Shown: in pieces, positions 1-64,000 of the stretch | How positions within the stretch are numbered: the first letter of the stretch is position 1 | How the letters are laid out: the number at the start of each line of letters is the position of its first letter | Assembly: GCA_021107435.1 (NCBI GenBank) | Contig: JAIOSV010000072.1 | Span: forward strand, 1-64,000 | Direction of reading: 5' to 3' | DNA from: Candidatus Sabulitectum sp. | Lineage (GTDB): Bacteria; Fermentibacterota; Fermentibacteria; Fermentibacterales; JCC-6 | Length of the DNA stretch: 64,000 nucleotides | Notes under the pieces: model-generated | The model's input: only the letters and a program-made list of their open reading frames with translations | The model's database searches: none | What the model was told of the DNA's origin: nothing | Program-made: the position numbers and the translations under genes

Positions 1-1857
1 CAGGATGACGCTGCATACGGAACAAGCAGTTTCCTTCCCGCAGGCTGGGCAGAAACTGTCAATCCGGCAATCTGGGGAGGAATTAACACCGACAATGTTC
101 TTGTAAGTCCCTTCAGGTTCAACCCTGTTACAGGTGAACTCATGGCCGCGAGATCCATGAGGATAAGAATTAACTTCTCTGGAAGCATTGATGCTATTGC
201 GTTTCCTTCCACAGAAACCATCAGGAACAGCGCCTCCAGAATGCTCATCAACTACAACATGGTTGACGCCGCAGCTTCCGCTCCCACAGACGCCGAAGCA
301 GCGGAATATATTTTTGTAACCACAGACACCAACCTCAGCGCTATCATGCCCCTTGTTGAGTTTTACCAGGGCATCGGCTACAAAACTGCCGTTGTGATCT
401 TCACAAATCCTGCCAGTGTTGACGATATTAAAGCCGCAATTACTGACAGCTACGACACAGGTCTTACCCGCTTTGTCATGATTGCCGGTGACTATGATAC
501 CCTTCCCAGCTACAATTACGATTACTTCGTGGGAGATTACTGGTATGCATGCCTTACTGGCACCGATCTTCTTCCTGAGGTCGCTGTTGGCCGTCTTACA
601 GGTGATGCTGCTCAGATAGAGATCCAGGTAACTAAGATTCTTGATGGTTACTACCAGTATTGTTTTGCGGACGCAGACACACCCGGTATTATCCCCGGCA
701 CATCTGTTCTTGCTGCTCACCAGGAAGACTACCCCGGCAAGTACACAGCCTGCTGCAACCAGATTGCCTCTGTCAGCTACGCTGTTGACATGACTTTCTG
801 GAAGATCTACCCTCCCGAGGGCGGAACAAGTCTTATGGTTGAAGAAAGTTTCAACAATGGCGTTGGCTCTGTAGGCTACAGAGGACACGGTTACGTGCTG
901 ACCTGGACCTGGAATCCGGGATGGTCGAAAACGAACATCCAGGCACTTACCAACACCTTTATGCCTCCCGTATGGAACATCGCCTGTTACTGCGGACAGT
1001 ATCAGAGCAGTGCTGAAAGCCTGGCTGAGAGTTTCGCCTGGGACGACAACGGTGCCAGCGGTAACCTTTCTGCCTCTTTCACTTCGTACACTGTGCCCAA
1101 CCACGACTACATGAAGCAGATCTACCTTGGTCTCTACAACAACGCCAACTACAATGCTGGAGAAACCCTCAATGACGCTGCCGTGTGGATTATAGTAAAC
1201 CACGGCTCTTCCGGAGAAGACAATGCCAGAATGTTTATCTGGTTTGGTGACCCCGCCATGGAAGTATTCACAAATGACACAACCAATCCAACTCCCCTCT
1301 GTCTTACCAGCCCGGAAATGATCAATCCCGGAACGCAGACAATCACAATGACTGTGACCAGCGACGGCTCTCCGATCAGTGGAGCTACAGTAGCTCTTTC
1401 CGATGGTATTGAGGGCATTGAAACTATTACCTTCTACGAAACGGCCATTACAAACGGCAGTGGTGTTGCTTCCTTTACTGTCAATGTTCCATCCGGTGCA
1501 ACAACTCTCTACACCGGTGCAAGACTTCACAACTACAATCCTGCAACTGCGAAGATCAGCGTTTACCCGTTATCCGTAGACAATACTGAAGATGGCGCAA
1601 TTTTGAGTATTTACACATCAACCAACCCGATTACAGGTACATCTGCTCTGCTCTTTTCCACACCGGTAACCGGTCATGCCTCCATTCAGGTATTCGACAT
1701 CTCTGGCCGTACTGTTGAAACTCTGATTAACGAAAAGGTCGTGGCGGGCAGATACTCCGTGAACTGGACACCGGAGAACATCTCCAGTGGTGTTTACTTT
1801 ATTCACTTCACAACCCCTGCGGGTATCGTTTCCACGCGGGCAATGGTACTTCGCTAA
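1..1857 (+). CDS. Gingipain-like C25 family cysteine peptidase with C-terminal T9SS/FlgD-like sorting domain, 5' truncated by window
   Basis: Frame is open from base 1. C25-like catalytic neighbourhoods GYRGHG (His) and NIACYCGQ (Cys). C-terminal tail 'VFDISGRTVETLINEKVVAGRYSVNWTPENISSGVYFIHF...RAMVLR'. Confidence 0.85.
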   Translation, partial: QDDAAYGTSSFLPAGWAETVNPAIWGGINTDNVLVSPFRFNPVTGELMAARSMRIRINFSGSIDAIAFPSTETIRNSASRMLINYNMVDAAASAPTDAEAAEYIFVTTDTNLSAIMPLVEFYQGIGYKTAVVIFTNPASVDDIKAAITDSYDTGLTRFVMIAGDYDTLPSYNYDYFVGDYWYACLTGTDLLPEVAVGRLTGDAAQIEIQVTKILDGYYQYCFADADTPGIIPGTSVLAAHQEDYPGKYTACCNQIASVSYAVDMTFWKIYPPEGGTSLMVEESFNNGVGSVGYRGHGYVLTWTWNPGWSKTNIQALTNTFMPPVWNIACYCGQYQSSAESLAESFAWDDNGASGNLSASFTSYTVPNHDYMKQIYLGLYNNANYNAGETLNDAAVWIIVNHGSSGEDNARMFIWFGDPAMEVFTNDTTNPTPLCLTSPEMINPGTQTITMTVTSDGSPISGATVALSDGIEGIETITFYETAITNGSGVASFTVNVPSGATTLYTGARLHNYNPATAKISVYPLSVDNTEDGAILSIYTSTNPITGTSALLFSTPVTGHASIQVFDISGRTVETLINEKVVAGRYSVNWTPENISSGVYFIHFTTPAGIVSTRAMVLR

Positions 1858-1905
1858 GACAGATATAAACTAAGGGCTCAATTAAGTTGAAGCCTCTCTC
1901 ATTCG

Positions 1906-1929
1906 GGGGCGGGAACTGCCGCCCCTTTT
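1906..1929 (+). terminator. Rho-independent terminator after the C25 peptidase
   Basis: GGGGCGG-GAACTG-CCGCCCC followed by TTTTC. Confidence 0.75.
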
Positions 1930-2021
1930 CTCTTCCTCTCTGTTTTAGTATTTCCAATCCTTTTTGTGCAACGTTCCATTCTGCTTCCAAATGTGTTAAA
2001 TTATTGAAAAGGAGACCGACA

Positions 2022-2438
2022 ATGAGTACCATGGATGAAACCAGATGGAAGCAGAGATTTGTTCATTTCAGCAAAGCCATGACTCAATTGAAACTTGCCT
2101 GTGACAAAAAGGAATATTCGGTTCTTGAACGGGCAGGATTAATTCAAATATTTGAGTTCACTTTTGAACTCTCATGGAAAACGCTGAAAGACTTGCTTCT
2201 TTTTGAAGGTTATGACGCTAAAAGTCCCCGTCAGGTTATTCGGAAGAGTTTTGAACTTGAATTTGTAAGCGAAGAGAATTGCGAATTATTTCTTGATGCC
2301 TTACTTAAGCGAAATCTTCTCAGCCATACTTATGAAGAAAAAATTGCTCTTGAAGCAGAGCGGTTAATCAAAAATGATTATTACCCGCTGTTATCCGACA
2401 TCCACGATGTTCTGGAACAAAAGACAAATGAAAACTGA
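2022..2438 (+). CDS. hepT: HEPN / nucleotidyltransferase substrate-binding protein (HI0074 family), HepT-like toxin
   Basis: ATG at 2022 with GGAG upstream. RX4HXY motif 'RNLLSHTY'. Overlaps the downstream MNT gene. Confidence 0.85.
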   Translation: MSTMDETRWKQRFVHFSKAMTQLKLACDKKEYSVLERAGLIQIFEFTFELSWKTLKDLLLFEGYDAKSPRQVIRKSFELEFVSEENCELFLDALLKRNLLSHTYEEKIALEAERLIKNDYYPLLSDIHDVLEQKTNEN

Positions 2439-2757
2439 TGGCTTAAAGGAAAAGTACAAAAACCTCTTGATTAAGATATTGGCCACTAATCCACGTGTCG
2501 AGCAGGTTATTCTGTTTGGTTCTCGCTCTAACAACACCTTTACTCGCACTTCGGATATTGATCTTGTTTTGCTCGGGGATGAACTAACTTTAACGGATCA
2601 GGCCAAACTTATTGAAGAAATTCATAAAACAACAGTTCCTTTTCAAGTAGATTTACTGCGCTGCAATTCAATTTCCAACCAGAAACTACTTGAGCGTATC
2701 ATCCGGGACGGAGTAGTGTGGTTCACAAGAACTGTTTCTTCACAGCCAACAGGCTGA
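2428..2757 (+). CDS. mntA: MNT-type minimal nucleotidyltransferase, MntA-like antitoxin
   Basis: GSX10DXD motif 'GSRSNNTFTRTSDID'. 11-nt overlap with hepT. Confidence 0.85.
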   Translation: MKTDGLKEKYKNLLIKILATNPRVEQVILFGSRSNNTFTRTSDIDLVLLGDELTLTDQAKLIEEIHKTTVPFQVDLLRCNSISNQKLLERIIRDGVVWFTRTVSSQPTG

Positions 2758-2793
2758 AGGTCGACTGTCTCTTTCTTACAATCCAGTCTGATT

Positions 2794-2840
2794 AACATTG
2801 AAACTCTGCATTTGAATTGCAGAATTTCAATGTTATTTTT
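2794..2840 (+). terminator. Long hairpin terminator after the HEPN/MNT pair
   Basis: AACATTGAAACTCTGCA / TGCAGAATTTCAATGTT, 17-nt arms with one mismatch and loop TTTGAAT, followed by TATTTTT. Confidence 0.75.
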
Positions 2841-2879
2841 CATGCATGGTAAAGAGAAAAATACTTCTGGTACCGGGAA

Positions 2880-3122
2880 ATGCATTCCGGAGCCGAAGTT
2901 GACTTGATTCTTGACCCGAAGGGACTGAATCTCGGCTTTGAATTCAATTTTTCAGAAACGGTGCGTACTACCAGATCCATGCGCATGGCTCTCGACGACC
3001 TGGCTCTTAACCATCTCTACATTGTTTATCCCGGCGACGATTCGTTCAAAATAGACGAAAAGATATCAGCTCTTTCCATATCTGATGTTGCAGATACTGT
3101 TTCCGGGCTCCTTCGTACTTGA
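2880..3122 (+). pseudogene. C-terminal fragment of an AAA ATPase with DUF4143-type C-terminus
   Basis: 80 aa 'EVDLILDPKGLNLGFEFNFSETVRTTRSMRMALDDLALNHLYIVYPGDDSF' resembles the end of DUF4143 ATPases. The ATPase domain is absent upstream. Confidence 0.6.
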
Positions 3123-3160
3123 CCTTCAGGAGATTTCGTTTAATATTTGCGGCTGCTTGC

Positions 3161-3331
3161 CCCATCCATAGAGACGGGGACAACGCGACAGAATTAATTG
3201 TCGCCGGCCCGGAAGCAGAGCGCGAAAGCGTTGAATCGTTGTGGGAACGATTCTTATAGACTGATCTGTCAGTCTCTTTCCGGGTTCGGTGTTTGTTACA
3301 CACCAGCAGGGCCGGAAGGAGGCTTTGTTAA
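3161..3331 (+). promoter_or_regulatory. Structured 5' leader of the rpsF operon (serial hairpins; possible S6:S18 autoregulatory element)
   Basis: Consecutive inverted repeats: GCGACA..TGTCGC (3185-3204), AGCGC-GAAA-GCGTT (3219-3232), GAATCGTT-GTGGG-AACGATTC (3233-3253), GACTGA-TCTG-TCAGTC (3259-3274), and CCGG..GGTGT..ACACC..CCGG (3280-3315) beside the SD. Confidence 0.5.
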
Positions 3332-3670
3332 TTGCGCAAATATGAAACCGTACTGATCTGGAGTGCCAGTCTGTCAGAAGCTGAGCTTAAGAAAGAGACC
3401 AGCAAAGTACAGGAGATTGTCACAAATGGAGAGGGAGAACTCACTGGTTTTGATGACTGGGGTCGCCGTCAGCTGGCGTACCTTATCAACAAAGAGAGCG
3501 AAGGTGTCTACCACTTCGTACACTGGAACGGCAACTCCGAAGTGAAACTGGCCATCGACAAGATGCTCAGGATTAATGACAACTGCCTCCGCCACCTTAC
3601 CCTCAAGGATGATCGCGATGTTATGGGAAAATCCTATGACGAATCTCCGGCATTTGACGCTGGAGAATAG
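3332..3670 (+). CDS. rpsF: 30S ribosomal protein S6
   Basis: MRKYETVLIW...; TTG start with AGGAGG upstream; operon context. Confidence 0.93.
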   Translation: MRKYETVLIWSASLSEAELKKETSKVQEIVTNGEGELTGFDDWGRRQLAYLINKESEGVYHFVHWNGNSEVKLAIDKMLRINDNCLRHLTLKDDRDVMGKSYDESPAFDAGE

Positions 3671-3672
3671 TC

Positions 3673-4116
3673 GTGGATATCCGTATGCCCTCCATCAACA
3701 AGGTGCTGATCTCCGGGAATCTTACCGATGATCCCCGTACCAACATCCTTGAGAACGGTACACACGTTGCCAACTTCAGAGTTGCCAGCAACCAGAGTTA
3801 CCGGGGCCGCGATGGTGAATGGCAGAAGAAAACCTGTTTTGTGGATGTTGTGACCTGGAGACAGCTTGCAGAGAGAGTTGCGAACAGACTGCACAAAGGT
3901 AGCCCCGTTATGATAGAGGGAGAGCTTCAGTACACCCAGTGGGATTCACAGGACGGCACAAAACGCAGTCGCGTGGAAATCCTTGCCAGAAGCGTACAGA
4001 TGCTCGAAAAGACCGGAGATTATGGCTCCAGCCCCCAACAGGGTGGGGGTTCTGAAGAACCGCCCCGCCGGGAAGAACCGCAGGGTCCTGATTACTCCGA
4101 CGATATCCCCTTTTAA
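3673..4116 (+). CDS. ssb: Single-stranded DNA-binding protein
   Basis: INKVLISGNLTDDP...; acidic tail ending 'DYSDDIPF'. Confidence 0.95.
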   Translation: MDIRMPSINKVLISGNLTDDPRTNILENGTHVANFRVASNQSYRGRDGEWQKKTCFVDVVTWRQLAERVANRLHKGSPVMIEGELQYTQWDSQDGTKRSRVEILARSVQMLEKTGDYGSSPQQGGGSEEPPRREEPQGPDYSDDIPF

Positions 4117-4131
4117 CAGCCGAGGTATCTG

Positions 4132-4488
4132 ATGAGCCTTCAAAGAGACCTGCCCGGATTGAACTATGCTGTTATCACCGGTGTTATCAAACGCCGGAAG
4201 GGTATCAATATGACTCGCTCCGGCATTCCAGTTTTGCATCTTCTTGTTGAAAACTCTGTGGATTCATATCCCGGAAGTCTGGAGACAACTGTATCAGACA
4301 TTGAAGTTGATGTCTGGGGCAAGCTTGCGACAGCTCTTGACAGTAAGCTCCACGAGGGAGACGCAATTCTGGTTGAAGGCCGACTGGCACACAGAAAATC
4401 GGAAGACAGAGCCGGCGGAGAACATTACAAAACCCTTCTCAGAGCCCGTCGGATAGAACTTATGATTAAAAAAGAAAGGAAGGCATAA
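4132..4488 (+). CDS. Second SSB/PriB-like OB-fold protein without the acidic DDIPF tail
   Basis: NYAVITGVIKRRKG...DIEVDVWGKLATALDSKLHEGDAILVEGRL; located between ssb and rpsR. Confidence 0.75.
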   Translation: MSLQRDLPGLNYAVITGVIKRRKGINMTRSGIPVLHLLVENSVDSYPGSLETTVSDIEVDVWGKLATALDSKLHEGDAILVEGRLAHRKSEDRAGGEHYKTLLRARRIELMIKKERKA

Positions 4489-4740
4489 ATGCCTATCCGT
4501 GGTAAGCGCAAAGGAATGAAGATCACCAGAAAGAAGAAATGCCGTTTCTGCATGAATCCTGACATGGAGATCACCTACAAGAATGAAAAAATGGTTCAGC
4601 GTTACATCAGTGACAGAGGCAAGATCGTTGCAAAACGTGTCAGCGGTAACTGTGCCAGACACCAGAGAATGGTAGCCAAAGAACTGAAGATCGCAAGATT
4701 TCTCGCCCTGGCACCCTACATAAGAGAACACTACAGGTAA
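4489..4740 (+). CDS. rpsR: 30S ribosomal protein S18
   Basis: CRFCMNPDMEITYKN...GNCARHQRMVAKELKIARFLALAPY. Confidence 0.95.
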   Translation: MPIRGKRKGMKITRKKKCRFCMNPDMEITYKNEKMVQRYISDRGKIVAKRVSGNCARHQRMVAKELKIARFLALAPYIREHYR

Positions 4741-4747
4741 ACAGAAC

Positions 4748-5641
4748 TTGAAAACACAGATGCAGACAAAGAGAAAAGGATCGAAACAATTACTGTTAGG
4801 CGGGTTATCCCTGATTATGGGGTTCCCTTTCCTCGCAGCGGGAGTATCCGCAGCTCTGCTGAATGGCAGATTGAGCAGAGGCCTCCCCGTCACGGCGGTC
4901 ATTGTCTTTTTGTCCTGGTATCTCACGGGTTTTCAGGGAGCGGCAGTAACAGCGATTTGCACAACTGTAATTGCCATCTCTGCAAGATCAGGGTACTCAA
5001 TGCTTAAAACTCTGTACCTGTGTACCGGCATCGCCCTTTTCACAGGGGGGTTGCTTTCCCTGGAATTCCCGGGATTCATGAACATCGGAGAAGCGGAACT
5101 CAGTCCTCTCAGAGAGGTTTATCTCTCTGCTGGTCTGGCATCCGATACCATCGACAGGGTGTTCTCTCTGATTACTTACTATTCTCCGGGTATCGGCGCG
5201 GCTCATATTGTACTTGGCTCCATTCTATCAGTGCTTTTTTTCAAATCACTCAGTGTAAAGAACGAAAGCATGACAATCCGGGGAACCGCGAGCTTCAAAA
5301 TGCACTGGGGCTTTGCATGGGTTCCCATAATCTGCCTGATCACTCTGGTTTTGTCCAGAACTGCTCCTGTTCCCGATCTTCTCCTGAGGATTGCAAAGAA
5401 TCTGCTGATCTTCAGCTCTCTTCCCTATGGAATCGAGGGTTTTCAGGTAGCTGTTAAGTGGGCAAGGGGAATGCCTGGTATGGTGTTCATGCTGATAATG
5501 TGCGCGGTATTTGCTCCTCCCTTTGTTCTGGGCGGGTTAATCCTGCTGGGAATTCTGGACACCTGGTTCGATTACAGAAAGAAAATAGACAAAAGGATCG
5601 AAAGGATGAAAAATGAAGGTTCTTCTGATCAAAACAGTTGA
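4748..5641 (+). CDS. DUF2232 family (YybS-like) membrane protein
   Basis: Multi-TM protein between rpsR and rplI, a typical DUF2232 position. Confidence 0.7.
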   Translation: MKTQMQTKRKGSKQLLLGGLSLIMGFPFLAAGVSAALLNGRLSRGLPVTAVIVFLSWYLTGFQGAAVTAICTTVIAISARSGYSMLKTLYLCTGIALFTGGLLSLEFPGFMNIGEAELSPLREVYLSAGLASDTIDRVFSLITYYSPGIGAAHIVLGSILSVLFFKSLSVKNESMTIRGTASFKMHWGFAWVPIICLITLVLSRTAPVPDLLLRIAKNLLIFSSLPYGIEGFQVAVKWARGMPGMVFMLIMCAVFAPPFVLGGLILLGILDTWFDYRKKIDKRIERMKNEGSSDQNS

Positions 5642-6059
5642 CTCTCTGGGTAACCCCGGAGAAGTTGTCAATGTTGCTTCCGGTTACGCAAGGAACTACC
5701 TGTTACCGAAAAAACTGGCGATAGTTGCTACAACCGGCGCTATGAAAATGGCTGTTTCTCTCAAAGCTGCCGCAAAAACCAGAGAAAAAGAGCAGAACAA
5801 AGCTGCTGAAGCTCTCGCGGAAAAGCTTAGAGAACTCTCCCTTGTGTTCACTGCGACAGCCGATGAAAATGGACACCTCTACGGAGGAATCGGAGAGCGT
5901 GAAATCGCTGCTGCTCTTCTTGAAAAGAAATTTGAGATAGACAAACAGCAGATTCTTCTTGATAGTCACATAAAAAAACTTGGCGAACACAAAGTTCAAA
6001 TCAAGGTTCTCGGAGAAATACTTGAAACTATTACCGTAAAGGTAGAGGCCGAAGCTTAA
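5613..6059 (+). CDS. rplI: 50S ribosomal protein L9
   Basis: MKVLLIKTVDSLGNPGEVVNVASGYARNYLLPKKLA. Confidence 0.96.
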   Translation: MKVLLIKTVDSLGNPGEVVNVASGYARNYLLPKKLAIVATTGAMKMAVSLKAAAKTREKEQNKAAEALAEKLRELSLVFTATADENGHLYGGIGEREIAAALLEKKFEIDKQQILLDSHIKKLGEHKVQIKVLGEILETITVKVEAEA

Positions 6060-7066
6060 TGCTCCTTCTTGCGGTAGAAACTTCATGTGATGACTCTGCT
6101 GTGGCTGTACTGGGGCAGAACGGAAATGTTCTGGCGGAACTTGTTTCCACCCAGATGGTACACGGCGGACACGGCGGTGTTGTTCCTGAAATCGCATCAC
6201 GACTTCACATGACTGTTCTTCCCGGACTGATCAGGGAAGTGCTTGAAAAATCCGGCACTTCCCTGAACTCCATAGATGTGCTCGCGGCAACTGCGGGTCC
6301 TGGCCTTACCGGCTCTCTGCTGGTTGGTCTTTCCTGGACAAAGGCTGTTGCTTTTGCCCTGGGAAAACCATTTCTGGGAATTAACCACCTCTCTGCTCAT
6401 CTTCACATACATTACAGCTCACCTGTTGTATTTCCAGCAGTTGCACTCCTTGTAAGTGGAGGACATACTTTGATATTCCACATGACATCATGGAGCGATT
6501 GTACCCTGCTCGGTACAACCAGGGACGACGCTGCAGGAGAAGCCTTTGACAAAACAGCAAAACTCATTGGCCTTGGATATCCCGGCGGAAAAATTATTGA
6601 CAACCTTGCCCGGCACGGGAACCCCGACGCAGTCGCTCTGCCCTCTCCAATGGGCAACAAAAGACTGCCGGAATTCAGCTTCAGTGGTTTGAAAACTGCC
6701 GCAAGACTTGTATGGGAGGCGGGAGATGTTTCAAAGGAAGACCTTTCTGCAAGCTTTCGTAAAACTGTTTGCGGGCTGCTGGTTTCCAAAACAATGTACC
6801 AGGCGGGAAAACTTGGAGCAACTTCTGTTCTTGTTGCCGGAGGAGTCTCTGCCAACTCCCTGTTGAGATCAGAATTCCTGCTGGAGTGTGATAAAAGAAA
6901 CATAAAACTCTTCCTCCCTCCTGTTCAGTATTCCACGGACAATGCTGTAATGGTGGGCAGAGCAGCTCTGTCTGCCCTTGAATCTGACCCGTCAGCCCAT
7001 TCCACCGCGTCCTGTAACACCTTCGCCCGGTGGCACGCAGAAAAGCTGTCTCCCCTCTCCTGCTAA
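6059..7066 (+). CDS. tsaD: tRNA threonylcarbamoyladenosine biosynthesis protein TsaD
   Basis: MLLLAVETSCDDSAVAVL...; HLSAHLHIHY; DNAVMVGRAAL. Confidence 0.96.
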   Translation: MLLLAVETSCDDSAVAVLGQNGNVLAELVSTQMVHGGHGGVVPEIASRLHMTVLPGLIREVLEKSGTSLNSIDVLAATAGPGLTGSLLVGLSWTKAVAFALGKPFLGINHLSAHLHIHYSSPVVFPAVALLVSGGHTLIFHMTSWSDCTLLGTTRDDAAGEAFDKTAKLIGLGYPGGKIIDNLARHGNPDAVALPSPMGNKRLPEFSFSGLKTAARLVWEAGDVSKEDLSASFRKTVCGLLVSKTMYQAGKLGATSVLVAGGVSANSLLRSEFLLECDKRNIKLFLPPVQYSTDNAVMVGRAALSALESDPSAHSTASCNTFARWHAEKLSPLSC

Positions 7067-7133
7067 GCGAATCACTCAACACATGACACCCGCATTCCAT
7101 TCGACTATCTTTCTTTTGCGGGTGGGAGCTTAA

Positions 7134-7487
7134 ATGAAAACAGGCACGGATATTGTAGATAATTCAAGATTCCTTCGGGCTGTAACCAGAAACGACGGCA
7201 GACTCCGGGAAAGACTGTTCTCTCCCGAGGAACTTGCCCGTGAACCCGAAGATCTGGATTTCGCAGTAATGTTCTCTGCAAAAGAATCTGTTGTAAAGGC
7301 TCTGGGAACAGGATTTGATTCCTCTTTATCATGGCATGATATTAAAATTTTTGTTAACGGAAGCGATGTGGAGGTTCTTCTTTCCGGAATGGCTCTTGAA
7401 CTTGCCGGGACCAGCAAAGTGCTTCTCTCAGCCTCTCAGAGCCAAAAAACATCTCTAACCTTTGCACTTTTAATCGAAGGGGAATGA
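7134..7487 (+). CDS. acpS: Holo-[acyl-carrier-protein] synthase
   Basis: GTDIVDNSRF...FAVMFSAKESVVKALGTGF. Confidence 0.88.
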   Translation: MKTGTDIVDNSRFLRAVTRNDGRLRERLFSPEELAREPEDLDFAVMFSAKESVVKALGTGFDSSLSWHDIKIFVNGSDVEVLLSGMALELAGTSKVLLSASQSQKTSLTFALLIEGE

Positions 7488-7488
7488 C

Positions 7489-9012
7489 ATGGCTTTCTGG
7501 CTGACTCCGTCTGAAATGACAGAAATGGACAGGAATACTATCAAGTCGGGTACGCCGGGAATTGTCCTGATGGAAAGAGCAGGTCTGGCCGTCGCTGAAG
7601 TTGTAAGCAGAATCGCTTCTCAGGCAGATGGCACTGTTGTGGTATATGCAGGTCCTGGCAACAACGGCGGTGACGGATTTGTAACTGCCAGATTTCTTCT
7701 TCAAAGGGGATATCAGGTTGTTATCCGGCCTTCTTTCAGCTCCTCCAGTAAAATTACTGAAGACTGCAGAATTAACATGGAAAGATACATTTTCGCGGGT
7801 GGAACAATCTCCTATGAACCGCAGGTTACCGCATCGGTGGCCGTAGATGCTCTTCTGGGCGTGGGCTTTACAGGCAATCTCCGGGGGGGTACTCTTGATC
7901 TTGCTGTGGAATGTACTGGATTAAATACACAGATTGTTGCAATTGACATGCCTACAGGAGTTGATGGTCTCACGGGAAAATGCGATCAATCTGCAATCAA
8001 GGCAAAGGTAACTGTAACTTTCGCGGCTCCTAAACTGGGACTTCTTCTTGCCCCCGGATGTGGTTTGTGCGGTTCTCTCATTCTGGAGAATATCGGGATT
8101 CATGTTCCCCAGAACAATCTGCGCAGAGTAATGACCAAGCAGTATGCCAGAAAGCTCCTGCCGGACAGGCCGGTAGACAGCCATAAGGGCACCTTCGGAA
8201 GGGTTCTTGTACTTGCCGGTTCTGAAAAAATGCCGGGAGCCCCGCAAATGGCAGCAATGGGAGCCCTCAGATCGGGATGTGGTCTTGTTGAGATGTGTGT
8301 ACCGCTGCCGGCTTCTCCTGCTATCGCGGGAAGAATTCCTGAGACTCTCTGTACCTACTTTCTTCCTGGAGATGTAACTTCTCTGCCTGATCCAAATGAG
8401 TACTCTGTGGTTGTTATTGGACCCGGTATGGGAATGACAGACAGTACGGGGAGAATACTGAGACATGTTCTAGGTACCTGGAAAATTCCTGTTGTCATTG
8501 ATGCCGATGCTCTGAATGTAATCGATTCAACCCTTGCGGACATGCTGAGATCATACCCGGGAGAAACCGCGATAACCCCGCATCCGGGTGAACTGAAACG
8601 ACTTACCGGTTGCGGAGATGATCTTAATGCCAGATACGCTGCTGCGGAGAAAACTGCGAAAGCTTTAAACTGTTCTGTTCTGCTGAAAGGCAAACCCTCG
8701 CTGATCTTCTCGCAGGAGGGACACAGAACCACCATTCCCACCGGTAATCACGGACTCGCCACCGGAGGTTCCGGAGATGTTCTCGCGGGAATAGTCGCCG
8801 GATTCATTGCACAGGGGAATAGTGGTGTTGAAGCGCTGGAACTGGCTGCCTATCTGCACGGTCTCACCGCTGACATACTTGCGGGAGAGACCTCTGCCAG
8901 ATCAATTATTCCCACCGATATAGCCAGAAATATTGGTAAAGCAATTACGATGATACAGAACGGAAAGTACGATTCTCTCCTGGGTGGAAATCCCTACTGG
9001 ACTCGGGGCTGA
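7489..9012 (+). CDS. nnr: Bifunctional NAD(P)H-hydrate epimerase / ADP-dependent NAD(P)H-hydrate dehydratase
   Basis: GPGNNGGDGFVTAR (epimerase) and GNHGLATGGSGDVLAGIVAGFIAQG (dehydratase). Confidence 0.95.
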   Translation: MAFWLTPSEMTEMDRNTIKSGTPGIVLMERAGLAVAEVVSRIASQADGTVVVYAGPGNNGGDGFVTARFLLQRGYQVVIRPSFSSSSKITEDCRINMERYIFAGGTISYEPQVTASVAVDALLGVGFTGNLRGGTLDLAVECTGLNTQIVAIDMPTGVDGLTGKCDQSAIKAKVTVTFAAPKLGLLLAPGCGLCGSLILENIGIHVPQNNLRRVMTKQYARKLLPDRPVDSHKGTFGRVLVLAGSEKMPGAPQMAAMGALRSGCGLVEMCVPLPASPAIAGRIPETLCTYFLPGDVTSLPDPNEYSVVVIGPGMGMTDSTGRILRHVLGTWKIPVVIDADALNVIDSTLADMLRSYPGETAITPHPGELKRLTGCGDDLNARYAAAEKTAKALNCSVLLKGKPSLIFSQEGHRTTIPTGNHGLATGGSGDVLAGIVAGFIAQGNSGVEALELAAYLHGLTADILAGETSARSIIPTDIARNIGKAITMIQNGKYDSLLGGNPYWTRG

Positions 9013-9082
9013 GTTTTGTTAAGATTATGAGTTCACGCACAGAGTTGATTTTGCATATTTATATGGAGGGGTTGGTGATATA

Positions 9083-10204
9083 GTGAAAACTGTCAAAGAG
9101 CAGCTTACTAAACTCAGGTTGCTCATCTCAACTAGAACCGTTTCCAGGGCCGGGAGTACATGGGCTATTTACAAAACAGATACGGATCCGACAACCATTT
9201 CCGAGAAGCTTGATCTTCTTGGCAAAATTTATTCCCTGACCGGAAAGGGAGGCGATATTGTCCTCCATTTTCCTACTGATCTCCGAACCAAAGAGGATGC
9301 TGCGGTTGTTTCCAAGTCTCTGAAAAAGAACAAACTCACCCCCACTACTGTAATGGCAGATCTTCACATTCCCCGAAAACGGGGAGTTCTTAACCACAGA
9401 CTCATGTACGGAACGCTAACCTCTCCATATCCTGAGATTCGTGTAGCATCTATAAATCAAATCCTGTCTGCCATGCAGTTTATGCGTGATATCAAATGCA
9501 GACAGATTGGTCTCTGGATCCCTGATGGTATTGACTCCCCCGGAGAAAAAAACTCTGTGGACATGCTTTTTGGAATACTCAAGGGACTCAGGCAGATCGG
9601 ATTGAAGATCCGAAAAAGCGAGAACCTGCTACTTGGTTTCAGCCCCTTCAATCCCTCTTTCTGTGCTACTGCGGTTCCTGACTGGGGTACAGCCAGCTGG
9701 CTTTGTCGGGAAACCGATCAGTCCTGCAGAATAATACTGGATACCGCTTCTCTACTCCCTGGAGAAAGCCTTGAGTCTGTAACTGTTTCTCTGCTCCACC
9801 AGAAAATGCTGGGTAGATTAACCCTGTCAGACAACAAACTGGGAATGGGTGCTATGCCGGCCGGTTCTCTTGATGCCGGAGCTCTGTTCCGTTTGTTCCT
9901 TAACCTTCTTATGGCTGAGGCAGCAGGTCTCTGCACTCTGGAAGACACCAGCATCGAGCTTAGAGTGGATTCAAGAGTTGGTTCCAGTATAGAAAATATC
10001 CTCACGGCTATTGAGAACACCGAATACGCTCTGGCAAGAGCTTCTCTTGTAAACCTTGATGAATTGAAAACGGCACAATCCAAGCCGGATACAACCGCAG
10101 CCAACAGAATTCTTCGGGATGCGTTTGTAACAGATGTCAGACCGGTGGTTGCCTCATGGAGAAAAGACAACAAGCTTCCGGAAGACCCAATAGCTGAGCT
10201 GTAG
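9083..10204 (+). CDS. Sugar isomerase-like TIM-barrel protein (L-rhamnose isomerase/RhaI-like, distant)
   Basis: Weak similarity: GSTWAIYKTDTDPTTISEKLDLLGKIYSLTG...VLHFPTDL...RQIGLWIPDGIDSPGE. Confidence 0.45.
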   Translation: MKTVKEQLTKLRLLISTRTVSRAGSTWAIYKTDTDPTTISEKLDLLGKIYSLTGKGGDIVLHFPTDLRTKEDAAVVSKSLKKNKLTPTTVMADLHIPRKRGVLNHRLMYGTLTSPYPEIRVASINQILSAMQFMRDIKCRQIGLWIPDGIDSPGEKNSVDMLFGILKGLRQIGLKIRKSENLLLGFSPFNPSFCATAVPDWGTASWLCRETDQSCRIILDTASLLPGESLESVTVSLLHQKMLGRLTLSDNKLGMGAMPAGSLDAGALFRLFLNLLMAEAAGLCTLEDTSIELRVDSRVGSSIENILTAIENTEYALARASLVNLDELKTAQSKPDTTAANRILRDAFVTDVRPVVASWRKDNKLPEDPIAEL

Positions 10205-10221
10205 ACGCAAAAGTGAGTGTC

Positions 10222-10247
10222 GGGGCGGCCATGTGCCGCCCTTTTTT
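10222..10247 (+). terminator. Rho-independent terminator
   Basis: GGGCGGC-CATGT-GCCGCCC followed by TTTTTT. Confidence 0.85.
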
Positions 10248-10669
10248 CAGGGATTACACCTTTTACAGTAGTTACATATCCCCTGAGTGGAACCATCACC
10301 CCACTGGTACCAGGCATCCTCTATTTCTGAAGCAAGAAATGTCGGATCCAGCTCCAGAAAACCGCAGTGCCCAACCAGACAGACCACTGCGGGAAATCCT
10401 TCATACTGCCCTGCCAGACAAGCAATCTCGGAATATCCTGATGCATTCATTGAAATACAGTATAAAAATATCCGCGTATCTTCTCCGGTATCAATCATCT
10501 CTACAGCCTCAATAATTTCAAGTTCCATTGTTTTGTTTGCTGTGGAATCTCCGGACATTATCAGAAGAAAGCCGAAATCCGTGGGACCGGCAATTGCATC
10601 AAGCTCCGCAAAATTATCAATCGGAACAAAATTGCCGACTGACAATAGTATCAATAAAAAAGAAAACAA
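10247..10669 (-). CDS. Hypothetical secreted protein
   Basis: TTG start with a G-rich SD-like region upstream; hydrophobic N-terminus FSFLLILLSVG; Cys-rich end CNYCKRCNP; no recognised family. Confidence 0.45.
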   Translation of the reverse strand: MFSFLLILLSVGNFVPIDNFAELDAIAGPTDFGFLLIMSGDSTANKTMELEIIEAVEMIDTGEDTRIFLYCISMNASGYSEIACLAGQYEGFPAVVCLVGHCGFLELDPTFLASEIEDAWYQWGDGSTQGICNYCKRCNP

Positions 10670-10719
10670 AACAACCCCCTAAAAGGAATCAGTAATGAAA
10701 GTAGTATAATACGAAAACT

Positions 10720-13185
10720 ATGTTTATTCTAGCACTTCTGCTCATTCAGGGTTCCCTGCCTCGTTATGAGGTTACGGTTGATTCTATTTATCTGGAACAG
10801 TTGTCTGCCGATCCTCCTCCGGCAGACCTTGTAGTTCCGGCCTCTGTCTACTTCGAAGGCGTTTCGGGTGACTGCTCTCTCTCTCTCCGGGGAGGTACAA
10901 GCCTCGGGTGTGTAAAAAAAAGCTGGCACATAGAAGTCACCGACCCCTGCCTGTTCCCCTGCGGAGGTCACATTCTTTTAAACGCTCAGTTCCGCGATGC
11001 CTCTCTTATGAGAAACTCTCTGGGTCTTTACATCACCAGAGAACTGGGCTTTCCCGCTCCCGAAACAGAGTTTGTAACTTTCTCCATCAACAATGAGAAC
11101 AAGGGAGTTTACGAGCGTGTGGAAAGAATTGACAGGCTTTTCTATGAAAGGAACGGATTCTCTTTCGGCCCTCTGTTCAAGAATATTGATACCATGGGAC
11201 GACTTTCTCACCACCTCTCCGACACTACAGGACTGACAGGTTACGAGCCGAAAATCGACAGCTCTCCTTATGAAACTCAACTTCTTGAACTGATAGAATA
11301 CTGCTTCAGAGAAGATGTTTCCTCTCTTGAAGTGAACGAAGTTCTTGCTGCCTTTGCCGTACATGTCGCCATTGGCGACAATGACGGCATCATAAAGAAC
11401 TTCTACCTTCACAGAAGTGATGATGTCTGGCACTACTACCCCTGGGACAGAGATGCAACATTCGGAAACTCATGGAGGGGTGTGTATGACGGCGACTGGG
11501 TAACCAGAGCGCATCTGGCTGACATAGGCTATTTCGGCGCAACCCGGGGAATCCTTTCAATGCCGGAAAACATGGAAAAATTCAACAACCTTCTCGCGCA
11601 GGCCAGACAGATTTTCGAAGACGACCTTCCACAAATGACAGACTCGATCCGACTCTTAATCAGAGAGGACCTAGGTTCTGACCCCTACTACGAATACAGT
11701 GTTTCCCAGTTTGACTCTCTCTGTAATGTTATTATCAATGATATTGAAGACAGGGCGATCTTCCTTGCTGGAATTTCTCTGATGGATGAAATCCCCGGAA
11801 TAGAAGGACTCTCTATTTCATCCTGTCTGGATATGGAGTCAACGGTTGAGGTTGAACTCTCTCTGAACGGGGGAGATCATACCAATGTGGCATGTGTGGT
11901 TTCCTTTGATGGGCAGAAGGAACAATGGTATTACATGGAAGCCGACAGGTATGACGATGATTCATGGACTCTTGAGATTCCAATCCCTTCAGAAACATAC
12001 AGTGTTCACATGGTCTTTGGCTCATTTGGCTCTCATGATGTACTTCCTGTATTTTTCCCTTCCTGGGGTATGAGAGGATATCAACAACGGCCGGAGCCCA
12101 CCCCTTCAGCCCGCGTAGCCCTGGCTGATCTTTCTCCGAACCTTCTCTTTCCCGGAACTCCTGTGTGGTGCGGCGAGAATCTCTGGGTTCTTCCTGTAAC
12201 AAACACTGCTGCTGAATCACAGGATCTTTCTCTATGCCGTTTTTCTCTGGGAGAGCCCACGGGTAATGTATTCCTGGCAGAATCCATACTTGTTGCGCCC
12301 GGTGAAACCTTTTACCTTTCAAACTCCTCAGAGAGAGCAGAAGCTCTTTACGGGGGATTCAGCATATATGGTGATGCCGGTACGTCATATCCAACAGCAA
12401 CCACTCTTGAACTTTTTGATCCTTCCTGGAACTCTATGTACACATGGCAGATCAGCAACGGTGACTCCCTTCCAGATAATCCAGGCAACCTGATTCCAAG
12501 CGAAATCAGCGCAGGTGGGGATCGTGACTGGATTGAGCTGTACAACTACTCGGAAAGCGATGCAGATCTTTCTCTGTGGTACTTCATGGATTCAGAGAAA
12601 AATGTCTCTCTGATTCCTGACGGCACAACCATTTCTCCCGGTGGATTGCTGCTTACGGCGGCAGATCCCGATTTTTTCGAACAGAGTACCTGCACCGTAG
12701 TCCCTCTTAATCTTGGCCTTAATCCAGAAGAAGATTCATTATTCCTGTATTCCAGACTGGGAGACCGGGAATTCTGTGTAGCATGGACTGATCTTTGGCC
12801 AATGGAGGAAACAGGCATAATGTATCTGGCCTCTCCTCACGTTTCTGTCACAATTCCGGGGAACTGGGAAACCGCTGTACCCCCGGGAACTCCCGGTGAA
12901 GCCAATCCCGGCTGGTCTCTGAACACAAATTACACCAGTATCTCCCTTGCATCGGAAAACCCGGGAAACGGCTCTTTCAGTTTTCACTACAAAACCTCTG
13001 CCATCCCGGCAGAAGCCATCCTTTACGATCTTGCGGGAAGAGTCATAGCCACGATTGATCTACCCGGCAGTTATGAGGGAGAAGTTCTGGCTGATTTCAG
13101 CAGCACCCTTTCCAATGGTGTCTATATTTTGTATTTAAGGTCTTCTGCGGGTTCAGCATCCACCCGCCTGACAGTTTTGAATTAG
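10720..13185 (+). CDS. CotH kinase family protein with lamin-tail-like region and C-terminal sorting domain
   Basis: LRGGTSLGCVKKSWHIEV, MRNSLGLYITRELGFPAPET, NNENKGVYERVERID, YYPWDRDATFGNSW; tail 'LYDLAGRVIATI...NGVYILYLRS...RLTVLN'. Confidence 0.88.
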   Translation: MFILALLLIQGSLPRYEVTVDSIYLEQLSADPPPADLVVPASVYFEGVSGDCSLSLRGGTSLGCVKKSWHIEVTDPCLFPCGGHILLNAQFRDASLMRNSLGLYITRELGFPAPETEFVTFSINNENKGVYERVERIDRLFYERNGFSFGPLFKNIDTMGRLSHHLSDTTGLTGYEPKIDSSPYETQLLELIEYCFREDVSSLEVNEVLAAFAVHVAIGDNDGIIKNFYLHRSDDVWHYYPWDRDATFGNSWRGVYDGDWVTRAHLADIGYFGATRGILSMPENMEKFNNLLAQARQIFEDDLPQMTDSIRLLIREDLGSDPYYEYSVSQFDSLCNVIINDIEDRAIFLAGISLMDEIPGIEGLSISSCLDMESTVEVELSLNGGDHTNVACVVSFDGQKEQWYYMEADRYDDDSWTLEIPIPSETYSVHMVFGSFGSHDVLPVFFPSWGMRGYQQRPEPTPSARVALADLSPNLLFPGTPVWCGENLWVLPVTNTAAESQDLSLCRFSLGEPTGNVFLAESILVAPGETFYLSNSSERAEALYGGFSIYGDAGTSYPTATTLELFDPSWNSMYTWQISNGDSLPDNPGNLIPSEISAGGDRDWIELYNYSESDADLSLWYFMDSEKNVSLIPDGTTISPGGLLLTAADPDFFEQSTCTVVPLNLGLNPEEDSLFLYSRLGDREFCVAWTDLWPMEETGIMYLASPHVSVTIPGNWETAVPPGTPGEANPGWSLNTNYTSISLASENPGNGSFSFHYKTSAIPAEAILYDLAGRVIATIDLPGSYEGEVLADFSSTLSNGVYILYLRSSAGSASTRLTVLN

Positions 13186-13195
13186 GGGGTTAACA

Positions 13196-14275
13196 ATGTT
13201 CTACAGGGTTCTTATTGTTTTTCTTCTTATGGCACAGGGAGCCATGGCAGACATTGATGTTGAAAACAACTTCTCTGAGAAGTTCATGCTCGGTGGATAC
13301 ATTGATGCCGGATTCTCAGAATTGGGTTACTACAATGCTGTTCCCTCCAGGGAGTTTTCTATTCGCCGTTCCGGTTTTGAACTCAATGCCGAATTTGCGG
13401 AAACACTTAAGGCAGAACTAAAGGTTGAAGTCCGTCCTGATGATATTTTCCTGAAAAATGCCTTTATCCGCTGGGATCCGGCACCGTGGTCAAGGGCACG
13501 AGCAGGACAATTTAAAAGAGAAACTCTTCTTGGAGGTAATCTGAGCTTCTGGAATCTCAACATGCTTGACAGACCTCTCGTGTACGATCTTTGTGAAAAT
13601 CTCACATATGCCGGCAGAGACCTTGGCTTTGACCTGCGCATTGACCTTCCCAGCTTCAGTGGAGTTGAGCTAAGAGGAACAGCAGGCGTGTTTAACGGTG
13701 ATGAACGAGCAGAGGAAAGAACAGATAATGAGCTCCTCTACACCTTCAGGGGAGAAATAAAAATTCCTTCAATTGATCTCACTCTGGGGGCTTCTGCGGC
13801 ATCCCACAGGCAAGGTGAAGAAAATTCCATTGAACCCTCCGGATACGCTGTAAGTGCCAGACAAAATGCGTTTTCCGCAGACATTTCTCTGGATTTCGAA
13901 ATTTCCAACTGGTATGATGTCTCTTTCGCGTCCGAAATGAGTACCGGAGACAACTGGAAAAATGTTGATGTTCTCGCAGGGGAGACCGCTCCCGAGTTCT
14001 TGGGTTACTGGGGGACATTCACCGCCTTCTATCATCCTTGGAATGTGCAAGGAATCAAGACAATTTCCTTCACCGCAAGCTATGATAAGTTAACTGCAAA
14101 TACTGATCTGGACAACGAGCACAGCCGAATGTCAATCATCGGGGCTGTTTACCCATCCGATAACCTCAGATTGAGATTCGGTGGTATACTAAACAGAATT
14201 TCAAGCATTCAATCAGGCATTTTCACCGAAGATAAATACACGGATTTCATTGCAGAGGTGGGGCTTAGGTTTTGA
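13196..14275 (+). CDS. Outer-membrane porin, phosphate-selective porin O/P-like
   Basis: Signal peptide; FMLGGYIDAGF...FSIRRSGFELNAEF...KNAFIRWDPAPWSRARAGQFKRE; C-terminal FIAEVGLRF. Confidence 0.75.
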   Translation: MFYRVLIVFLLMAQGAMADIDVENNFSEKFMLGGYIDAGFSELGYYNAVPSREFSIRRSGFELNAEFAETLKAELKVEVRPDDIFLKNAFIRWDPAPWSRARAGQFKRETLLGGNLSFWNLNMLDRPLVYDLCENLTYAGRDLGFDLRIDLPSFSGVELRGTAGVFNGDERAEERTDNELLYTFRGEIKIPSIDLTLGASAASHRQGEENSIEPSGYAVSARQNAFSADISLDFEISNWYDVSFASEMSTGDNWKNVDVLAGETAPEFLGYWGTFTAFYHPWNVQGIKTISFTASYDKLTANTDLDNEHSRMSIIGAVYPSDNLRLRFGGILNRISSIQSGIFTEDKYTDFIAEVGLRF

Positions 14276-15066
14276 TGGACCGAATTCCCGAGAATCTTCA
14301 TTTCTTCAGGTACGAATTCAAATACATTCTTGACAGTAACCGGCTGTCAAGGGTTGCAGAGGTCCTCGACAACCATCTGTCCAGAGATAAACATTGTGGA
14401 GAAAACGGGGATTACCCCATAAGAAGTGTTTACTTTGACTCTCCGGATATGCGGTGGTTCCACGAGAAGCGAAATGGCATTGAAAAAAGATTCAAATACC
14501 GCCTGCGTACCTATTCTCACCGGGATACCGGGTTTTCCTGTCCCCTCTATCTTGAGTTAAAAGGCAGGGACGGAAGCCTTGTTGTAAAACACAGAGTCAG
14601 GCTGCCGATTGAAGAATTCACATGCGGGATTGGAGGGGGAGCAAGCTGGTTGCGCGAACTTCTTTATGAGACGGAACCCGGGAACAGTGTAGCAGAAAGA
14701 TTTATTGCCCAGTCATTCAGATACCGTCTGGCCCCCAGCGTTATTACCGATTACAACAGGGCAGCATGGGAAGACCACACCAACCCTGATTTCAGAGCAA
14801 CCATTGATACTGCTTCTACCGCATGGCGTACTTCATGGGACGGGTTGCCCGGAGGAATCCCTGTGCAGATAATACCCGGTGGTGGTATTGTAGAGATAAA
14901 GTTCAGATACAGAATTCCGTTCTGGTTTCAGAGGCTTGTCCGGGAAATGGATCTCATCAGGATATCCTTCTCAAAGTTTCAAAGGGCAGTTGAGGCGGTT
15001 TATCTGGATCATGATGGAACACGGCTTAACCGCCTGATCGAGAGGAGAATCGCTTGTCTGCGCTGA
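14272..15066 (+). CDS. VTC-domain polyphosphate polymerase-like protein
   Basis: RYEFKYILD...RSVYFDSPDMRWFHEKRNGIEKRFKYRLRTY...YLELKGRDGSLVVKHRVRL...VEIKFRYRIPFW. Confidence 0.87.
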   Translation: MMDRIPENLHFFRYEFKYILDSNRLSRVAEVLDNHLSRDKHCGENGDYPIRSVYFDSPDMRWFHEKRNGIEKRFKYRLRTYSHRDTGFSCPLYLELKGRDGSLVVKHRVRLPIEEFTCGIGGGASWLRELLYETEPGNSVAERFIAQSFRYRLAPSVITDYNRAAWEDHTNPDFRATIDTASTAWRTSWDGLPGGIPVQIIPGGGIVEIKFRYRIPFWFQRLVREMDLIRISFSKFQRAVEAVYLDHDGTRLNRLIERRIACLR

Positions 15067-15746
15067 CCCAATGGTTGAACACTACCAGTGATGTACTGGG
15101 TTACAGTCCCGGAGATCTTATTATTAATCTTCTCCTGTCGTTGATTGCGGGACTTATTATTGGAATAGTATACAAGGCTACACACAGGGGTCTTACATAT
15201 TCGCAGAACTTTGTGGTTACTCTGGTTCTTATGTGCATAACAGTCAGCGCCGTGATGATGGTTATCGGCAGCAACCTTGCCAGAGCTTTCGCTCTGGTGG
15301 GTGCTCTGACCATCGTCAGGTTTAGAACGGTGATTAAGGATACCCGGGATACCGCATTCGTTTTCTTTGCTCTCACAGAAGGTATAGCCTCGGGAACAGG
15401 CAACTATCTTCTAACTGCTATTTCAACAGCATTCATCAGTGGAGTTGCAATTCTCCTGTACAAAACCAATTTTGGCGCCTACATGAGAAGCGAGTATGTA
15501 ATAAGATTCCGGTTTGATCGTGATTCGGGAATTGAAGCTGTGTATGCGAAATTGATCAACGAAAAGACATCCAGATCGGCACTCATACACATCGAGCCCT
15601 CAGACAATGGTCGCTATCTTATACTCTCTTACGATATTACTCTGAAAAGAGGCGTAACTGCCTCCAGCCTGGTCTCCGCCATTGAGAAAACAGCAGGGCT
15701 GGACAGAGTAAGCCTGGTGAGTTCGATGGAAGACAGCGAATTTTAG
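15054..15746 (+). CDS. DUF4956 domain-containing membrane protein
   Basis: N-terminal TM helices; LARAFALVGALTIVRFRTVIKDTRDTAFVFFALTEGIASG. Confidence 0.87.
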   Translation: MSALTQWLNTTSDVLGYSPGDLIINLLLSLIAGLIIGIVYKATHRGLTYSQNFVVTLVLMCITVSAVMMVIGSNLARAFALVGALTIVRFRTVIKDTRDTAFVFFALTEGIASGTGNYLLTAISTAFISGVAILLYKTNFGAYMRSEYVIRFRFDRDSGIEAVYAKLINEKTSRSALIHIEPSDNGRYLILSYDITLKRGVTASSLVSAIEKTAGLDRVSLVSSMEDSEF

Positions 15747-15832
15747 CATTCTTCCTGCTTTTTCATACCTGTAGTGCAGACCTGAAGTCTTCTTCGCGGA
15801 TACGAAGTAGTCTTTAACCCGTTTCTTCCGTA

Positions 15833-15861
15833 TTGACAAAACAGATTTTTCACCATATTCT
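15833..15861 (+). promoter_or_regulatory. Sigma70-type promoter upstream of the second cotH gene
   Basis: TTGACA (15833-15838), 17-nt spacer, TATTCT (15856-15861). Confidence 0.55.
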
Positions 15862-15978
15862 ATTAAATGTAGCTATATGATTGTTTTGAACGCAAATAAA
15901 TCTATTGTTTTTTAATACCCTCCGCTCCTTTTGGAGATTTTGCGATTAGTATACTCATTGATCTATTGAGGGGGATTC

Positions 15979-18456
15979 ATGTATTTCTTGTTCAGAACTA
16001 TGCTTTTACTAAGTCATCTGTGTGTTCTGAACTCATATCATTTGGAAATAGATCCGGCTCTGCTGGACAGTCTGTATTCAAATCCATATGCTGACTGCCA
16101 ACTTCCGGCCTTCATAGAAACCGGGACTGGTTCCTGTAGCTGCATAGCTGGATTCAGGGGCAACACATCTCTGGGCTACCCCAAAAAAAGCTGGAAGATT
16201 GAATTGTTGGATCATTCTATATTGAATACCTCTCATATTCTTCTTGATGCCCAGTACAATGATTTCTCTATGATGCGGAATGCGCTTGGCCTTTATTTAA
16301 CAAGAATACTGGGCCGACCCGCACCGCTGACTGAACATGTAGAACTATATATAAATGAAGAATATTACGGCGTTTATACCCGGGTTGAAAGAATTGATCA
16401 GTATTTCTACAATAGAAATTCTCTTGGTGATGGCCCTCTTTTCAAGGCTGCATACCATGTGGCAAGATTCGCCTGGCAACCTGCCGATACTATTGGAACA
16501 GCTGGTTTTGAACCGAGAAGAGGAAGCGAGGAGTCTTTGCCGCTGCTTCGACAACTTATCGATCAAATTAATCTGTATTCTCCTCTTTCAATTAATATCG
16601 ATGATTATCTTGCATATATAGCAGTCTCTGTGGCAATTTCAGATAAAGATGCAATATCCAAAAACTACTATCTGTTTCTCCCGCCGGAGAGAATATGGCG
16701 ATTTTTCCCGTGGGATCGGGACACTTCATTCGGCAATACAGGGTCAGGGGAATACGACTCACTATGGACTGAGTCGAGTCAGGTATATTGTTTCGACAAA
16801 CCAGCCCTTAATTCAAGACTTCTTGTGCAGGAAAATTACAGAGATTTGTTTAATGAATACTTGCTTCAGACGGGAAATTTTATGGCAGATGAACTGCCAT
16901 TCGTTATTGACTCCATTTACTATGAAATCCGTGAAAGTGTTTACTCTGACCCGCTAAAGCGAGGTACAAATAGCGATTTCGATCAAGCTGTAGCTGTTCT
17001 CAGAGGAGCAGTTATTGAACGCGGACAGTTTCTCCCGGAAATCTCTGGGTTAATTAAGGCCCTTAATGTGGAATATATTAGCCTTTCTGAGTGGGATTTT
17101 GGATCATACGCTTCTTCTGATTCTGTTACCGTTACAATTGGATTCTCGGAACCTGCTGCTTGGACTTTTCTCCATAGCTGGACCGATGGCATGTCGGTAA
17201 GAATTCTGGAGATGAATAAGGATGATATCAATGGATATACATGGAGTCTCTCCGTTAATTTCCCGGCAGATTATGAGCATTTGCATTTATCAGTAACATA
17301 TGTTGCCAAGGTCGGTTCTGTGCCCGGTATTTCCTCCTTCTCTTATCCACTGTATGGCTCATCACATCCATTCAGGCGTCTTTGTGCCCCTACAGCAAGG
17401 CGCAGTTCTGAACATCTGAATCCTGATTTTCTTGAAATTCTATCTCCGGTAAGGTATACTCCATTTCTCTGGTGCATCCCGATAGTCAACACATCAGATA
17501 TAACCCAGGATATTTCTTTTTGCGGTTTCCAGACAGGAGTTCCACCTGCGCGACTTTTCGCCGGCGCAGACATACTAATCATGCCTGGAGACACTGTGTT
17601 TCTGACCAACAACCATGAGATGCTGGAAGTTCTTCTTCCCGGGAAAATTGTCCTGGGTGATTTAGTTACTGATTCTCCGGCAAACACACAACTTGTTTTT
17701 CTTTACCCTTCATGGGAAACTGCCATTGACATAACCCTGGGAAATGAGGTTTCTTTTTACCGGACAGGAGCAGTACTTAACGAGCTCATGGCCATGAACG
17801 ACAGTACAATCGCAGATAACTACGGAGAATATGATGACTGGCTTGAATTAGCAAATATCGGGCCGGACAACATAAATCTTTCAGGGTATTTCCTTACTGA
17901 TGATGTCAAGAATCCTTTCAAATTCGCCTTTCCTGATACCGTAATAAAGCCTGGTGACTATTTTATTGTTTGGACTGATGGCGATCCTGAACAGGGGTCA
18001 ATGCATGCTGAATTCAACATGAGTTCTGAGGGGGAGAATATCTTCCTTTTATACTCTCTGTTTCTAGTTGATGAAATTGAATTTCCAGCTCTTGAAGGAG
18101 ATGCAAGTTATGGGAGGTGGCCAGATACTTTGGGTGAGTGGAATATTCTTGCAATTCCAACTCCTGGAACACCTAACGAGGGGGGGCCTGGCGGCGAAAC
18201 CCCGGAAAAGCTCAGCATACAGGCTCCAAACCCATTTCTCAACTGTGGTATAATCACAATCCGTGGACGACCGGGATTGTTCAGACTCAATGTATATGAC
18301 TTAAGCGGCAGGCTGGTTAATCATCTGTTTGAGGGAGAAATTATCTCTACAGGGTCTTTGGAATGGGATGTAACGTCTCTCCCCGCTGGAATTTACTTCC
18401 TGAAACTTACTTCCCGGGGAGAAACTGTTGTACAGAAAATTACAGTTATCCGGTAA
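15979..18456 (+). CDS. Second CotH kinase family protein with lamin-tail-like region and C-terminal sorting domain
   Basis: FRGNTSLGYPKKSWKIEL, MRNALGLYLTRILGRPAPLTE, FFPWDRDTSFGNTG; tail 'VYDLSGRLVNHLFEG...AGIYFLKLTSRGETVVQKITVIR'. Confidence 0.88.
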   Translation: MYFLFRTMLLLSHLCVLNSYHLEIDPALLDSLYSNPYADCQLPAFIETGTGSCSCIAGFRGNTSLGYPKKSWKIELLDHSILNTSHILLDAQYNDFSMMRNALGLYLTRILGRPAPLTEHVELYINEEYYGVYTRVERIDQYFYNRNSLGDGPLFKAAYHVARFAWQPADTIGTAGFEPRRGSEESLPLLRQLIDQINLYSPLSINIDDYLAYIAVSVAISDKDAISKNYYLFLPPERIWRFFPWDRDTSFGNTGSGEYDSLWTESSQVYCFDKPALNSRLLVQENYRDLFNEYLLQTGNFMADELPFVIDSIYYEIRESVYSDPLKRGTNSDFDQAVAVLRGAVIERGQFLPEISGLIKALNVEYISLSEWDFGSYASSDSVTVTIGFSEPAAWTFLHSWTDGMSVRILEMNKDDINGYTWSLSVNFPADYEHLHLSVTYVAKVGSVPGISSFSYPLYGSSHPFRRLCAPTARRSSEHLNPDFLEILSPVRYTPFLWCIPIVNTSDITQDISFCGFQTGVPPARLFAGADILIMPGDTVFLTNNHEMLEVLLPGKIVLGDLVTDSPANTQLVFLYPSWETAIDITLGNEVSFYRTGAVLNELMAMNDSTIADNYGEYDDWLELANIGPDNINLSGYFLTDDVKNPFKFAFPDTVIKPGDYFIVWTDGDPEQGSMHAEFNMSSEGENIFLLYSLFLVDEIEFPALEGDASYGRWPDTLGEWNILAIPTPGTPNEGGPGGETPEKLSIQAPNPFLNCGIITIRGRPGLFRLNVYDLSGRLVNHLFEGEIISTGSLEWDVTSLPAGIYFLKLTSRGETVVQKITVIR

Positions 18457-18488
18457 GATTTTCAGGGAGATTCCTCTCCCTGAAAATC
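18457..18488. terminator. Bidirectional terminator hairpin between convergent genes
   Basis: Perfect 14-bp inverted repeat GATTTTCAGGGAGA-TTCC-TCTCCCTGAAAATC directly after the TAA of cotH-2. Confidence 0.8.
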
Positions 18489-18495
18489 TACAAAA

Positions 18496-19083
18496 TCAAT
18501 CGGAGATGCTGTTGATTGCTCCGGGGGTTCCCCAGCAAACTGCATCGCCGCCTTTATCCGGCGTTGGATTGGAATAGTCATCTGATGGTTGCCAGTTGGT
18601 TTCATCATTAGGTCCAGCCGGGTCAATTCTTTCAAGAGACGCGCCATCTCCGTCGGCAGATGAAGGTTCTGTTCCGTTTGCTCCCCAGCTCTGGTCATAG
18701 CGAAGAGACTCCATAACAGTACCGTTTTCGCTGTACAGAATTATTTCGTCTGTTGAGTTTCTGAGCCTTGTCCACTCTCCACTCCATGGAATCAACCGGA
18801 TCTCTGTTCCGTATGCGGCCTTGAAAGAAAGATCATTGGCACAGACGACTCCGTAGCTGTCCGGGGCAAGAAGGTAGTGTCCAAGAAATACCTGATTGTT
18901 CCCGTCACTGATCATCATTCCGGCAATGTTAATCGCTTCAGAGGAAGAGTTATAAATTTCGATCCATTCCAGGTGTTCATCAAGACCAAGTGTGCTTCCG
19001 TCTGGATTATACATAACTTCATTCAGAACTATTGTTCCGGGTACCTGAGAAAGAACTGCTGTCAAAACAAGAAAATACGTCAT
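18496..19083 (-). CDS. Lamin tail domain-containing secreted protein
   Basis: IVLNEVMYNPDGSTLGLDEHLEWIEIYNSSSEAINIAGMMISDG...ASLERIDP. Confidence 0.82.
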   Translation of the reverse strand: MTYFLVLTAVLSQVPGTIVLNEVMYNPDGSTLGLDEHLEWIEIYNSSSEAINIAGMMISDGNNQVFLGHYLLAPDSYGVVCANDLSFKAAYGTEIRLIPWSGEWTRLRNSTDEIILYSENGTVMESLRYDQSWGANGTEPSSADGDGASLERIDPAGPNDETNWQPSDDYSNPTPDKGGDAVCWGTPGAINSISD

Positions 19084-19127
19084 TATCTCTCCATTCTTTA
19101 ACCGGGAATCTATTTCACATATATCTC

Positions 19128-19676
19128 TTATACCCTGTTTAGTCGCAAGTGTTTCATTTTTACAAGAAAAACTCCAAGAAGAACCAGTAAACCCACTGCT
19201 ATAATCGGAACTGTTATCGCCAGTAACGATGTTGCAACAGCTGCTCCGTCCTCAGCGGCAGATACCATTCCTGATGTGCCCGTGGGGGTTGCAGCGGATC
19301 TCACAGAAACTGTTGCAAGTTGAACTCCTCCTGCAACAGCTCCACCGGCAACTGCCGCAAGTATCCATCTGAACACAGGAGACAGATCTCCTACCATGGA
19401 CGCTGTAAGAATCGTGCCTGCAATTGCAGCGGCAGGGGTGGCAATAACATCAAGTACGTTGTTAACCACCGGAACAAAGTAAGCCACTATCTCAATCACT
19501 GTAGCAAGACCGAATCCCATCAGAGCCGGCCAGCTTCCCAGCCACTCAAATCCGGAAGCAGGCTCCAGATGACCTGAGTGTACCGCAATACTCATAACAA
19601 GCATTGGAACAAAAACCCTAAACCCGCATGCGGCGCTCAGGGAAACTCCGACAAGCACACCAAGTACCCATTCCAT
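19128..19676 (-). CDS. DUF4126 domain-containing membrane protein
   Basis: GVSLSAACGFRVFVPMLVMSIA...EIVAYFVPVVNNVLDVIATPAAAIAGT. Confidence 0.82.
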   Translation of the reverse strand: MEWVLGVLVGVSLSAACGFRVFVPMLVMSIAVHSGHLEPASGFEWLGSWPALMGFGLATVIEIVAYFVPVVNNVLDVIATPAAAIAGTILTASMVGDLSPVFRWILAAVAGGAVAGGVQLATVSVRSAATPTGTSGMVSAAEDGAAVATSLLAITVPIIAVGLLVLLGVFLVKMKHLRLNRV

Positions 19677-19731
19677 AAAGGCTCTCCGGGAGAAGGGAAC
19701 AGCTCCTGCCGTCCCCTCTCATTCATAATTT

Positions 19732-20307
19732 CTAAAGGGCTTTACCCCTTCTGAAAGCTTCTTTGTTAACTTCAAGAGCCTTTGGAGGCACTCTTTCTTC
19801 AATGGCCTTGAACCAGTTCTCCTCGGATATCTCCGGAAGGTGTCTTGATGCAGCACCAAGAAGAATGATGTTCACCACTCTGATATTCCCAAGTTCTCTT
19901 GCAATATCAACTACGGGAATCATAAGATTAGGAATCTTCATGTCATCGATGACCTTCTCCACGTCAGGATACACTGCTGAACCCGTGTTAACCGTCATGG
20001 GCTCTATTACAAGATCACAGGTAATGAGCTGTCCTGTTGGAGATAGATAACTGGCCCATCTGAGACCTTCCATTTTTTCCAGTGCCAGCACCAGATCCGC
20101 AGCGCCCTTTTCCACGAGAACGCTGTTCACTCTGTCGCCAAACCTCACATGGCTGGAAACCGAGCCTCCTCTCTGAGCCATTCCGTGAACTTCACTCTTC
20201 TTCACTTCAAAACCGGAACGCCATGCCGCGCTGCACAGAACCTCGCTGGCCATGAGAATACCCTGTCCGCCGGTTCCACAGATTATGACGTTTTTTACCT
20301 TGCTCAT
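19732..20307 (-). CDS. iorB: Indolepyruvate ferredoxin oxidoreductase subunit beta
   Basis: NVIICGTGGQGILMASEVL...KKSEVHGMAQRGGSVSSHVRFG. Confidence 0.92.
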   Translation of the reverse strand: MSKVKNVIICGTGGQGILMASEVLCSAAWRSGFEVKKSEVHGMAQRGGSVSSHVRFGDRVNSVLVEKGAADLVLALEKMEGLRWASYLSPTGQLITCDLVIEPMTVNTGSAVYPDVEKVIDDMKIPNLMIPVVDIARELGNIRVVNIILLGAASRHLPEISEENWFKAIEERVPPKALEVNKEAFRRGKAL

Positions 20308-22097
20308 TACACCACCCCCTCAAGATCTTTTGACAGCGCGTCTCTGGGACACACCTGAACACAGAGGTTGCAGTTGGGCCAGCAGAGCATCTCATTGATA
20401 ATCGGGATCTTTTCCTCTGCGTCCCAGCTGATAGCAGGACAGCCCAGTTTCACGCACAGTTTGCAGTGTACACATTTTTCAGGATCGTGTATTGCTACCG
20501 TCTTGCGCTTTGGTTTGTACTGCATAATACAGGGTCTTTTTGTAATGATGACACTTAACTCGTCCCTGTCGAACTCTTCCGTGAAAGCCCTCTTCATCTC
20601 GGGAAGGTCGTGTGGATCCACCACCCGTACATGCTTCACTCCACAGGCGAGAACCAGCTTCTCAAGGTCAAGAGCAGGAGCAGGCTGGCCTCTGAGGTTT
20701 TTTCCTGTAGTCGGGTTTTCCTGGCCGCCTGTCATCGCGGTAAGGCTGTTGTCCATTATCATTACGGTACCGGTATTTCCGTTGTAAACCATATCTATAA
20801 GACCGGTTATCCCGGAGTGGACAAAGGTCGACTCTCCTATGGCACTGACCAGTTTGGGCATTTTGTCTCTGCCAACAGCCTTTTCAATACCAGCCAGAAC
20901 ACCAATGGCAGCACCCATGCAGACCACGGTTTCAAGGGCATTGTAAGGAGGCATGAGACCTAAGGTGTAACAGCCGATATCACCTGTAGAACTGGCCTTC
21001 ATCTTTGAAAGAATATGGAAGGCTCCTCTGTGCGGACAGCCTGCACAGAGCGTTGGCGGTCTTCCCGGAAGTGCAACTTCTCCAAATGTCAGAGGCAGGT
21101 TCTCTCCGTCTTTGATGCCTTTTCTCACAAGTTCCGGATTAAGCTCTCCCTCTACAGACATCAGTTCGCTACCTTTTCCGTCAACAAGGAATCGGGATCT
21201 GATTCTTTCTTCGAGATAGGGCTCTCCCTCTTCAACAAAAATAACTTTGTCAACCTGGTCAAGGAATTTTTTTATCAGCTTCCATGGAAGGGGATTTGTC
21301 ATTCCCAGCTTAAGAACACTTGCGTCAGGAGATACTTCTTTCACATACTGATAACTGATACCGCTGGTGATGATACCAATTGATTTGTCGCCCATCTCAA
21401 TTCTGTTCAGCGGGCTGTCACAACCCCATTCTTCAAGTGCTTTGAGCCTTGCTTCAATCCTTGAGTGCATTTTTCTGGCATTGGCGGGAATGGGTACTCT
21501 TTTGGCAATATTCTTCGTGTAACCCTTTACCGGAATTTCAACACGGGAACCGACTTCTACAATGCTTTTCGAGTGACATATCCTTGTTGTTACCCTGAGC
21601 ATTACAGGGGTATCAAACCTCTCGCTGATCTCGTACGCAATTCCTGTAAAATCCCTGGCTTCCTGACTGTCGGATGGTTCAAAAATGACAACCTTCGCCG
21701 CTCTACCCATGAGTCTGTTGTCCTGCTCGTTCTGTGATGAATGCACTCCGGGATCATCGGCACTGACAATTACTATCCCGCCAGTGGCTCCTATGTAGCT
21801 TAAAGTGAAAAATGGATCCGCAGCCACGTTAAGACCAACATGCTTCATTGTTGTAATAACCCTGGCTCCTCCGAAAGAAGCCCCTGCAACAACTTCCATT
21901 CCCACTTTTTCATTAGGCGCCCACTGGGCATCAATCTCCGGGTATTCCTTTCCAATGGTTTCCATAATTTCGGTTGATGGTGTTCCCGGATAAGAGCTGG
22001 CAAAGTGTACACCGTGTTCCCATGCGCCCCTTGCTATCGCCTCGTTTCCCGACAGGAACAATTTCCCGGAATTAACTTCGTTGAGTTTCTTCCTCAT
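20307..22097 (-). CDS. iorA: Indolepyruvate ferredoxin oxidoreductase subunit alpha
   Basis: LFLSGNEAIARGAWEHGVHFASSYPGTPSTEI; TLCAGCPHRGAF; TPP-binding GDIGCYTLG; C-terminal ferredoxin-like Cys clusters. Confidence 0.94.
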   Translation of the reverse strand: MRKKLNEVNSGKLFLSGNEAIARGAWEHGVHFASSYPGTPSTEIMETIGKEYPEIDAQWAPNEKVGMEVVAGASFGGARVITTMKHVGLNVAADPFFTLSYIGATGGIVIVSADDPGVHSSQNEQDNRLMGRAAKVVIFEPSDSQEARDFTGIAYEISERFDTPVMLRVTTRICHSKSIVEVGSRVEIPVKGYTKNIAKRVPIPANARKMHSRIEARLKALEEWGCDSPLNRIEMGDKSIGIITSGISYQYVKEVSPDASVLKLGMTNPLPWKLIKKFLDQVDKVIFVEEGEPYLEERIRSRFLVDGKGSELMSVEGELNPELVRKGIKDGENLPLTFGEVALPGRPPTLCAGCPHRGAFHILSKMKASSTGDIGCYTLGLMPPYNALETVVCMGAAIGVLAGIEKAVGRDKMPKLVSAIGESTFVHSGITGLIDMVYNGNTGTVMIMDNSLTAMTGGQENPTTGKNLRGQPAPALDLEKLVLACGVKHVRVVDPHDLPEMKRAFTEEFDRDELSVIITKRPCIMQYKPKRKTVAIHDPEKCVHCKLCVKLGCPAISWDAEEKIPIINEMLCWPNCNLCVQVCPRDALSKDLEGVV

Positions 22098-22118
22098 TAT
22101 CTACCTTTCTTCCTGTTT

Positions 22119-23195
22119 TTACCTGTATTCTTTCTCTTCTTCAATTTTATCCATTACCCTTAAAACGCCCCGAACAAGAGCCTCAAGTTCTGCTTCACCG
22201 GGAAAGACAAGAACCTTCCCAAGGTAGGAAAGGTATTGTGTCAGAAGATCTGTTACCCAGGAGTTATATGCCATGCCTCCTGTTATGACAACCGCATCCA
22301 CTTCACCGCTTAGAGCAGCAGCCATGGCTCCGGCCTCCTTAGCCATCTGATAAATCATTGCCCGGAGTACAAGGTCGGCCTCTTCATCACCATTCTCAAT
22401 CCTTTTTCTGATCTTACCTACATGCTCTTCTTGAAGATAGGCGAATACTCCCCCTTTTTTGAGAAGCATTTTCTTCAGTTCCCCGGCATTGTACTTTCCA
22501 CTGAGACACAGTTTCATAAGCCCTGTCATGGGAAGACCACCAGTTCGTGTTGAACTGAATGGTCCATCATCATTTGCATTGTTGGTGTCTATCATCCTGC
22601 CTTTGCGGAGGGCATTAACACTGACTCCGCTTCCAAGATGCATAACAACCATATTCAGTTGATCCATCGGTTTGCCAAGATTCTCCGCGGCTTTGTAGGC
22701 AACCATCCTTATGTTGAGCGCATGGCTGAGGCTTACCCTGGGAAGAAGAGGATGTCCGCTGAGCCTGGCTACATCAATCATTTCATCTACACATACGGGA
22801 TCAACGAAGTAAGCCGGAACAGATGCTATACCCGCAATAGCCCAGGCAATAAGCGCGCCGAGATTTGAGGGGTGATCAGCCTGCAGAGTTGAACCGTCTT
22901 TGATATCGTCAAGCAGTTGTGTGTTTACCCTGTATGTTCCGCTTGCCAGAGGTTTGAATGTTCCTCCCCTGCCTACAACCGCAGAGAGATCTTCCAGCTT
23001 GTAACCTTTCTCCTTGAGAACTCCCATAACAATGTCACGCCTGAAGTCCATCTGATCGAATGTTGTTGGAAATGGCTCGAGATCAGATGGATCGTGATGA
23101 ATGTTCTCTTCAAATACCAGTTCGTCATTGGCGTAAAGACCTGCCTTAGTGGAAGTACCTCCGGGATTAATCGCCAGTATCAGTCTTTTCTCCAT
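22119..23195 (-). CDS. buk: Butyrate kinase
   Basis: ILAINPGGTSTKAGLY...VVMHLGSGVSVNALRKGRMIDTNNANDDGPFSSTRTGGLP. Confidence 0.95.
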   Translation of the reverse strand: MEKRLILAINPGGTSTKAGLYANDELVFEENIHHDPSDLEPFPTTFDQMDFRRDIVMGVLKEKGYKLEDLSAVVGRGGTFKPLASGTYRVNTQLLDDIKDGSTLQADHPSNLGALIAWAIAGIASVPAYFVDPVCVDEMIDVARLSGHPLLPRVSLSHALNIRMVAYKAAENLGKPMDQLNMVVMHLGSGVSVNALRKGRMIDTNNANDDGPFSSTRTGGLPMTGLMKLCLSGKYNAGELKKMLLKKGGVFAYLQEEHVGKIRKRIENGDEEADLVLRAMIYQMAKEAGAMAAALSGEVDAVVITGGMAYNSWVTDLLTQYLSYLGKVLVFPGEAELEALVRGVLRVMDKIEEEKEYR

Positions 23196-24127
23196 TATTT
23201 ACTCCCTGCCACTACAGCTCCCAGGGCAAGGCTGTTCAACTTTGTGGAAGCTGTATCAGACCGGCTGAGCATTACAATGGGTGCCGCCGCACCGGCGATT
23301 AGTCCGCCTACCTCTGTGTTGGTCATATACATGAATCCTTTGGCGAAAATGTTGCCGCACGCAATGTCGGGAGTGACTAGAACATTTGCCTTACCCGCAA
23401 CAGGGCCTGTCATCTTCTTGATAACCGCAGCTTCCGGATCCATTGCTCCATCCACAGCAACAGGACCCGCTACATCAGCTCCTTCAATTCCCTCTTCCGC
23501 AATCTGTGCCCAGAGAACAGTTTCAGGCATCTTTTCATTAGCGACCTCTACCGCTGCAAGAAAAGCAATTCTGGCCCTGTCCGCACCAAGTTTCAACATG
23601 ATATCAGCAGCATTGGAAGCTATCTGTTTTGCTTCTTCCTTATCGGGACAGATGTTCATTCCACCATCGGTAATGGCGACAAGCCTGTCCTGCCTGGGAG
23701 CATGGACAACTGCCACATGGCTGAGAATTCTTCCTGTTCGGAGACCAACTTCTTTGTTCAGAACAGCCTTTAAAAATATTGATGTTTTTATTAGTCCCTT
23801 CATGAGCATATTGGCCTCACCTGTGCTTACAAAACTCACAGCCTTCAGTGCTGCTTCTGTTGAATCCTCGCAGTTTATAACAGTGATGTTATCTGGAAGA
23901 TTCCTTTCGAGTACAGCAAGGGATTTTTTTACTTCTTCTTCTGAGCCTACAATTATGCTTCCGGCAAGCCTGGAGTCAGAAGCTTCTATAAGAGCTTTAA
24001 GAGAAGAAACATCATGACCCATGGGAACAGCTACAATAGAGCCCGCGAGAGATCTGGCGGCCTTTCTAATCTCAGAAAAATTGGTCAGCAATGGAAACCT
24101 CCGCTTTCTATGGGATTTACCCTGCAC
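23195..24127 (-). CDS. ptb: Phosphate butyryltransferase
   Basis: ANMLMKGLIKTSIFLKAVLNKEVGLRTGRILSHVAV...VLVTPDIACGNIFAKGFMY. Confidence 0.93.
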   Translation of the reverse strand: MQGKSHRKRRFPLLTNFSEIRKAARSLAGSIVAVPMGHDVSSLKALIEASDSRLAGSIIVGSEEEVKKSLAVLERNLPDNITVINCEDSTEAALKAVSFVSTGEANMLMKGLIKTSIFLKAVLNKEVGLRTGRILSHVAVVHAPRQDRLVAITDGGMNICPDKEEAKQIASNAADIMLKLGADRARIAFLAAVEVANEKMPETVLWAQIAEEGIEGADVAGPVAVDGAMDPEAAVIKKMTGPVAGKANVLVTPDIACGNIFAKGFMYMTNTEVGGLIAGAAAPIVMLSRSDTASTKLNSLALGAVVAGSK

Positions 24128-24142
24128 AATAGATATGATACT

Positions 24143-24847
24143 ATGATTGAAATGAGCAAACTTAACCAGACCCGAGGAGGAATAATTCTGAAACTTTCAG
24201 AATTGTGGAATCAGGCTGAGGCTATCCTTTTTGATTTTGATGGTGTTCTCGCGGACAGCGAACCCCTCTACAGAAAATCCTGGAACCTTGTTCTTGCAGA
24301 CTATGCTCATTCAATCCCGGAAAAGGATTACTGGAAGTACTGGGCATTCCTGGGAGAAGGACTTGCGGGCGAAATGAAAAGAACAGGGTTGCGGGTGAAA
24401 GATAGAGAAGCAGCCAGATCACGACAAAAAACACTGTACGCAAAATTCTGCATGGATGGACAGGTTCCCTTTTTTCCTTTTGCTTCCGCTGTTCTTGAAA
24501 TGACGATTAAAAGAAAACAGTGCGCGATTGCCTCCAATACTGACAGCAACCTTATTACGGCCATGGCGGGAAAAAACATCTATTCTCTTCCTCCTGTTAT
24601 CGGAGGAGAGGGTCTCCGCCATAAGCCCTTTCCGGATATATTTCTTAAGGCTTCCAAATTTCTCCTGATTGAACCATCAAGATGTCTTGTTTTTGAGGAT
24701 GCATGGAAAGGTGTAAAGGCTGCTGAATCTGCCGGAATGCCAGCTGTTCTTGTTCGTAACGGTTACAATACCGCTCTTCCTGCCCCTGAGGCTCTCTGTG
24801 AAATTCAAGGTCTTGAGGAATTGTATCAGTTTTTGAAGGAGTTGTAA
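24143..24847 (+). CDS. HAD-superfamily hydrolase (beta-phosphoglucomutase-like); start uncertain, CTG at 24188 possible
   Basis: AILFDFDGVLADSEPLYRKSW...CAIASNTDS...CLVFEDAWKGVKAAESAGMPAVLV. Confidence 0.87.
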   Translation: MIEMSKLNQTRGGIILKLSELWNQAEAILFDFDGVLADSEPLYRKSWNLVLADYAHSIPEKDYWKYWAFLGEGLAGEMKRTGLRVKDREAARSRQKTLYAKFCMDGQVPFFPFASAVLEMTIKRKQCAIASNTDSNLITAMAGKNIYSLPPVIGGEGLRHKPFPDIFLKASKFLLIEPSRCLVFEDAWKGVKAAESAGMPAVLVRNGYNTALPAPEALCEIQGLEELYQFLKEL

Positions 24848-25398
24848 TGATCGGTGAACTGGTTATGTATCATACATTTGCAGTTCCTGCGTTTATGCTT
24901 GCGGCAGGCATCGCTCTTGCCTTTTTTGGAAATCGTCTTGTTCCCTTTGCTTTAGTTATCTGCGCATTGATACTCGGCTTTCTCCATGGCGGTTCTTTTC
25001 TTTTGCTATTCACTGTAAATCCTGATGTTTTACGGTTTGGCCCGGTGATACTTGCCGTTCTTCTTGCTGTTCTGGTTTCTTTTCTTTACAGAATGGCATT
25101 TTTTCTCGCCGGGTTGTTCATTGGGTTTTTCGCTTCGTCGGCCCTTTTCCCCGACTTGTCAGTAGTTTTTGCAGGAGGACTGGCCCTTATAGCAGGAGCT
25201 CTTGTTTATGTAGCAAGGAATTTTGTATTCTCGGTACTTACTGCTCTTATGGGGGCCGGTCTTACGGCAACCGGAGCCGTGAATCTTCTTGCCTGGGTGA
25301 ACGTTTCAGCAGGCGTTGCCGTATACTGGTTGATAGTTATGATAATCTTTATTGCAGGTGCCATATATCAACTAAATAGAAAAAAGGGAAGGAAATAA
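24847..25398 (+). CDS. Hypothetical multi-TM membrane protein (DUF4203-like)
   Basis: Repeated hydrophobic helices; overlaps the HAD stop. Confidence 0.6.
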   Translation: MIGELVMYHTFAVPAFMLAAGIALAFFGNRLVPFALVICALILGFLHGGSFLLLFTVNPDVLRFGPVILAVLLAVLVSFLYRMAFFLAGLFIGFFASSALFPDLSVVFAGGLALIAGALVYVARNFVFSVLTALMGAGLTATGAVNLLAWVNVSAGVAVYWLIVMIIFIAGAIYQLNRKKGRK

Positions 25399-25400
25399 TA

Positions 25401-25934
25401 TTGTCTCAACGACTAACAGACTACGGGATAGTGCTGGCAGTAGTTCTTGTTCTCTCCGGGCTTTTCCGGCTTTCCAGACATCTTCTGGGAATTTTCATAA
25501 CAAAACAGGAAAGCGCGGGAAACAAATTTACTTCTGATCAAGCCCTTGTCTGGGGCATGAGGTTTCTTCTTGGTGGTATGATTCTTCTTCCATTTGTAAC
25601 CAGCATTCTTAGTTTTATTCAAAACCGACAACTGATTGGCGGGATGCCTCTTCATCTTGGGCTGACTGCTCTTTCTGTTGTTTCTTTCAGCTTTGCGGAA
25701 GATCTCTTCCGTGACTACAACAAATATCAACACAAGAATTTGAAATCCGTTATCTGGCACACGAAAACTCTTCTTCTTCCTGTGCTTCTTTTCTGGGCTG
25801 TCGGATGCATTTTCCTCAGCCCCCTGTTTTATTCCGGACTTACAATCCTGCTTTCAGTCTTCTACCGGCTCTGTCTCTTTTTCCGAAAAAATCCAGAATC
25901 ACTGAAGCAAAAAAAGAATAAACATGATCGCTGA
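25401..25934 (+). CDS. Hypothetical membrane protein
   Basis: Hydrophobic segments; operon position before the glycosyltransferase. Confidence 0.55.
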   Translation: MSQRLTDYGIVLAVVLVLSGLFRLSRHLLGIFITKQESAGNKFTSDQALVWGMRFLLGGMILLPFVTSILSFIQNRQLIGGMPLHLGLTALSVVSFSFAEDLFRDYNKYQHKNLKSVIWHTKTLLLPVLLFWAVGCIFLSPLFYSGLTILLSVFYRLCLFFRKNPESLKQKKNKHDR

Positions 25935-27093
25935 CAGCAAGATAACCATACTGCACATCATTACAAAAATGGCAGTGGGCGGTGCTCAAATGAACACCCT
26001 GATCAGTTGCAGAGAAATCACCAGAATGGGTTACCCTTCTGCTGTTCTTACCGGACCGGAAATTTCTCCCGAGGGCACGTTCAATGACCTTTCGGAAAAA
26101 TACGGTATTCCTGTATTTACTGCTCCACATTTAATTAGGAAACTGTCTCTCTACCATGATTTCAAGGCCTTTTTCGAAATACAAAAAATCATTGACCGGA
26201 ACAGATTTTCAATCGTTCACACTCATGGTTCCAAGGCCAAGTTCCTTGGCAGACTTGCTGCTGCCTTTGCAAAAACTCCAGTCAAGATCGTTCAGACCGT
26301 TCACGGATGGTCATTTTTTGATACAATGCCTCCTTTGCAGAAAGCTTTCTATGCTATGCTTGAAAGATTCGGCTATGGCCTTGCCGATTCAAATATCGTT
26401 GTGAGCCCACACGATATCAAAAAAGGAGTTAACTGGGGTATTGGCAAACCCGAAGACTATCAGTTGATAAGAAGTGGTGTAGAATTCGATACTTTTTTTG
26501 CGCAACGGGGCAATAAGCTTCACGCAAAAGACAAACTGGGAATCTCTAAAACAACTCCTGTAGTGGGAACAGTTATCAGGCTTGCTTCACAGAAACATCC
26601 CGAGGCAATTGTTGATGTGGCCGAAAAAGTCAAGGTCTCCTTTCCTGACGTAAAATTTGTAATAGTAGGTGACGGCCCTCTTGACTGCTACATGAGAAAG
26701 TACATTGTTGATAAAAAGTTGCAGGAAAATTTTATCATGCTCGGAAGCAGAAAAGATGTTGCGGAAATCCTCCCTGCTTTTGATGTCTTTCTTCTTACAT
26801 CCAGGAGCGAGGGTTTGCCAAGGGCAATGCTTGAAGCTCTGGCTGTGAGAATTCCTGTTGTTGCTACTGATGTCGGAGGAATAGCTGAGCTTATCAATGG
26901 TCTGAAAAATGGTTTTCTCTGCAGCCATGGAGATATTGACTGCCTTGCAAAAGGCGTTAAGAAATTACTTGATTCACAGGAATTGCGACACAAACTATTG
27001 AAAACTGTTGATCAGGATCTGGAACCTTTTTCCGCCGACATAATGGTTCAACAACTTTTCCAGCTTTACACATTTCTTGTAAGAAACATGTAG
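25924..27093 (+). CDS. Glycosyltransferase family 4
   Basis: MAVGGAQMNTL...VHTHGSKAKFLGRLAA...VFLLTSRSEGLPRAMLEALAVRIPVVATDVGGIAELI. Confidence 0.9.
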   Translation: MIADSKITILHIITKMAVGGAQMNTLISCREITRMGYPSAVLTGPEISPEGTFNDLSEKYGIPVFTAPHLIRKLSLYHDFKAFFEIQKIIDRNRFSIVHTHGSKAKFLGRLAAAFAKTPVKIVQTVHGWSFFDTMPPLQKAFYAMLERFGYGLADSNIVVSPHDIKKGVNWGIGKPEDYQLIRSGVEFDTFFAQRGNKLHAKDKLGISKTTPVVGTVIRLASQKHPEAIVDVAEKVKVSFPDVKFVIVGDGPLDCYMRKYIVDKKLQENFIMLGSRKDVAEILPAFDVFLLTSRSEGLPRAMLEALAVRIPVVATDVGGIAELINGLKNGFLCSHGDIDCLAKGVKKLLDSQELRHKLLKTVDQDLEPFSADIMVQQLFQLYTFLVRNM

Positions 27094-27126
27094 CCGCACA
27101 GCTCTGCCAGAGGAAGAGTTGTGCGG
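27094..27126. terminator. Hairpin between convergent glycosyltransferase and ferredoxin genes
   Basis: CCGCACAGCTCT / AGAGTTGTGCGG 12-bp stem with one G-T wobble. Confidence 0.55.
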
Positions 27127-27149
27127 TTACTCTACTTATAAGTTGAGGC

Positions 27150-27317
27150 TCAGGGTGCTTCGATTGAGTTTACCGGGCATACTGCGGCGCAAGCTCCGCA
27201 ATCAATACAGGTAGCTGCATCGATTACATAAGGTGTTCCCTCTTTGATACAGTCAACCGGGCATTCCCCCTGACAGGCACCGCAACCGATGCAGGTATCG
27301 TTGATTTTGTAAGCCAT
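27150..27317 (-). CDS. 2[4Fe-4S] ferredoxin
   Basis: MAYKINDTCIGCGACQGECPVDCIKEG...CIDCGACAAVCPVNSIE. Confidence 0.93.
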   Translation of the reverse strand: MAYKINDTCIGCGACQGECPVDCIKEGTPYVIDAATCIDCGACAAVCPVNSIEAP

Positions 27318-27350
27318 GAAAACCTCCGTTAATTGAAATTCATCCACAAG

Positions 27351-28214
27351 TTATGTCGAGCTGTCCCGACCCCTTATTATACTAAGAATTCTGTCAAGTT
27401 CGTCCAGTGAACCGTATTCAATTTCAAGTTTCCCAGATCCGCCGGAATCCTTAAGATATACCCTGGTTCCCAAAACTCTCTGCAGTTCCATTTCCAGCTG
27501 CTTCACTTCAGGAAGAACATCAACTTTTTTCTTCTTAGTAATTTTTCTGTTTGTCGCTTTTCTTACAGTGTCTTCGAGAGATCTTACGCTATATCCTCTT
27601 GCAATACTGAGTTTTGCAACTCTTATCATTAGTTCTTCATTGGGCAATCCAAGCAGTGCCCTGCCATGCCCCATGGAAAGCTTGCCGGATCTTACCATTG
27701 CCTTTACAAACTCCGGCAGTTCAGTGAGCCTCTGAAAATTGGCCACCGCGGAACGGCTTATTCCGACCTGTCTTCCAAGTTCTTCCTGTGTCATTTTGAA
27801 TTCCACACAGAACCGGCTGAATGCCTCAGCCTTTTCCATTGGATTCAAATCCTGCCTTTGAATGTTTTCAATAAGAGCCAGAGCCATCATCTGCCGATCA
27901 TCTGCTTCCCTTACGAATGCAGGAACGGTATCCAGACCTGCCAGTATTGAAGCCCTGAGTCTTCTTTCTCCCGCAATCAACTGGTACCGCTCTTCCCTTT
28001 TACGCAAAACAAGCGGCTGAAGAATCCCCTGTTGTCTTATCGATTCCGCGAGAGAGGAAAGCTCTTCATCATCCCAGTCAATCCTTGGCTGAAAGGGGTT
28101 GGGATCTATTGCTTTTACAGAAATATCAGCAGGACTACCCTTCTCTGAGTGATTTTCCTCTATACTGGGAAGAAGGGATTCCAGCCCTCTGCCCAGCGCC
28201 CTTTTACGTTTCAC
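27351..28214 (-). CDS. parB: Chromosome partitioning protein ParB
   Basis: NPFQPRIDWDDEELSSLAESIRQQGILQPLVLR...RYQLIAGERRLRA...HTH region. Confidence 0.96.
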   Translation of the reverse strand: MKRKRALGRGLESLLPSIEENHSEKGSPADISVKAIDPNPFQPRIDWDDEELSSLAESIRQQGILQPLVLRKREERYQLIAGERRLRASILAGLDTVPAFVREADDRQMMALALIENIQRQDLNPMEKAEAFSRFCVEFKMTQEELGRQVGISRSAVANFQRLTELPEFVKAMVRSGKLSMGHGRALLGLPNEELMIRVAKLSIARGYSVRSLEDTVRKATNRKITKKKKVDVLPEVKQLEMELQRVLGTRVYLKDSGGSGKLEIEYGSLDELDRILSIIRGRDSST

Positions 28215-28984
28215 CTTGCCATCACCTCCCTGGCCAGACTCATATAGCTTTTTGCTCCTCTGGAAAAGGCATCATAAAGAATCACCGGCTTTCCGTAACT
28301 GGGAGCCTCACTGAGACGAACATTTCTTGGAATACGAGTTCTGAAAAGGGTTTTCCCAAGGAATTCGTTTGCTTCCTCTTCAACTTCCCTGCTTAATTTA
28401 AGTCTTTTGTCATACATAGTAAGAACAACGCCGAAAACAGATAGAGATTTGTTCCAGTGAGCTTTTATCCTTCTTATGGTTTCCATCAGGTGTGAAAGTC
28501 CCTCAAGAGCATAGTACTCGCTCTGGACGGGAAGAATCACGCCATCTGCCGCCACAAGCGCATTAATAGTAAGAAGCCCAAGCGATGGAGGACAATCAAT
28601 TAAAACATAATCGTATCCTGAAAGGTCTGACGAAGAGAGAGCCTGCTCAAGAAAGAACTCTCTTTCTTCCTGGGAAGCAAGCTCTATCTCAGTGCCGGCA
28701 AGATGCCTTGCGCCCCTCACAAGGCAAAGACCCTCAACTTCTGTTTTTACGGTACTCTCTTTCAGTGAGTGCTCGCCTGAAATAAAGTTGTGAATGCCGA
28801 AGTTTTCAGCTTCATCATGCCCAAGGCCACTGGTAGCGTTAGCCTGGGGATCAAGATCAATCACGAGAACTTCTTTATCATGGACTGCAATGCTGGCGCC
28901 AAGATTAATTACAGTGGTTGTCTTTCCAACTCCACCCTTCTGGTTCGCCACAGCAAGGATTCTTGTCATTCGGTCACCTTTCAA
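28211..28984 (-). CDS. parA: Chromosome partitioning ATPase ParA/Soj
   Basis: RILAVANQKGGVGKTTTVINLGASIA...DCPPSLGLLTINAL. Confidence 0.96.
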   Translation of the reverse strand: MKGDRMTRILAVANQKGGVGKTTTVINLGASIAVHDKEVLVIDLDPQANATSGLGHDEAENFGIHNFISGEHSLKESTVKTEVEGLCLVRGARHLAGTEIELASQEEREFFLEQALSSSDLSGYDYVLIDCPPSLGLLTINALVAADGVILPVQSEYYALEGLSHLMETIRRIKAHWNKSLSVFGVVLTMYDKRLKLSREVEEEANEFLGKTLFRTRIPRNVRLSEAPSYGKPVILYDAFSRGAKSYMSLAREVMAR

Positions 28985-29610
28985 GTTATTTCCGGATAGA
29001 TAGAAGGATGTCGATACTGCAGGATAAATCCCTTTCGGTCAAGCGGAGGAACGGGTAGTTCTTCCGATATTACTGTATTGGAACAAGTTTCAGTTTTGAC
29101 GGGAATCCTTGTAATCAGAGTAAACCCCCCCCGCACAGAAGGAATGATCATTCCCGCCATTTCTGATGGACCTTTAACTGCCCTGGAGGTAAACTGACTT
29201 CCTGGTGGAAAAGAACCGGCATCTTCTATCCTGCTGTTTAGTATTCTGCATGAAACCTCACAATTTCTTGCTGCGGTTTCCAGAAAGGCACACCTTTTTC
29301 TTCTGGATTCAATCATAGTAACACTGTAGCCGCACAAGGAAAGAACCATGCCGGGAAATCCCGCGCCTGTTCCAACGTCCAGAACATCAATTCCGTTAAG
29401 AAACGGTATGAATGCAACTGATTCAAGAACATGTCTGGTCCAGAGTCTATCTATTTCCAGGGGACCAACAAGATTCGTTTTTCCTGCTCTGCTCTCAAGA
29501 AGATCCAGAAACTGTCCTATCTTCAGGTAAGACTCTTCAGAAAGGCTGATGCCCAGAAGAGAACACTGACTGCTTGCTTCAGAAAAGGAAGCTGGAAGGT
29601 CATGTTTCAC
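28981..29610 (-). CDS. rsmG: 16S rRNA (guanine527-N7)-methyltransferase
   Basis: ESVAFIPFLNGIDVLDVGTGAGFPGMVLSL; GTG start at 29610 inside a parS-like site. Confidence 0.93.
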   Translation of the reverse strand: MKHDLPASFSEASSQCSLLGISLSEESYLKIGQFLDLLESRAGKTNLVGPLEIDRLWTRHVLESVAFIPFLNGIDVLDVGTGAGFPGMVLSLCGYSVTMIESRRKRCAFLETAARNCEVSCRILNSRIEDAGSFPPGSQFTSRAVKGPSEMAGMIIPSVRGGFTLITRIPVKTETCSNTVISEELPVPPLDRKGFILQYRHPSIYPEIT

Positions 29611-31420
29611 GTGAAACTCTTTCTTTCATCAGATGGAGCACCAGCGCGTCTATATCCGCCTGCCTGACTGCGGGAATTGACTCTGCTTCAGATATATTCT
29701 TCGGCCTTCTCCTGTTAAGAGATTCTCTTGCTTCTATTGATATGGTTTGAATCTCGTCGTAATCTTCTACTGAAGAAAGTGATGCCTCTCCATATCTCAT
29801 TCTGACTTTGTATCTGTTTTCCGCGCGCTTCACATACCCTGCGTACTTTATGTCAAGAACAGCCGTTGAAAGAATTTCCTTTTCGTTTATCTCTTCAGCG
29901 TCAAAGCCAACCATCCTCCCTATGTTTTCCGGGGATATTTCCGGTCTTCTGCAAATATCCTCAAGAGGCTTTCCGTGGATTCTTTTTGCTGAGATCTCTT
30001 TTCTCAGGCTGTTGTAAATTTTGTTGCGCCTTGCGTAAGCTTCTTTCTTTTCTTCTGACAGGGTTCCCATCCGGCAGGCAAGAGAGAAAACTCTTCTGTC
30101 GGCGTTGTCCTGCCTTAAATTAAGCCTGTTTTCTGATCTGCTTGAAAAGAGTCTGTATGGTTCATCTGTGCCTATTGTAACCAGATCGTCAACCATAACT
30201 CCAAGGTAACTGCTCATTCTTTCGGGTACTATTTTTGTCATACCCAGTATGTTTCTTGCTGCATTTGCCCCCGCAAGCAATCCTGTTGCTGCCGCCTCTT
30301 CATAACCTGATGTTCCCAGAATCTGTCCTGCAACGTAGAGATTATCAGTTCTTTTCAATCTTAATGAATTATCAAACTCACCAGTTTCAAAACAAGAGTA
30401 CTCAACAGAATACCCATAAGCGGAAATGATCGCGTTCTCAAAGCCTGGCAGTGATCTTACTATTTTCTCCTGTATCTCCTCCGGCAAACTTGTTGAAAGA
30501 CCGTTCAGGTACATCACCCTTGAGTTTTCCCCCATCGGTTCCAGATGTATTGGATGTCCTGTTCTATCTGGAAATTTCGTTACCTTATCTTCAAAACTTG
30601 GACAATAGCGAGGACCTTTTCCCTTTATTCTTCCCGAGTACAGAGGAGAATGCTTCAGGCTTTCTTTAACTATTTTTTCTGTTGCTCCTGTTGTTCTTGT
30701 AAGCCAGCAGTTCTCTTTATTTTTTACTCCGCTCTTTGAGGACCAGCTGAATCTAAAACTTAGATCGTGGGAAATCTGTTCTTCAAGGAATTTACTGTCT
30801 ATTGTTTTTCTTACCACTCTCGGTGATGTTCCCGTTTTGAATCGTTTCACGTGGAACATTCTTTCTCTGATATCCCTCTCAAGAGCTATTGCGGATACGT
30901 CTCCCCTTCTACCCCCCGGCCATGCTGCTTTACCCCTGTGCAGCATTCCATTTAGAAATGTTCCTGTTGCCAGAACGAAAGCTCCTGCTTCCACCTTTCT
31001 TCCATCACTCAGTAGAACTCCCTCTATACTGCTGTTATGGCCTTCAAGTTTCTCTACCATTCCTTGAATTATACGAACTCCGGCTTTCTGCAGGTTTCTT
31101 TTCTGTGCCAGACAGTATTCCAGAACATCTGTTTGTACTCTTGGCCCCCACACTGCCGGCCCTTTCTTCATGTTCAACATCCTGAACTGAAGCGCTGTCT
31201 TATCGGCTGACTCTGCTGCTGCCCCTCCAAGTCCGTCTATCTCTCTTACTAGTGTTCCTTTTGCTATTCCTCCCATTGCCGGATTGCAAGACATCAGTGC
31301 TATTTTTTTAATACTTGGTGTTATAAGAACGGTTCTGCATCCAATTGCAGATGCCGCTATCGCTGCCTCAACTCCAGCGTGTCCTCCTCCAATAACAACT
31401 ACCTGATATCCCTGCTTCAC
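29600..31420 (-). CDS. mnmG: tRNA uridine 5-carboxymethylaminomethyl modification enzyme MnmG; GTG start at 31420 preferred over the ORF-track start
   Basis: YQVVVIGGGHAGVEAAIAA...MSCNPAMGGIAKGTLVREIDGLGG...MFHVKRFKTGT. Confidence 0.95.
   Translation of the reverse strand: MKQGYQVVVIGGGHAGVEAAIAASAIGCRTVLITPSIKKIALMSCNPAMGGIAKGTLVREIDGLGGAAAESADKTALQFRMLNMKKGPAVWGPRVQTDVLEYCLAQKRNLQKAGVRIIQGMVEKLEGHNSSIEGVLLSDGRKVEAGAFVLATGTFLNGMLHRGKAAWPGGRRGDVSAIALERDIRERMFHVKRFKTGTSPRVVRKTIDSKFLEEQISHDLSFRFSWSSKSGVKNKENCWLTRTTGATEKIVKESLKHSPLYSGRIKGKGPRYCPSFEDKVTKFPDRTGHPIHLEPMGENSRVMYLNGLSTSLPEEIQEKIVRSLPGFENAIISAYGYSVEYSCFETGEFDNSLRLKRTDNLYVAGQILGTSGYEEAAATGLLAGANAARNILGMTKIVPERMSSYLGVMVDDLVTIGTDEPYRLFSSRSENRLNLRQDNADRRVFSLACRMGTLSEEKKEAYARRNKIYNSLRKEISAKRIHGKPLEDICRRPEISPENIGRMVGFDAEEINEKEILSTAVLDIKYAGYVKRAENRYKVRMRYGEASLSSVEDYDEIQTISIEARESLNRRRPKNISEAESIPAVRQADIDALVLHLMKERVSRET
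29603..29618. promoter_or_regulatory. parS site 1
   Basis: TGTTTCACGTGAAACT, 15/16 match to TGTTTCACGTGAAACA. Confidence 0.88.
30843..30858. promoter_or_regulatory. parS site 2
   Basis: CGTTTCACGTGGAACA; the complement TGTTCCACGTGAAACG matches TGTTNCACGTGAAACA except at the last base. Encodes MFHVKR of MnmG. Confidence 0.8.
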
Positions 31421-32616
31421 TTCCCCACACAAAACCTTTCCAGGGCTCTTTCCACGGCATCTCCGCACTTTTCAGGTTCCTCTGCTTCCCTGAATATCTC
31501 TCCGACTATTTCTGCAGCAAGCGCAATGTCTTCACTCTCTGATGCTTTTATGGCCTCCGCAAACAGTTCTATCATTCTCTCCAGTCTCCATGAGGGGCTC
31601 TCCCTTTCTGTCTTGGTAATGAATTCAATCACTTCATCAATCCCCTGACCAGAAACTGAAGAAACCGGAAGCCATTCCGTCTTCAAATAATTCTCTTTTC
31701 TGTCAGCAAGCGAGCATACTTTTAGAACATCATACTTCTCTGTTAGATGTTTCAATGGAGTAAAACATTTTGGGTCCATCCAAACAATCCTGTCACTTCT
31801 TTTCATTGAGCCCATAACTATTTCAAGTGCTTTCGCGTCAAGCTCTTCTCCACCGTAGCCGGCAGTGTCGCATATTTCAACATTTCTTCCCGATATGGTT
31901 ACTGTCCTTACAGCTCCGTCTCTTGTAGTTCCAGGTGTACTTGAAACAACAACAACCTCTTCCCCTATGAGTTTGTTAAACAGTGTAGACTTACCCGCAT
32001 TTACAGGACCCATCAAAAATACCCTTGGTAAAATCTCTGCGTTTCTTACATTTATTACAAGGGTCGCTGCCTTATTCTTCAATTCTTTCAGCAGAACATT
32101 TATCTTTTCTTCTCCTGACACCTCGTGATCTTCACTGAACTCTATCAACCCTTCCATTTCACTTTTGAGTTCTTTCAATTCTTCTGACAAATTTTTTTGC
32201 TTTTCCTGTCTGCCGTTTCCTTTAAACCTTTCAAATAGAGTTAATACATCAAGAGCACTTATTCTTCCGTTTATCCATGCTCTTCTTGTGAACTCTCCCG
32301 GCAGCGCAATCCTTGCTCCGTTTTTCTCCAGCTCCTCAATTATTCTTCTTGCTGTTCCCGGTGATCCATGGCACATAAGGTCAACCATTTCTTCTCCGGT
32401 ATAACTTTTGCCCCTGGGCCATGCTATTGCAACCAGGTGATCTATACCCGCCAGATTTCCAACAGCTCTCTTTCTTCCTGTAAGTCTTCCCGGCTTTAGT
32501 TTCATCAGCATTTCTACTGTTTTTGAGGCTCCCTTCCCAGAGAGCCTCACCAGTGAAATTGCCGATACCGTTTCAGGAGTAGCAAGAGCAACTATCAGCT
32601 CACTTTGCTGTTCCAT
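31417..32616 (-). CDS. mnmE: tRNA modification GTPase MnmE
   Basis: GPVNAGKSTLFNKLIGEEVVVVSSTPGTTRDG; C-terminal FCVGK. Confidence 0.95.
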   Translation of the reverse strand: MEQQSELIVALATPETVSAISLVRLSGKGASKTVEMLMKLKPGRLTGRKRAVGNLAGIDHLVAIAWPRGKSYTGEEMVDLMCHGSPGTARRIIEELEKNGARIALPGEFTRRAWINGRISALDVLTLFERFKGNGRQEKQKNLSEELKELKSEMEGLIEFSEDHEVSGEEKINVLLKELKNKAATLVINVRNAEILPRVFLMGPVNAGKSTLFNKLIGEEVVVVSSTPGTTRDGAVRTVTISGRNVEICDTAGYGGEELDAKALEIVMGSMKRSDRIVWMDPKCFTPLKHLTEKYDVLKVCSLADRKENYLKTEWLPVSSVSGQGIDEVIEFITKTERESPSWRLERMIELFAEAIKASESEDIALAAEIVGEIFREAEEPEKCGDAVERALERFCVGK

Positions 32617-34225
32617 CTGCCTGATCCGCTGTAAGCTTTTTCTTAATAAGTTCCTGGTGTACAAGGGTAAGAATATTGAAAATGAGCCAGTAGAGCGTAA
32701 GACCTGAAGCGAATCTCATAAATAGAAAAGTCATGAATATCGGCATCATGTACATCATCATCTTCTGCTGTTGTGCAGCGGCTCCAGCACTGCTTGATCC
32801 CGTAAGCTTCTGCTGAAGGAACATTGTTATTCCCAGTATAACTGCCATAAGACCAATTCCCTCTATACCCAGGATTTTTGTCTGAAAGTGCATTAGAATT
32901 TCTGGCCTTGACAGGTCATTGATCCATAAAATAAATCCTGCTCCTCTCAGCTCAACCATGTTTGCCAGAACTCTGTACATTGCAAAGAAAACAGGCATCT
33001 GAAGTAGCATCGGCAGGCATCCTCCAATAGGATTCACCCCTTTTTCCTTGTAGAGTTTCTGCATTTCCTTCTGTTGCTGTTTGGGATCCTTCGCGTACTT
33101 CTTTTGAATTTCCTGCATTGCAGGTTGGATTTTCTGCATTTTCTGCATGGAGACATAACTTTTCGTTGTCAGCGGGGAAAGTATGATTTTTAAAGTGAAT
33201 GCAAGAACTATTATTCTTACTCCCCAGTTGCTTACAAATGATAATGCTGATGTAAGAAAGAAAAAGATTAGCTTTCCAATCCATCTTATTATCGGCCATC
33301 CAAAATCGATCATATCTGTTGTGGATCTACCAAGTTCCTTTAGCTTATTATATGCTTTTGGCCCTGCATAGACTGTTATCTTGTTATCGTCCAGCGCTAT
33401 AAGCGGAGATCCGCCTTCTCCCGGAGCTACATATCCATCTGCTCTTCCCATTGTCTCAGGCATAAGAATTATTGTAAAGAACTTGTTGCTTGATGCTATC
33501 CAGGCCACATTTCCAGTTGGTTCAAATCCTTCAATTTTCTCTGAATTCTCTTTCTTATGGGAATTGGTATACCATGATGCTGTAAAGTAGCCTTTATCCG
33601 TTGTTTGCATCTCTGTTACTGGAATAGACCCCGGTTCTATTGTTGATGTGACATCCAATTCTATCTTTTCAAGTGTAAACCCGTAAAATCCTTTCACAAA
33701 TGTGTATGTCTTTTTTGATTCTCCAGAGACAAATGTTACTTCTGTTCCCTGCTCTCCCGCAAAAACAGTATCCGGCCCGCTGTAGTTAAAGCAAATTGGT
33801 CTGCTTTCCTGTGTTCTTGAGACCAGCCATGGCCTTCCTGCCAGGTCGACCATCTTTTCCAAATCCTGATCAGTATGGTCCTCATATCCCTGAAGTTTCC
33901 ATGATTCTACAGAACCTCCATTAGTGGATAATTCTACCACCACAAGTGTTTCTCCGGACTCTTCTCCTGGAATAATTACTGTTACAATTCTCTCGTAGTA
34001 ATCAGGAGTTTCTTCGGAGGCAATTATCTTTATAGAATCAACGGTGATTTCTTCTTCTGTTTCATCTACCTCATCCACCCGCGGAACAATTTGTTCTGTC
34101 TGCTGTGCTGTCATTGTGACATCATCAGGCTGTTGATTACTGCCCTGCCCTGTTACGAACCAGCTTATCAGCAAAACACCCAGCATAAGAACGGCTGCGA
34201 GAAATAGCCGTGACTGATCACTCAT
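32600..34225 (-). CDS. yidC: Membrane protein insertase YidC
   Basis: Periplasmic domain plus WGVRIIVLAFTLKIILSPLTTKSYVSMQKMQKIQPAMQEIQKKY. Confidence 0.96.
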   Translation of the reverse strand: MSDQSRLFLAAVLMLGVLLISWFVTGQGSNQQPDDVTMTAQQTEQIVPRVDEVDETEEEITVDSIKIIASEETPDYYERIVTVIIPGEESGETLVVVELSTNGGSVESWKLQGYEDHTDQDLEKMVDLAGRPWLVSRTQESRPICFNYSGPDTVFAGEQGTEVTFVSGESKKTYTFVKGFYGFTLEKIELDVTSTIEPGSIPVTEMQTTDKGYFTASWYTNSHKKENSEKIEGFEPTGNVAWIASSNKFFTIILMPETMGRADGYVAPGEGGSPLIALDDNKITVYAGPKAYNKLKELGRSTTDMIDFGWPIIRWIGKLIFFFLTSALSFVSNWGVRIIVLAFTLKIILSPLTTKSYVSMQKMQKIQPAMQEIQKKYAKDPKQQQKEMQKLYKEKGVNPIGGCLPMLLQMPVFFAMYRVLANMVELRGAGFILWINDLSRPEILMHFQTKILGIEGIGLMAVILGITMFLQQKLTGSSSAGAAAQQQKMMMYMMPIFMTFLFMRFASGLTLYWLIFNILTLVHQELIKKKLTADQADGTAK

Positions 34226-34445
34226 CTTTTTCTACCTCCGGTACGGGGTCATAGCCCCCTGAATGCCACGGGTGGCATCTTAAAATTCTTTTAACAGAAA
34301 AAACCAATCCTTTAACCGCTCCGTGTCTTTTCAATGCTTCCTCTGCATAAGCGCTGCATGTTGGCGTATAGATACAGCTGGGTGGAAGAAATGGTGATAC
34401 AGTTCTTCTGTACAATCTTACCATTCCTATTAAAAGACCGCTCAT
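34218..34445 (-). CDS. yidD: Membrane protein insertion efficiency factor YidD
   Basis: IGMVRLYRRTVSPFLPPSCIYTPTCSAYAEEALKRHG. Confidence 0.95.
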   Translation of the reverse strand: MSGLLIGMVRLYRRTVSPFLPPSCIYTPTCSAYAEEALKRHGAVKGLVFSVKRILRCHPWHSGGYDPVPEVEKDE

Positions 34446-34780
34446 CCATGCTTCTTTTCAATATGCCTTACAAGTTTTTCCATGTCTTCTTTTATTTTCT
34501 TCCAGTTAGTCTCCAAAAGAGGTACATTTGGAAAAATCACTGCATCAAATCCCTGTTCTACTCTCCTTTGAACAGAATACTGCCTTAGTCTTCTTTTGAA
34601 GAGATTTCTTTCTACCGCGTTTCCTGTTTTCGCCGATACAGAAAACCCCAGGCGTATTCGGCCCAGGGAATTCTTTCTATACCTTGCTCTTAAAACGCCA
34701 CCCTTGAAACGATAACCCTGTCTTAATAGCTTCCTGAACTGCCACCCAAATTTTATACTCGTCAGACAGCTCTTTCTCAA
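34442..34780 (-). CDS. rnpA: Ribonuclease P protein component
   Basis: RIRLGFSVSAKTGNAVERNLFKRRLRQ. Confidence 0.92.
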   Translation of the reverse strand: MRKSCLTSIKFGWQFRKLLRQGYRFKGGVLRARYRKNSLGRIRLGFSVSAKTGNAVERNLFKRRLRQYSVQRRVEQGFDAVIFPNVPLLETNWKKIKEDMEKLVRHIEKKHG

Positions 34781-34783
34781 GAC

Positions 34784-34918
34784 TTACGGTATAAGACGCT
34801 TGCGTCCCTTGCGTCTTCTTGCGTTTATTACTTTTCTTCCGCCCTTGGTTGCCATTCTTGCCCTGAATCCATGGCGTCTCTTTCGGGATATATTGCTCGG
34901 TTGAAATGTTCTTTTCAT
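34784..34918 (-). CDS. rpmH: 50S ribosomal protein L34 (44 aa; below the ORF-track cutoff)
   Basis: Manual translation: [44 protein letters not shown]. Confidence 0.97.
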
Positions 34919-35150
34919 AATCTTCCCCTGTGCTCCATTCGTTGAACACCTTTTACAGTATCCTTTAATCTCTACCTATGAAATCTTTTCAGGAAGCGGA
35001 AAGCTATCTAAATACAGTCCTGTTGTCAAGTTCTGTACATCTCATTGATATCGGACTTGCTTTTTGTATTCTTTTCCTTATTATGTACTATTCCTCGGGT
35101 TTCTTTCCTTCTTTTCTTTTGCCTTTATTACAAGATTCGGAGATTTCCTT

Positions 35151-36488
35151 ATGCTTTTTTTGCCTGAAGATGTTTTTGATCTTTGTCTTGACAGGGCAAA
35201 AAAACTTATGGGGTCGGAGAAATACAATTCCTGGTTATCCAATGCCTGCTTTCGTTCTTTCAATGATGGTGTTTTTACCATTGGTCTTGACTCTGAGATA
35301 AGGGTTAATTTTGTTACTCACAACTACAAAACAAATCTTGAAGAACTTCTTCGCGAGGTTTCCGGTGATCCTGAGGTTTCTGTCGTTTTCACTCATTTAC
35401 CGGAAACGTTGTCTCTTGGAAAAGTTTCCAATTCCTCCAGACATGAGTTGTTCTCCAACTTTCTCAAGTCCGGTTATGTTTTTGACAGATTTATTCAGGG
35501 ACCGAATAACAGGCTTGCTTTTGCTACTGCTTACTCTGTTGCCTGCGAGATGGGCCATTCGTCATCAAATCCTCTTTTTATTTATGGTGGTGTCGGTCTT
35601 GGGAAAACTCATCTTATCCAGGCAATTGCTCATCATGTTAAAACCCATCATCCAAACAAAACCTTCTGTTATATATCCAGTGAAGAATTTCTTACAATGT
35701 TTCTTCGTGCCATGATACCTAACAAGAACAACTTCATGGAAATGGAAAACTTTAAGGATAAGTTCAGAAATTCTCATTACCTCATTATGGATGATGTTCA
35801 GTTTCTTTCTAACAAAGAGACAACACAAGATCTTTTCTTCCATCTTTTTAACGATCTTTATCTGCGCGGAAGGCAAATTATTGTTACCTCTGATAGACCT
35901 CCTCATGAATTGGAACCTCTTGCTGAACGTCTTATTTCCAGATTCCAGTCCGGTATGGTTGTTGATATCAAACCTCCCATGCTTGAAACCCGCCTTGCTA
36001 TTCTTAATCAAAAATTGAGAGATGAAAATATTCACCTTGATAATGATGTTGTTTTCTATCTTGCTGAAACTGTAAAATCTAATGTAAGACAACTTGAGGG
36101 TGCTGTAAATCTTCTTGCTGCAAATATAAGGATTCAGAACTTCGTTCCTACTATAGATAACGTCCGTTCCATAATCACTGAGTATCTTGGTTCTTCTTCC
36201 CGACGACTTAATCCTTCATCCATTACCTCAATCGTCGGTGAATACTTTGGTATTAATCCAAACGCCCTGAAGGGTAAAAAGCGTAAAAGAGAAATTCTTA
36301 TTCCAAGACAGGTTTCTATGTTTTTACTTCGTGATTTAACTAATTTATCACTTGAAGAAATTGGTGATTTTTTCGATAGAGATCACTCTACTGTTTTGAA
36401 TGCAATAAAGCGTGTTAACTGTATGATCTCTGAAGATTCTTTTTTTAAGAGAAAAATCCTTGATATAAGAGAATCTCTTCTCGGCTGA
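35151..36488 (+). CDS. dnaA: Chromosomal replication initiator DnaA (ATG at 35151 preferred)
   Basis: NPLFIYGGVGLGKTHLIQAI; DDVQFLSNKE; DRDHSTVLNAI; GGAG SD before ATG 35151. Confidence 0.96.
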   Translation: MLFLPEDVFDLCLDRAKKLMGSEKYNSWLSNACFRSFNDGVFTIGLDSEIRVNFVTHNYKTNLEELLREVSGDPEVSVVFTHLPETLSLGKVSNSSRHELFSNFLKSGYVFDRFIQGPNNRLAFATAYSVACEMGHSSSNPLFIYGGVGLGKTHLIQAIAHHVKTHHPNKTFCYISSEEFLTMFLRAMIPNKNNFMEMENFKDKFRNSHYLIMDDVQFLSNKETTQDLFFHLFNDLYLRGRQIIVTSDRPPHELEPLAERLISRFQSGMVVDIKPPMLETRLAILNQKLRDENIHLDNDVVFYLAETVKSNVRQLEGAVNLLAANIRIQNFVPTIDNVRSIITEYLGSSSRRLNPSSITSIVGEYFGINPNALKGKKRKREILIPRQVSMFLLRDLTNLSLEEIGDFFDRDHSTVLNAIKRVNCMISEDSFFKRKILDIRESLLG

Positions 36489-36699
36489 TTCTTTTGTCTA
36501 TTTTTTCCTTATTTCTTTTGCTTTTTTTTTTTTGTTCAAAACTCTTTTTTCGTTGATTTCTTTTCCACCTGTTTTCAACATACCCGTTGCCCTGCTCGTA
36601 GAACTAAGGGTTACTTTTGCACCTTCTCTGCGCTATAATTACTACTACTGTTTTTAGTGTTTTAGATATATTTATACTGACCTTTGTGGAGGACTTCAA
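36489..36699. other. Candidate oriC in the dnaA-dnaN intergenic region
   Basis: T-rich block with a T12 run (36522-36533) and two DnaA-box-like 9-mers, TTTTCCACC (36561-36569) and TTTTCAACA (36572-36580). Confidence 0.45.
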
Positions 36700-37818
36700 A
36701 TGGTAAAATTTCTTGTTGATCACAAAACTCTCTTGAATGGCCTCAACACCGTTGCTTCCGCTCTTCCTCCTAAAACAAGTCTTCCCTCTCTTTCTAACAT
36801 TCTTCTTGAAACCTTTGGAGATCAACTAAGACTTGCAGCGACAGATCTTGATACTACTGTTGTTACTCTTGTTCCAGCTACGATTTCCACCCAGGGAGCA
36901 GTAGCCCTGCCCGGTAAAAAGCTTCTCGAAATTATTCGAGAGCTTTCAGGTACGGATGTAAGTATAAGCACAAGCGGTTCAAGAACATCTATCAGTTGCC
37001 AGAACAGTTCATTTACTCTTCCATGCAGCAGCAGAGACAGTTATCCTTCACTGCCTTCTTCCGGCCCTGAAAACGACAGAGTAAGTTTTCCTCTTGAACA
37101 GATTAAAGAAGCTATCAGAAAGACAATCTACGCCGTTGCCGGAGCCAGCGAAATCAGAGCATCTCTTACCGGTCTATTCTGGAAACTGAACCCTGAAAGT
37201 CTGGAGATGGTGGCAACTGACGGACACCGACTGGCAAAATTGAAAATGACTGATTTTAAAGGAGAGTCAGAGATTGAAGCTATTCTTTCTCCTAAAGCTC
37301 TCAACCTTCTTATAAAGATTATTTCTGATGAACCTGTTTACATGTCTTCTCAGGGTTCACAAATCAGTTTTCATGTTGGAGATACCAGTATTTTCAGCAG
37401 GATGATTGAAGGACCATATCCTCCTTACGAAAAAGTTATTCCTTTGAACAATACAGGTGTCCTTAAAATAAACAGGGCGGATCTTTACAGCGCTCTCAAG
37501 AGAATGCGTATTATTGCCAATCCAGCAACTCACCAGATTATGTTCACCCTTGAACACAATAAAGTAATACTTCACGCGGAAAACACAGACGCAGGTGAAG
37601 CGAGAGAAGACATTGTAGCTTTCTATTCTGACGATCCTCTTCAAATTGCTTTTAATGGAAATCTCATTGTTGATATTCTTCGCAACATGAAAAGCAATAA
37701 TGTCCTTTTCAATTTGCATGACAGTGGTACCGCCGTTATCATTACAGAAGAAGAACAGGATTCCGGTACAGATTACTTGACTCTTGTAATGCCGGTAAGA
37801 CTTCCTGATCCCGTTTGA
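36700..37818 (+). CDS. dnaN: DNA polymerase III subunit beta
   Basis: MVKFLVDHKTLLNGLNTVASALP...ATDGHRLAKLK...LTLVMPVRL. Confidence 0.96.
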   Translation: MVKFLVDHKTLLNGLNTVASALPPKTSLPSLSNILLETFGDQLRLAATDLDTTVVTLVPATISTQGAVALPGKKLLEIIRELSGTDVSISTSGSRTSISCQNSSFTLPCSSRDSYPSLPSSGPENDRVSFPLEQIKEAIRKTIYAVAGASEIRASLTGLFWKLNPESLEMVATDGHRLAKLKMTDFKGESEIEAILSPKALNLLIKIISDEPVYMSSQGSQISFHVGDTSIFSRMIEGPYPPYEKVIPLNNTGVLKINRADLYSALKRMRIIANPATHQIMFTLEHNKVILHAENTDAGEAREDIVAFYSDDPLQIAFNGNLIVDILRNMKSNNVLFNLHDSGTAVIITEEEQDSGTDYLTLVMPVRLPDPV

Positions 37819-37823
37819 TGTAA

Positions 37824-42552
<4,729 letters not shown>

Positions 42553-42553
<1 letters not shown>

Positions 42554-45500
42554 TGTCTGAACAGGAAGAACTTGGCCAGCGGATAGTAGCCTGGTTGAAA
42601 CTAAAGCAGTTTGACAGGAGTCCCGTACGGTCTCCTTATGTGAATGTACCTGACTTTCCCGATCCGGATCTGGTACACCTGAAGGATGTCCCTAAGCTTG
42701 CCGCTTCTGTGGAACGGTTGAACATTTCTTCTGAGCTGGGAATTTCTGTTCCCGCAATAGCTTCTCTTATTTCTGTAATGAATAGAACTGACGCGGAGAA
42801 GCTGTATAACCAGTTGTCCCGGCTATCTGTTCCCGCTAATTTCGATGATGAGATGGCTTGCAAATGGTTTGTTGTTTGTCACAATCTCTCTGAAAAGATG
42901 ATGATACCGGCAGTCACCGGCTTTTTCAAATTGACAGAACTACAGGGGTCAGAGGATTTCCACATGAATCTTATGAATTCACTGGCATGCTGGTTTAAGG
43001 TACTGACAGCATTTCACAAACTGGATTACTCAAGAACGGAAATCCTTTTCAGGATAGCCGAGAGATATCCGGACAGGTTTGCATTTGTGTGTCTCAGGGT
43101 TGCGTCAGGCGGAGAGCGTATTATCGCTGCCTTGGAGAACTTTCTTCTTTTGACAAAGAATTCGGATTTGTGTATTGAGGAATCTTCTTCTATACTGGAC
43201 TTTACCATGGAGACCGGATGGATACTGGAGAGGAAGGATTTCCATTACTTATGGAAATTGATCTCTCAGAAAGGGAGTCTGCTTCAGGGAAGATTGTGTG
43301 GAGATCTCGTTCCTATGAGTTCAATACGATTTCTTGCAGGAATCCTCAGAGGCTTAGAGGAAACCGTGGGGCTTGAAGCACTTCTCGCAAAGGAAAGAAC
43401 TCACAAGGCAATGAGTCTCTTCAATTCTTCTTCGGAAAAGCAAATAGAGAAGAGTTTTTCCCTTTTCCCGGAGTTGGCCTTTCTCATTGATCGTCAAAAT
43501 GAATTGGATCTGGTGGTTGAAGTTGTATCCCACAGGATTCTAGAAAACAATCAGTCGGATATTGGTTATTCCATTGTAGAGTTTCTAACAAAAATTCCTG
43601 GTGGTGTTTCTCTAGCCAAACTGCTTCGCTTTCTCGGGGCAAACGGAGGGGAAATAAGCGGAGAAGTTGTGATGTTTCTAACTGGACTTGTTCTTGAAAC
43701 CAACAGGAAGAATAGGCTTTCTCCATCAAACATCATAAAATTTTCCAGCATTGTTTCCAGAGTTCTTCCTGTCAGTGTATTATCCGACAGAACAGCATTG
43801 AGGACTTTTCACAGCGCTCTGGCGAAGATGGATCATTCTCAGGCTCGCTGGGCGATTAACCAACTTGAGGAGACTGCTTTTCGGAATGATGCAGTTCTCT
43901 CGAGTGTTCTGGCCGCAAGTTCCCTGTTGCTGAGAGCATCAGGCGAGAACAACAAAAGAGAGTACCTTTCGCGTATTGAAGTAACAAGCAGATTGCTTGA
44001 TGCTCTTTTGCCGATTGACCGCAAGAAAGCACTTTCCGGAATTGTACCTCTGTGGGTTGAAACTCTGTTTTCATTCAGCCTTGAGGCAGCGGGGACGGTA
44101 ATAGAATATGTTTATAAAGTTAACGATATAAGCAACAGAAATCGTTACCTTGAAAATGTGGTAACAAGAATGCTCGGAGAAGTATATCCGGAGGATCCTG
44201 TTTTTGAGGATTGTCTTGCTTTTGCTGTACGAGGATACAACTCTTCAGGACTAATTGATAAGCTCAGAGAGACAGAACTCAAAGTGTTTCAAAAAGTCTT
44301 CCGTGCCGGGGGAAGAATTGCTATGGTTGACAGCTTGATGATGGATCTTCTGGCCATTCCTGGATTTGAGGGAGACAAAACTGAACAGCTGATATCCGGA
44401 ATTCGTTCGATATGTAACAGATTCAGCAGGCTTGCCGTTTGGGAGGAAGGGGGGGACTCCCGGTTCTCAGATTTCATTGTAGAAGGAGTCAGCAACATTC
44501 TTAGAGCTTTTGTTGACAATACCGGCACCCTTGACTCCGTTAACGGAGAAATCATTGGAAAGCTTCTTCTAAAACTGATGCCGGATGGATCAAATTCAAC
44601 CAACACTTCAGGGATAGTAAACCTGGGGGGAACCGCTCAGACATTTTTCGGATTCATTCTTCCGAATTCTCTTTCTCTCTTCGGCAGAGAAGTCAGATCT
44701 CTTCCAGATTTCCTTTTTGAAATCGCGGATGAATTTTCCAGAAGCGTGGGAGGAATGACTGCCGGTGAGGATTTTGCTGAATATCTTGTAACAATGCTTG
44801 ATATAGAGATCATGCAGGATCGCGTTGCTGTTCTGGGGGCATGGCTTTCCCAGAAAAGCCCCCCCCCCCTCAATATTTCTAAGAAATGGTCTAATCGCAG
44901 ACGAGAAGAGTGGAACAGTCTGAGGATAAGAGAAGATACCGCCAGAATGAAACTTTACAGCGCAGTATCTGCTCTTACCTGTTCTTCCGAAAGTTATATC
45001 AGAGAAGCGATTTTAAACACCGCAGGATATCTTTCAAAGCAGATAGAAAGAGCTGGAATTCCAGGAGCCGCAAGACTGTCTCTCGACTGGAGCAGAACAA
45101 TGATGGATCAGTTTCTGGCTTTGTCAGAAGGAATTTCATTGTTTACACTATTTAAAGGAGAGGCGACTGAAGAGGAAGAAAATCAAGAGTTATTCTCATA
45201 TCTTGAAAGCATAGATGGTTTTATGGAACAGGATGTTTTCCATGCATGGAGACAGGCAGCGTTGTCGCCTTTGCTGAATTGCGCAATTGAAATAGTCCTT
45301 GTTTCCGGGAACTCTGTTGAGATCGCAAGAGAAATGGCAGAGACAGCCACAAATGCCGTTGAGTTTCTAGGCTACAACAATGCTAACAGTTTTCTTTCAA
45401 CCCTGCAGGAAAGTTTTCGGCACGCGACCAGCCCCGAGAACGGTTATGCTCTCATGGAAAAGAACTTTCTCCTTCCTCTCTGGAAAAGAAATTCAGCGGA

Positions 45501-46122
45501 AAGGCTGGATATTTTCATGTTGGGAATGAAGAAAAGCAGACTAATGACAGGTATTCTGCTTGAGCGTCTTTCTTTTGAGGAACGAGTTGAAGAAAAAGTC
45601 AGATTCATGAGAAACTACGCCACCTTTTTCATCACTGTTGAAAAGGCCATTCTTGACATTCAATCTGATATTGAGAAATCACAGATCGCAGACGGGTTAA
45701 TGGATTCCTGGATTTTCAGCGGTGCCGGGACCAGCATGAAGAAGCCGGTTTCAGAGATTTCGGAGACAGCCGAGCTGGTACAGGATATTTTCAGAAGGAT
45801 CAAGTATGGCAGTGGTATAGTCAGCGCCAGAGAGGCAGGAGAAATCAGCGCGGATATGCGACGGAAATATAGAGACAATGCTGATTCGGTAGCGATTATT
45901 CTCAGATGGACGGTGGATCCTGCCCGAGAAGGGCTTCTTCAGCTTCTGGAAGAAAGCCAACTTCTTCTTCAAGCCGCAGGGGCAGATTCTGAACTCATGA
46001 ATCTTCTGGACATCCATGGAATCAGAGAGGGCTTTTTACAGGATGCCAAACCCTATTCAGAGAGACCGGAAGCCTTGAAAAAATACCTGAAAACACTGCC
46101 GGTAATGGATAAACGGGAGTAA
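42553..46122 (+). CDS. 1189-aa protein of unknown family, predicted mostly alpha-helical
   Basis: Long open frame starting inside the gyrA stop (cTGATG), continuous with the operon; no domain recognised. Confidence 0.85.
44859..44869 (+). repeat. C11 homopolymer inside the 1189-aa ORF
   Basis: AAAAG-C11-TCAAT; translates to K-S-P-P-P-L. Confidence 0.85.
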
Positions 46123-46123
46123 G

Positions 46124-47095
46124 ATGAAAAAAATACTGGTTCTTTCTACGGGAGGAACCATAGAAATGCTGCAGAAAAGCGATGGCCTGGGAATTGGTTA
46201 TGCGTCAGCCGTGGATATAAGTAGTATCAAGGCATTACCGGAGACGCATATTTCTATCAGAAAATACCTGAGTCTGCCAAGTCCTCACATAACGCCTGAA
46301 ATTATGGCAGACATTGCGAATGAGTTGAACAAACTGGAGACCTCAAGAGAATTTGACGGTGTGGTTGTTACCCACGGGACGGATACTCTTGAAGAAACAG
46401 CATTTATGGCAGATATACATTTGGAGGGAACTCTGCCTGTGGTTTTCACCGCGGCGATGCGGAGCAGCAGTGAACTGGGAGTTGACGGACCGCGGAACAT
46501 CAGAAGTGCTGTGCGTGTTGCGTGTACCGAAACACGGAACCTTGGAGTCACTGTTGTTCTGAATGATGAAATACATGCTGCAGGCAGGGTAACAAAAACA
46601 TGCACCTCGAATATCAGCAGTTTTGAATCTCCCGGTTATGGACCTCTGGGTTTTGTTGATGATGATCGGGTTATTTACCATCGTCTTCCTATCTGGAGGA
46701 TGAATTTACCGCAGGGTCCTCTCGTTCTTGAAAAGCGTGTTGGGCTGGTTCGAATAGCTGCGGGGTTTGGTCATGATGTTATTGATTTCCTTACGGAATC
46801 GGGATACAGGGGAATAGTCGTAGAGGCTTTCGGCAGAGGCAATGTACACCCGGAGACGGCTGATGCTATTGAGAGGGCTATAAATTCAGGAGTACTGGTC
46901 ATTATCACCAGCAGGTGTCATGAAGGACGGGTGCTGGGCGTTTACGCTTATCCCGGAGGAGGAGTTGATCTTATAAACCGGGGAGTTCTGTCCGCCGGGG
47001 ATATGGCCGGAAACAAAATCAGACTATTCCTCATGGCCTGTATTGGCGGTGGATTGGAAAAGGAGCAGATTCAAAATATACTTTCAAGTTTGTAG
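46124..47095 (+). CDS. Type I asparaginase
   Basis: ILVLSTGGTIEM...DGVVVTHGTDTLEETAF. Confidence 0.93.
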   Translation: MKKILVLSTGGTIEMLQKSDGLGIGYASAVDISSIKALPETHISIRKYLSLPSPHITPEIMADIANELNKLETSREFDGVVVTHGTDTLEETAFMADIHLEGTLPVVFTAAMRSSSELGVDGPRNIRSAVRVACTETRNLGVTVVLNDEIHAAGRVTKTCTSNISSFESPGYGPLGFVDDDRVIYHRLPIWRMNLPQGPLVLEKRVGLVRIAAGFGHDVIDFLTESGYRGIVVEAFGRGNVHPETADAIERAINSGVLVIITSRCHEGRVLGVYAYPGGGVDLINRGVLSAGDMAGNKIRLFLMACIGGGLEKEQIQNILSSL

Positions 47096-47164
47096 TTTAC
47101 TCCTGATCACATGGTTTGACCCTGTGAAAATTCGGTTTTAGGTTAGCAAGTATTATGAAGAGGA

Positions 47165-47530
47165 TTGGGAGATGAATTGGCTCATAGAGATAAAAGCTTT
47201 ACTGTTAACATAATACCTCATGATGCTACTCGTAGTCGAAGAGAATGGATAATATCCGGCAGAAAGCTGGTGGTTTTTCGTTTTCTGACCGTGTTGTTTT
47301 TGCTTGCGTTGCTTGCTTCTGCCGTGGTTCTTTTCACGGGAACAGCGGAGCTGACAAAAACGGCGGAACTCAGAGAAAGGAACAATCTGCTTACAGACTC
47401 TCTCGCAACGGCCAGAGAGTTGAACCGCAGACTGGACATTATAGAGTTGGAATTACAGGAGATACGTGATACAAGAACCGTTATTGAAAATTTGGCGACA
47501 GCAGGAGTTTCTGAAGAAAACACCGAATAG
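47165..47530 (+). CDS. Single-pass membrane protein resembling the N-terminal part of bactofilin-associated M23/LytM peptidases, no peptidase domain
   Basis: DKSFTVNIIPHDATRSRREWIISGRKLVVFRFLTVLFLLALLASAVV followed by a coiled coil; stop at 47530. Confidence 0.65.
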   Translation: MGDELAHRDKSFTVNIIPHDATRSRREWIISGRKLVVFRFLTVLFLLALLASAVVLFTGTAELTKTAELRERNNLLTDSLATARELNRRLDIIELELQEIRDTRTVIENLATAGVSEENTE

Positions 47531-47544
47531 AAGAAGGAAGTACT

Positions 47545-47904
47545 ATGTCTAAAGATGATTCTTATAGTGCCATTAATTCTACAATTGGCGGAGGCAGCAC
47601 CATCAACGGAGTTCTCAACATAAAAGGTGGCCTGAGAGTAGATGGATATGTTGAGGGAGAAGTGAATGTGGCAGGTACTCTGACGGTGGGTCATGAGGGT
47701 AGAATAAAGGGCAATGTTGCCGTAACTCATGCAATTATTGGAGGAACGGTAAACGGTACCATCAAGGCGGAAAAGCAGCTTGAGCTTCAGAACGGTTCCC
47801 GTATTGAAGGAGATATCATCACGAAATCACTTACTATTGAAGAGGGTGTTTTCTTTGAGGGACATTGCAGTATGAGTGGAGTGGACTCTAAGCCTAAGCA
47901 GTAG
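47545..47904 (+). CDS. Bactofilin (polymer-forming cytoskeletal protein)
   Basis: GGSTINGVLNIKGGLRVDGYVEGEVNVAGTLTVGHEGRIKGNVAVTHAIIGGTVNGTI. Confidence 0.93.
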   Translation: MSKDDSYSAINSTIGGGSTINGVLNIKGGLRVDGYVEGEVNVAGTLTVGHEGRIKGNVAVTHAIIGGTVNGTIKAEKQLELQNGSRIEGDIITKSLTIEEGVFFEGHCSMSGVDSKPKQ

Positions 47905-48077
47905 CTATTAACCAACATCAATCCAAATGTTGAAAACTTTTGTTTTTTGTGGAAAAAGACGAAACGATAAGAAGTGTAATCAATTACGGTTAAGACTTCG
48001 AGTGATTTCTGTAATGATATCCACAACTTGCACGGCACTCGCAGATTCTTTTACGAGTTGTTGTTTACACGAGAAGG
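47905..48077. other. Intergenic region with DnaA-box-like 9-mers
   Basis: TGTTGAAAA (47928-47936), TGTGGAAAA (47948-47956), ATATCCACA (48017-48025) near AT-rich sequence. Confidence 0.35.
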
Positions 48078-48407
48078 GTGGTGAAATTTGTGAGCAATAG
48101 ACTGAACTCCCTTCTTTCCTCAGAGGAGAATGCTCGGGAACTGGTCGAGGAGGCTGCAAAAGAAGCCAAAAGAATCAGAACCGGCATTCCGGCAGAGGTT
48201 TCCAAAATAGAGAAAGAGTACAGTGCGGAGCTTCGGGAGTACGAAGAAAGAGGAATGGACAAGGTCCGGGAGGAACTCGTGTTTCTCAAAGAGAAACAGG
48301 AAGAGATTCTTGAAAAGGGAAAGACTGCCCTTGAATCAAAATCCAGTGAACTGGCTCCCAGAGCTCTTGATCTGATCCATTCAGCCATTGAAGACGGGAA
48401 GGGATAA
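48078..48407 (+). CDS. V/A-type ATPase peripheral stalk subunit G/H-like
   Basis: Charged coiled coil immediately before subunit I. Confidence 0.75.
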   Translation: MVKFVSNRLNSLLSSEENARELVEEAAKEAKRIRTGIPAEVSKIEKEYSAELREYEERGMDKVREELVFLKEKQEEILEKGKTALESKSSELAPRALDLIHSAIEDGKG

Positions 48408-50392
48408 TGGCAAGAGATCGTATAGTGAAGGCCGAAATTCTCTGCCACTCCACAAAGAAGACGGATGTCCTTACCTCTCTTGAAGAGACAGGAAGTATTC
48501 ATCTGATTGATATATCAGAACTTGAGGATGCTCCGTTTTCCAGGGTTGAAGAGATTGACCGTTCTTCCCTTCATATTCTCTCTTCCTCTCTGGAGAAGAT
48601 TATTCCATTTCTCCAGGAGAGAAACCCCTCAAAGAAGCGGGTGGCAATTCCAGCGGTAACCGTGGAGGAACTGTCCAGCATGTTTCATCACGGAGAAATC
48701 GAGAAAATTGCACTGAAAGCTGCTGAAATCTCTGATGAGCTGACTAATTTATCTTCCAGAGCTGACGAAGTTCAGTGCAGGATTGATTTTGTCAGGGAGT
48801 GGACCGATCTTCCTCTGAGGTTTGATCAAGTCAGCGGTAACGGAGAGTTCACCCTTAAGGCCGGTCAGGTATCATCCAGAGAGGGATTTATTCCGCTGAA
48901 AAAGCTTGAGCAGGAAATTGATCTGTTTCACGCAATAGAGCTTTCAGGTGACAAAGCGGTGGTAATATGGCACAACAGCTGTAACGAGAGAATTGTCAGC
49001 AGCCTGACGGATTCCGGTTTTGTTACTATTGATTTTGCCGGCTATTCTTTAACTCCTGCAGAGGAACTGAAGAAACTTGGTTCAACTCTCATTGCTGTAA
49101 GGAACAGAATAAGTGAGCTTTCCTCGGAAGCTGATCTTATGGTACAAAAACTTCCTGAATTGAAAGCCCTCTCTGACGCCGTAGGGATTCAGTCTTTCCG
49201 CGAGGAAGCCACAACATCGGGAAGAGTCAGCGCATCAACTCTTTTGCTTCATTTGTGGATAAGAGAAAAGGATGTTCTCCGGTTAAGAACCAATCTGGAA
49301 AAACTGGGAGAAGTTGATTTATCTCTGGTAGACCAGGATAAGGATGAAGTTCCTCCAGTTTTTCTTTCAGAGAGCGAATCTGTGGACCCATACCTGATGC
49401 TGACAGACATGTATGGAAGGCCGGAAGGAGCAGATCCCGACCCCACGCCACTTATGGCTCCTTTCTATGCCGTTTTTTTCGGAATCTGTATAGGTGATGC
49501 CGGGTATGGCCTGGCCCTTGCTGCAGGATCAGCTATTGGATGGTACCTCACAAAGAAAAAACAGGGTAACACAAGACTTTTCAGGCTGATGTTCCAGGGA
49601 GGGCTCGCAAGTATTCTCTGGGGATTTCTTCTGGGAGGCTGGTTTGGAATGCCATTTGACACTCTTCCAAAGCTTCTGCAGGATGCAGCGATGCCATTGA
49701 ACAAACTTGTTCCCGGTTATACACGGGGAGTATCTGATGGTTTTGCCCTTTCTCAGCAGTTCCTTTACCTGACCCTCGGGTTCGGGCTGGTACAGCTTGC
49801 CTGGGGAATAATAGTAAATTTGAAGAAGCGCCTCAGAGCCGGAGAAGGAATCTCGGCTGCGGTGGACCAGACCGGTTGGATGCTTGCTCTTCTGGGGTTG
49901 TTCCCATGGCTCTTTAACCATTATTTGCTGGATGGAGCCCTCTATTCTTTGACAGGAACAGGAGATACAATCTTCCTGACCATGCTTGCTGTTGGAACGG
50001 TTCTCATTTTTATAATGGGTGGGCGAGAGGCTGAAGGTATTGGAGGAAAGGCAGGGCTGGGGGCTTACGCATGTTACGGTATAGTGAATCTTCTCGGGGA
50101 TGTTCTCAGCTACTCCAGACTTTTTGCTCTTGCGCTTTCCAGCGCGATAATAGCATCTGTGATAAATCAGATAGCCGGTATGCTCAAAGACATTCCGGTT
50201 ATTGGAATAGTGCTTACCGTACTGGTTCTGGTCGCAGGTCACCTGTTCAATCTGGCAATGGCCGCGCTAAGCGGTTTTATTCACACAGCTCGCCTGCAGT
50301 TCGTAGAGTTCTTCAGCAAATTCTATGACGGAACAGGAGCATCATTCAAGGCTTTTCGTTATGAGCCCCGATATATTAGACTAAAAAGATAG
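48407..50392 (+). CDS. ntpI: V-type ATP synthase subunit I
   Basis: PLMAPFYAVFFGICIGDAGYGLALAAGS...SYSRLFALALSSAIIASVINQIAG. Confidence 0.94.
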   Translation: MARDRIVKAEILCHSTKKTDVLTSLEETGSIHLIDISELEDAPFSRVEEIDRSSLHILSSSLEKIIPFLQERNPSKKRVAIPAVTVEELSSMFHHGEIEKIALKAAEISDELTNLSSRADEVQCRIDFVREWTDLPLRFDQVSGNGEFTLKAGQVSSREGFIPLKKLEQEIDLFHAIELSGDKAVVIWHNSCNERIVSSLTDSGFVTIDFAGYSLTPAEELKKLGSTLIAVRNRISELSSEADLMVQKLPELKALSDAVGIQSFREEATTSGRVSASTLLLHLWIREKDVLRLRTNLEKLGEVDLSLVDQDKDEVPPVFLSESESVDPYLMLTDMYGRPEGADPDPTPLMAPFYAVFFGICIGDAGYGLALAAGSAIGWYLTKKKQGNTRLFRLMFQGGLASILWGFLLGGWFGMPFDTLPKLLQDAAMPLNKLVPGYTRGVSDGFALSQQFLYLTLGFGLVQLAWGIIVNLKKRLRAGEGISAAVDQTGWMLALLGLFPWLFNHYLLDGALYSLTGTGDTIFLTMLAVGTVLIFIMGGREAEGIGGKAGLGAYACYGIVNLLGDVLSYSRLFALALSSAIIASVINQIAGMLKDIPVIGIVLTVLVLVAGHLFNLAMAALSGFIHTARLQFVEFFSKFYDGTGASFKAFRYEPRYIRLKR

Positions 50393-50429
50393 TTAAAGGG
50401 AATAGAAACAAAAACAAGGAGGAAATAAA

Positions 50430-50891
50430 TTGAACTACTTAGTTGCGTATCTGGGCGTTGCTCTTGCCTGTGCTCTTGCGGGAATCGGAAGTGCGGTAGG
50501 AGTAGGGATTGCCGCACAGGCAAGCACAGGCGTGATGAGCGTTGACCCTAAAAAATTCGGAAAACTTCTTCTTCTCTCAGCTCTTCCGGGAACTCAGGGC
50601 ATCTACGGATTTGTTATTGCCTTCCTTCTCATACAGAAGATTGCCCTTTTCACTGGTGATAACCCTCTTACAATGGTCGTTGGCTGGAAGATATTCGCGG
50701 CAGGTCTGCCTATCGCTCTTGCGGGCCTCATGTCGGGAATCCATCAGGGGAAAGTTTGTGCCGGTGGAGCAATGATGACAGCCAAGCAGCCTGATGACAG
50801 TGCCAAGGCTCTTATTCTCGCGGTATTCGTAGAGTTCTACGCTATTCTGGGATTCCTGGTTTCCTTCCTCATGCTGGGTCAGATAGGCTAG
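50430..50891 (+). CDS. ntpK: V-type ATP synthase subunit K (c-ring)
   Basis: Two hairpins; LPGTQGIYGF, GIHQGKV, VFVEFYAILGF. Confidence 0.95.
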   Translation: MNYLVAYLGVALACALAGIGSAVGVGIAAQASTGVMSVDPKKFGKLLLLSALPGTQGIYGFVIAFLLIQKIALFTGDNPLTMVVGWKIFAAGLPIALAGLMSGIHQGKVCAGGAMMTAKQPDDSAKALILAVFVEFYAILGFLVSFLMLGQIG

Positions 50892-50901
50892 CGGGGCAGT
50901 T

Positions 50902-51489
50902 ATGTCACTTCAAGCCATACTGGCGAAGATCGAGAATGACGCAAAGATACAGGCAGAAGAAATAACTCGGTCTGCCTGTAATGAACAGAAGGAAGCTCTT
51001 CACAGAGTGAAATCCCGGATAAAGGAGAGACACCACAGGGATACAGAAAGAATTAGGAACAGGATAGAGGCAAATGCAAAGCAGATGAAGAGTCATGCCC
51101 GTCGGGAGATGGAAAAGGCTCTTCTCAGTCATCGCAGAAAAATCGTTGACAGAGTCATAACAGATTCGGTTAAAAAGATAGCATCTGCTGCGGACTACCT
51201 TGAGCTCATTGGGGTTCTTATACAGAGTTGTGATCTTCAGGGAGAGGTTGAGATTATCATCTGTGCCAATGACAAAAACAGGATAACCGAAAACTACCTT
51301 AAGAAGCTCTCCACAGACAAGCGCAAATTTGTTCTTTCTGACGAAAACCATACAGATTATGGTGGAATCCTGATGCGCTCAGGCGATATAAGCCTGAATG
51401 CCACTCTCTCTATGATTGCCGAGCTCAACCATGATTCTATGGTAATGGAGCTTTCGCGGCTTCTGCCGCTGGAGGGACAGGTGGACTAA
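50902..51489 (+). CDS. ntpE: V-type ATP synthase subunit E
   Basis: Helical N-terminus, operon order, GGILMRSGDISLNATLSMIAEL. Confidence 0.85.
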   Translation: MSLQAILAKIENDAKIQAEEITRSACNEQKEALHRVKSRIKERHHRDTERIRNRIEANAKQMKSHARREMEKALLSHRRKIVDRVITDSVKKIASAADYLELIGVLIQSCDLQGEVEIIICANDKNRITENYLKKLSTDKRKFVLSDENHTDYGGILMRSGDISLNATLSMIAELNHDSMVMELSRLLPLEGQVD

Positions 51490-51491
51490 CA

Positions 51492-52466
51492 GTGTCAGAC
51501 AGTTCTTACGCATATGCCAGCGGCAGAGTCAGCGGCCTGGAAGAATCTCTTATCACAGAGAGAGTCTGGAATCAGCTTATTACCGCGGCGGACAGGGATG
51601 AGGTGTTGAGAATTCTGGGAGACTCCTGGTACGGAACTCTCCTTCAGGCAGAGAATGATCTTAATGGAGCTTTGAGAAGTGCGATCTGCCGTGCAGAAGG
51701 GGAGCTTGCAGAACTTTCAAATGATAAGGTATTCACTCAGGGTATTCTCCTCAGGCGAGATGTCAGAAATGCAAGATATCTCTGGAAAAACCTTGCAGAT
51801 GGTGGCGACGGCGATGTTGAAGTAGAACCTTCGGGAATGATTTCTGTAGATGACATAAAAAAGGTATGGGGAGACAGCAGTATTGTTGATTCTCTGCCAA
51901 TTCAATTCAGGGAGTCACTTGAGGAGATTCAGGCTCTTCCCTTTCCATCTGTTGCAGAACTTGATTCAGCTCTTGACAGACTTGCCGCAAGGGTTGAAGC
52001 GGACAATCTGGGAAAACTGGAGGAACCTGTTGGAAGTATCCCTGCAGTTAAGATTGAATTGAGGAACTTTCTCACGGCAGCCAGGTGCAGAAGTGAAGAA
52101 ATGACTCCCGCTACAGTTGAAGAAATTATGCTGAACGGAGGGTATCACACTCCTTCAGATATAGCTGAAGCAGTAAGAATCAACAGACTCGCAGCTCTTC
52201 TCGGAGAAAAGGCAGGTTTCGAAAAAGTCGCGGCAGCGCTTGATAAGGGACTGGAGTCGGGATCTTTCCTTGCGTTTCAGAGGGAGAGTGACCGGATGAT
52301 ACTGGATATTCTGGAAAGAGCTTCCGGGAAAATGTTCAGCCCGGGGCCTCTTGCCGCTTATGTTCTTCGCAGGGAGCTTGAAGCTTCCCATTTGAAAATG
52401 ATAGCTGCCGGTAAGGCAGCCGGTATTGACTCCAGGCGTCTCAGCGCCAGGGTTCCCAGAGGATAG
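51492..52466 (+). CDS. ntpC: V-type ATP synthase subunit C (d-like)
   Basis: YAYASGRVSGLEESLI...; C-terminal region LAAYVLRRELEASHLKMIAAGKAAGI. Confidence 0.87.
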   Translation: MSDSSYAYASGRVSGLEESLITERVWNQLITAADRDEVLRILGDSWYGTLLQAENDLNGALRSAICRAEGELAELSNDKVFTQGILLRRDVRNARYLWKNLADGGDGDVEVEPSGMISVDDIKKVWGDSSIVDSLPIQFRESLEEIQALPFPSVAELDSALDRLAARVEADNLGKLEEPVGSIPAVKIELRNFLTAARCRSEEMTPATVEEIMLNGGYHTPSDIAEAVRINRLAALLGEKAGFEKVAAALDKGLESGSFLAFQRESDRMILDILERASGKMFSPGPLAAYVLRRELEASHLKMIAAGKAAGIDSRRLSARVPRG

Positions 52467-52474
52467 GAGTAAGT

Positions 52475-52807
52475 ATGGCGGAAAAGGGCAGAACAGCCTT
52501 CATTGGTGATGCTGATTCCGTGCTGGGTTTCCGGGCTCTTGGAGTGGAAACATATACACCGGAATCGGGATTTGAAGCTGTTAAAATATTCAAGTCCCTG
52601 GTGAAGGAAAAAGTATCAGTGATAATGATCACCGAGGATATGCTGGATTACCTCCAGAGTGAAGTAGATGAGGTTGTCAGTATGCCGATTCCTGCCGTTG
52701 TGGTTTTACCCGGAGTTTCCGGGTCGAAACACAGAGGAGAGGACACGATCAGAAACCTGATCATCAGAGCCGTAGGTGTTGACCTGATGGCGGAGGATGA
52801 GCAGTGA
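52475..52807 (+). CDS. ntpF: V-type ATP synthase subunit F
   Basis: AFIGDADSVLGFRALGVETYTP...VVLPGVSG. Confidence 0.9.
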   Translation: MAEKGRTAFIGDADSVLGFRALGVETYTPESGFEAVKIFKSLVKEKVSVIMITEDMLDYLQSEVDEVVSMPIPAVVVLPGVSGSKHRGEDTIRNLIIRAVGVDLMAEDEQ

Positions 52808-52820
52808 GTCGGAGGAAGCA

Positions 52821-54587
52821 ATGATACATGGCAGGATTGACAAGATAGCCGGTCCGCTGGTGGTTGCCACCGGAATGACTGAAGCAAAGATGTTTGATGT
52901 GGTCTTTGTTTCAGACTATCGGCTGATCGGTGAAATTATAGAATTAAAGGGGGACAAAGCTTCAATTCAGGTTTATGAAGAAACCGGAGGCCTGAAGCCT
53001 GGAGATCCTGTTTATCAGACAGGTCATCCTCTTTCGGTACAGCTTGGACCGGGGCTGCTGACATCTATTTATGACGGGATTCAGCGGCCACTGGATAAAG
53101 TCAGGGAACAGGCTGGAGACTGGATTACAAGAGGGATCAATATTCCGGGGCTTGACCATGATAAACTCTGGCTATTTACTCCTGAGCTGGAAGCAGGGGC
53201 AGAAGTTTCCGGTGGTGAGCTTATTGGTATTGTTCCCGAGACCGAGCTTATCGATCACAAAATAATGGTTCCCCCTGGGATCAGTGGCGAGGTAACATTT
53301 GTGATTGAACAGGGAAACTACAACATCGAAACTGTGGTTGCCACGGTAAAAAGCGAGGCAGGAAAAGTCACAGAGTTGAAAATGTATCAGGAATGGCCGG
53401 TGCGCCGCTCAAGACCGGTTACAACGAAACTTGCCCCCGAGGAGCCGCTCATTACAGGTCAGAGAGTTATTGATACCTTTTTCCCTGTAGGCAAGGGAGG
53501 AACGGCATGTGTTCCCGGGCCTTTCGGCAGTGGGAAAACTGTTATTCAGCATCAGCTCGCCAAATGGGCAGATACTGAAATTGTTGTTTATGTGGGATGC
53601 GGAGAACGCGGCAATGAAATGACCGATGTTCTTCAGGAATTCCCGGAGCTTAAGGATCCCAAATCAGGCAAGCCCCTGATCCTGAAAACCGTTCTTGTTG
53701 CCAACACCTCCAATATGCCGGTTGCAGCCCGTGAGGCAAGCGTGTACACTGGAATAACCGTTGCCGAGTACTTCCGGGATATGGGATATTCTGTTGCGCT
53801 CATGGCAGATTCAACCAGCCGCTGGGCTGAAGCTATGAGGGAGATGTCAGGAAGACTGGAGGAGATGCCCGGAGAAGAGGGTTACCCCGCTTACCTGGGA
53901 ACCCGCATCGCCGAGTTTTATGAAAGAGCCGGCAAGGTTCAGTGTCTCGGCGGAGAGAGAATAGGTGAACTTACAGTTATTGGTGCAGTAAGCCCTGCGG
54001 GTGGTGATTTGTCCGACCCTGTGGTTCAGGCGACTCTCCGCGTGGTTAAGGTTTTCTGGAGTTTGCAGGCAGAGCTTGCCTATATGCGTCATTTTCCGGC
54101 TATCGGCTGGCTGGACAGCTACAGCCTGTACACCAAGAACCTTAAGCCGTATTTCGATAAAAACTTTGGTATAAGCTGGGTACTTGCAGTCAGGAAATCA
54201 ATGGCTCTTTTGCAGGATGAGTCAAATCTTCTTGAGATCGCCCGCCTGGTGGGAGCTGAAAGTCTCTCCCCGGAGGATCAGCTGATTCTCTTTACATCCA
54301 GAAGTCTTCGAGAAGACTTCCTCCACCAGAATGCTTTCCATCCCATCGACACTTTTGCTTCCAGCAGAAAGCAGCAGCTTATGCTGGATACAATTCTGCA
54401 TACCTATAACGAGATGACCAGAGCTATTGAAGCGGATGTGCATCCGAGGGCTATTTTTGATTTTCCATTGTCGGAAGACATAGCCAAGATGCGTTACCTG
54501 CCCGAAGAAGACATAGAGCAGATCAATGATCTGCAGAAGAAAATCACCAAAGCTGTTAATGAGAAAATACAGCTTGAAACCGCTTAG
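52821..54587 (+). CDS. ntpA: V-type ATP synthase subunit A
   Basis: GRIDKIAGPLVVATGM; GPFGSGKTVIQHQLAKWA; ATG at 52821 preferred over 52797. Confidence 0.96.
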   Translation: MIHGRIDKIAGPLVVATGMTEAKMFDVVFVSDYRLIGEIIELKGDKASIQVYEETGGLKPGDPVYQTGHPLSVQLGPGLLTSIYDGIQRPLDKVREQAGDWITRGINIPGLDHDKLWLFTPELEAGAEVSGGELIGIVPETELIDHKIMVPPGISGEVTFVIEQGNYNIETVVATVKSEAGKVTELKMYQEWPVRRSRPVTTKLAPEEPLITGQRVIDTFFPVGKGGTACVPGPFGSGKTVIQHQLAKWADTEIVVYVGCGERGNEMTDVLQEFPELKDPKSGKPLILKTVLVANTSNMPVAAREASVYTGITVAEYFRDMGYSVALMADSTSRWAEAMREMSGRLEEMPGEEGYPAYLGTRIAEFYERAGKVQCLGGERIGELTVIGAVSPAGGDLSDPVVQATLRVVKVFWSLQAELAYMRHFPAIGWLDSYSLYTKNLKPYFDKNFGISWVLAVRKSMALLQDESNLLEIARLVGAESLSPEDQLILFTSRSLREDFLHQNAFHPIDTFASSRKQQLMLDTILHTYNEMTRAIEADVHPRAIFDFPLSEDIAKMRYLPEEDIEQINDLQKKITKAVNEKIQLETA

Positions 54588-54598
54588 GAGGTTGAGAA

Positions 54599-56002
54599 AT
54601 GATACGGGAGTACAAAACGACCGTGGAGATATCCGGCCCCCTGATGCTGGTGGATCGGGTTTCGGATGTCAGTTTTGAGGAGCTTGTAGAGATAGAGCTT
54701 TCCAGCGGAGAGCTTCGTCACGGAAAAGTTCTTGAGATCGACAGTAGAAGAGCCCTTGTTCAGTTATTCGAGGGTTCCAGTGGTACAGATCTTGAAACAA
54801 GCAAAATCCGGTTTCTTGGCAAGGGAGTCGAGCTGGGAGTTTCCACAGAGATGCTGGGTAGAATTTTCGATGGACAGGGTCGTCCGAGAGCTCCATTTGA
54901 TAATGATCCTCCCATTGTTCCCGAGAAGATGAACAACATAAATGGAGCACCCATCAATCCCTATGCTCGAGATTATCCTGCGGAGTTCATTGAAACCGGA
55001 TTTAGTTCCATTGATGGCATCAACACGCTGGTGAGAGGCCAGAAGCTTCCTATCTTCAGCGCCAACGGCTTGCCTCACGGTATTCTGGCTGCCCAGATCG
55101 CCAGACAGGCAAAGGTTATGGGCGGTGATGACAACTTTGCCGTTGTCTTTGCCGCAATGGGAATAACCTTTGAGGAAGCTGATTTCTTCATCAAGGACTT
55201 CAGAGCCACAGGAGCTATGGACAGAGCAGTCGTATTCCTTAACCTTGCAGATGATCCCGCTATTGAAAGAATAAGCACACCCAGAATGGCACTTACGGCA
55301 GCCGAGTATCTTGCTTACGAAAGGGACATGCACATTCTGGTTATTATGACAGACATGACAAACTACTGTGATGCTCTTCGTGAGATAAGCGCAGCAAGGC
55401 GCGAGGTTCCAGGTCGCAGAGGTTACCCGGGTTACCTTTACACAGATCTTGCATCTCTGTATGAGCGTGCCGGCAGAATTAAGGAGAGAAAGGGTTCAAT
55501 AACCCAGATCCCCATTCTTACAATGCCCGAGGATGACAAGACCCACCCGATTCCAGATCTTACCGGCTACATCACGGAAGGGCAGCTCATTCTCAGCAGG
55601 GAGCTGCACAAGAAGGGTATCTATCCGCCTATGGATGTGATGGAATCTCTCAGCCGATTGAAAGACAAGGGAATTGGCGAGGGTAAAACCAGAGAGGATC
55701 ATGCTGATCTTTTCAATCAGCTTATGGCAGCATACTCTGCAGGTAAAAACGCAAGAGAGCTTTCAGTAATTCTAGGAGTGGCGGCACTCAGCGAGATTGA
55801 CAGAAAGTATCTCCACTTTGCGGCAGAGTACGAAAAACGCTACATCAGTCAGGATGAGCACGAGGACAGGGGTATCGTCGAAACCCTTGATCTCGGCTGG
55901 GAGCTTCTCAAGTTGCTTCCAAGAACAGAGATGAAACGTATTCGTCCGGAAAACCTGGACAAATACTGGCCGGTAAAAGAGAGCAATGCTGATGGCGATT
56001 GA
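54599..56002 (+). CDS. ntpB: V-type ATP synthase subunit B
   Basis: [31 protein letters not shown]...[27 protein letters not shown]. Confidence 0.96.
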
Positions 56003-56621
56003 AGTAAAAGCAACCAGGATGGAGATGCTTCAGCTTAAGAAGCGTCTCAAGCTGGCACAGAAAGGTCACAAGCTTCTAAAAGACAAGCTTGACGAGCTTA
56101 TGCGTCAGTTCAAGATCCTGATCGGTCACTACGAGGGAGCAAGAGCAAAGCTGGAGAATCAGCTTGAAACTGCCTATGGAGAGTTCCTCTTCGCCCGGGC
56201 AGCCATGGAGGAAGAGGGACTTCTTGACGCTCTTCGCTATCCGGGTGCCAGGGCTGTTGTTGAGTCATCAACAAGAAGAGTAATGAACCTTACCCTTCCG
56301 GTATTCAAGGTCTCCATTGAGGGAAAAGTCAGGAACTACGGAATGTTCGATACTCCTCCGGAACTTGATGAGGCCCTTGAGGTTTACAAGAAGGTTCTTC
56401 CGGAGATCATTCGTCTTGCTGAGCAGGAGAAGGCCATTATCCTTATCGCCCAGGAAATTGACAGTACCAGGCGCAGAGTGAATTCACTGGAGTATGTGAT
56501 GATTCCCGAGATTAAACAGGCTATAAGATATATTCGTCTCAAGCTTGATGAAATGGAGAGGGGTAACACAACCCGCCTCATGAAGGTCAAAGAGATGGTA
56601 GAGGCCAATCGGGCCTACTGA
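55986..56621 (+). CDS. ntpD: V-type ATP synthase subunit D
   Basis: [33 protein letters not shown]. Confidence 0.94.
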
Positions 56622-56628
56622 TTTCCAC

Positions 56629-56667
56629 GAACAAAAGGGGAATCCGAAAAAGAATCCCCTTTTGTTC
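56629..56667. terminator. Bidirectional terminator between ntpD and the TrmB-like gene
   Basis: Perfect 13-bp arms GAACAAAAGGGGA / TCCCCTTTTGTTC. Confidence 0.85.
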
Positions 56668-56668
56668 A

Positions 56669-57475
56669 TCAAAGTGATTTAAGAAGTTTCATCAGAGCAA
56701 CGGTTCCGGGGTCGTCCACCCCGTAATTTATCCATAGCCTGTCCAGCTCTGCCTTAACCAGTTCAAGAGTTGGTTTTTCTCCAAACATCAGTGTGATTCT
56801 GTACAGCATGGCTTTGTTCAAATAGCCCTGGTAAATACATGGAGCTATAAAGGGATTTTTACTCCATACAGCCTGATGCACATATGCCTCACCTTCTGCC
56901 AGTATTGATATCAGATATTCGATGCCATCAACAAGAACCACCAGCCAGTCTCCAGGCCAGTCGAGTTTGCAGCTTCGTATGATATCACAACCCTCGAAAG
57001 TTGAATCTTCATCATGGCAATGCAGAAGAACGGTCACTCCACGGCTGGCAGCGGCCTCGATTGGTTCCCGGAGTCTTCCCATTGGAAGGGTATCGGCGTC
57101 GATCAGCAGATTGAATTTCGCGGAAGCTATCATTGCTGCTGCTTTGGCGTATACCTGATTAACGTTGACAAGACGGTACACGCCTTCTTCGGGAGGAGCA
57201 GTAGACAAGTTCTGCAGCTCCTTGCTGAGTTTTTCTCCTGTGTCCTTCAGACTGTAAATCTGTTGATTTATGTACTCTTTAATGGGAAGGGCGGAATAGA
57301 GACGGCTTTTCCCGCTGTCATCAAGAAGAACAGCACCTCCTGCTTCAAGAGTCTCAAGGATCTTGTAGGTATTTGGAACAGGTTTGCCAAGGGCTTTTGC
57401 AACCTTGTATCCTGTGCTGCCGGGGTCTCTTACAAGTGCCATATACACCTGTGCCTCTATAGCGGAGAAGCCCAC
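56669..57475 (-). CDS. TrmB-family transcriptional regulator (start uncertain)
   Basis: GFSAIEAQVYMALVRDPGSTGYKVAKALGKPVPNTYKILETLEAGGAV; PLD-like effector region. Confidence 0.85.
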   Translation of the reverse strand: MGFSAIEAQVYMALVRDPGSTGYKVAKALGKPVPNTYKILETLEAGGAVLLDDSGKSRLYSALPIKEYINQQIYSLKDTGEKLSKELQNLSTAPPEEGVYRLVNVNQVYAKAAAMIASAKFNLLIDADTLPMGRLREPIEAAASRGVTVLLHCHDEDSTFEGCDIIRSCKLDWPGDWLVVLVDGIEYLISILAEGEAYVHQAVWSKNPFIAPCIYQGYLNKAMLYRITLMFGEKPTLELVKAELDRLWINYGVDDPGTVALMKLLKSL

Positions 57476-57570
57476 TTTTCGAAGCAGTTCATTTAATTTT
57501 TCAGACAGATCATTCCCCTTCCGTTATCCACGGACAATACAGAATGAGGTTCTCTGTTGTCCAGAACCTT

Positions 57571-57791
57571 CTATCTCAGCATTGTGATTCTGTCCACAGA
57601 GCTGTCTCCCGAATCGGATTCAACCCTGATGTAGTAAATGCCTGTTTCTACAGGAGAGCCGTCAGTCGCGCATCCATTCCAGCGGGTGCCCAGAATCCAG
57701 TTGCTACTGTGTACTGTTCAAATCCGCCTGCCGCAGCAATCGAAAAACATAGAACCATAACAGTTTCACTTAGCTGAATCCATTGTTTCAT
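57571..57791 (-). pseudogene. Remnant of a secreted protein: signal-peptide start and out-of-frame sorting-domain tail
   Basis: MKQWIQLSETVMVLCFSIAAAGG... in one frame; GTRWNGCATDGSPVETGIYYIRVESDSGDSSVDRITMLR* in another. Confidence 0.65.
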
Positions 57792-57802
57792 AACGATTCC
57801 TT

Positions 57803-59599
57803 TCACCTGTTCAGTACAACAAGAGCCCGTGAAAACCGGTTTTCATCATCACTGGTGGCAGTTGCACGGTACACTCCGGAAGGCAGACCGGTAACAACAA
57901 ACCGTCCCTCTGTCTCTCCTGTACCGGAAAAGACCTTCCTGCCGGAGGTGTCGTATACCGAAAGAGTAACGCTTCCTCCCGTTGCGGTACTTACAGAGAA
58001 AACAACCGAGCCACAGGAAGGGTTTGAAAATGACAGAGTCAAAGGTGATTCAGGTTCTTCTACTCCCATTGGATCCCAGTTGAACTGGAAGCTGTCCAGC
58101 ACAGGAGAGACTTCAGGGTTGGTGGAATTCATCAGTACCCTGTACTGGAAATACCTCTCCACCATTCCTGAAACAGCCGAGGGGTTGTAATACTCAACCG
58201 ACCATTCTCCAAGATTTCCCGGATCAGAGGAAGACCTGAACTGAACACCAAAGGAACTGCCGCCGGGAACAGAAACATTCCAGTCGATACTGGCCCACTG
58301 GGGAGTTTCCTGTGTATCCAGTACAGAGCTTGTGAGAGTTCCGGTGGAAACGAATTCTGTAGCTGTGTGCCACACAACCTTGCCCTGCATAAATCTAATT
58401 GCGAGTACATCAAGACTTCCATTGTTGTCTATATCCGCCGGTATAACACAGCTTGTGGAGCCCCCGCCCGCACGGATGATCCACTTTGTCCAGACAGATC
58501 CTCCGTTGCTGTTTTCCCACCAGGCGACACCGCCACCGCCAAAGGAAGAGACAACAATATCCATGTCTCCGTCGCCATCCAGATCAGCAGGTTTAACAAT
58601 AGCGCATGCGGTTACTATTCCGATAAGTGACCGCGTCCATCCAGTTCCATTGTTACTGTACATAAAGGTTCTGGACTCATTCATTGCAGCGGAAACAAGT
58701 TCAAGATCTCCGTCATCATCCAGATCAACTGCCCTTACTCCATGGGCTCCCTGGATTGAAGTGTCTACATCCTCCCCCGTCCATACAGGTTCCGATCCTC
58801 CGCTTCCATACCAGATTGTAACAGAAGAGGGCCCTCCCGTAGAACCATAAGCAGCACACGCTACATCCATGTTGCCGTCCTGGTCTATATCGACAGGATG
58901 GAGTCTGCAGGGGTAGAAAACAGAATCAGTAATCAGGAGCGACTGCCATTGAACAGGAACTCCTTCATCATTTCTGTACCAGTAAACAAGATCAGCTTCT
59001 GCCGCAGCCGCAACCAGATCAAGATCTCCGTCTCCATCGATATCCGAGGCTTCTATATGATGAGCACCTTGAAAACCAGTAGCAATCTCCTGTATTTCCC
59101 ACTGAGGAAAACTTGCTCCGTCATTAAGAAAGAGAAGCAGTCTTCCACCGGTATAAGTGGCAATGAGAATATCCAGATCTCCGTCTCCGTCCACATCGGC
59201 AATGTCGCTTCCGCAGCATCCATCTGTTTCTGAAGAAACTATCTGTTCCACCCACTCATTATTTTCCTGTCCGTACCACACCCTGACCTGATCCATTTCA
59301 TAGGCTCCAACCATGATGTCCATGAATCCATCAGCATTGATGTCATCGCAGTGAGCGGTATAGGGTTTAGCGAATTCCTCAACAATCAGAGTTTCCGTAC
59401 AATCAGCCAGAGGAGAGGAGGACAGAGCAATCTGACCTTCAACAGATCGCCATGCAACACCCTCAAAGTTCTCAAAAGTATCAGCCCAATCGGCAGCAGG
59501 GCTTCCAGCTACAGGTCCTCCGGACCAATCGGATTGTTCAGCCTGCCCGGCAAAAGCAGACAAACCTCCAAGAAGAATAACCAGCATAATCGGTTTCAT
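57803..59599 (-). CDS. FG-GAP/VCBS repeat secreted protein with C-terminal sorting domain
   Basis: Seven D-x-[DN]-x-[DN]-G units, e.g. DVDGDGDLDI, DIDGDGDLDL, DLDGDGDMDI; tail 'VYDTSGRKVFSGTGETEGRFVVTGLPSGVYRATATSDDENRFSRALVVLNR'. Confidence 0.88.
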   Translation of the reverse strand: MKPIMLVILLGGLSAFAGQAEQSDWSGGPVAGSPAADWADTFENFEGVAWRSVEGQIALSSSPLADCTETLIVEEFAKPYTAHCDDINADGFMDIMVGAYEMDQVRVWYGQENNEWVEQIVSSETDGCCGSDIADVDGDGDLDILIATYTGGRLLLFLNDGASFPQWEIQEIATGFQGAHHIEASDIDGDGDLDLVAAAAEADLVYWYRNDEGVPVQWQSLLITDSVFYPCRLHPVDIDQDGNMDVACAAYGSTGGPSSVTIWYGSGGSEPVWTGEDVDTSIQGAHGVRAVDLDDDGDLELVSAAMNESRTFMYSNNGTGWTRSLIGIVTACAIVKPADLDGDGDMDIVVSSFGGGGVAWWENSNGGSVWTKWIIRAGGGSTSCVIPADIDNNGSLDVLAIRFMQGKVVWHTATEFVSTGTLTSSVLDTQETPQWASIDWNVSVPGGSSFGVQFRSSSDPGNLGEWSVEYYNPSAVSGMVERYFQYRVLMNSTNPEVSPVLDSFQFNWDPMGVEEPESPLTLSFSNPSCGSVVFSVSTATGGSVTLSVYDTSGRKVFSGTGETEGRFVVTGLPSGVYRATATSDDENRFSRALVVLNR

Positions 59600-59674
59600 A
59601 ATAACTCCTTTCCAAGAGTGACGAGTATATAGTTGTTCTGTATTATACTATCAAAGAAGGAGGAGTCAAGAAAA

Positions 59675-59696
59675 GGGGAGAGCCGAAGCTCTCCCC
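59675..59696 (-). terminator. Rho-independent terminator with UUCG tetraloop
   Basis: Minus strand GGGGAGAGC-TTCG-GCTCTCCCC followed by TTTTCTTG. Confidence 0.85.
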
Positions 59697-59715
59697 AACA
59701 ACCAAAAGGCCTTTT

Positions 59716-60450
59716 CTAGAAAGAAGCCTTGATTCCAGCCCAGGTTTCGCGTTCGAGTGAAGTGTCACCCCACATGAAGCCAAGAATGTTCTCCCATATA
59801 GCGATACTCTCATTCGCATATGCAGGGGTGAATCCGCTGATAACGCTGCAACCGTCGCTGGCGACACAGATAGCGGCCTGACCTGATGTTGATGAGGATG
59901 TCCAGCCGGTGACGGGAGTAGCGGTTGAAACGGTCATTCTGCTGTTCAGAGTGAGGAGACCGGGATCATTCCAGGCCCAGTCAGTGATTCCATCGGCGAT
60001 GGCGTGTCCTGTGTTCCAGCAATAGTGAGGAATAACAGGAGAACCGAAACCGGAGAAGCCGGAAACGCCCATGGCATTTCCAAGAGCTCCCTGTCCGGCT
60101 GTTCCTGAAGTCCACTGCCAGGTTGATGCAAACAGCTTGATGGCACCTGTGTCATAGAGATCGTTTACAGCAGCCCAGTTAAGAGTGTTAGCGTTGGCAT
60201 ACCAGGATTCGATAACCACGATATCCCACGCATCACCGAGGCTGGAAAGGGCAGTGTTGAATGCTACCTGCTGTCCACCCGGATAACCGTCATAGGATTC
60301 GATGTTGGCAGAGGGCCAGAGGTTGCCGGCTGCGGTAACAACGGCATTTCCATAACCTCCAGAAATGTCGTGATAAATCAGGACATTAGCGGGATCCTGG
60401 GCGAAAGCAGCCACAGTAATCAAAGATAGTAAACAGAATACAATTTTCAT
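59716..60450 (-). CDS. Secreted hypothetical protein, possible GATase1/ThuA-like fold
   Basis: Signal peptide MKIVFCLLSLITVAAFAQ; NVLIYHDISGGYGN...WDIVVIESWYANANTLNW. Confidence 0.6.
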   Translation of the reverse strand: MKIVFCLLSLITVAAFAQDPANVLIYHDISGGYGNAVVTAAGNLWPSANIESYDGYPGGQQVAFNTALSSLGDAWDIVVIESWYANANTLNWAAVNDLYDTGAIKLFASTWQWTSGTAGQGALGNAMGVSGFSGFGSPVIPHYCWNTGHAIADGITDWAWNDPGLLTLNSRMTVSTATPVTGWTSSSTSGQAAICVASDGCSVISGFTPAYANESIAIWENILGFMWGDTSLERETWAGIKASF

Positions 60451-60561
60451 GAAATCCTTCCTTTCCGATGACCCGAGATGAGCCATCTTTAATTCTATCC
60501 ATAAGATGGGGGAATGTCAACACAGAACAGGGAATCCGTTAAGAATTCCCTGAAATATTTT

Positions 60562-60629
60562 TGGTGTTCCCGATGGGCATTGAACCCCGCTTTCCCTCGT
60601 CAAGGGAACAGGCTTAGTTTCTCGGGGAC
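60562..60629 (-). pseudogene. tRNA-like pseudogene related to the adjacent tRNA-Glu
   Basis: Minus strand GTCCCCGAGAAACTAAGCCTGTTCCCTTGACGAGGGAAAGCGGGGTTCAATGCCCATCGGGAACACCA; acceptor mostly paired, anticodon-like arm intact, D-arm shortened, T-stem mispaired. Confidence 0.55.
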
Positions 60630-60636
60630 GCGGGGT

Positions 60637-60661
60637 AAAAAAACACCCCCATACGGAGGTG
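60637..60661 (-). terminator. Terminator following tRNA-Glu
   Basis: Minus strand CACCTCC-GTAT-GGGGGTG followed by TTTTTTT. Confidence 0.85.
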
Positions 60662-60672
60662 CTTATTTTCTT

Positions 60673-60747
60673 TGGCGCTCCCACGGGGAATCGAACCCCG
60701 CTTTCCGGCGTGAGAGGCCAGCGTCCTAGCCGATAGACGATGGGAGC
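60673..60747 (-). tRNA. trnE: tRNA-Glu (CTC), CCA encoded
   Basis: Minus strand GCTCCCATCGTCTATCGGCTAGGACGCTGGCCTCTCACGCCGGAAAGCGGGGTTCGATTCCCCGTGGGAGCGCCA folds as a cloverleaf. Confidence 0.96.
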
Positions 60748-60788
60748 ACTGCGCCGAGGGCGGAATATCTGTACCCGCCATCATTTTG

Positions 60789-62267
60789 TCAAGCCCTGTA
60801 CTTCTTCTCCAGCTTCTTCAGCTTTTTCCCGGAAAGTCCTCCCAGAACACCCATTGCGGAGGTAATTCTTGTCCGGCAGAGGTCACTTCCAAGGACTTCC
60901 ATGGAGTCGAAAAGAGGAGGAGCAACCTTGCTTCCGCAGATGGCTCCGTATAGAGGACTTGTAAGATCTTTGAGCTTCAGTTCAAACAATTCTGAAACTT
61001 CTTTCAGTACTGATGAAATGGCCGGGCTGTTCCATTCTCGAAGTTCCTCAAGTTTCCACAAAGTTACTTGAAGAAGCTCAATAACATGGCTTTTCTCCAT
61101 ATCTTTAACCTCTAAAAGTTCCTCTGTAACAGGAACAGAATCGCTGAAGAACATTGCAGTGAAGTAACCCCAGTCGGAAAGGGTTTCAAGTCTTGATGCC
61201 ACAACAGAAGAAACTCTGGAAATGTATTCAGGATTTAAAGCCCACTCCTGAAGCTTCTCAGAAAGTTCAGCAACGGAGTTGTCCTCTCTGATATATCTGC
61301 TGTTCAACCACCGGAGTTTTGCTCTGTCAAAAACCGGACTGCCCAGGGAAATATCCTTCAGGCTAAAATTCTTAATCATTTCCGGAACAGAGAACTTCTC
61401 AGATCCGTCCGGCATGTGCCAGCCCATCATTCCCAGATAGTTAAGAAGGGCTTCAGGGAGATAGCCCGCTTTCCTGTAGTAGTTGATGGAAGTGGGGTTC
61501 TTCCTTTTAGACAGCTTCGACTTGTCCGGATTTCGAAGCAGAGGCAGGTGACAATACAAAGGAGGTTCCCAGCCGAAGAACTCATAAAGAAGCACATGTT
61601 TGGGAACGGAGTTGATCCATTCCTCACCTCTGATAATGTGAGTTATCTCCATGAGGTGATCGTCAACAACAACAGCCAGATGGTATGTGGGGAAGCCGTC
61701 TGCTTTCATTATCACCTGATCATCAATTGAAGCCCAGTCTTTTCTTATTTCGCCGCGGAGCAGATCGTGAAATACACATTCCCCTTCAAGAGGTATCTTC
61801 ATTCTGACAACATAAGTTTCTCCGGCGGCGATTTTTTCAGCCGCTTCCCGAGGAGAAAGATCTCTGCATCTTCTGTCATAGCCCCGGTTAGGTGCTTTTT
61901 CTTCAATAAGTTTTTTGCGGACCTCATCCAGTCTTTCTTTAGAGCAGAAACAGGGGTAAGCATGACCATTTTTTATGAGTTGATCAATGTGATTTCTGTA
62001 AATACTCAGGCGGTCACTCTGTCTGTATGGCCCAAACGGACCCCCTACATCAGGCCCCTCGTCCCATGTAATGCCAATCCACCTCAAGCTTTCAAGAATT
62101 GCCAGCTCGGAGGCATCTGTTGATCTGTCCTGATCAGTATCTTCAATTCTCAGAACAAAATCTCCTCCGTTAACTCTGGCCCACACAAAGCCGAATAGAG
62201 CCTGGTACGCGGTACCCACATGGGGATCTCCTGTTGGAGAAGGAGCCAGTCTTGTTCTTACCTTCAT
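60789..62267 (-). CDS. gltX: Glutamate-tRNA ligase
   Basis: RTRLAPSPTGDPHVGTAYQALFGFVWAR; DKSKLSKRKNPTS. Confidence 0.96.
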   Translation of the reverse strand: MKVRTRLAPSPTGDPHVGTAYQALFGFVWARVNGGDFVLRIEDTDQDRSTDASELAILESLRWIGITWDEGPDVGGPFGPYRQSDRLSIYRNHIDQLIKNGHAYPCFCSKERLDEVRKKLIEEKAPNRGYDRRCRDLSPREAAEKIAAGETYVVRMKIPLEGECVFHDLLRGEIRKDWASIDDQVIMKADGFPTYHLAVVVDDHLMEITHIIRGEEWINSVPKHVLLYEFFGWEPPLYCHLPLLRNPDKSKLSKRKNPTSINYYRKAGYLPEALLNYLGMMGWHMPDGSEKFSVPEMIKNFSLKDISLGSPVFDRAKLRWLNSRYIREDNSVAELSEKLQEWALNPEYISRVSSVVASRLETLSDWGYFTAMFFSDSVPVTEELLEVKDMEKSHVIELLQVTLWKLEELREWNSPAISSVLKEVSELFELKLKDLTSPLYGAICGSKVAPPLFDSMEVLGSDLCRTRITSAMGVLGGLSGKKLKKLEKKYRA

Positions 62268-62332
62268 TTTACCTCCTTTTCATGCTGTGCCTGTGATGGC
62301 TATAATACTTGAAAGCAGGCAAGGAGGTCACT

Positions 62333-62599
62333 GTGATTAAGGTAGAAAGACTTACAGACCAGAAGCTGGAAGAACTCAACGTCATGAGCTGGCCCATCTG
62401 GGAAAAGGAAGAGTCTGAGTTCCCCTGGGAATACGACATGGAGGAAGTCTGTTACATCCTCTCCGGGGAGGCTACAATAATCCCTGAAGACGGAGACCCG
62501 GTTAAAATTGGCTCGGGAGATTTTGTCTCCTTCCCCTGCGGTATGAAATGCATATGGAAAATCAATTTAGCTATAAGGAAACACTATGATTTCAGGTAA
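62333..62599 (+). CDS. Small cupin (DUF861-like)
   Basis: SWPIWEKEESEFPWEYDMEEVCYILSGEATIIPEDGDPVKIGSGDFVSFPCGMKCIWKI; GTG with AAGGAGG upstream. Confidence 0.87.
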   Translation: MIKVERLTDQKLEELNVMSWPIWEKEESEFPWEYDMEEVCYILSGEATIIPEDGDPVKIGSGDFVSFPCGMKCIWKINLAIRKHYDFR

Positions 62600-63056
62600 A
62601 TTCAAAACTGCCCCGCTGGATACCATGGCCAGAGTGTCTACTGTACTAATGATTGTCGCGGCGGGAGCTCTTCCTTTTGTTCCCAGAATGGCCATGTATG
62701 CCCTGTCCATTTTGCCTCTGGTGATCTTTATAACCTGGCTCTTTTCCGTAAGGGGATATACCCTTGAAGACAACACTCTGGTTGTTATGAGACCTTTGTG
62801 GAAAACAACAATTGTTTTACCTCCGGGTGCCACTGCACGGGCAGAACCGGAGGTAAAGAACGGGCTTATCAAAACCATGGGTAACGGTGGATTGTTCGGC
62901 TATACCGGAGGATTCAGAAACAGGAAGCTTGGCAACTTCAAGACCTATGCCACAAACTGGAGCCACGCGGTTTCAATAACCAGTGAAGCGGACAGTTTTT
63001 GCATTGTTCTCACACCTGAAGACCCTGAACAATTAATCCAGATCATTAATGGATGA
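62586..63056 (+). CDS. Two-TM protein with bacterial PH-like domain
   Basis: N-terminal TM pair, then RGYTLEDNTLVVMRPLWKTTIVLPPGATARAEPE...NGGLFGYTGGFRNRKLGNFKTYATNW. Confidence 0.65.
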   Translation: MISGKFKTAPLDTMARVSTVLMIVAAGALPFVPRMAMYALSILPLVIFITWLFSVRGYTLEDNTLVVMRPLWKTTIVLPPGATARAEPEVKNGLIKTMGNGGLFGYTGGFRNRKLGNFKTYATNWSHAVSITSEADSFCIVLTPEDPEQLIQIING

Positions 63057-63242
63057 CTTTAAAAAGGGGCAGGGAAACTATTCTGAAATTCCAGTTAGCT
63101 TAGAAAAAAGTACCAGACAAGCAGAGCTTAATCGTTTACAAGAGAGAAACCGGGTTTTTGATTTAAACAACTTGCAGTAAAACAGGTGATATGGTATTGC
63201 TGAACTTTGACAGGTCAATAAGAGAATATATAGGGGAAAGAA

Positions 63243-64000
63243 ATGAAGACATTGTCTCTTGCATTGCTGATTCTTACTTGCAGCCTTTCTGCGGATGAAT
63301 GGACTATTGAGTTACTGGACTCGGAAGGCTGTACAGGATATTGGAGCTCAATCCATATGGATTCGGCAGATCAAACTCACATAGTCTACAGAGATGATAC
63401 TGCCAATCAGCTTATTCATGTTTTCCAGAACGGAACAGGTTGGACCTCTGAGGTAATTGCCACCTGTGATTGCTGGTTCATAAGCATGGTTCTTGATTCC
63501 AGCGACAAGCCCCATGTTTCTTACTGGGACAATTCCACATCTGAAATATCGTATGCGAACTGGGATGGCTCATGTTGGGTTATCTCTGTTCTTGAAACAG
63601 CAGGAACCTCAGCTTATGAATATCCACGATCAGACATAGAGCTGGATTCTGCTGGGTTGCCGCACGTAACCTGGTATGATGGAATTGAAGGAAGACTCAA
63701 GTACGGCAGTTGGACAGGTTCGGATTGGAATATTATAACGGTAGATTCAATTGGGATAACAGGTGTAGATCCTTCTCTTTCTCTGGATTCAAATGATAAT
63801 CCGCATATTTCTTATTGTAACCGTACTGATTCTTGTTTAAAGTACGCCTTTTACAACGGATCAGAATGGCAACAGCAGACAGTTGACGCAAGCGGGGATG
63901 TGGGAGGTTGTACTTCCATTTTTCTTGACGGAAATGATAACCCCCGTATTTCCTATTATTCCTGGAATCCCTATGAATCTGTTAAATATGCATTGAAGGA
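63243..64000 (+). CDS. Secreted repeat protein, 3' truncated by the window (absent from the ORF track)
   Basis: ATG 63243, signal peptide MKTLSLALLILTCSLSA, open to the window end; repeats of the type 'LDSxDxPHxSYxD...LxYAxxNGSxW'. Confidence 0.8.
   Translation, partial: MKTLSLALLILTCSLSADEWTIELLDSEGCTGYWSSIHMDSADQTHIVYRDDTANQLIHVFQNGTGWTSEVIATCDCWFISMVLDSSDKPHVSYWDNSTSEISYANWDGSCWVISVLETAGTSAYEYPRSDIELDSAGLPHVTWYDGIEGRLKYGSWTGSDWNIITVDSIGITGVDPSLSLDSNDNPHISYCNRTDSCLKYAFYNGSEWQQQTVDASGDVGGCTSIFLDGNDNPRISYYSWNPYESVKYALK

Follow-up and report, generated by a model that had tools for sequence, protein, structure and literature searches.

Genes for CotH-family kinases, VTC-domain proteins and DUF4956 membrane proteins are known to accompany Gram-positive Pel operons as accessory genes (PMC7112168), and their tendency to occur together had also been noted in a sequence-only reading of the DNA studied here. 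Two questions are at issue: what role the three genes have as a set, and where secreted bacterial kinases find a phosphoryl donor outside the cytosol. Both are raised by a locus in a Candidatus Sabulitectum contig, of which the whole stretch analysed (64,000 nucleotides) is called the window. Here cotH, VTC and DUF4956 are contiguous, apart from the gene of a predicted outer-membrane porin that separates the first two. Literature searches gave nothing on CotH together with a porin and a polyphosphate polymerase.

The five open reading frames named in the sequence-only reading were all found in the ORF listing, on the forward strand, and its domain calls were matched in HMM searches for CotH, VTC and DUF4956 (Table 1). 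The genes are closely packed, as had been noted from their overlaps: 10 bp separate CotH1 and the porin, the porin stop and the VTC start share a TGATG (spacing −1), and VTC and DUF4956 overlap by 13 bp. For VTC the ATG at 14275 forms this TGATG, while the ORF caller lists a TTG at 14272. From its sequence, the stretch from 10720 to 15746 reads as a tight, translationally coupled operon CotH1-porin-VTC-DUF4956; CotH2 starts 232 bp beyond DUF4956. Scans for promoters and terminators performed no better than on shuffled sequence. The genome is a Fermentibacterota MAG of 3.38 Mb, 92% complete, with eight CotH genes and one VTC gene. The convergent lamin-tail protein is a neighbour of the module in most home-family loci examined and is possibly associated with it.

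Table 1. Predicted genes of the locus, with positions in the window and the evidence for each assignment.
Feature	Positions	Strand	Evidence
CotH1	10720-13185	+	PF08757 4.6e-33, LTD 2e-9; genus-specific CotH lineage
OprP/OprO-superfamily outer-membrane beta-barrel ('porin')	13196-14275	+	orthologue profile and predicted fold
VTC-domain protein, Vtc4-like triphosphate tunnel, predicted polyphosphate polymerase	14275-15066	+	PF09359 2.4e-35
DUF4956 inner-membrane protein, C-terminal ACT/MgtC-C-like domain	15054-15746	+	PF16316 4.8e-13
CotH2	15979-18456	+	PF08757 9e-45, LTD 8e-12, Por_Secre_tail 8e-8
Small secreted lamin-tail-domain protein	18496-19083	-	PF00932 3.4e-15

The VTC protein scores 122.6 bits against PF09359 (cut-off 23), and a profile of 28 bacterial VTC sequences recovers the yeast Vtc4 structure 3g3q at 2.5e-26. 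Residues K200, R264, R266, K281 and K294 of Vtc4 correspond to K17, R77, R79, K97 and K106 of the window protein (numbering of the 264-aa ORF) and are invariant in the 28 sequences. The polymerase-like identity proposed earlier is thus upheld at the level of the tunnel residues, and the completeness of the active site in all 28 aligned sequences suggests catalysis. The protein is a probable candidate for a polyphosphate (polyP) polymerase. It is also the only classical polymerase of this kind seen in the assembly, where the search covered PPK1 and found none, compared to 7 of 14 control genomes in which PPK1 was present. In the papers accessible to us no activity is reported for any bacterial VTC domain.

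Both CotH proteins score far above the PF08757 cut-off of 23.8 bits (CotH1 115.5, CotH2 154.0) and align to the CotH structure 5jd9 of the B. cereus/B. subtilis type (1e-23 and 1e-17, respectively). In CotH1 the motifs DGIIKNFYL (from residue 222) and PWDRD (from 241) are aligned with 5jd9, as are D224 and PWDRD244 in CotH2; the aspartates of D-x3-[KH]N and PWDxD are kept in both, so that a loss of catalytic residues in both copies can be dismissed. The lamin-tail-like regions that had been noticed on both kinases are confirmed as LTD matches (Table 1). The C-terminal T9SS-like tails, also claimed for both, hold for CotH2 (TIGR04183 of NCBIfam, 35.4 bits, cut-off 23) and not fully for CotH1, which at 21.6 bits is just below the cut-off. 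A gene of the SprA translocon family, the T9SS gene that was searched for, is present in the genome (SprA_N 4.4e-14) and, together with the tail of CotH2, agrees with the predicted export of the kinases. The domains support the prediction that CotH1 and CotH2 are secreted CotH-family kinases. A literature search gave nothing on Fermentibacteria with type IX secretion.

The two kinases differ in their history. Most genomes of the genus lack CotH2, and one of them (G012) retains a remnant of 115 residues. A tree of CotH domains, in which long-branched forks are uncertain, places CotH2 together with the module kinases of genera g2 and g3 (support 98/97) and CotH1 with other kinases of its own genus (support 100/100). 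Because of this grouping and the absence of CotH2 from most of the genus, CotH1 has probably replaced CotH2 as the module kinase. A designed pair of kinases was considered and rejected, since CotH2 is the phylogenetically old module kinase and is absent or a remnant in most of the genus; two CotH genes do bracket the cluster at this locus, as first described, but the second does not belong to the conserved unit. Six further CotH genes lie on contigs C8, C10, C61, C63, C84 and C92 of the genome (L001, L002, L004, L005, L007 and L008); the kinase L007 belongs to the CotH1 lineage.

The identity of the porin is less direct. The window protein itself has no Pfam match at E-values up to 0.1, nor up to 1. 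Nine of the 16 members of the porin alignment match Porin_O_P (PF07396, best 5.7e-8), the home porins L048 and L045 score above the cut-off, and the porin profile finds OprP and OprO as its best matches in the PDB, at E ~0.005. An AlphaFold (AF2) model from the 16-sequence alignment is an outer-membrane porin-like barrel with pLDDT 81. In Foldseek it matches OprP at E 1e-11 and TMq 0.65, the highest TMq among the 50 matches listed; by E-value PorB ranks first among the matches listed. Orthologue profiles and the modelled fold thus place the predicted protein in the OprP/OprO (Porin_O_P) superfamily. Phosphate specificity is another matter. OprP binds phosphate through lysines K121 and K126 of loop L3, and at these positions (numbering checked) all 16 home porins have other residues. 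A phosphate-specific porin was rejected on this ground, and the 'phosphate capture' put forward in the sequence-only reading is left without support at the residue level. A second O/P-type porin of the genome (L099, C92:169902-170915, reverse strand, PF07396 9.5e-5) lies away from VTC.

The AF2 model of DUF4956 (pLDDT 83) combines hydrophobic N-terminal helices with an alpha/beta C-terminal domain. Foldseek matched ACT domains and the C-terminal domain of MgtC, none below E 0.001. A fold relationship to a known channel was considered and dropped, the matches being confined to this ACT/MgtC-like tail. The motif AF[AGS]LVGA[LM][ST]I[IV]RFRT is common to the DUF4956 set of diderms. DUF4956 is the probable membrane partner of VTC.

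Conservation in the family of the organism (the home family) shows which parts belong together. VTC is present in 30 of 36 family genomes and DUF4956 in the same 30; both are absent together from the other six. By coordinates, 29 of the 30 have a porin orthologue immediately before VTC, at full length or as the part present on the contig where it is fragmented or cut, and in the thirtieth genome (G002) the contig ends at the porin, of which the C-terminus can be read upstream of VTC. The six genomes that lack VTC have no porin match or one at the level of a paralogue (two of them, at E 1e-11 and 1e-17). Identity between porins of different genera falls to ~30%, and most loci keep the order CotH-porin-VTC-DUF4956; genus g5 differs in having its CotH genes after DUF4956. 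The synteny of porin, VTC and DUF4956 on which the first reading depended is therefore conserved (30/30), and because it persists down to ~30% porin identity the arrangement is not due to chance. VTC, DUF4956 and the porin are co-inherited in the family, nearly always with a secreted kinase adjacent. In the window and the home-family loci, a non-exhaustive inspection of adjacent genes recognised no polysaccharide synthase, and among the adjacent genes of the window no Pel-like ones were recognised by eye or annotation.

Outside the home family, a trimmed DUF4956 profile was searched against 84,980 genomes, which gave 80 named loci. With monoderms and diderms separated by record titles, VTC or DUF4956 had CotH nearby in 24 of 32 monoderm loci, 21 of 44 other diderm loci and all four home loci. 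The cotH-VTC-DUF4956 set thus occurs in many phyla far outside Pel loci, which corrects the published statement that DUF4956-VTC-CotH synteny was not found outside them (PMC12345266).

The diderm modules often carry an envelope conduit, of a type that differs by lineage, and the monoderm loci are without one. Porins with PF07396 matches stand beside the module in two Gammaproteobacteria (L127, in the order porin, VTC, DUF4956, 4.7e-67; L151, 5.7e-11), a member of the Deltaproteobacteria (L138, 2.9e-6), a member of the Polyangiaceae (L145, 9.6e-6) and Ca. Stahlbacteria (L191, 5.5e-16). All eight sampled myxobacteria-like loci of family f31 (G069 group; L085, L204-L209, L223) have a porin in the cluster. 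In seven of these the order is porin, VTC, a protein of ~568 aa and DUF4956, the 568-aa ORF not being resolved in one; in L223 CotH is followed by VTC, the porin and, further on, DUF4956. In L210, which belongs to a different family, the genes run porin, CotH, VTC, DUF4956. Among the myxobacteria-like porins, those of L223 and L210 pass the Pfam cut-off of Porin_O_P, L204 is just below it and L209 has no match; the profile of home-family porins recognises each of the four, with E-values from 6e-5 to 8e-16. In 25 loci, from Bacteroidota, Ignavibacteria, KSB1, Marinimicrobia, Zixibacteria and others, the gene directly upstream of VTC encodes an HlyD-like adaptor, one homologous family by BLAST clustering; among the members scanned, three are above the Pfam HlyD cut-off and others below. 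An HlyD gene follows DUF4956 in four myxobacteria-like loci. A TolC-like gene is directly upstream of VTC in three loci (L095, OEP 7e-6; L107 and L119 by similarity). The 32 monoderm loci have no porin (0/32) and two weak HlyD matches, 3-5 genes away, and about 20 of the 44 non-home diderm loci lack a porin, HlyD or TolC-like conduit within four genes; in these counts over the 80 loci the profiles were partly built from the same proteins and their E-values are not independent; independence holds for the Pfam results and for the porin profile made from home sequences only. By a rough estimate, which assumes 1-5 such porins per genome and a span of about nine genes, chance would place 0.1-0.6 porins near the module in the 44 diderm loci, compared to five observed with Pfam support (P for at least five adjacent porins 1e-7 to 3e-4).

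Two further proteins were seen inside these clusters. The ~568-aa protein between VTC and DUF4956 was found in L085, L204-L206, L208 and L209 of the G069 group; in L085 it has a thymidylate kinase-like start (FIDFEGIDGSGKTT) followed by a repeat-rich region. In L138, L139 and L145 (Deltaproteobacteria, Aminicenantes and Polyangiaceae) a shared family of 192-204 aa with one hydrophobic segment lies between CotH and VTC; the L138 copy has no Pfam match.

Comparison with known systems defines what is particular to the window. It has the same three adjacent families as the Gram-positive Pel set, including a secreted CotH and a DUF4956-like protein with a C-terminal ACT domain. Unlike that set, the window module has no recognised link to Pel or another polysaccharide synthase, an outer-membrane barrel is built into its operon, and its CotH proteins carry LTD and T9SS tails. 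With yeast VTC it shares a catalytic domain with the Vtc4 active-site residues and the presence of a membrane partner. However, the catalytic and membrane parts are separate proteins, the SPX domain is absent, and no match links DUF4956 to the transmembrane domain of Vtc. The porin resembles OprP and OprO in profile and predicted barrel but lacks K121 and K126, is shorter (359 aa compared to ~411-429 aa), and its gene is fixed to a polyP-polymerase operon. The kinase domain and catalytic aspartates are those of the spore-coat CotH kinases (5jd9/5jda), whereas the window proteins carry LTD and T9SS tails and are predicted to be exported to the surface of a diderm that does not form spores.

In view of the above, we tentatively favour, at somewhat less than even confidence, a diderm CotH-VTC-DUF4956 module with a built-in outer-membrane conduit that delivers polyP or a related phosphopolymer outward. 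The observed domains, active-site residues, tight operon, co-inheritance and recurring conduits form its basis. VTC would make polyP, or a related phosphopolymer, in the cytosol, a step supported by its intact active site; the later steps we infer. DUF4956 probably acts as a channel through which the chain crosses the inner membrane, comparable to the VTC transmembrane subunits of yeast, where synthesis is coupled to passage of polyP through the membrane domain of VTC itself (PMC10657179), or alternatively it may control this passage. The OprP/O-type barrel could then be the outer-membrane passage for the polyanion, or for products of its breakdown, a role that HlyD adaptors or TolC-like proteins may fill in other phyla. 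The CotH kinases would leave the cell by Sec and a T9SS-like route and act at the surface, where they may either phosphorylate proteins or glycans or fix the phosphopolymer to them. That conduits recur beside the module in two-membrane bacteria suggests that the polymer, or the modification that it supports, is delivered to the surface, and export is favoured over import by the HlyD and TolC-like parts that other diderms have at this position. A further step, that polyP export across the envelope supplies the CotH kinases with a phosphoryl donor or with a polymer to attach so that no extracellular ATP is needed, is in our opinion quite improbable; if it were true, surface phosphorylation would be served by a phosphate-rich polymer instead of extracellular ATP.

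The main rival to export is an accessory module for a surface polymer. Here CotH would be the kinase of a surface protein or of a polysaccharide that is exported, phosphate would be sensed or buffered by VTC and DUF4956, which would regulate that process, and the conduit would carry the glycan or protein outward and not polyP. We take it seriously while considering it unlikely on balance. The pairing of the same three genes with a polysaccharide synthase in Gram-positive Pel operons (PMC7112168) and a C. perfringens locus in which a putative chitin synthase has VTC and CotH genes nearby (PMC2879425) fit this explanation. So do the mutants of SIR_1592-1594 in S. intermedius, where deletion of the DUF4956-like gene raised the Pel signal, deletion of cotH lowered it, and both cut aggregation (PMC12345266). 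Deletion of VTC (SIR_1593) had no reported effect on aggregation or Pel in the same study, which, like the silence of the accessible papers on activity of bacterial VTC domains, counts against the export model, and the ACT/MgtC-like tail of DUF4956 suits regulation as well. Yet a polysaccharide synthase was recognised neither beside the window module nor in the home-family loci, and a VTC active site complete in 28 of 28 sequences suggests catalysis.

The remaining explanations concern the porin. In phosphate scavenging it would import phosphate or pyrophosphate, which VTC would store as polyP and CotH would use at the surface. The superfamily of the barrel, by profile and fold, and the richness of the cluster in phosphate-related proteins argue for this, and the classical import of anions by O/P porins is a point against export. 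Nevertheless, we judge scavenging decidedly unlikely: the OprP lysines are not conserved in the home porins, the operon showed no sign of a Pst or phosphatase gene, and export parts, HlyD and TolC-like, occupy the same position elsewhere. The porin could also be a neutral neighbour, co-transcribed by chance. Roughly half of the non-home diderm loci are without a porin, and about 20 of the 44 are without any of the three conduits, which also weakens the export model; in addition, the position of the porin gene varies (before VTC, after DUF4956 or before CotH). A neutral porin is nonetheless highly improbable in view of its 30/30 retention to ~30% identity, its joint loss with VTC in the family, and a recurrence in several other phyla far above the chance expectation given above. 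For the outward-delivery model, different diderm conduits on the same synthase offer a specific and testable answer, namely that the product or its effect goes outward, and the myxobacteria-like genomes with porin-VTC-DUF4956 are tractable hosts in which bacterial polyP export could be studied.

The surroundings of the module in the window include several other genes. On the reverse strand, 10247-10669 encodes a secreted-looking protein of 140 aa with a CxxC-like 'NYCKRC' end and no Pfam match, which, at 68-75% identity, adjoins the module elsewhere in the genus too. The forward-strand gene at 9083-10204 encodes a divergent L-rhamnose isomerase-like protein (167.6 bits against TIGR02635, well under the cut-off of 531) and is kept upstream of the module in relatives. 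Downstream, four genes on the reverse strand (19732-24127) were identified by eye only, as two subunits of indolepyruvate ferredoxin oxidoreductase, a butyrate kinase-like protein and a phosphate acyltransferase-like protein.
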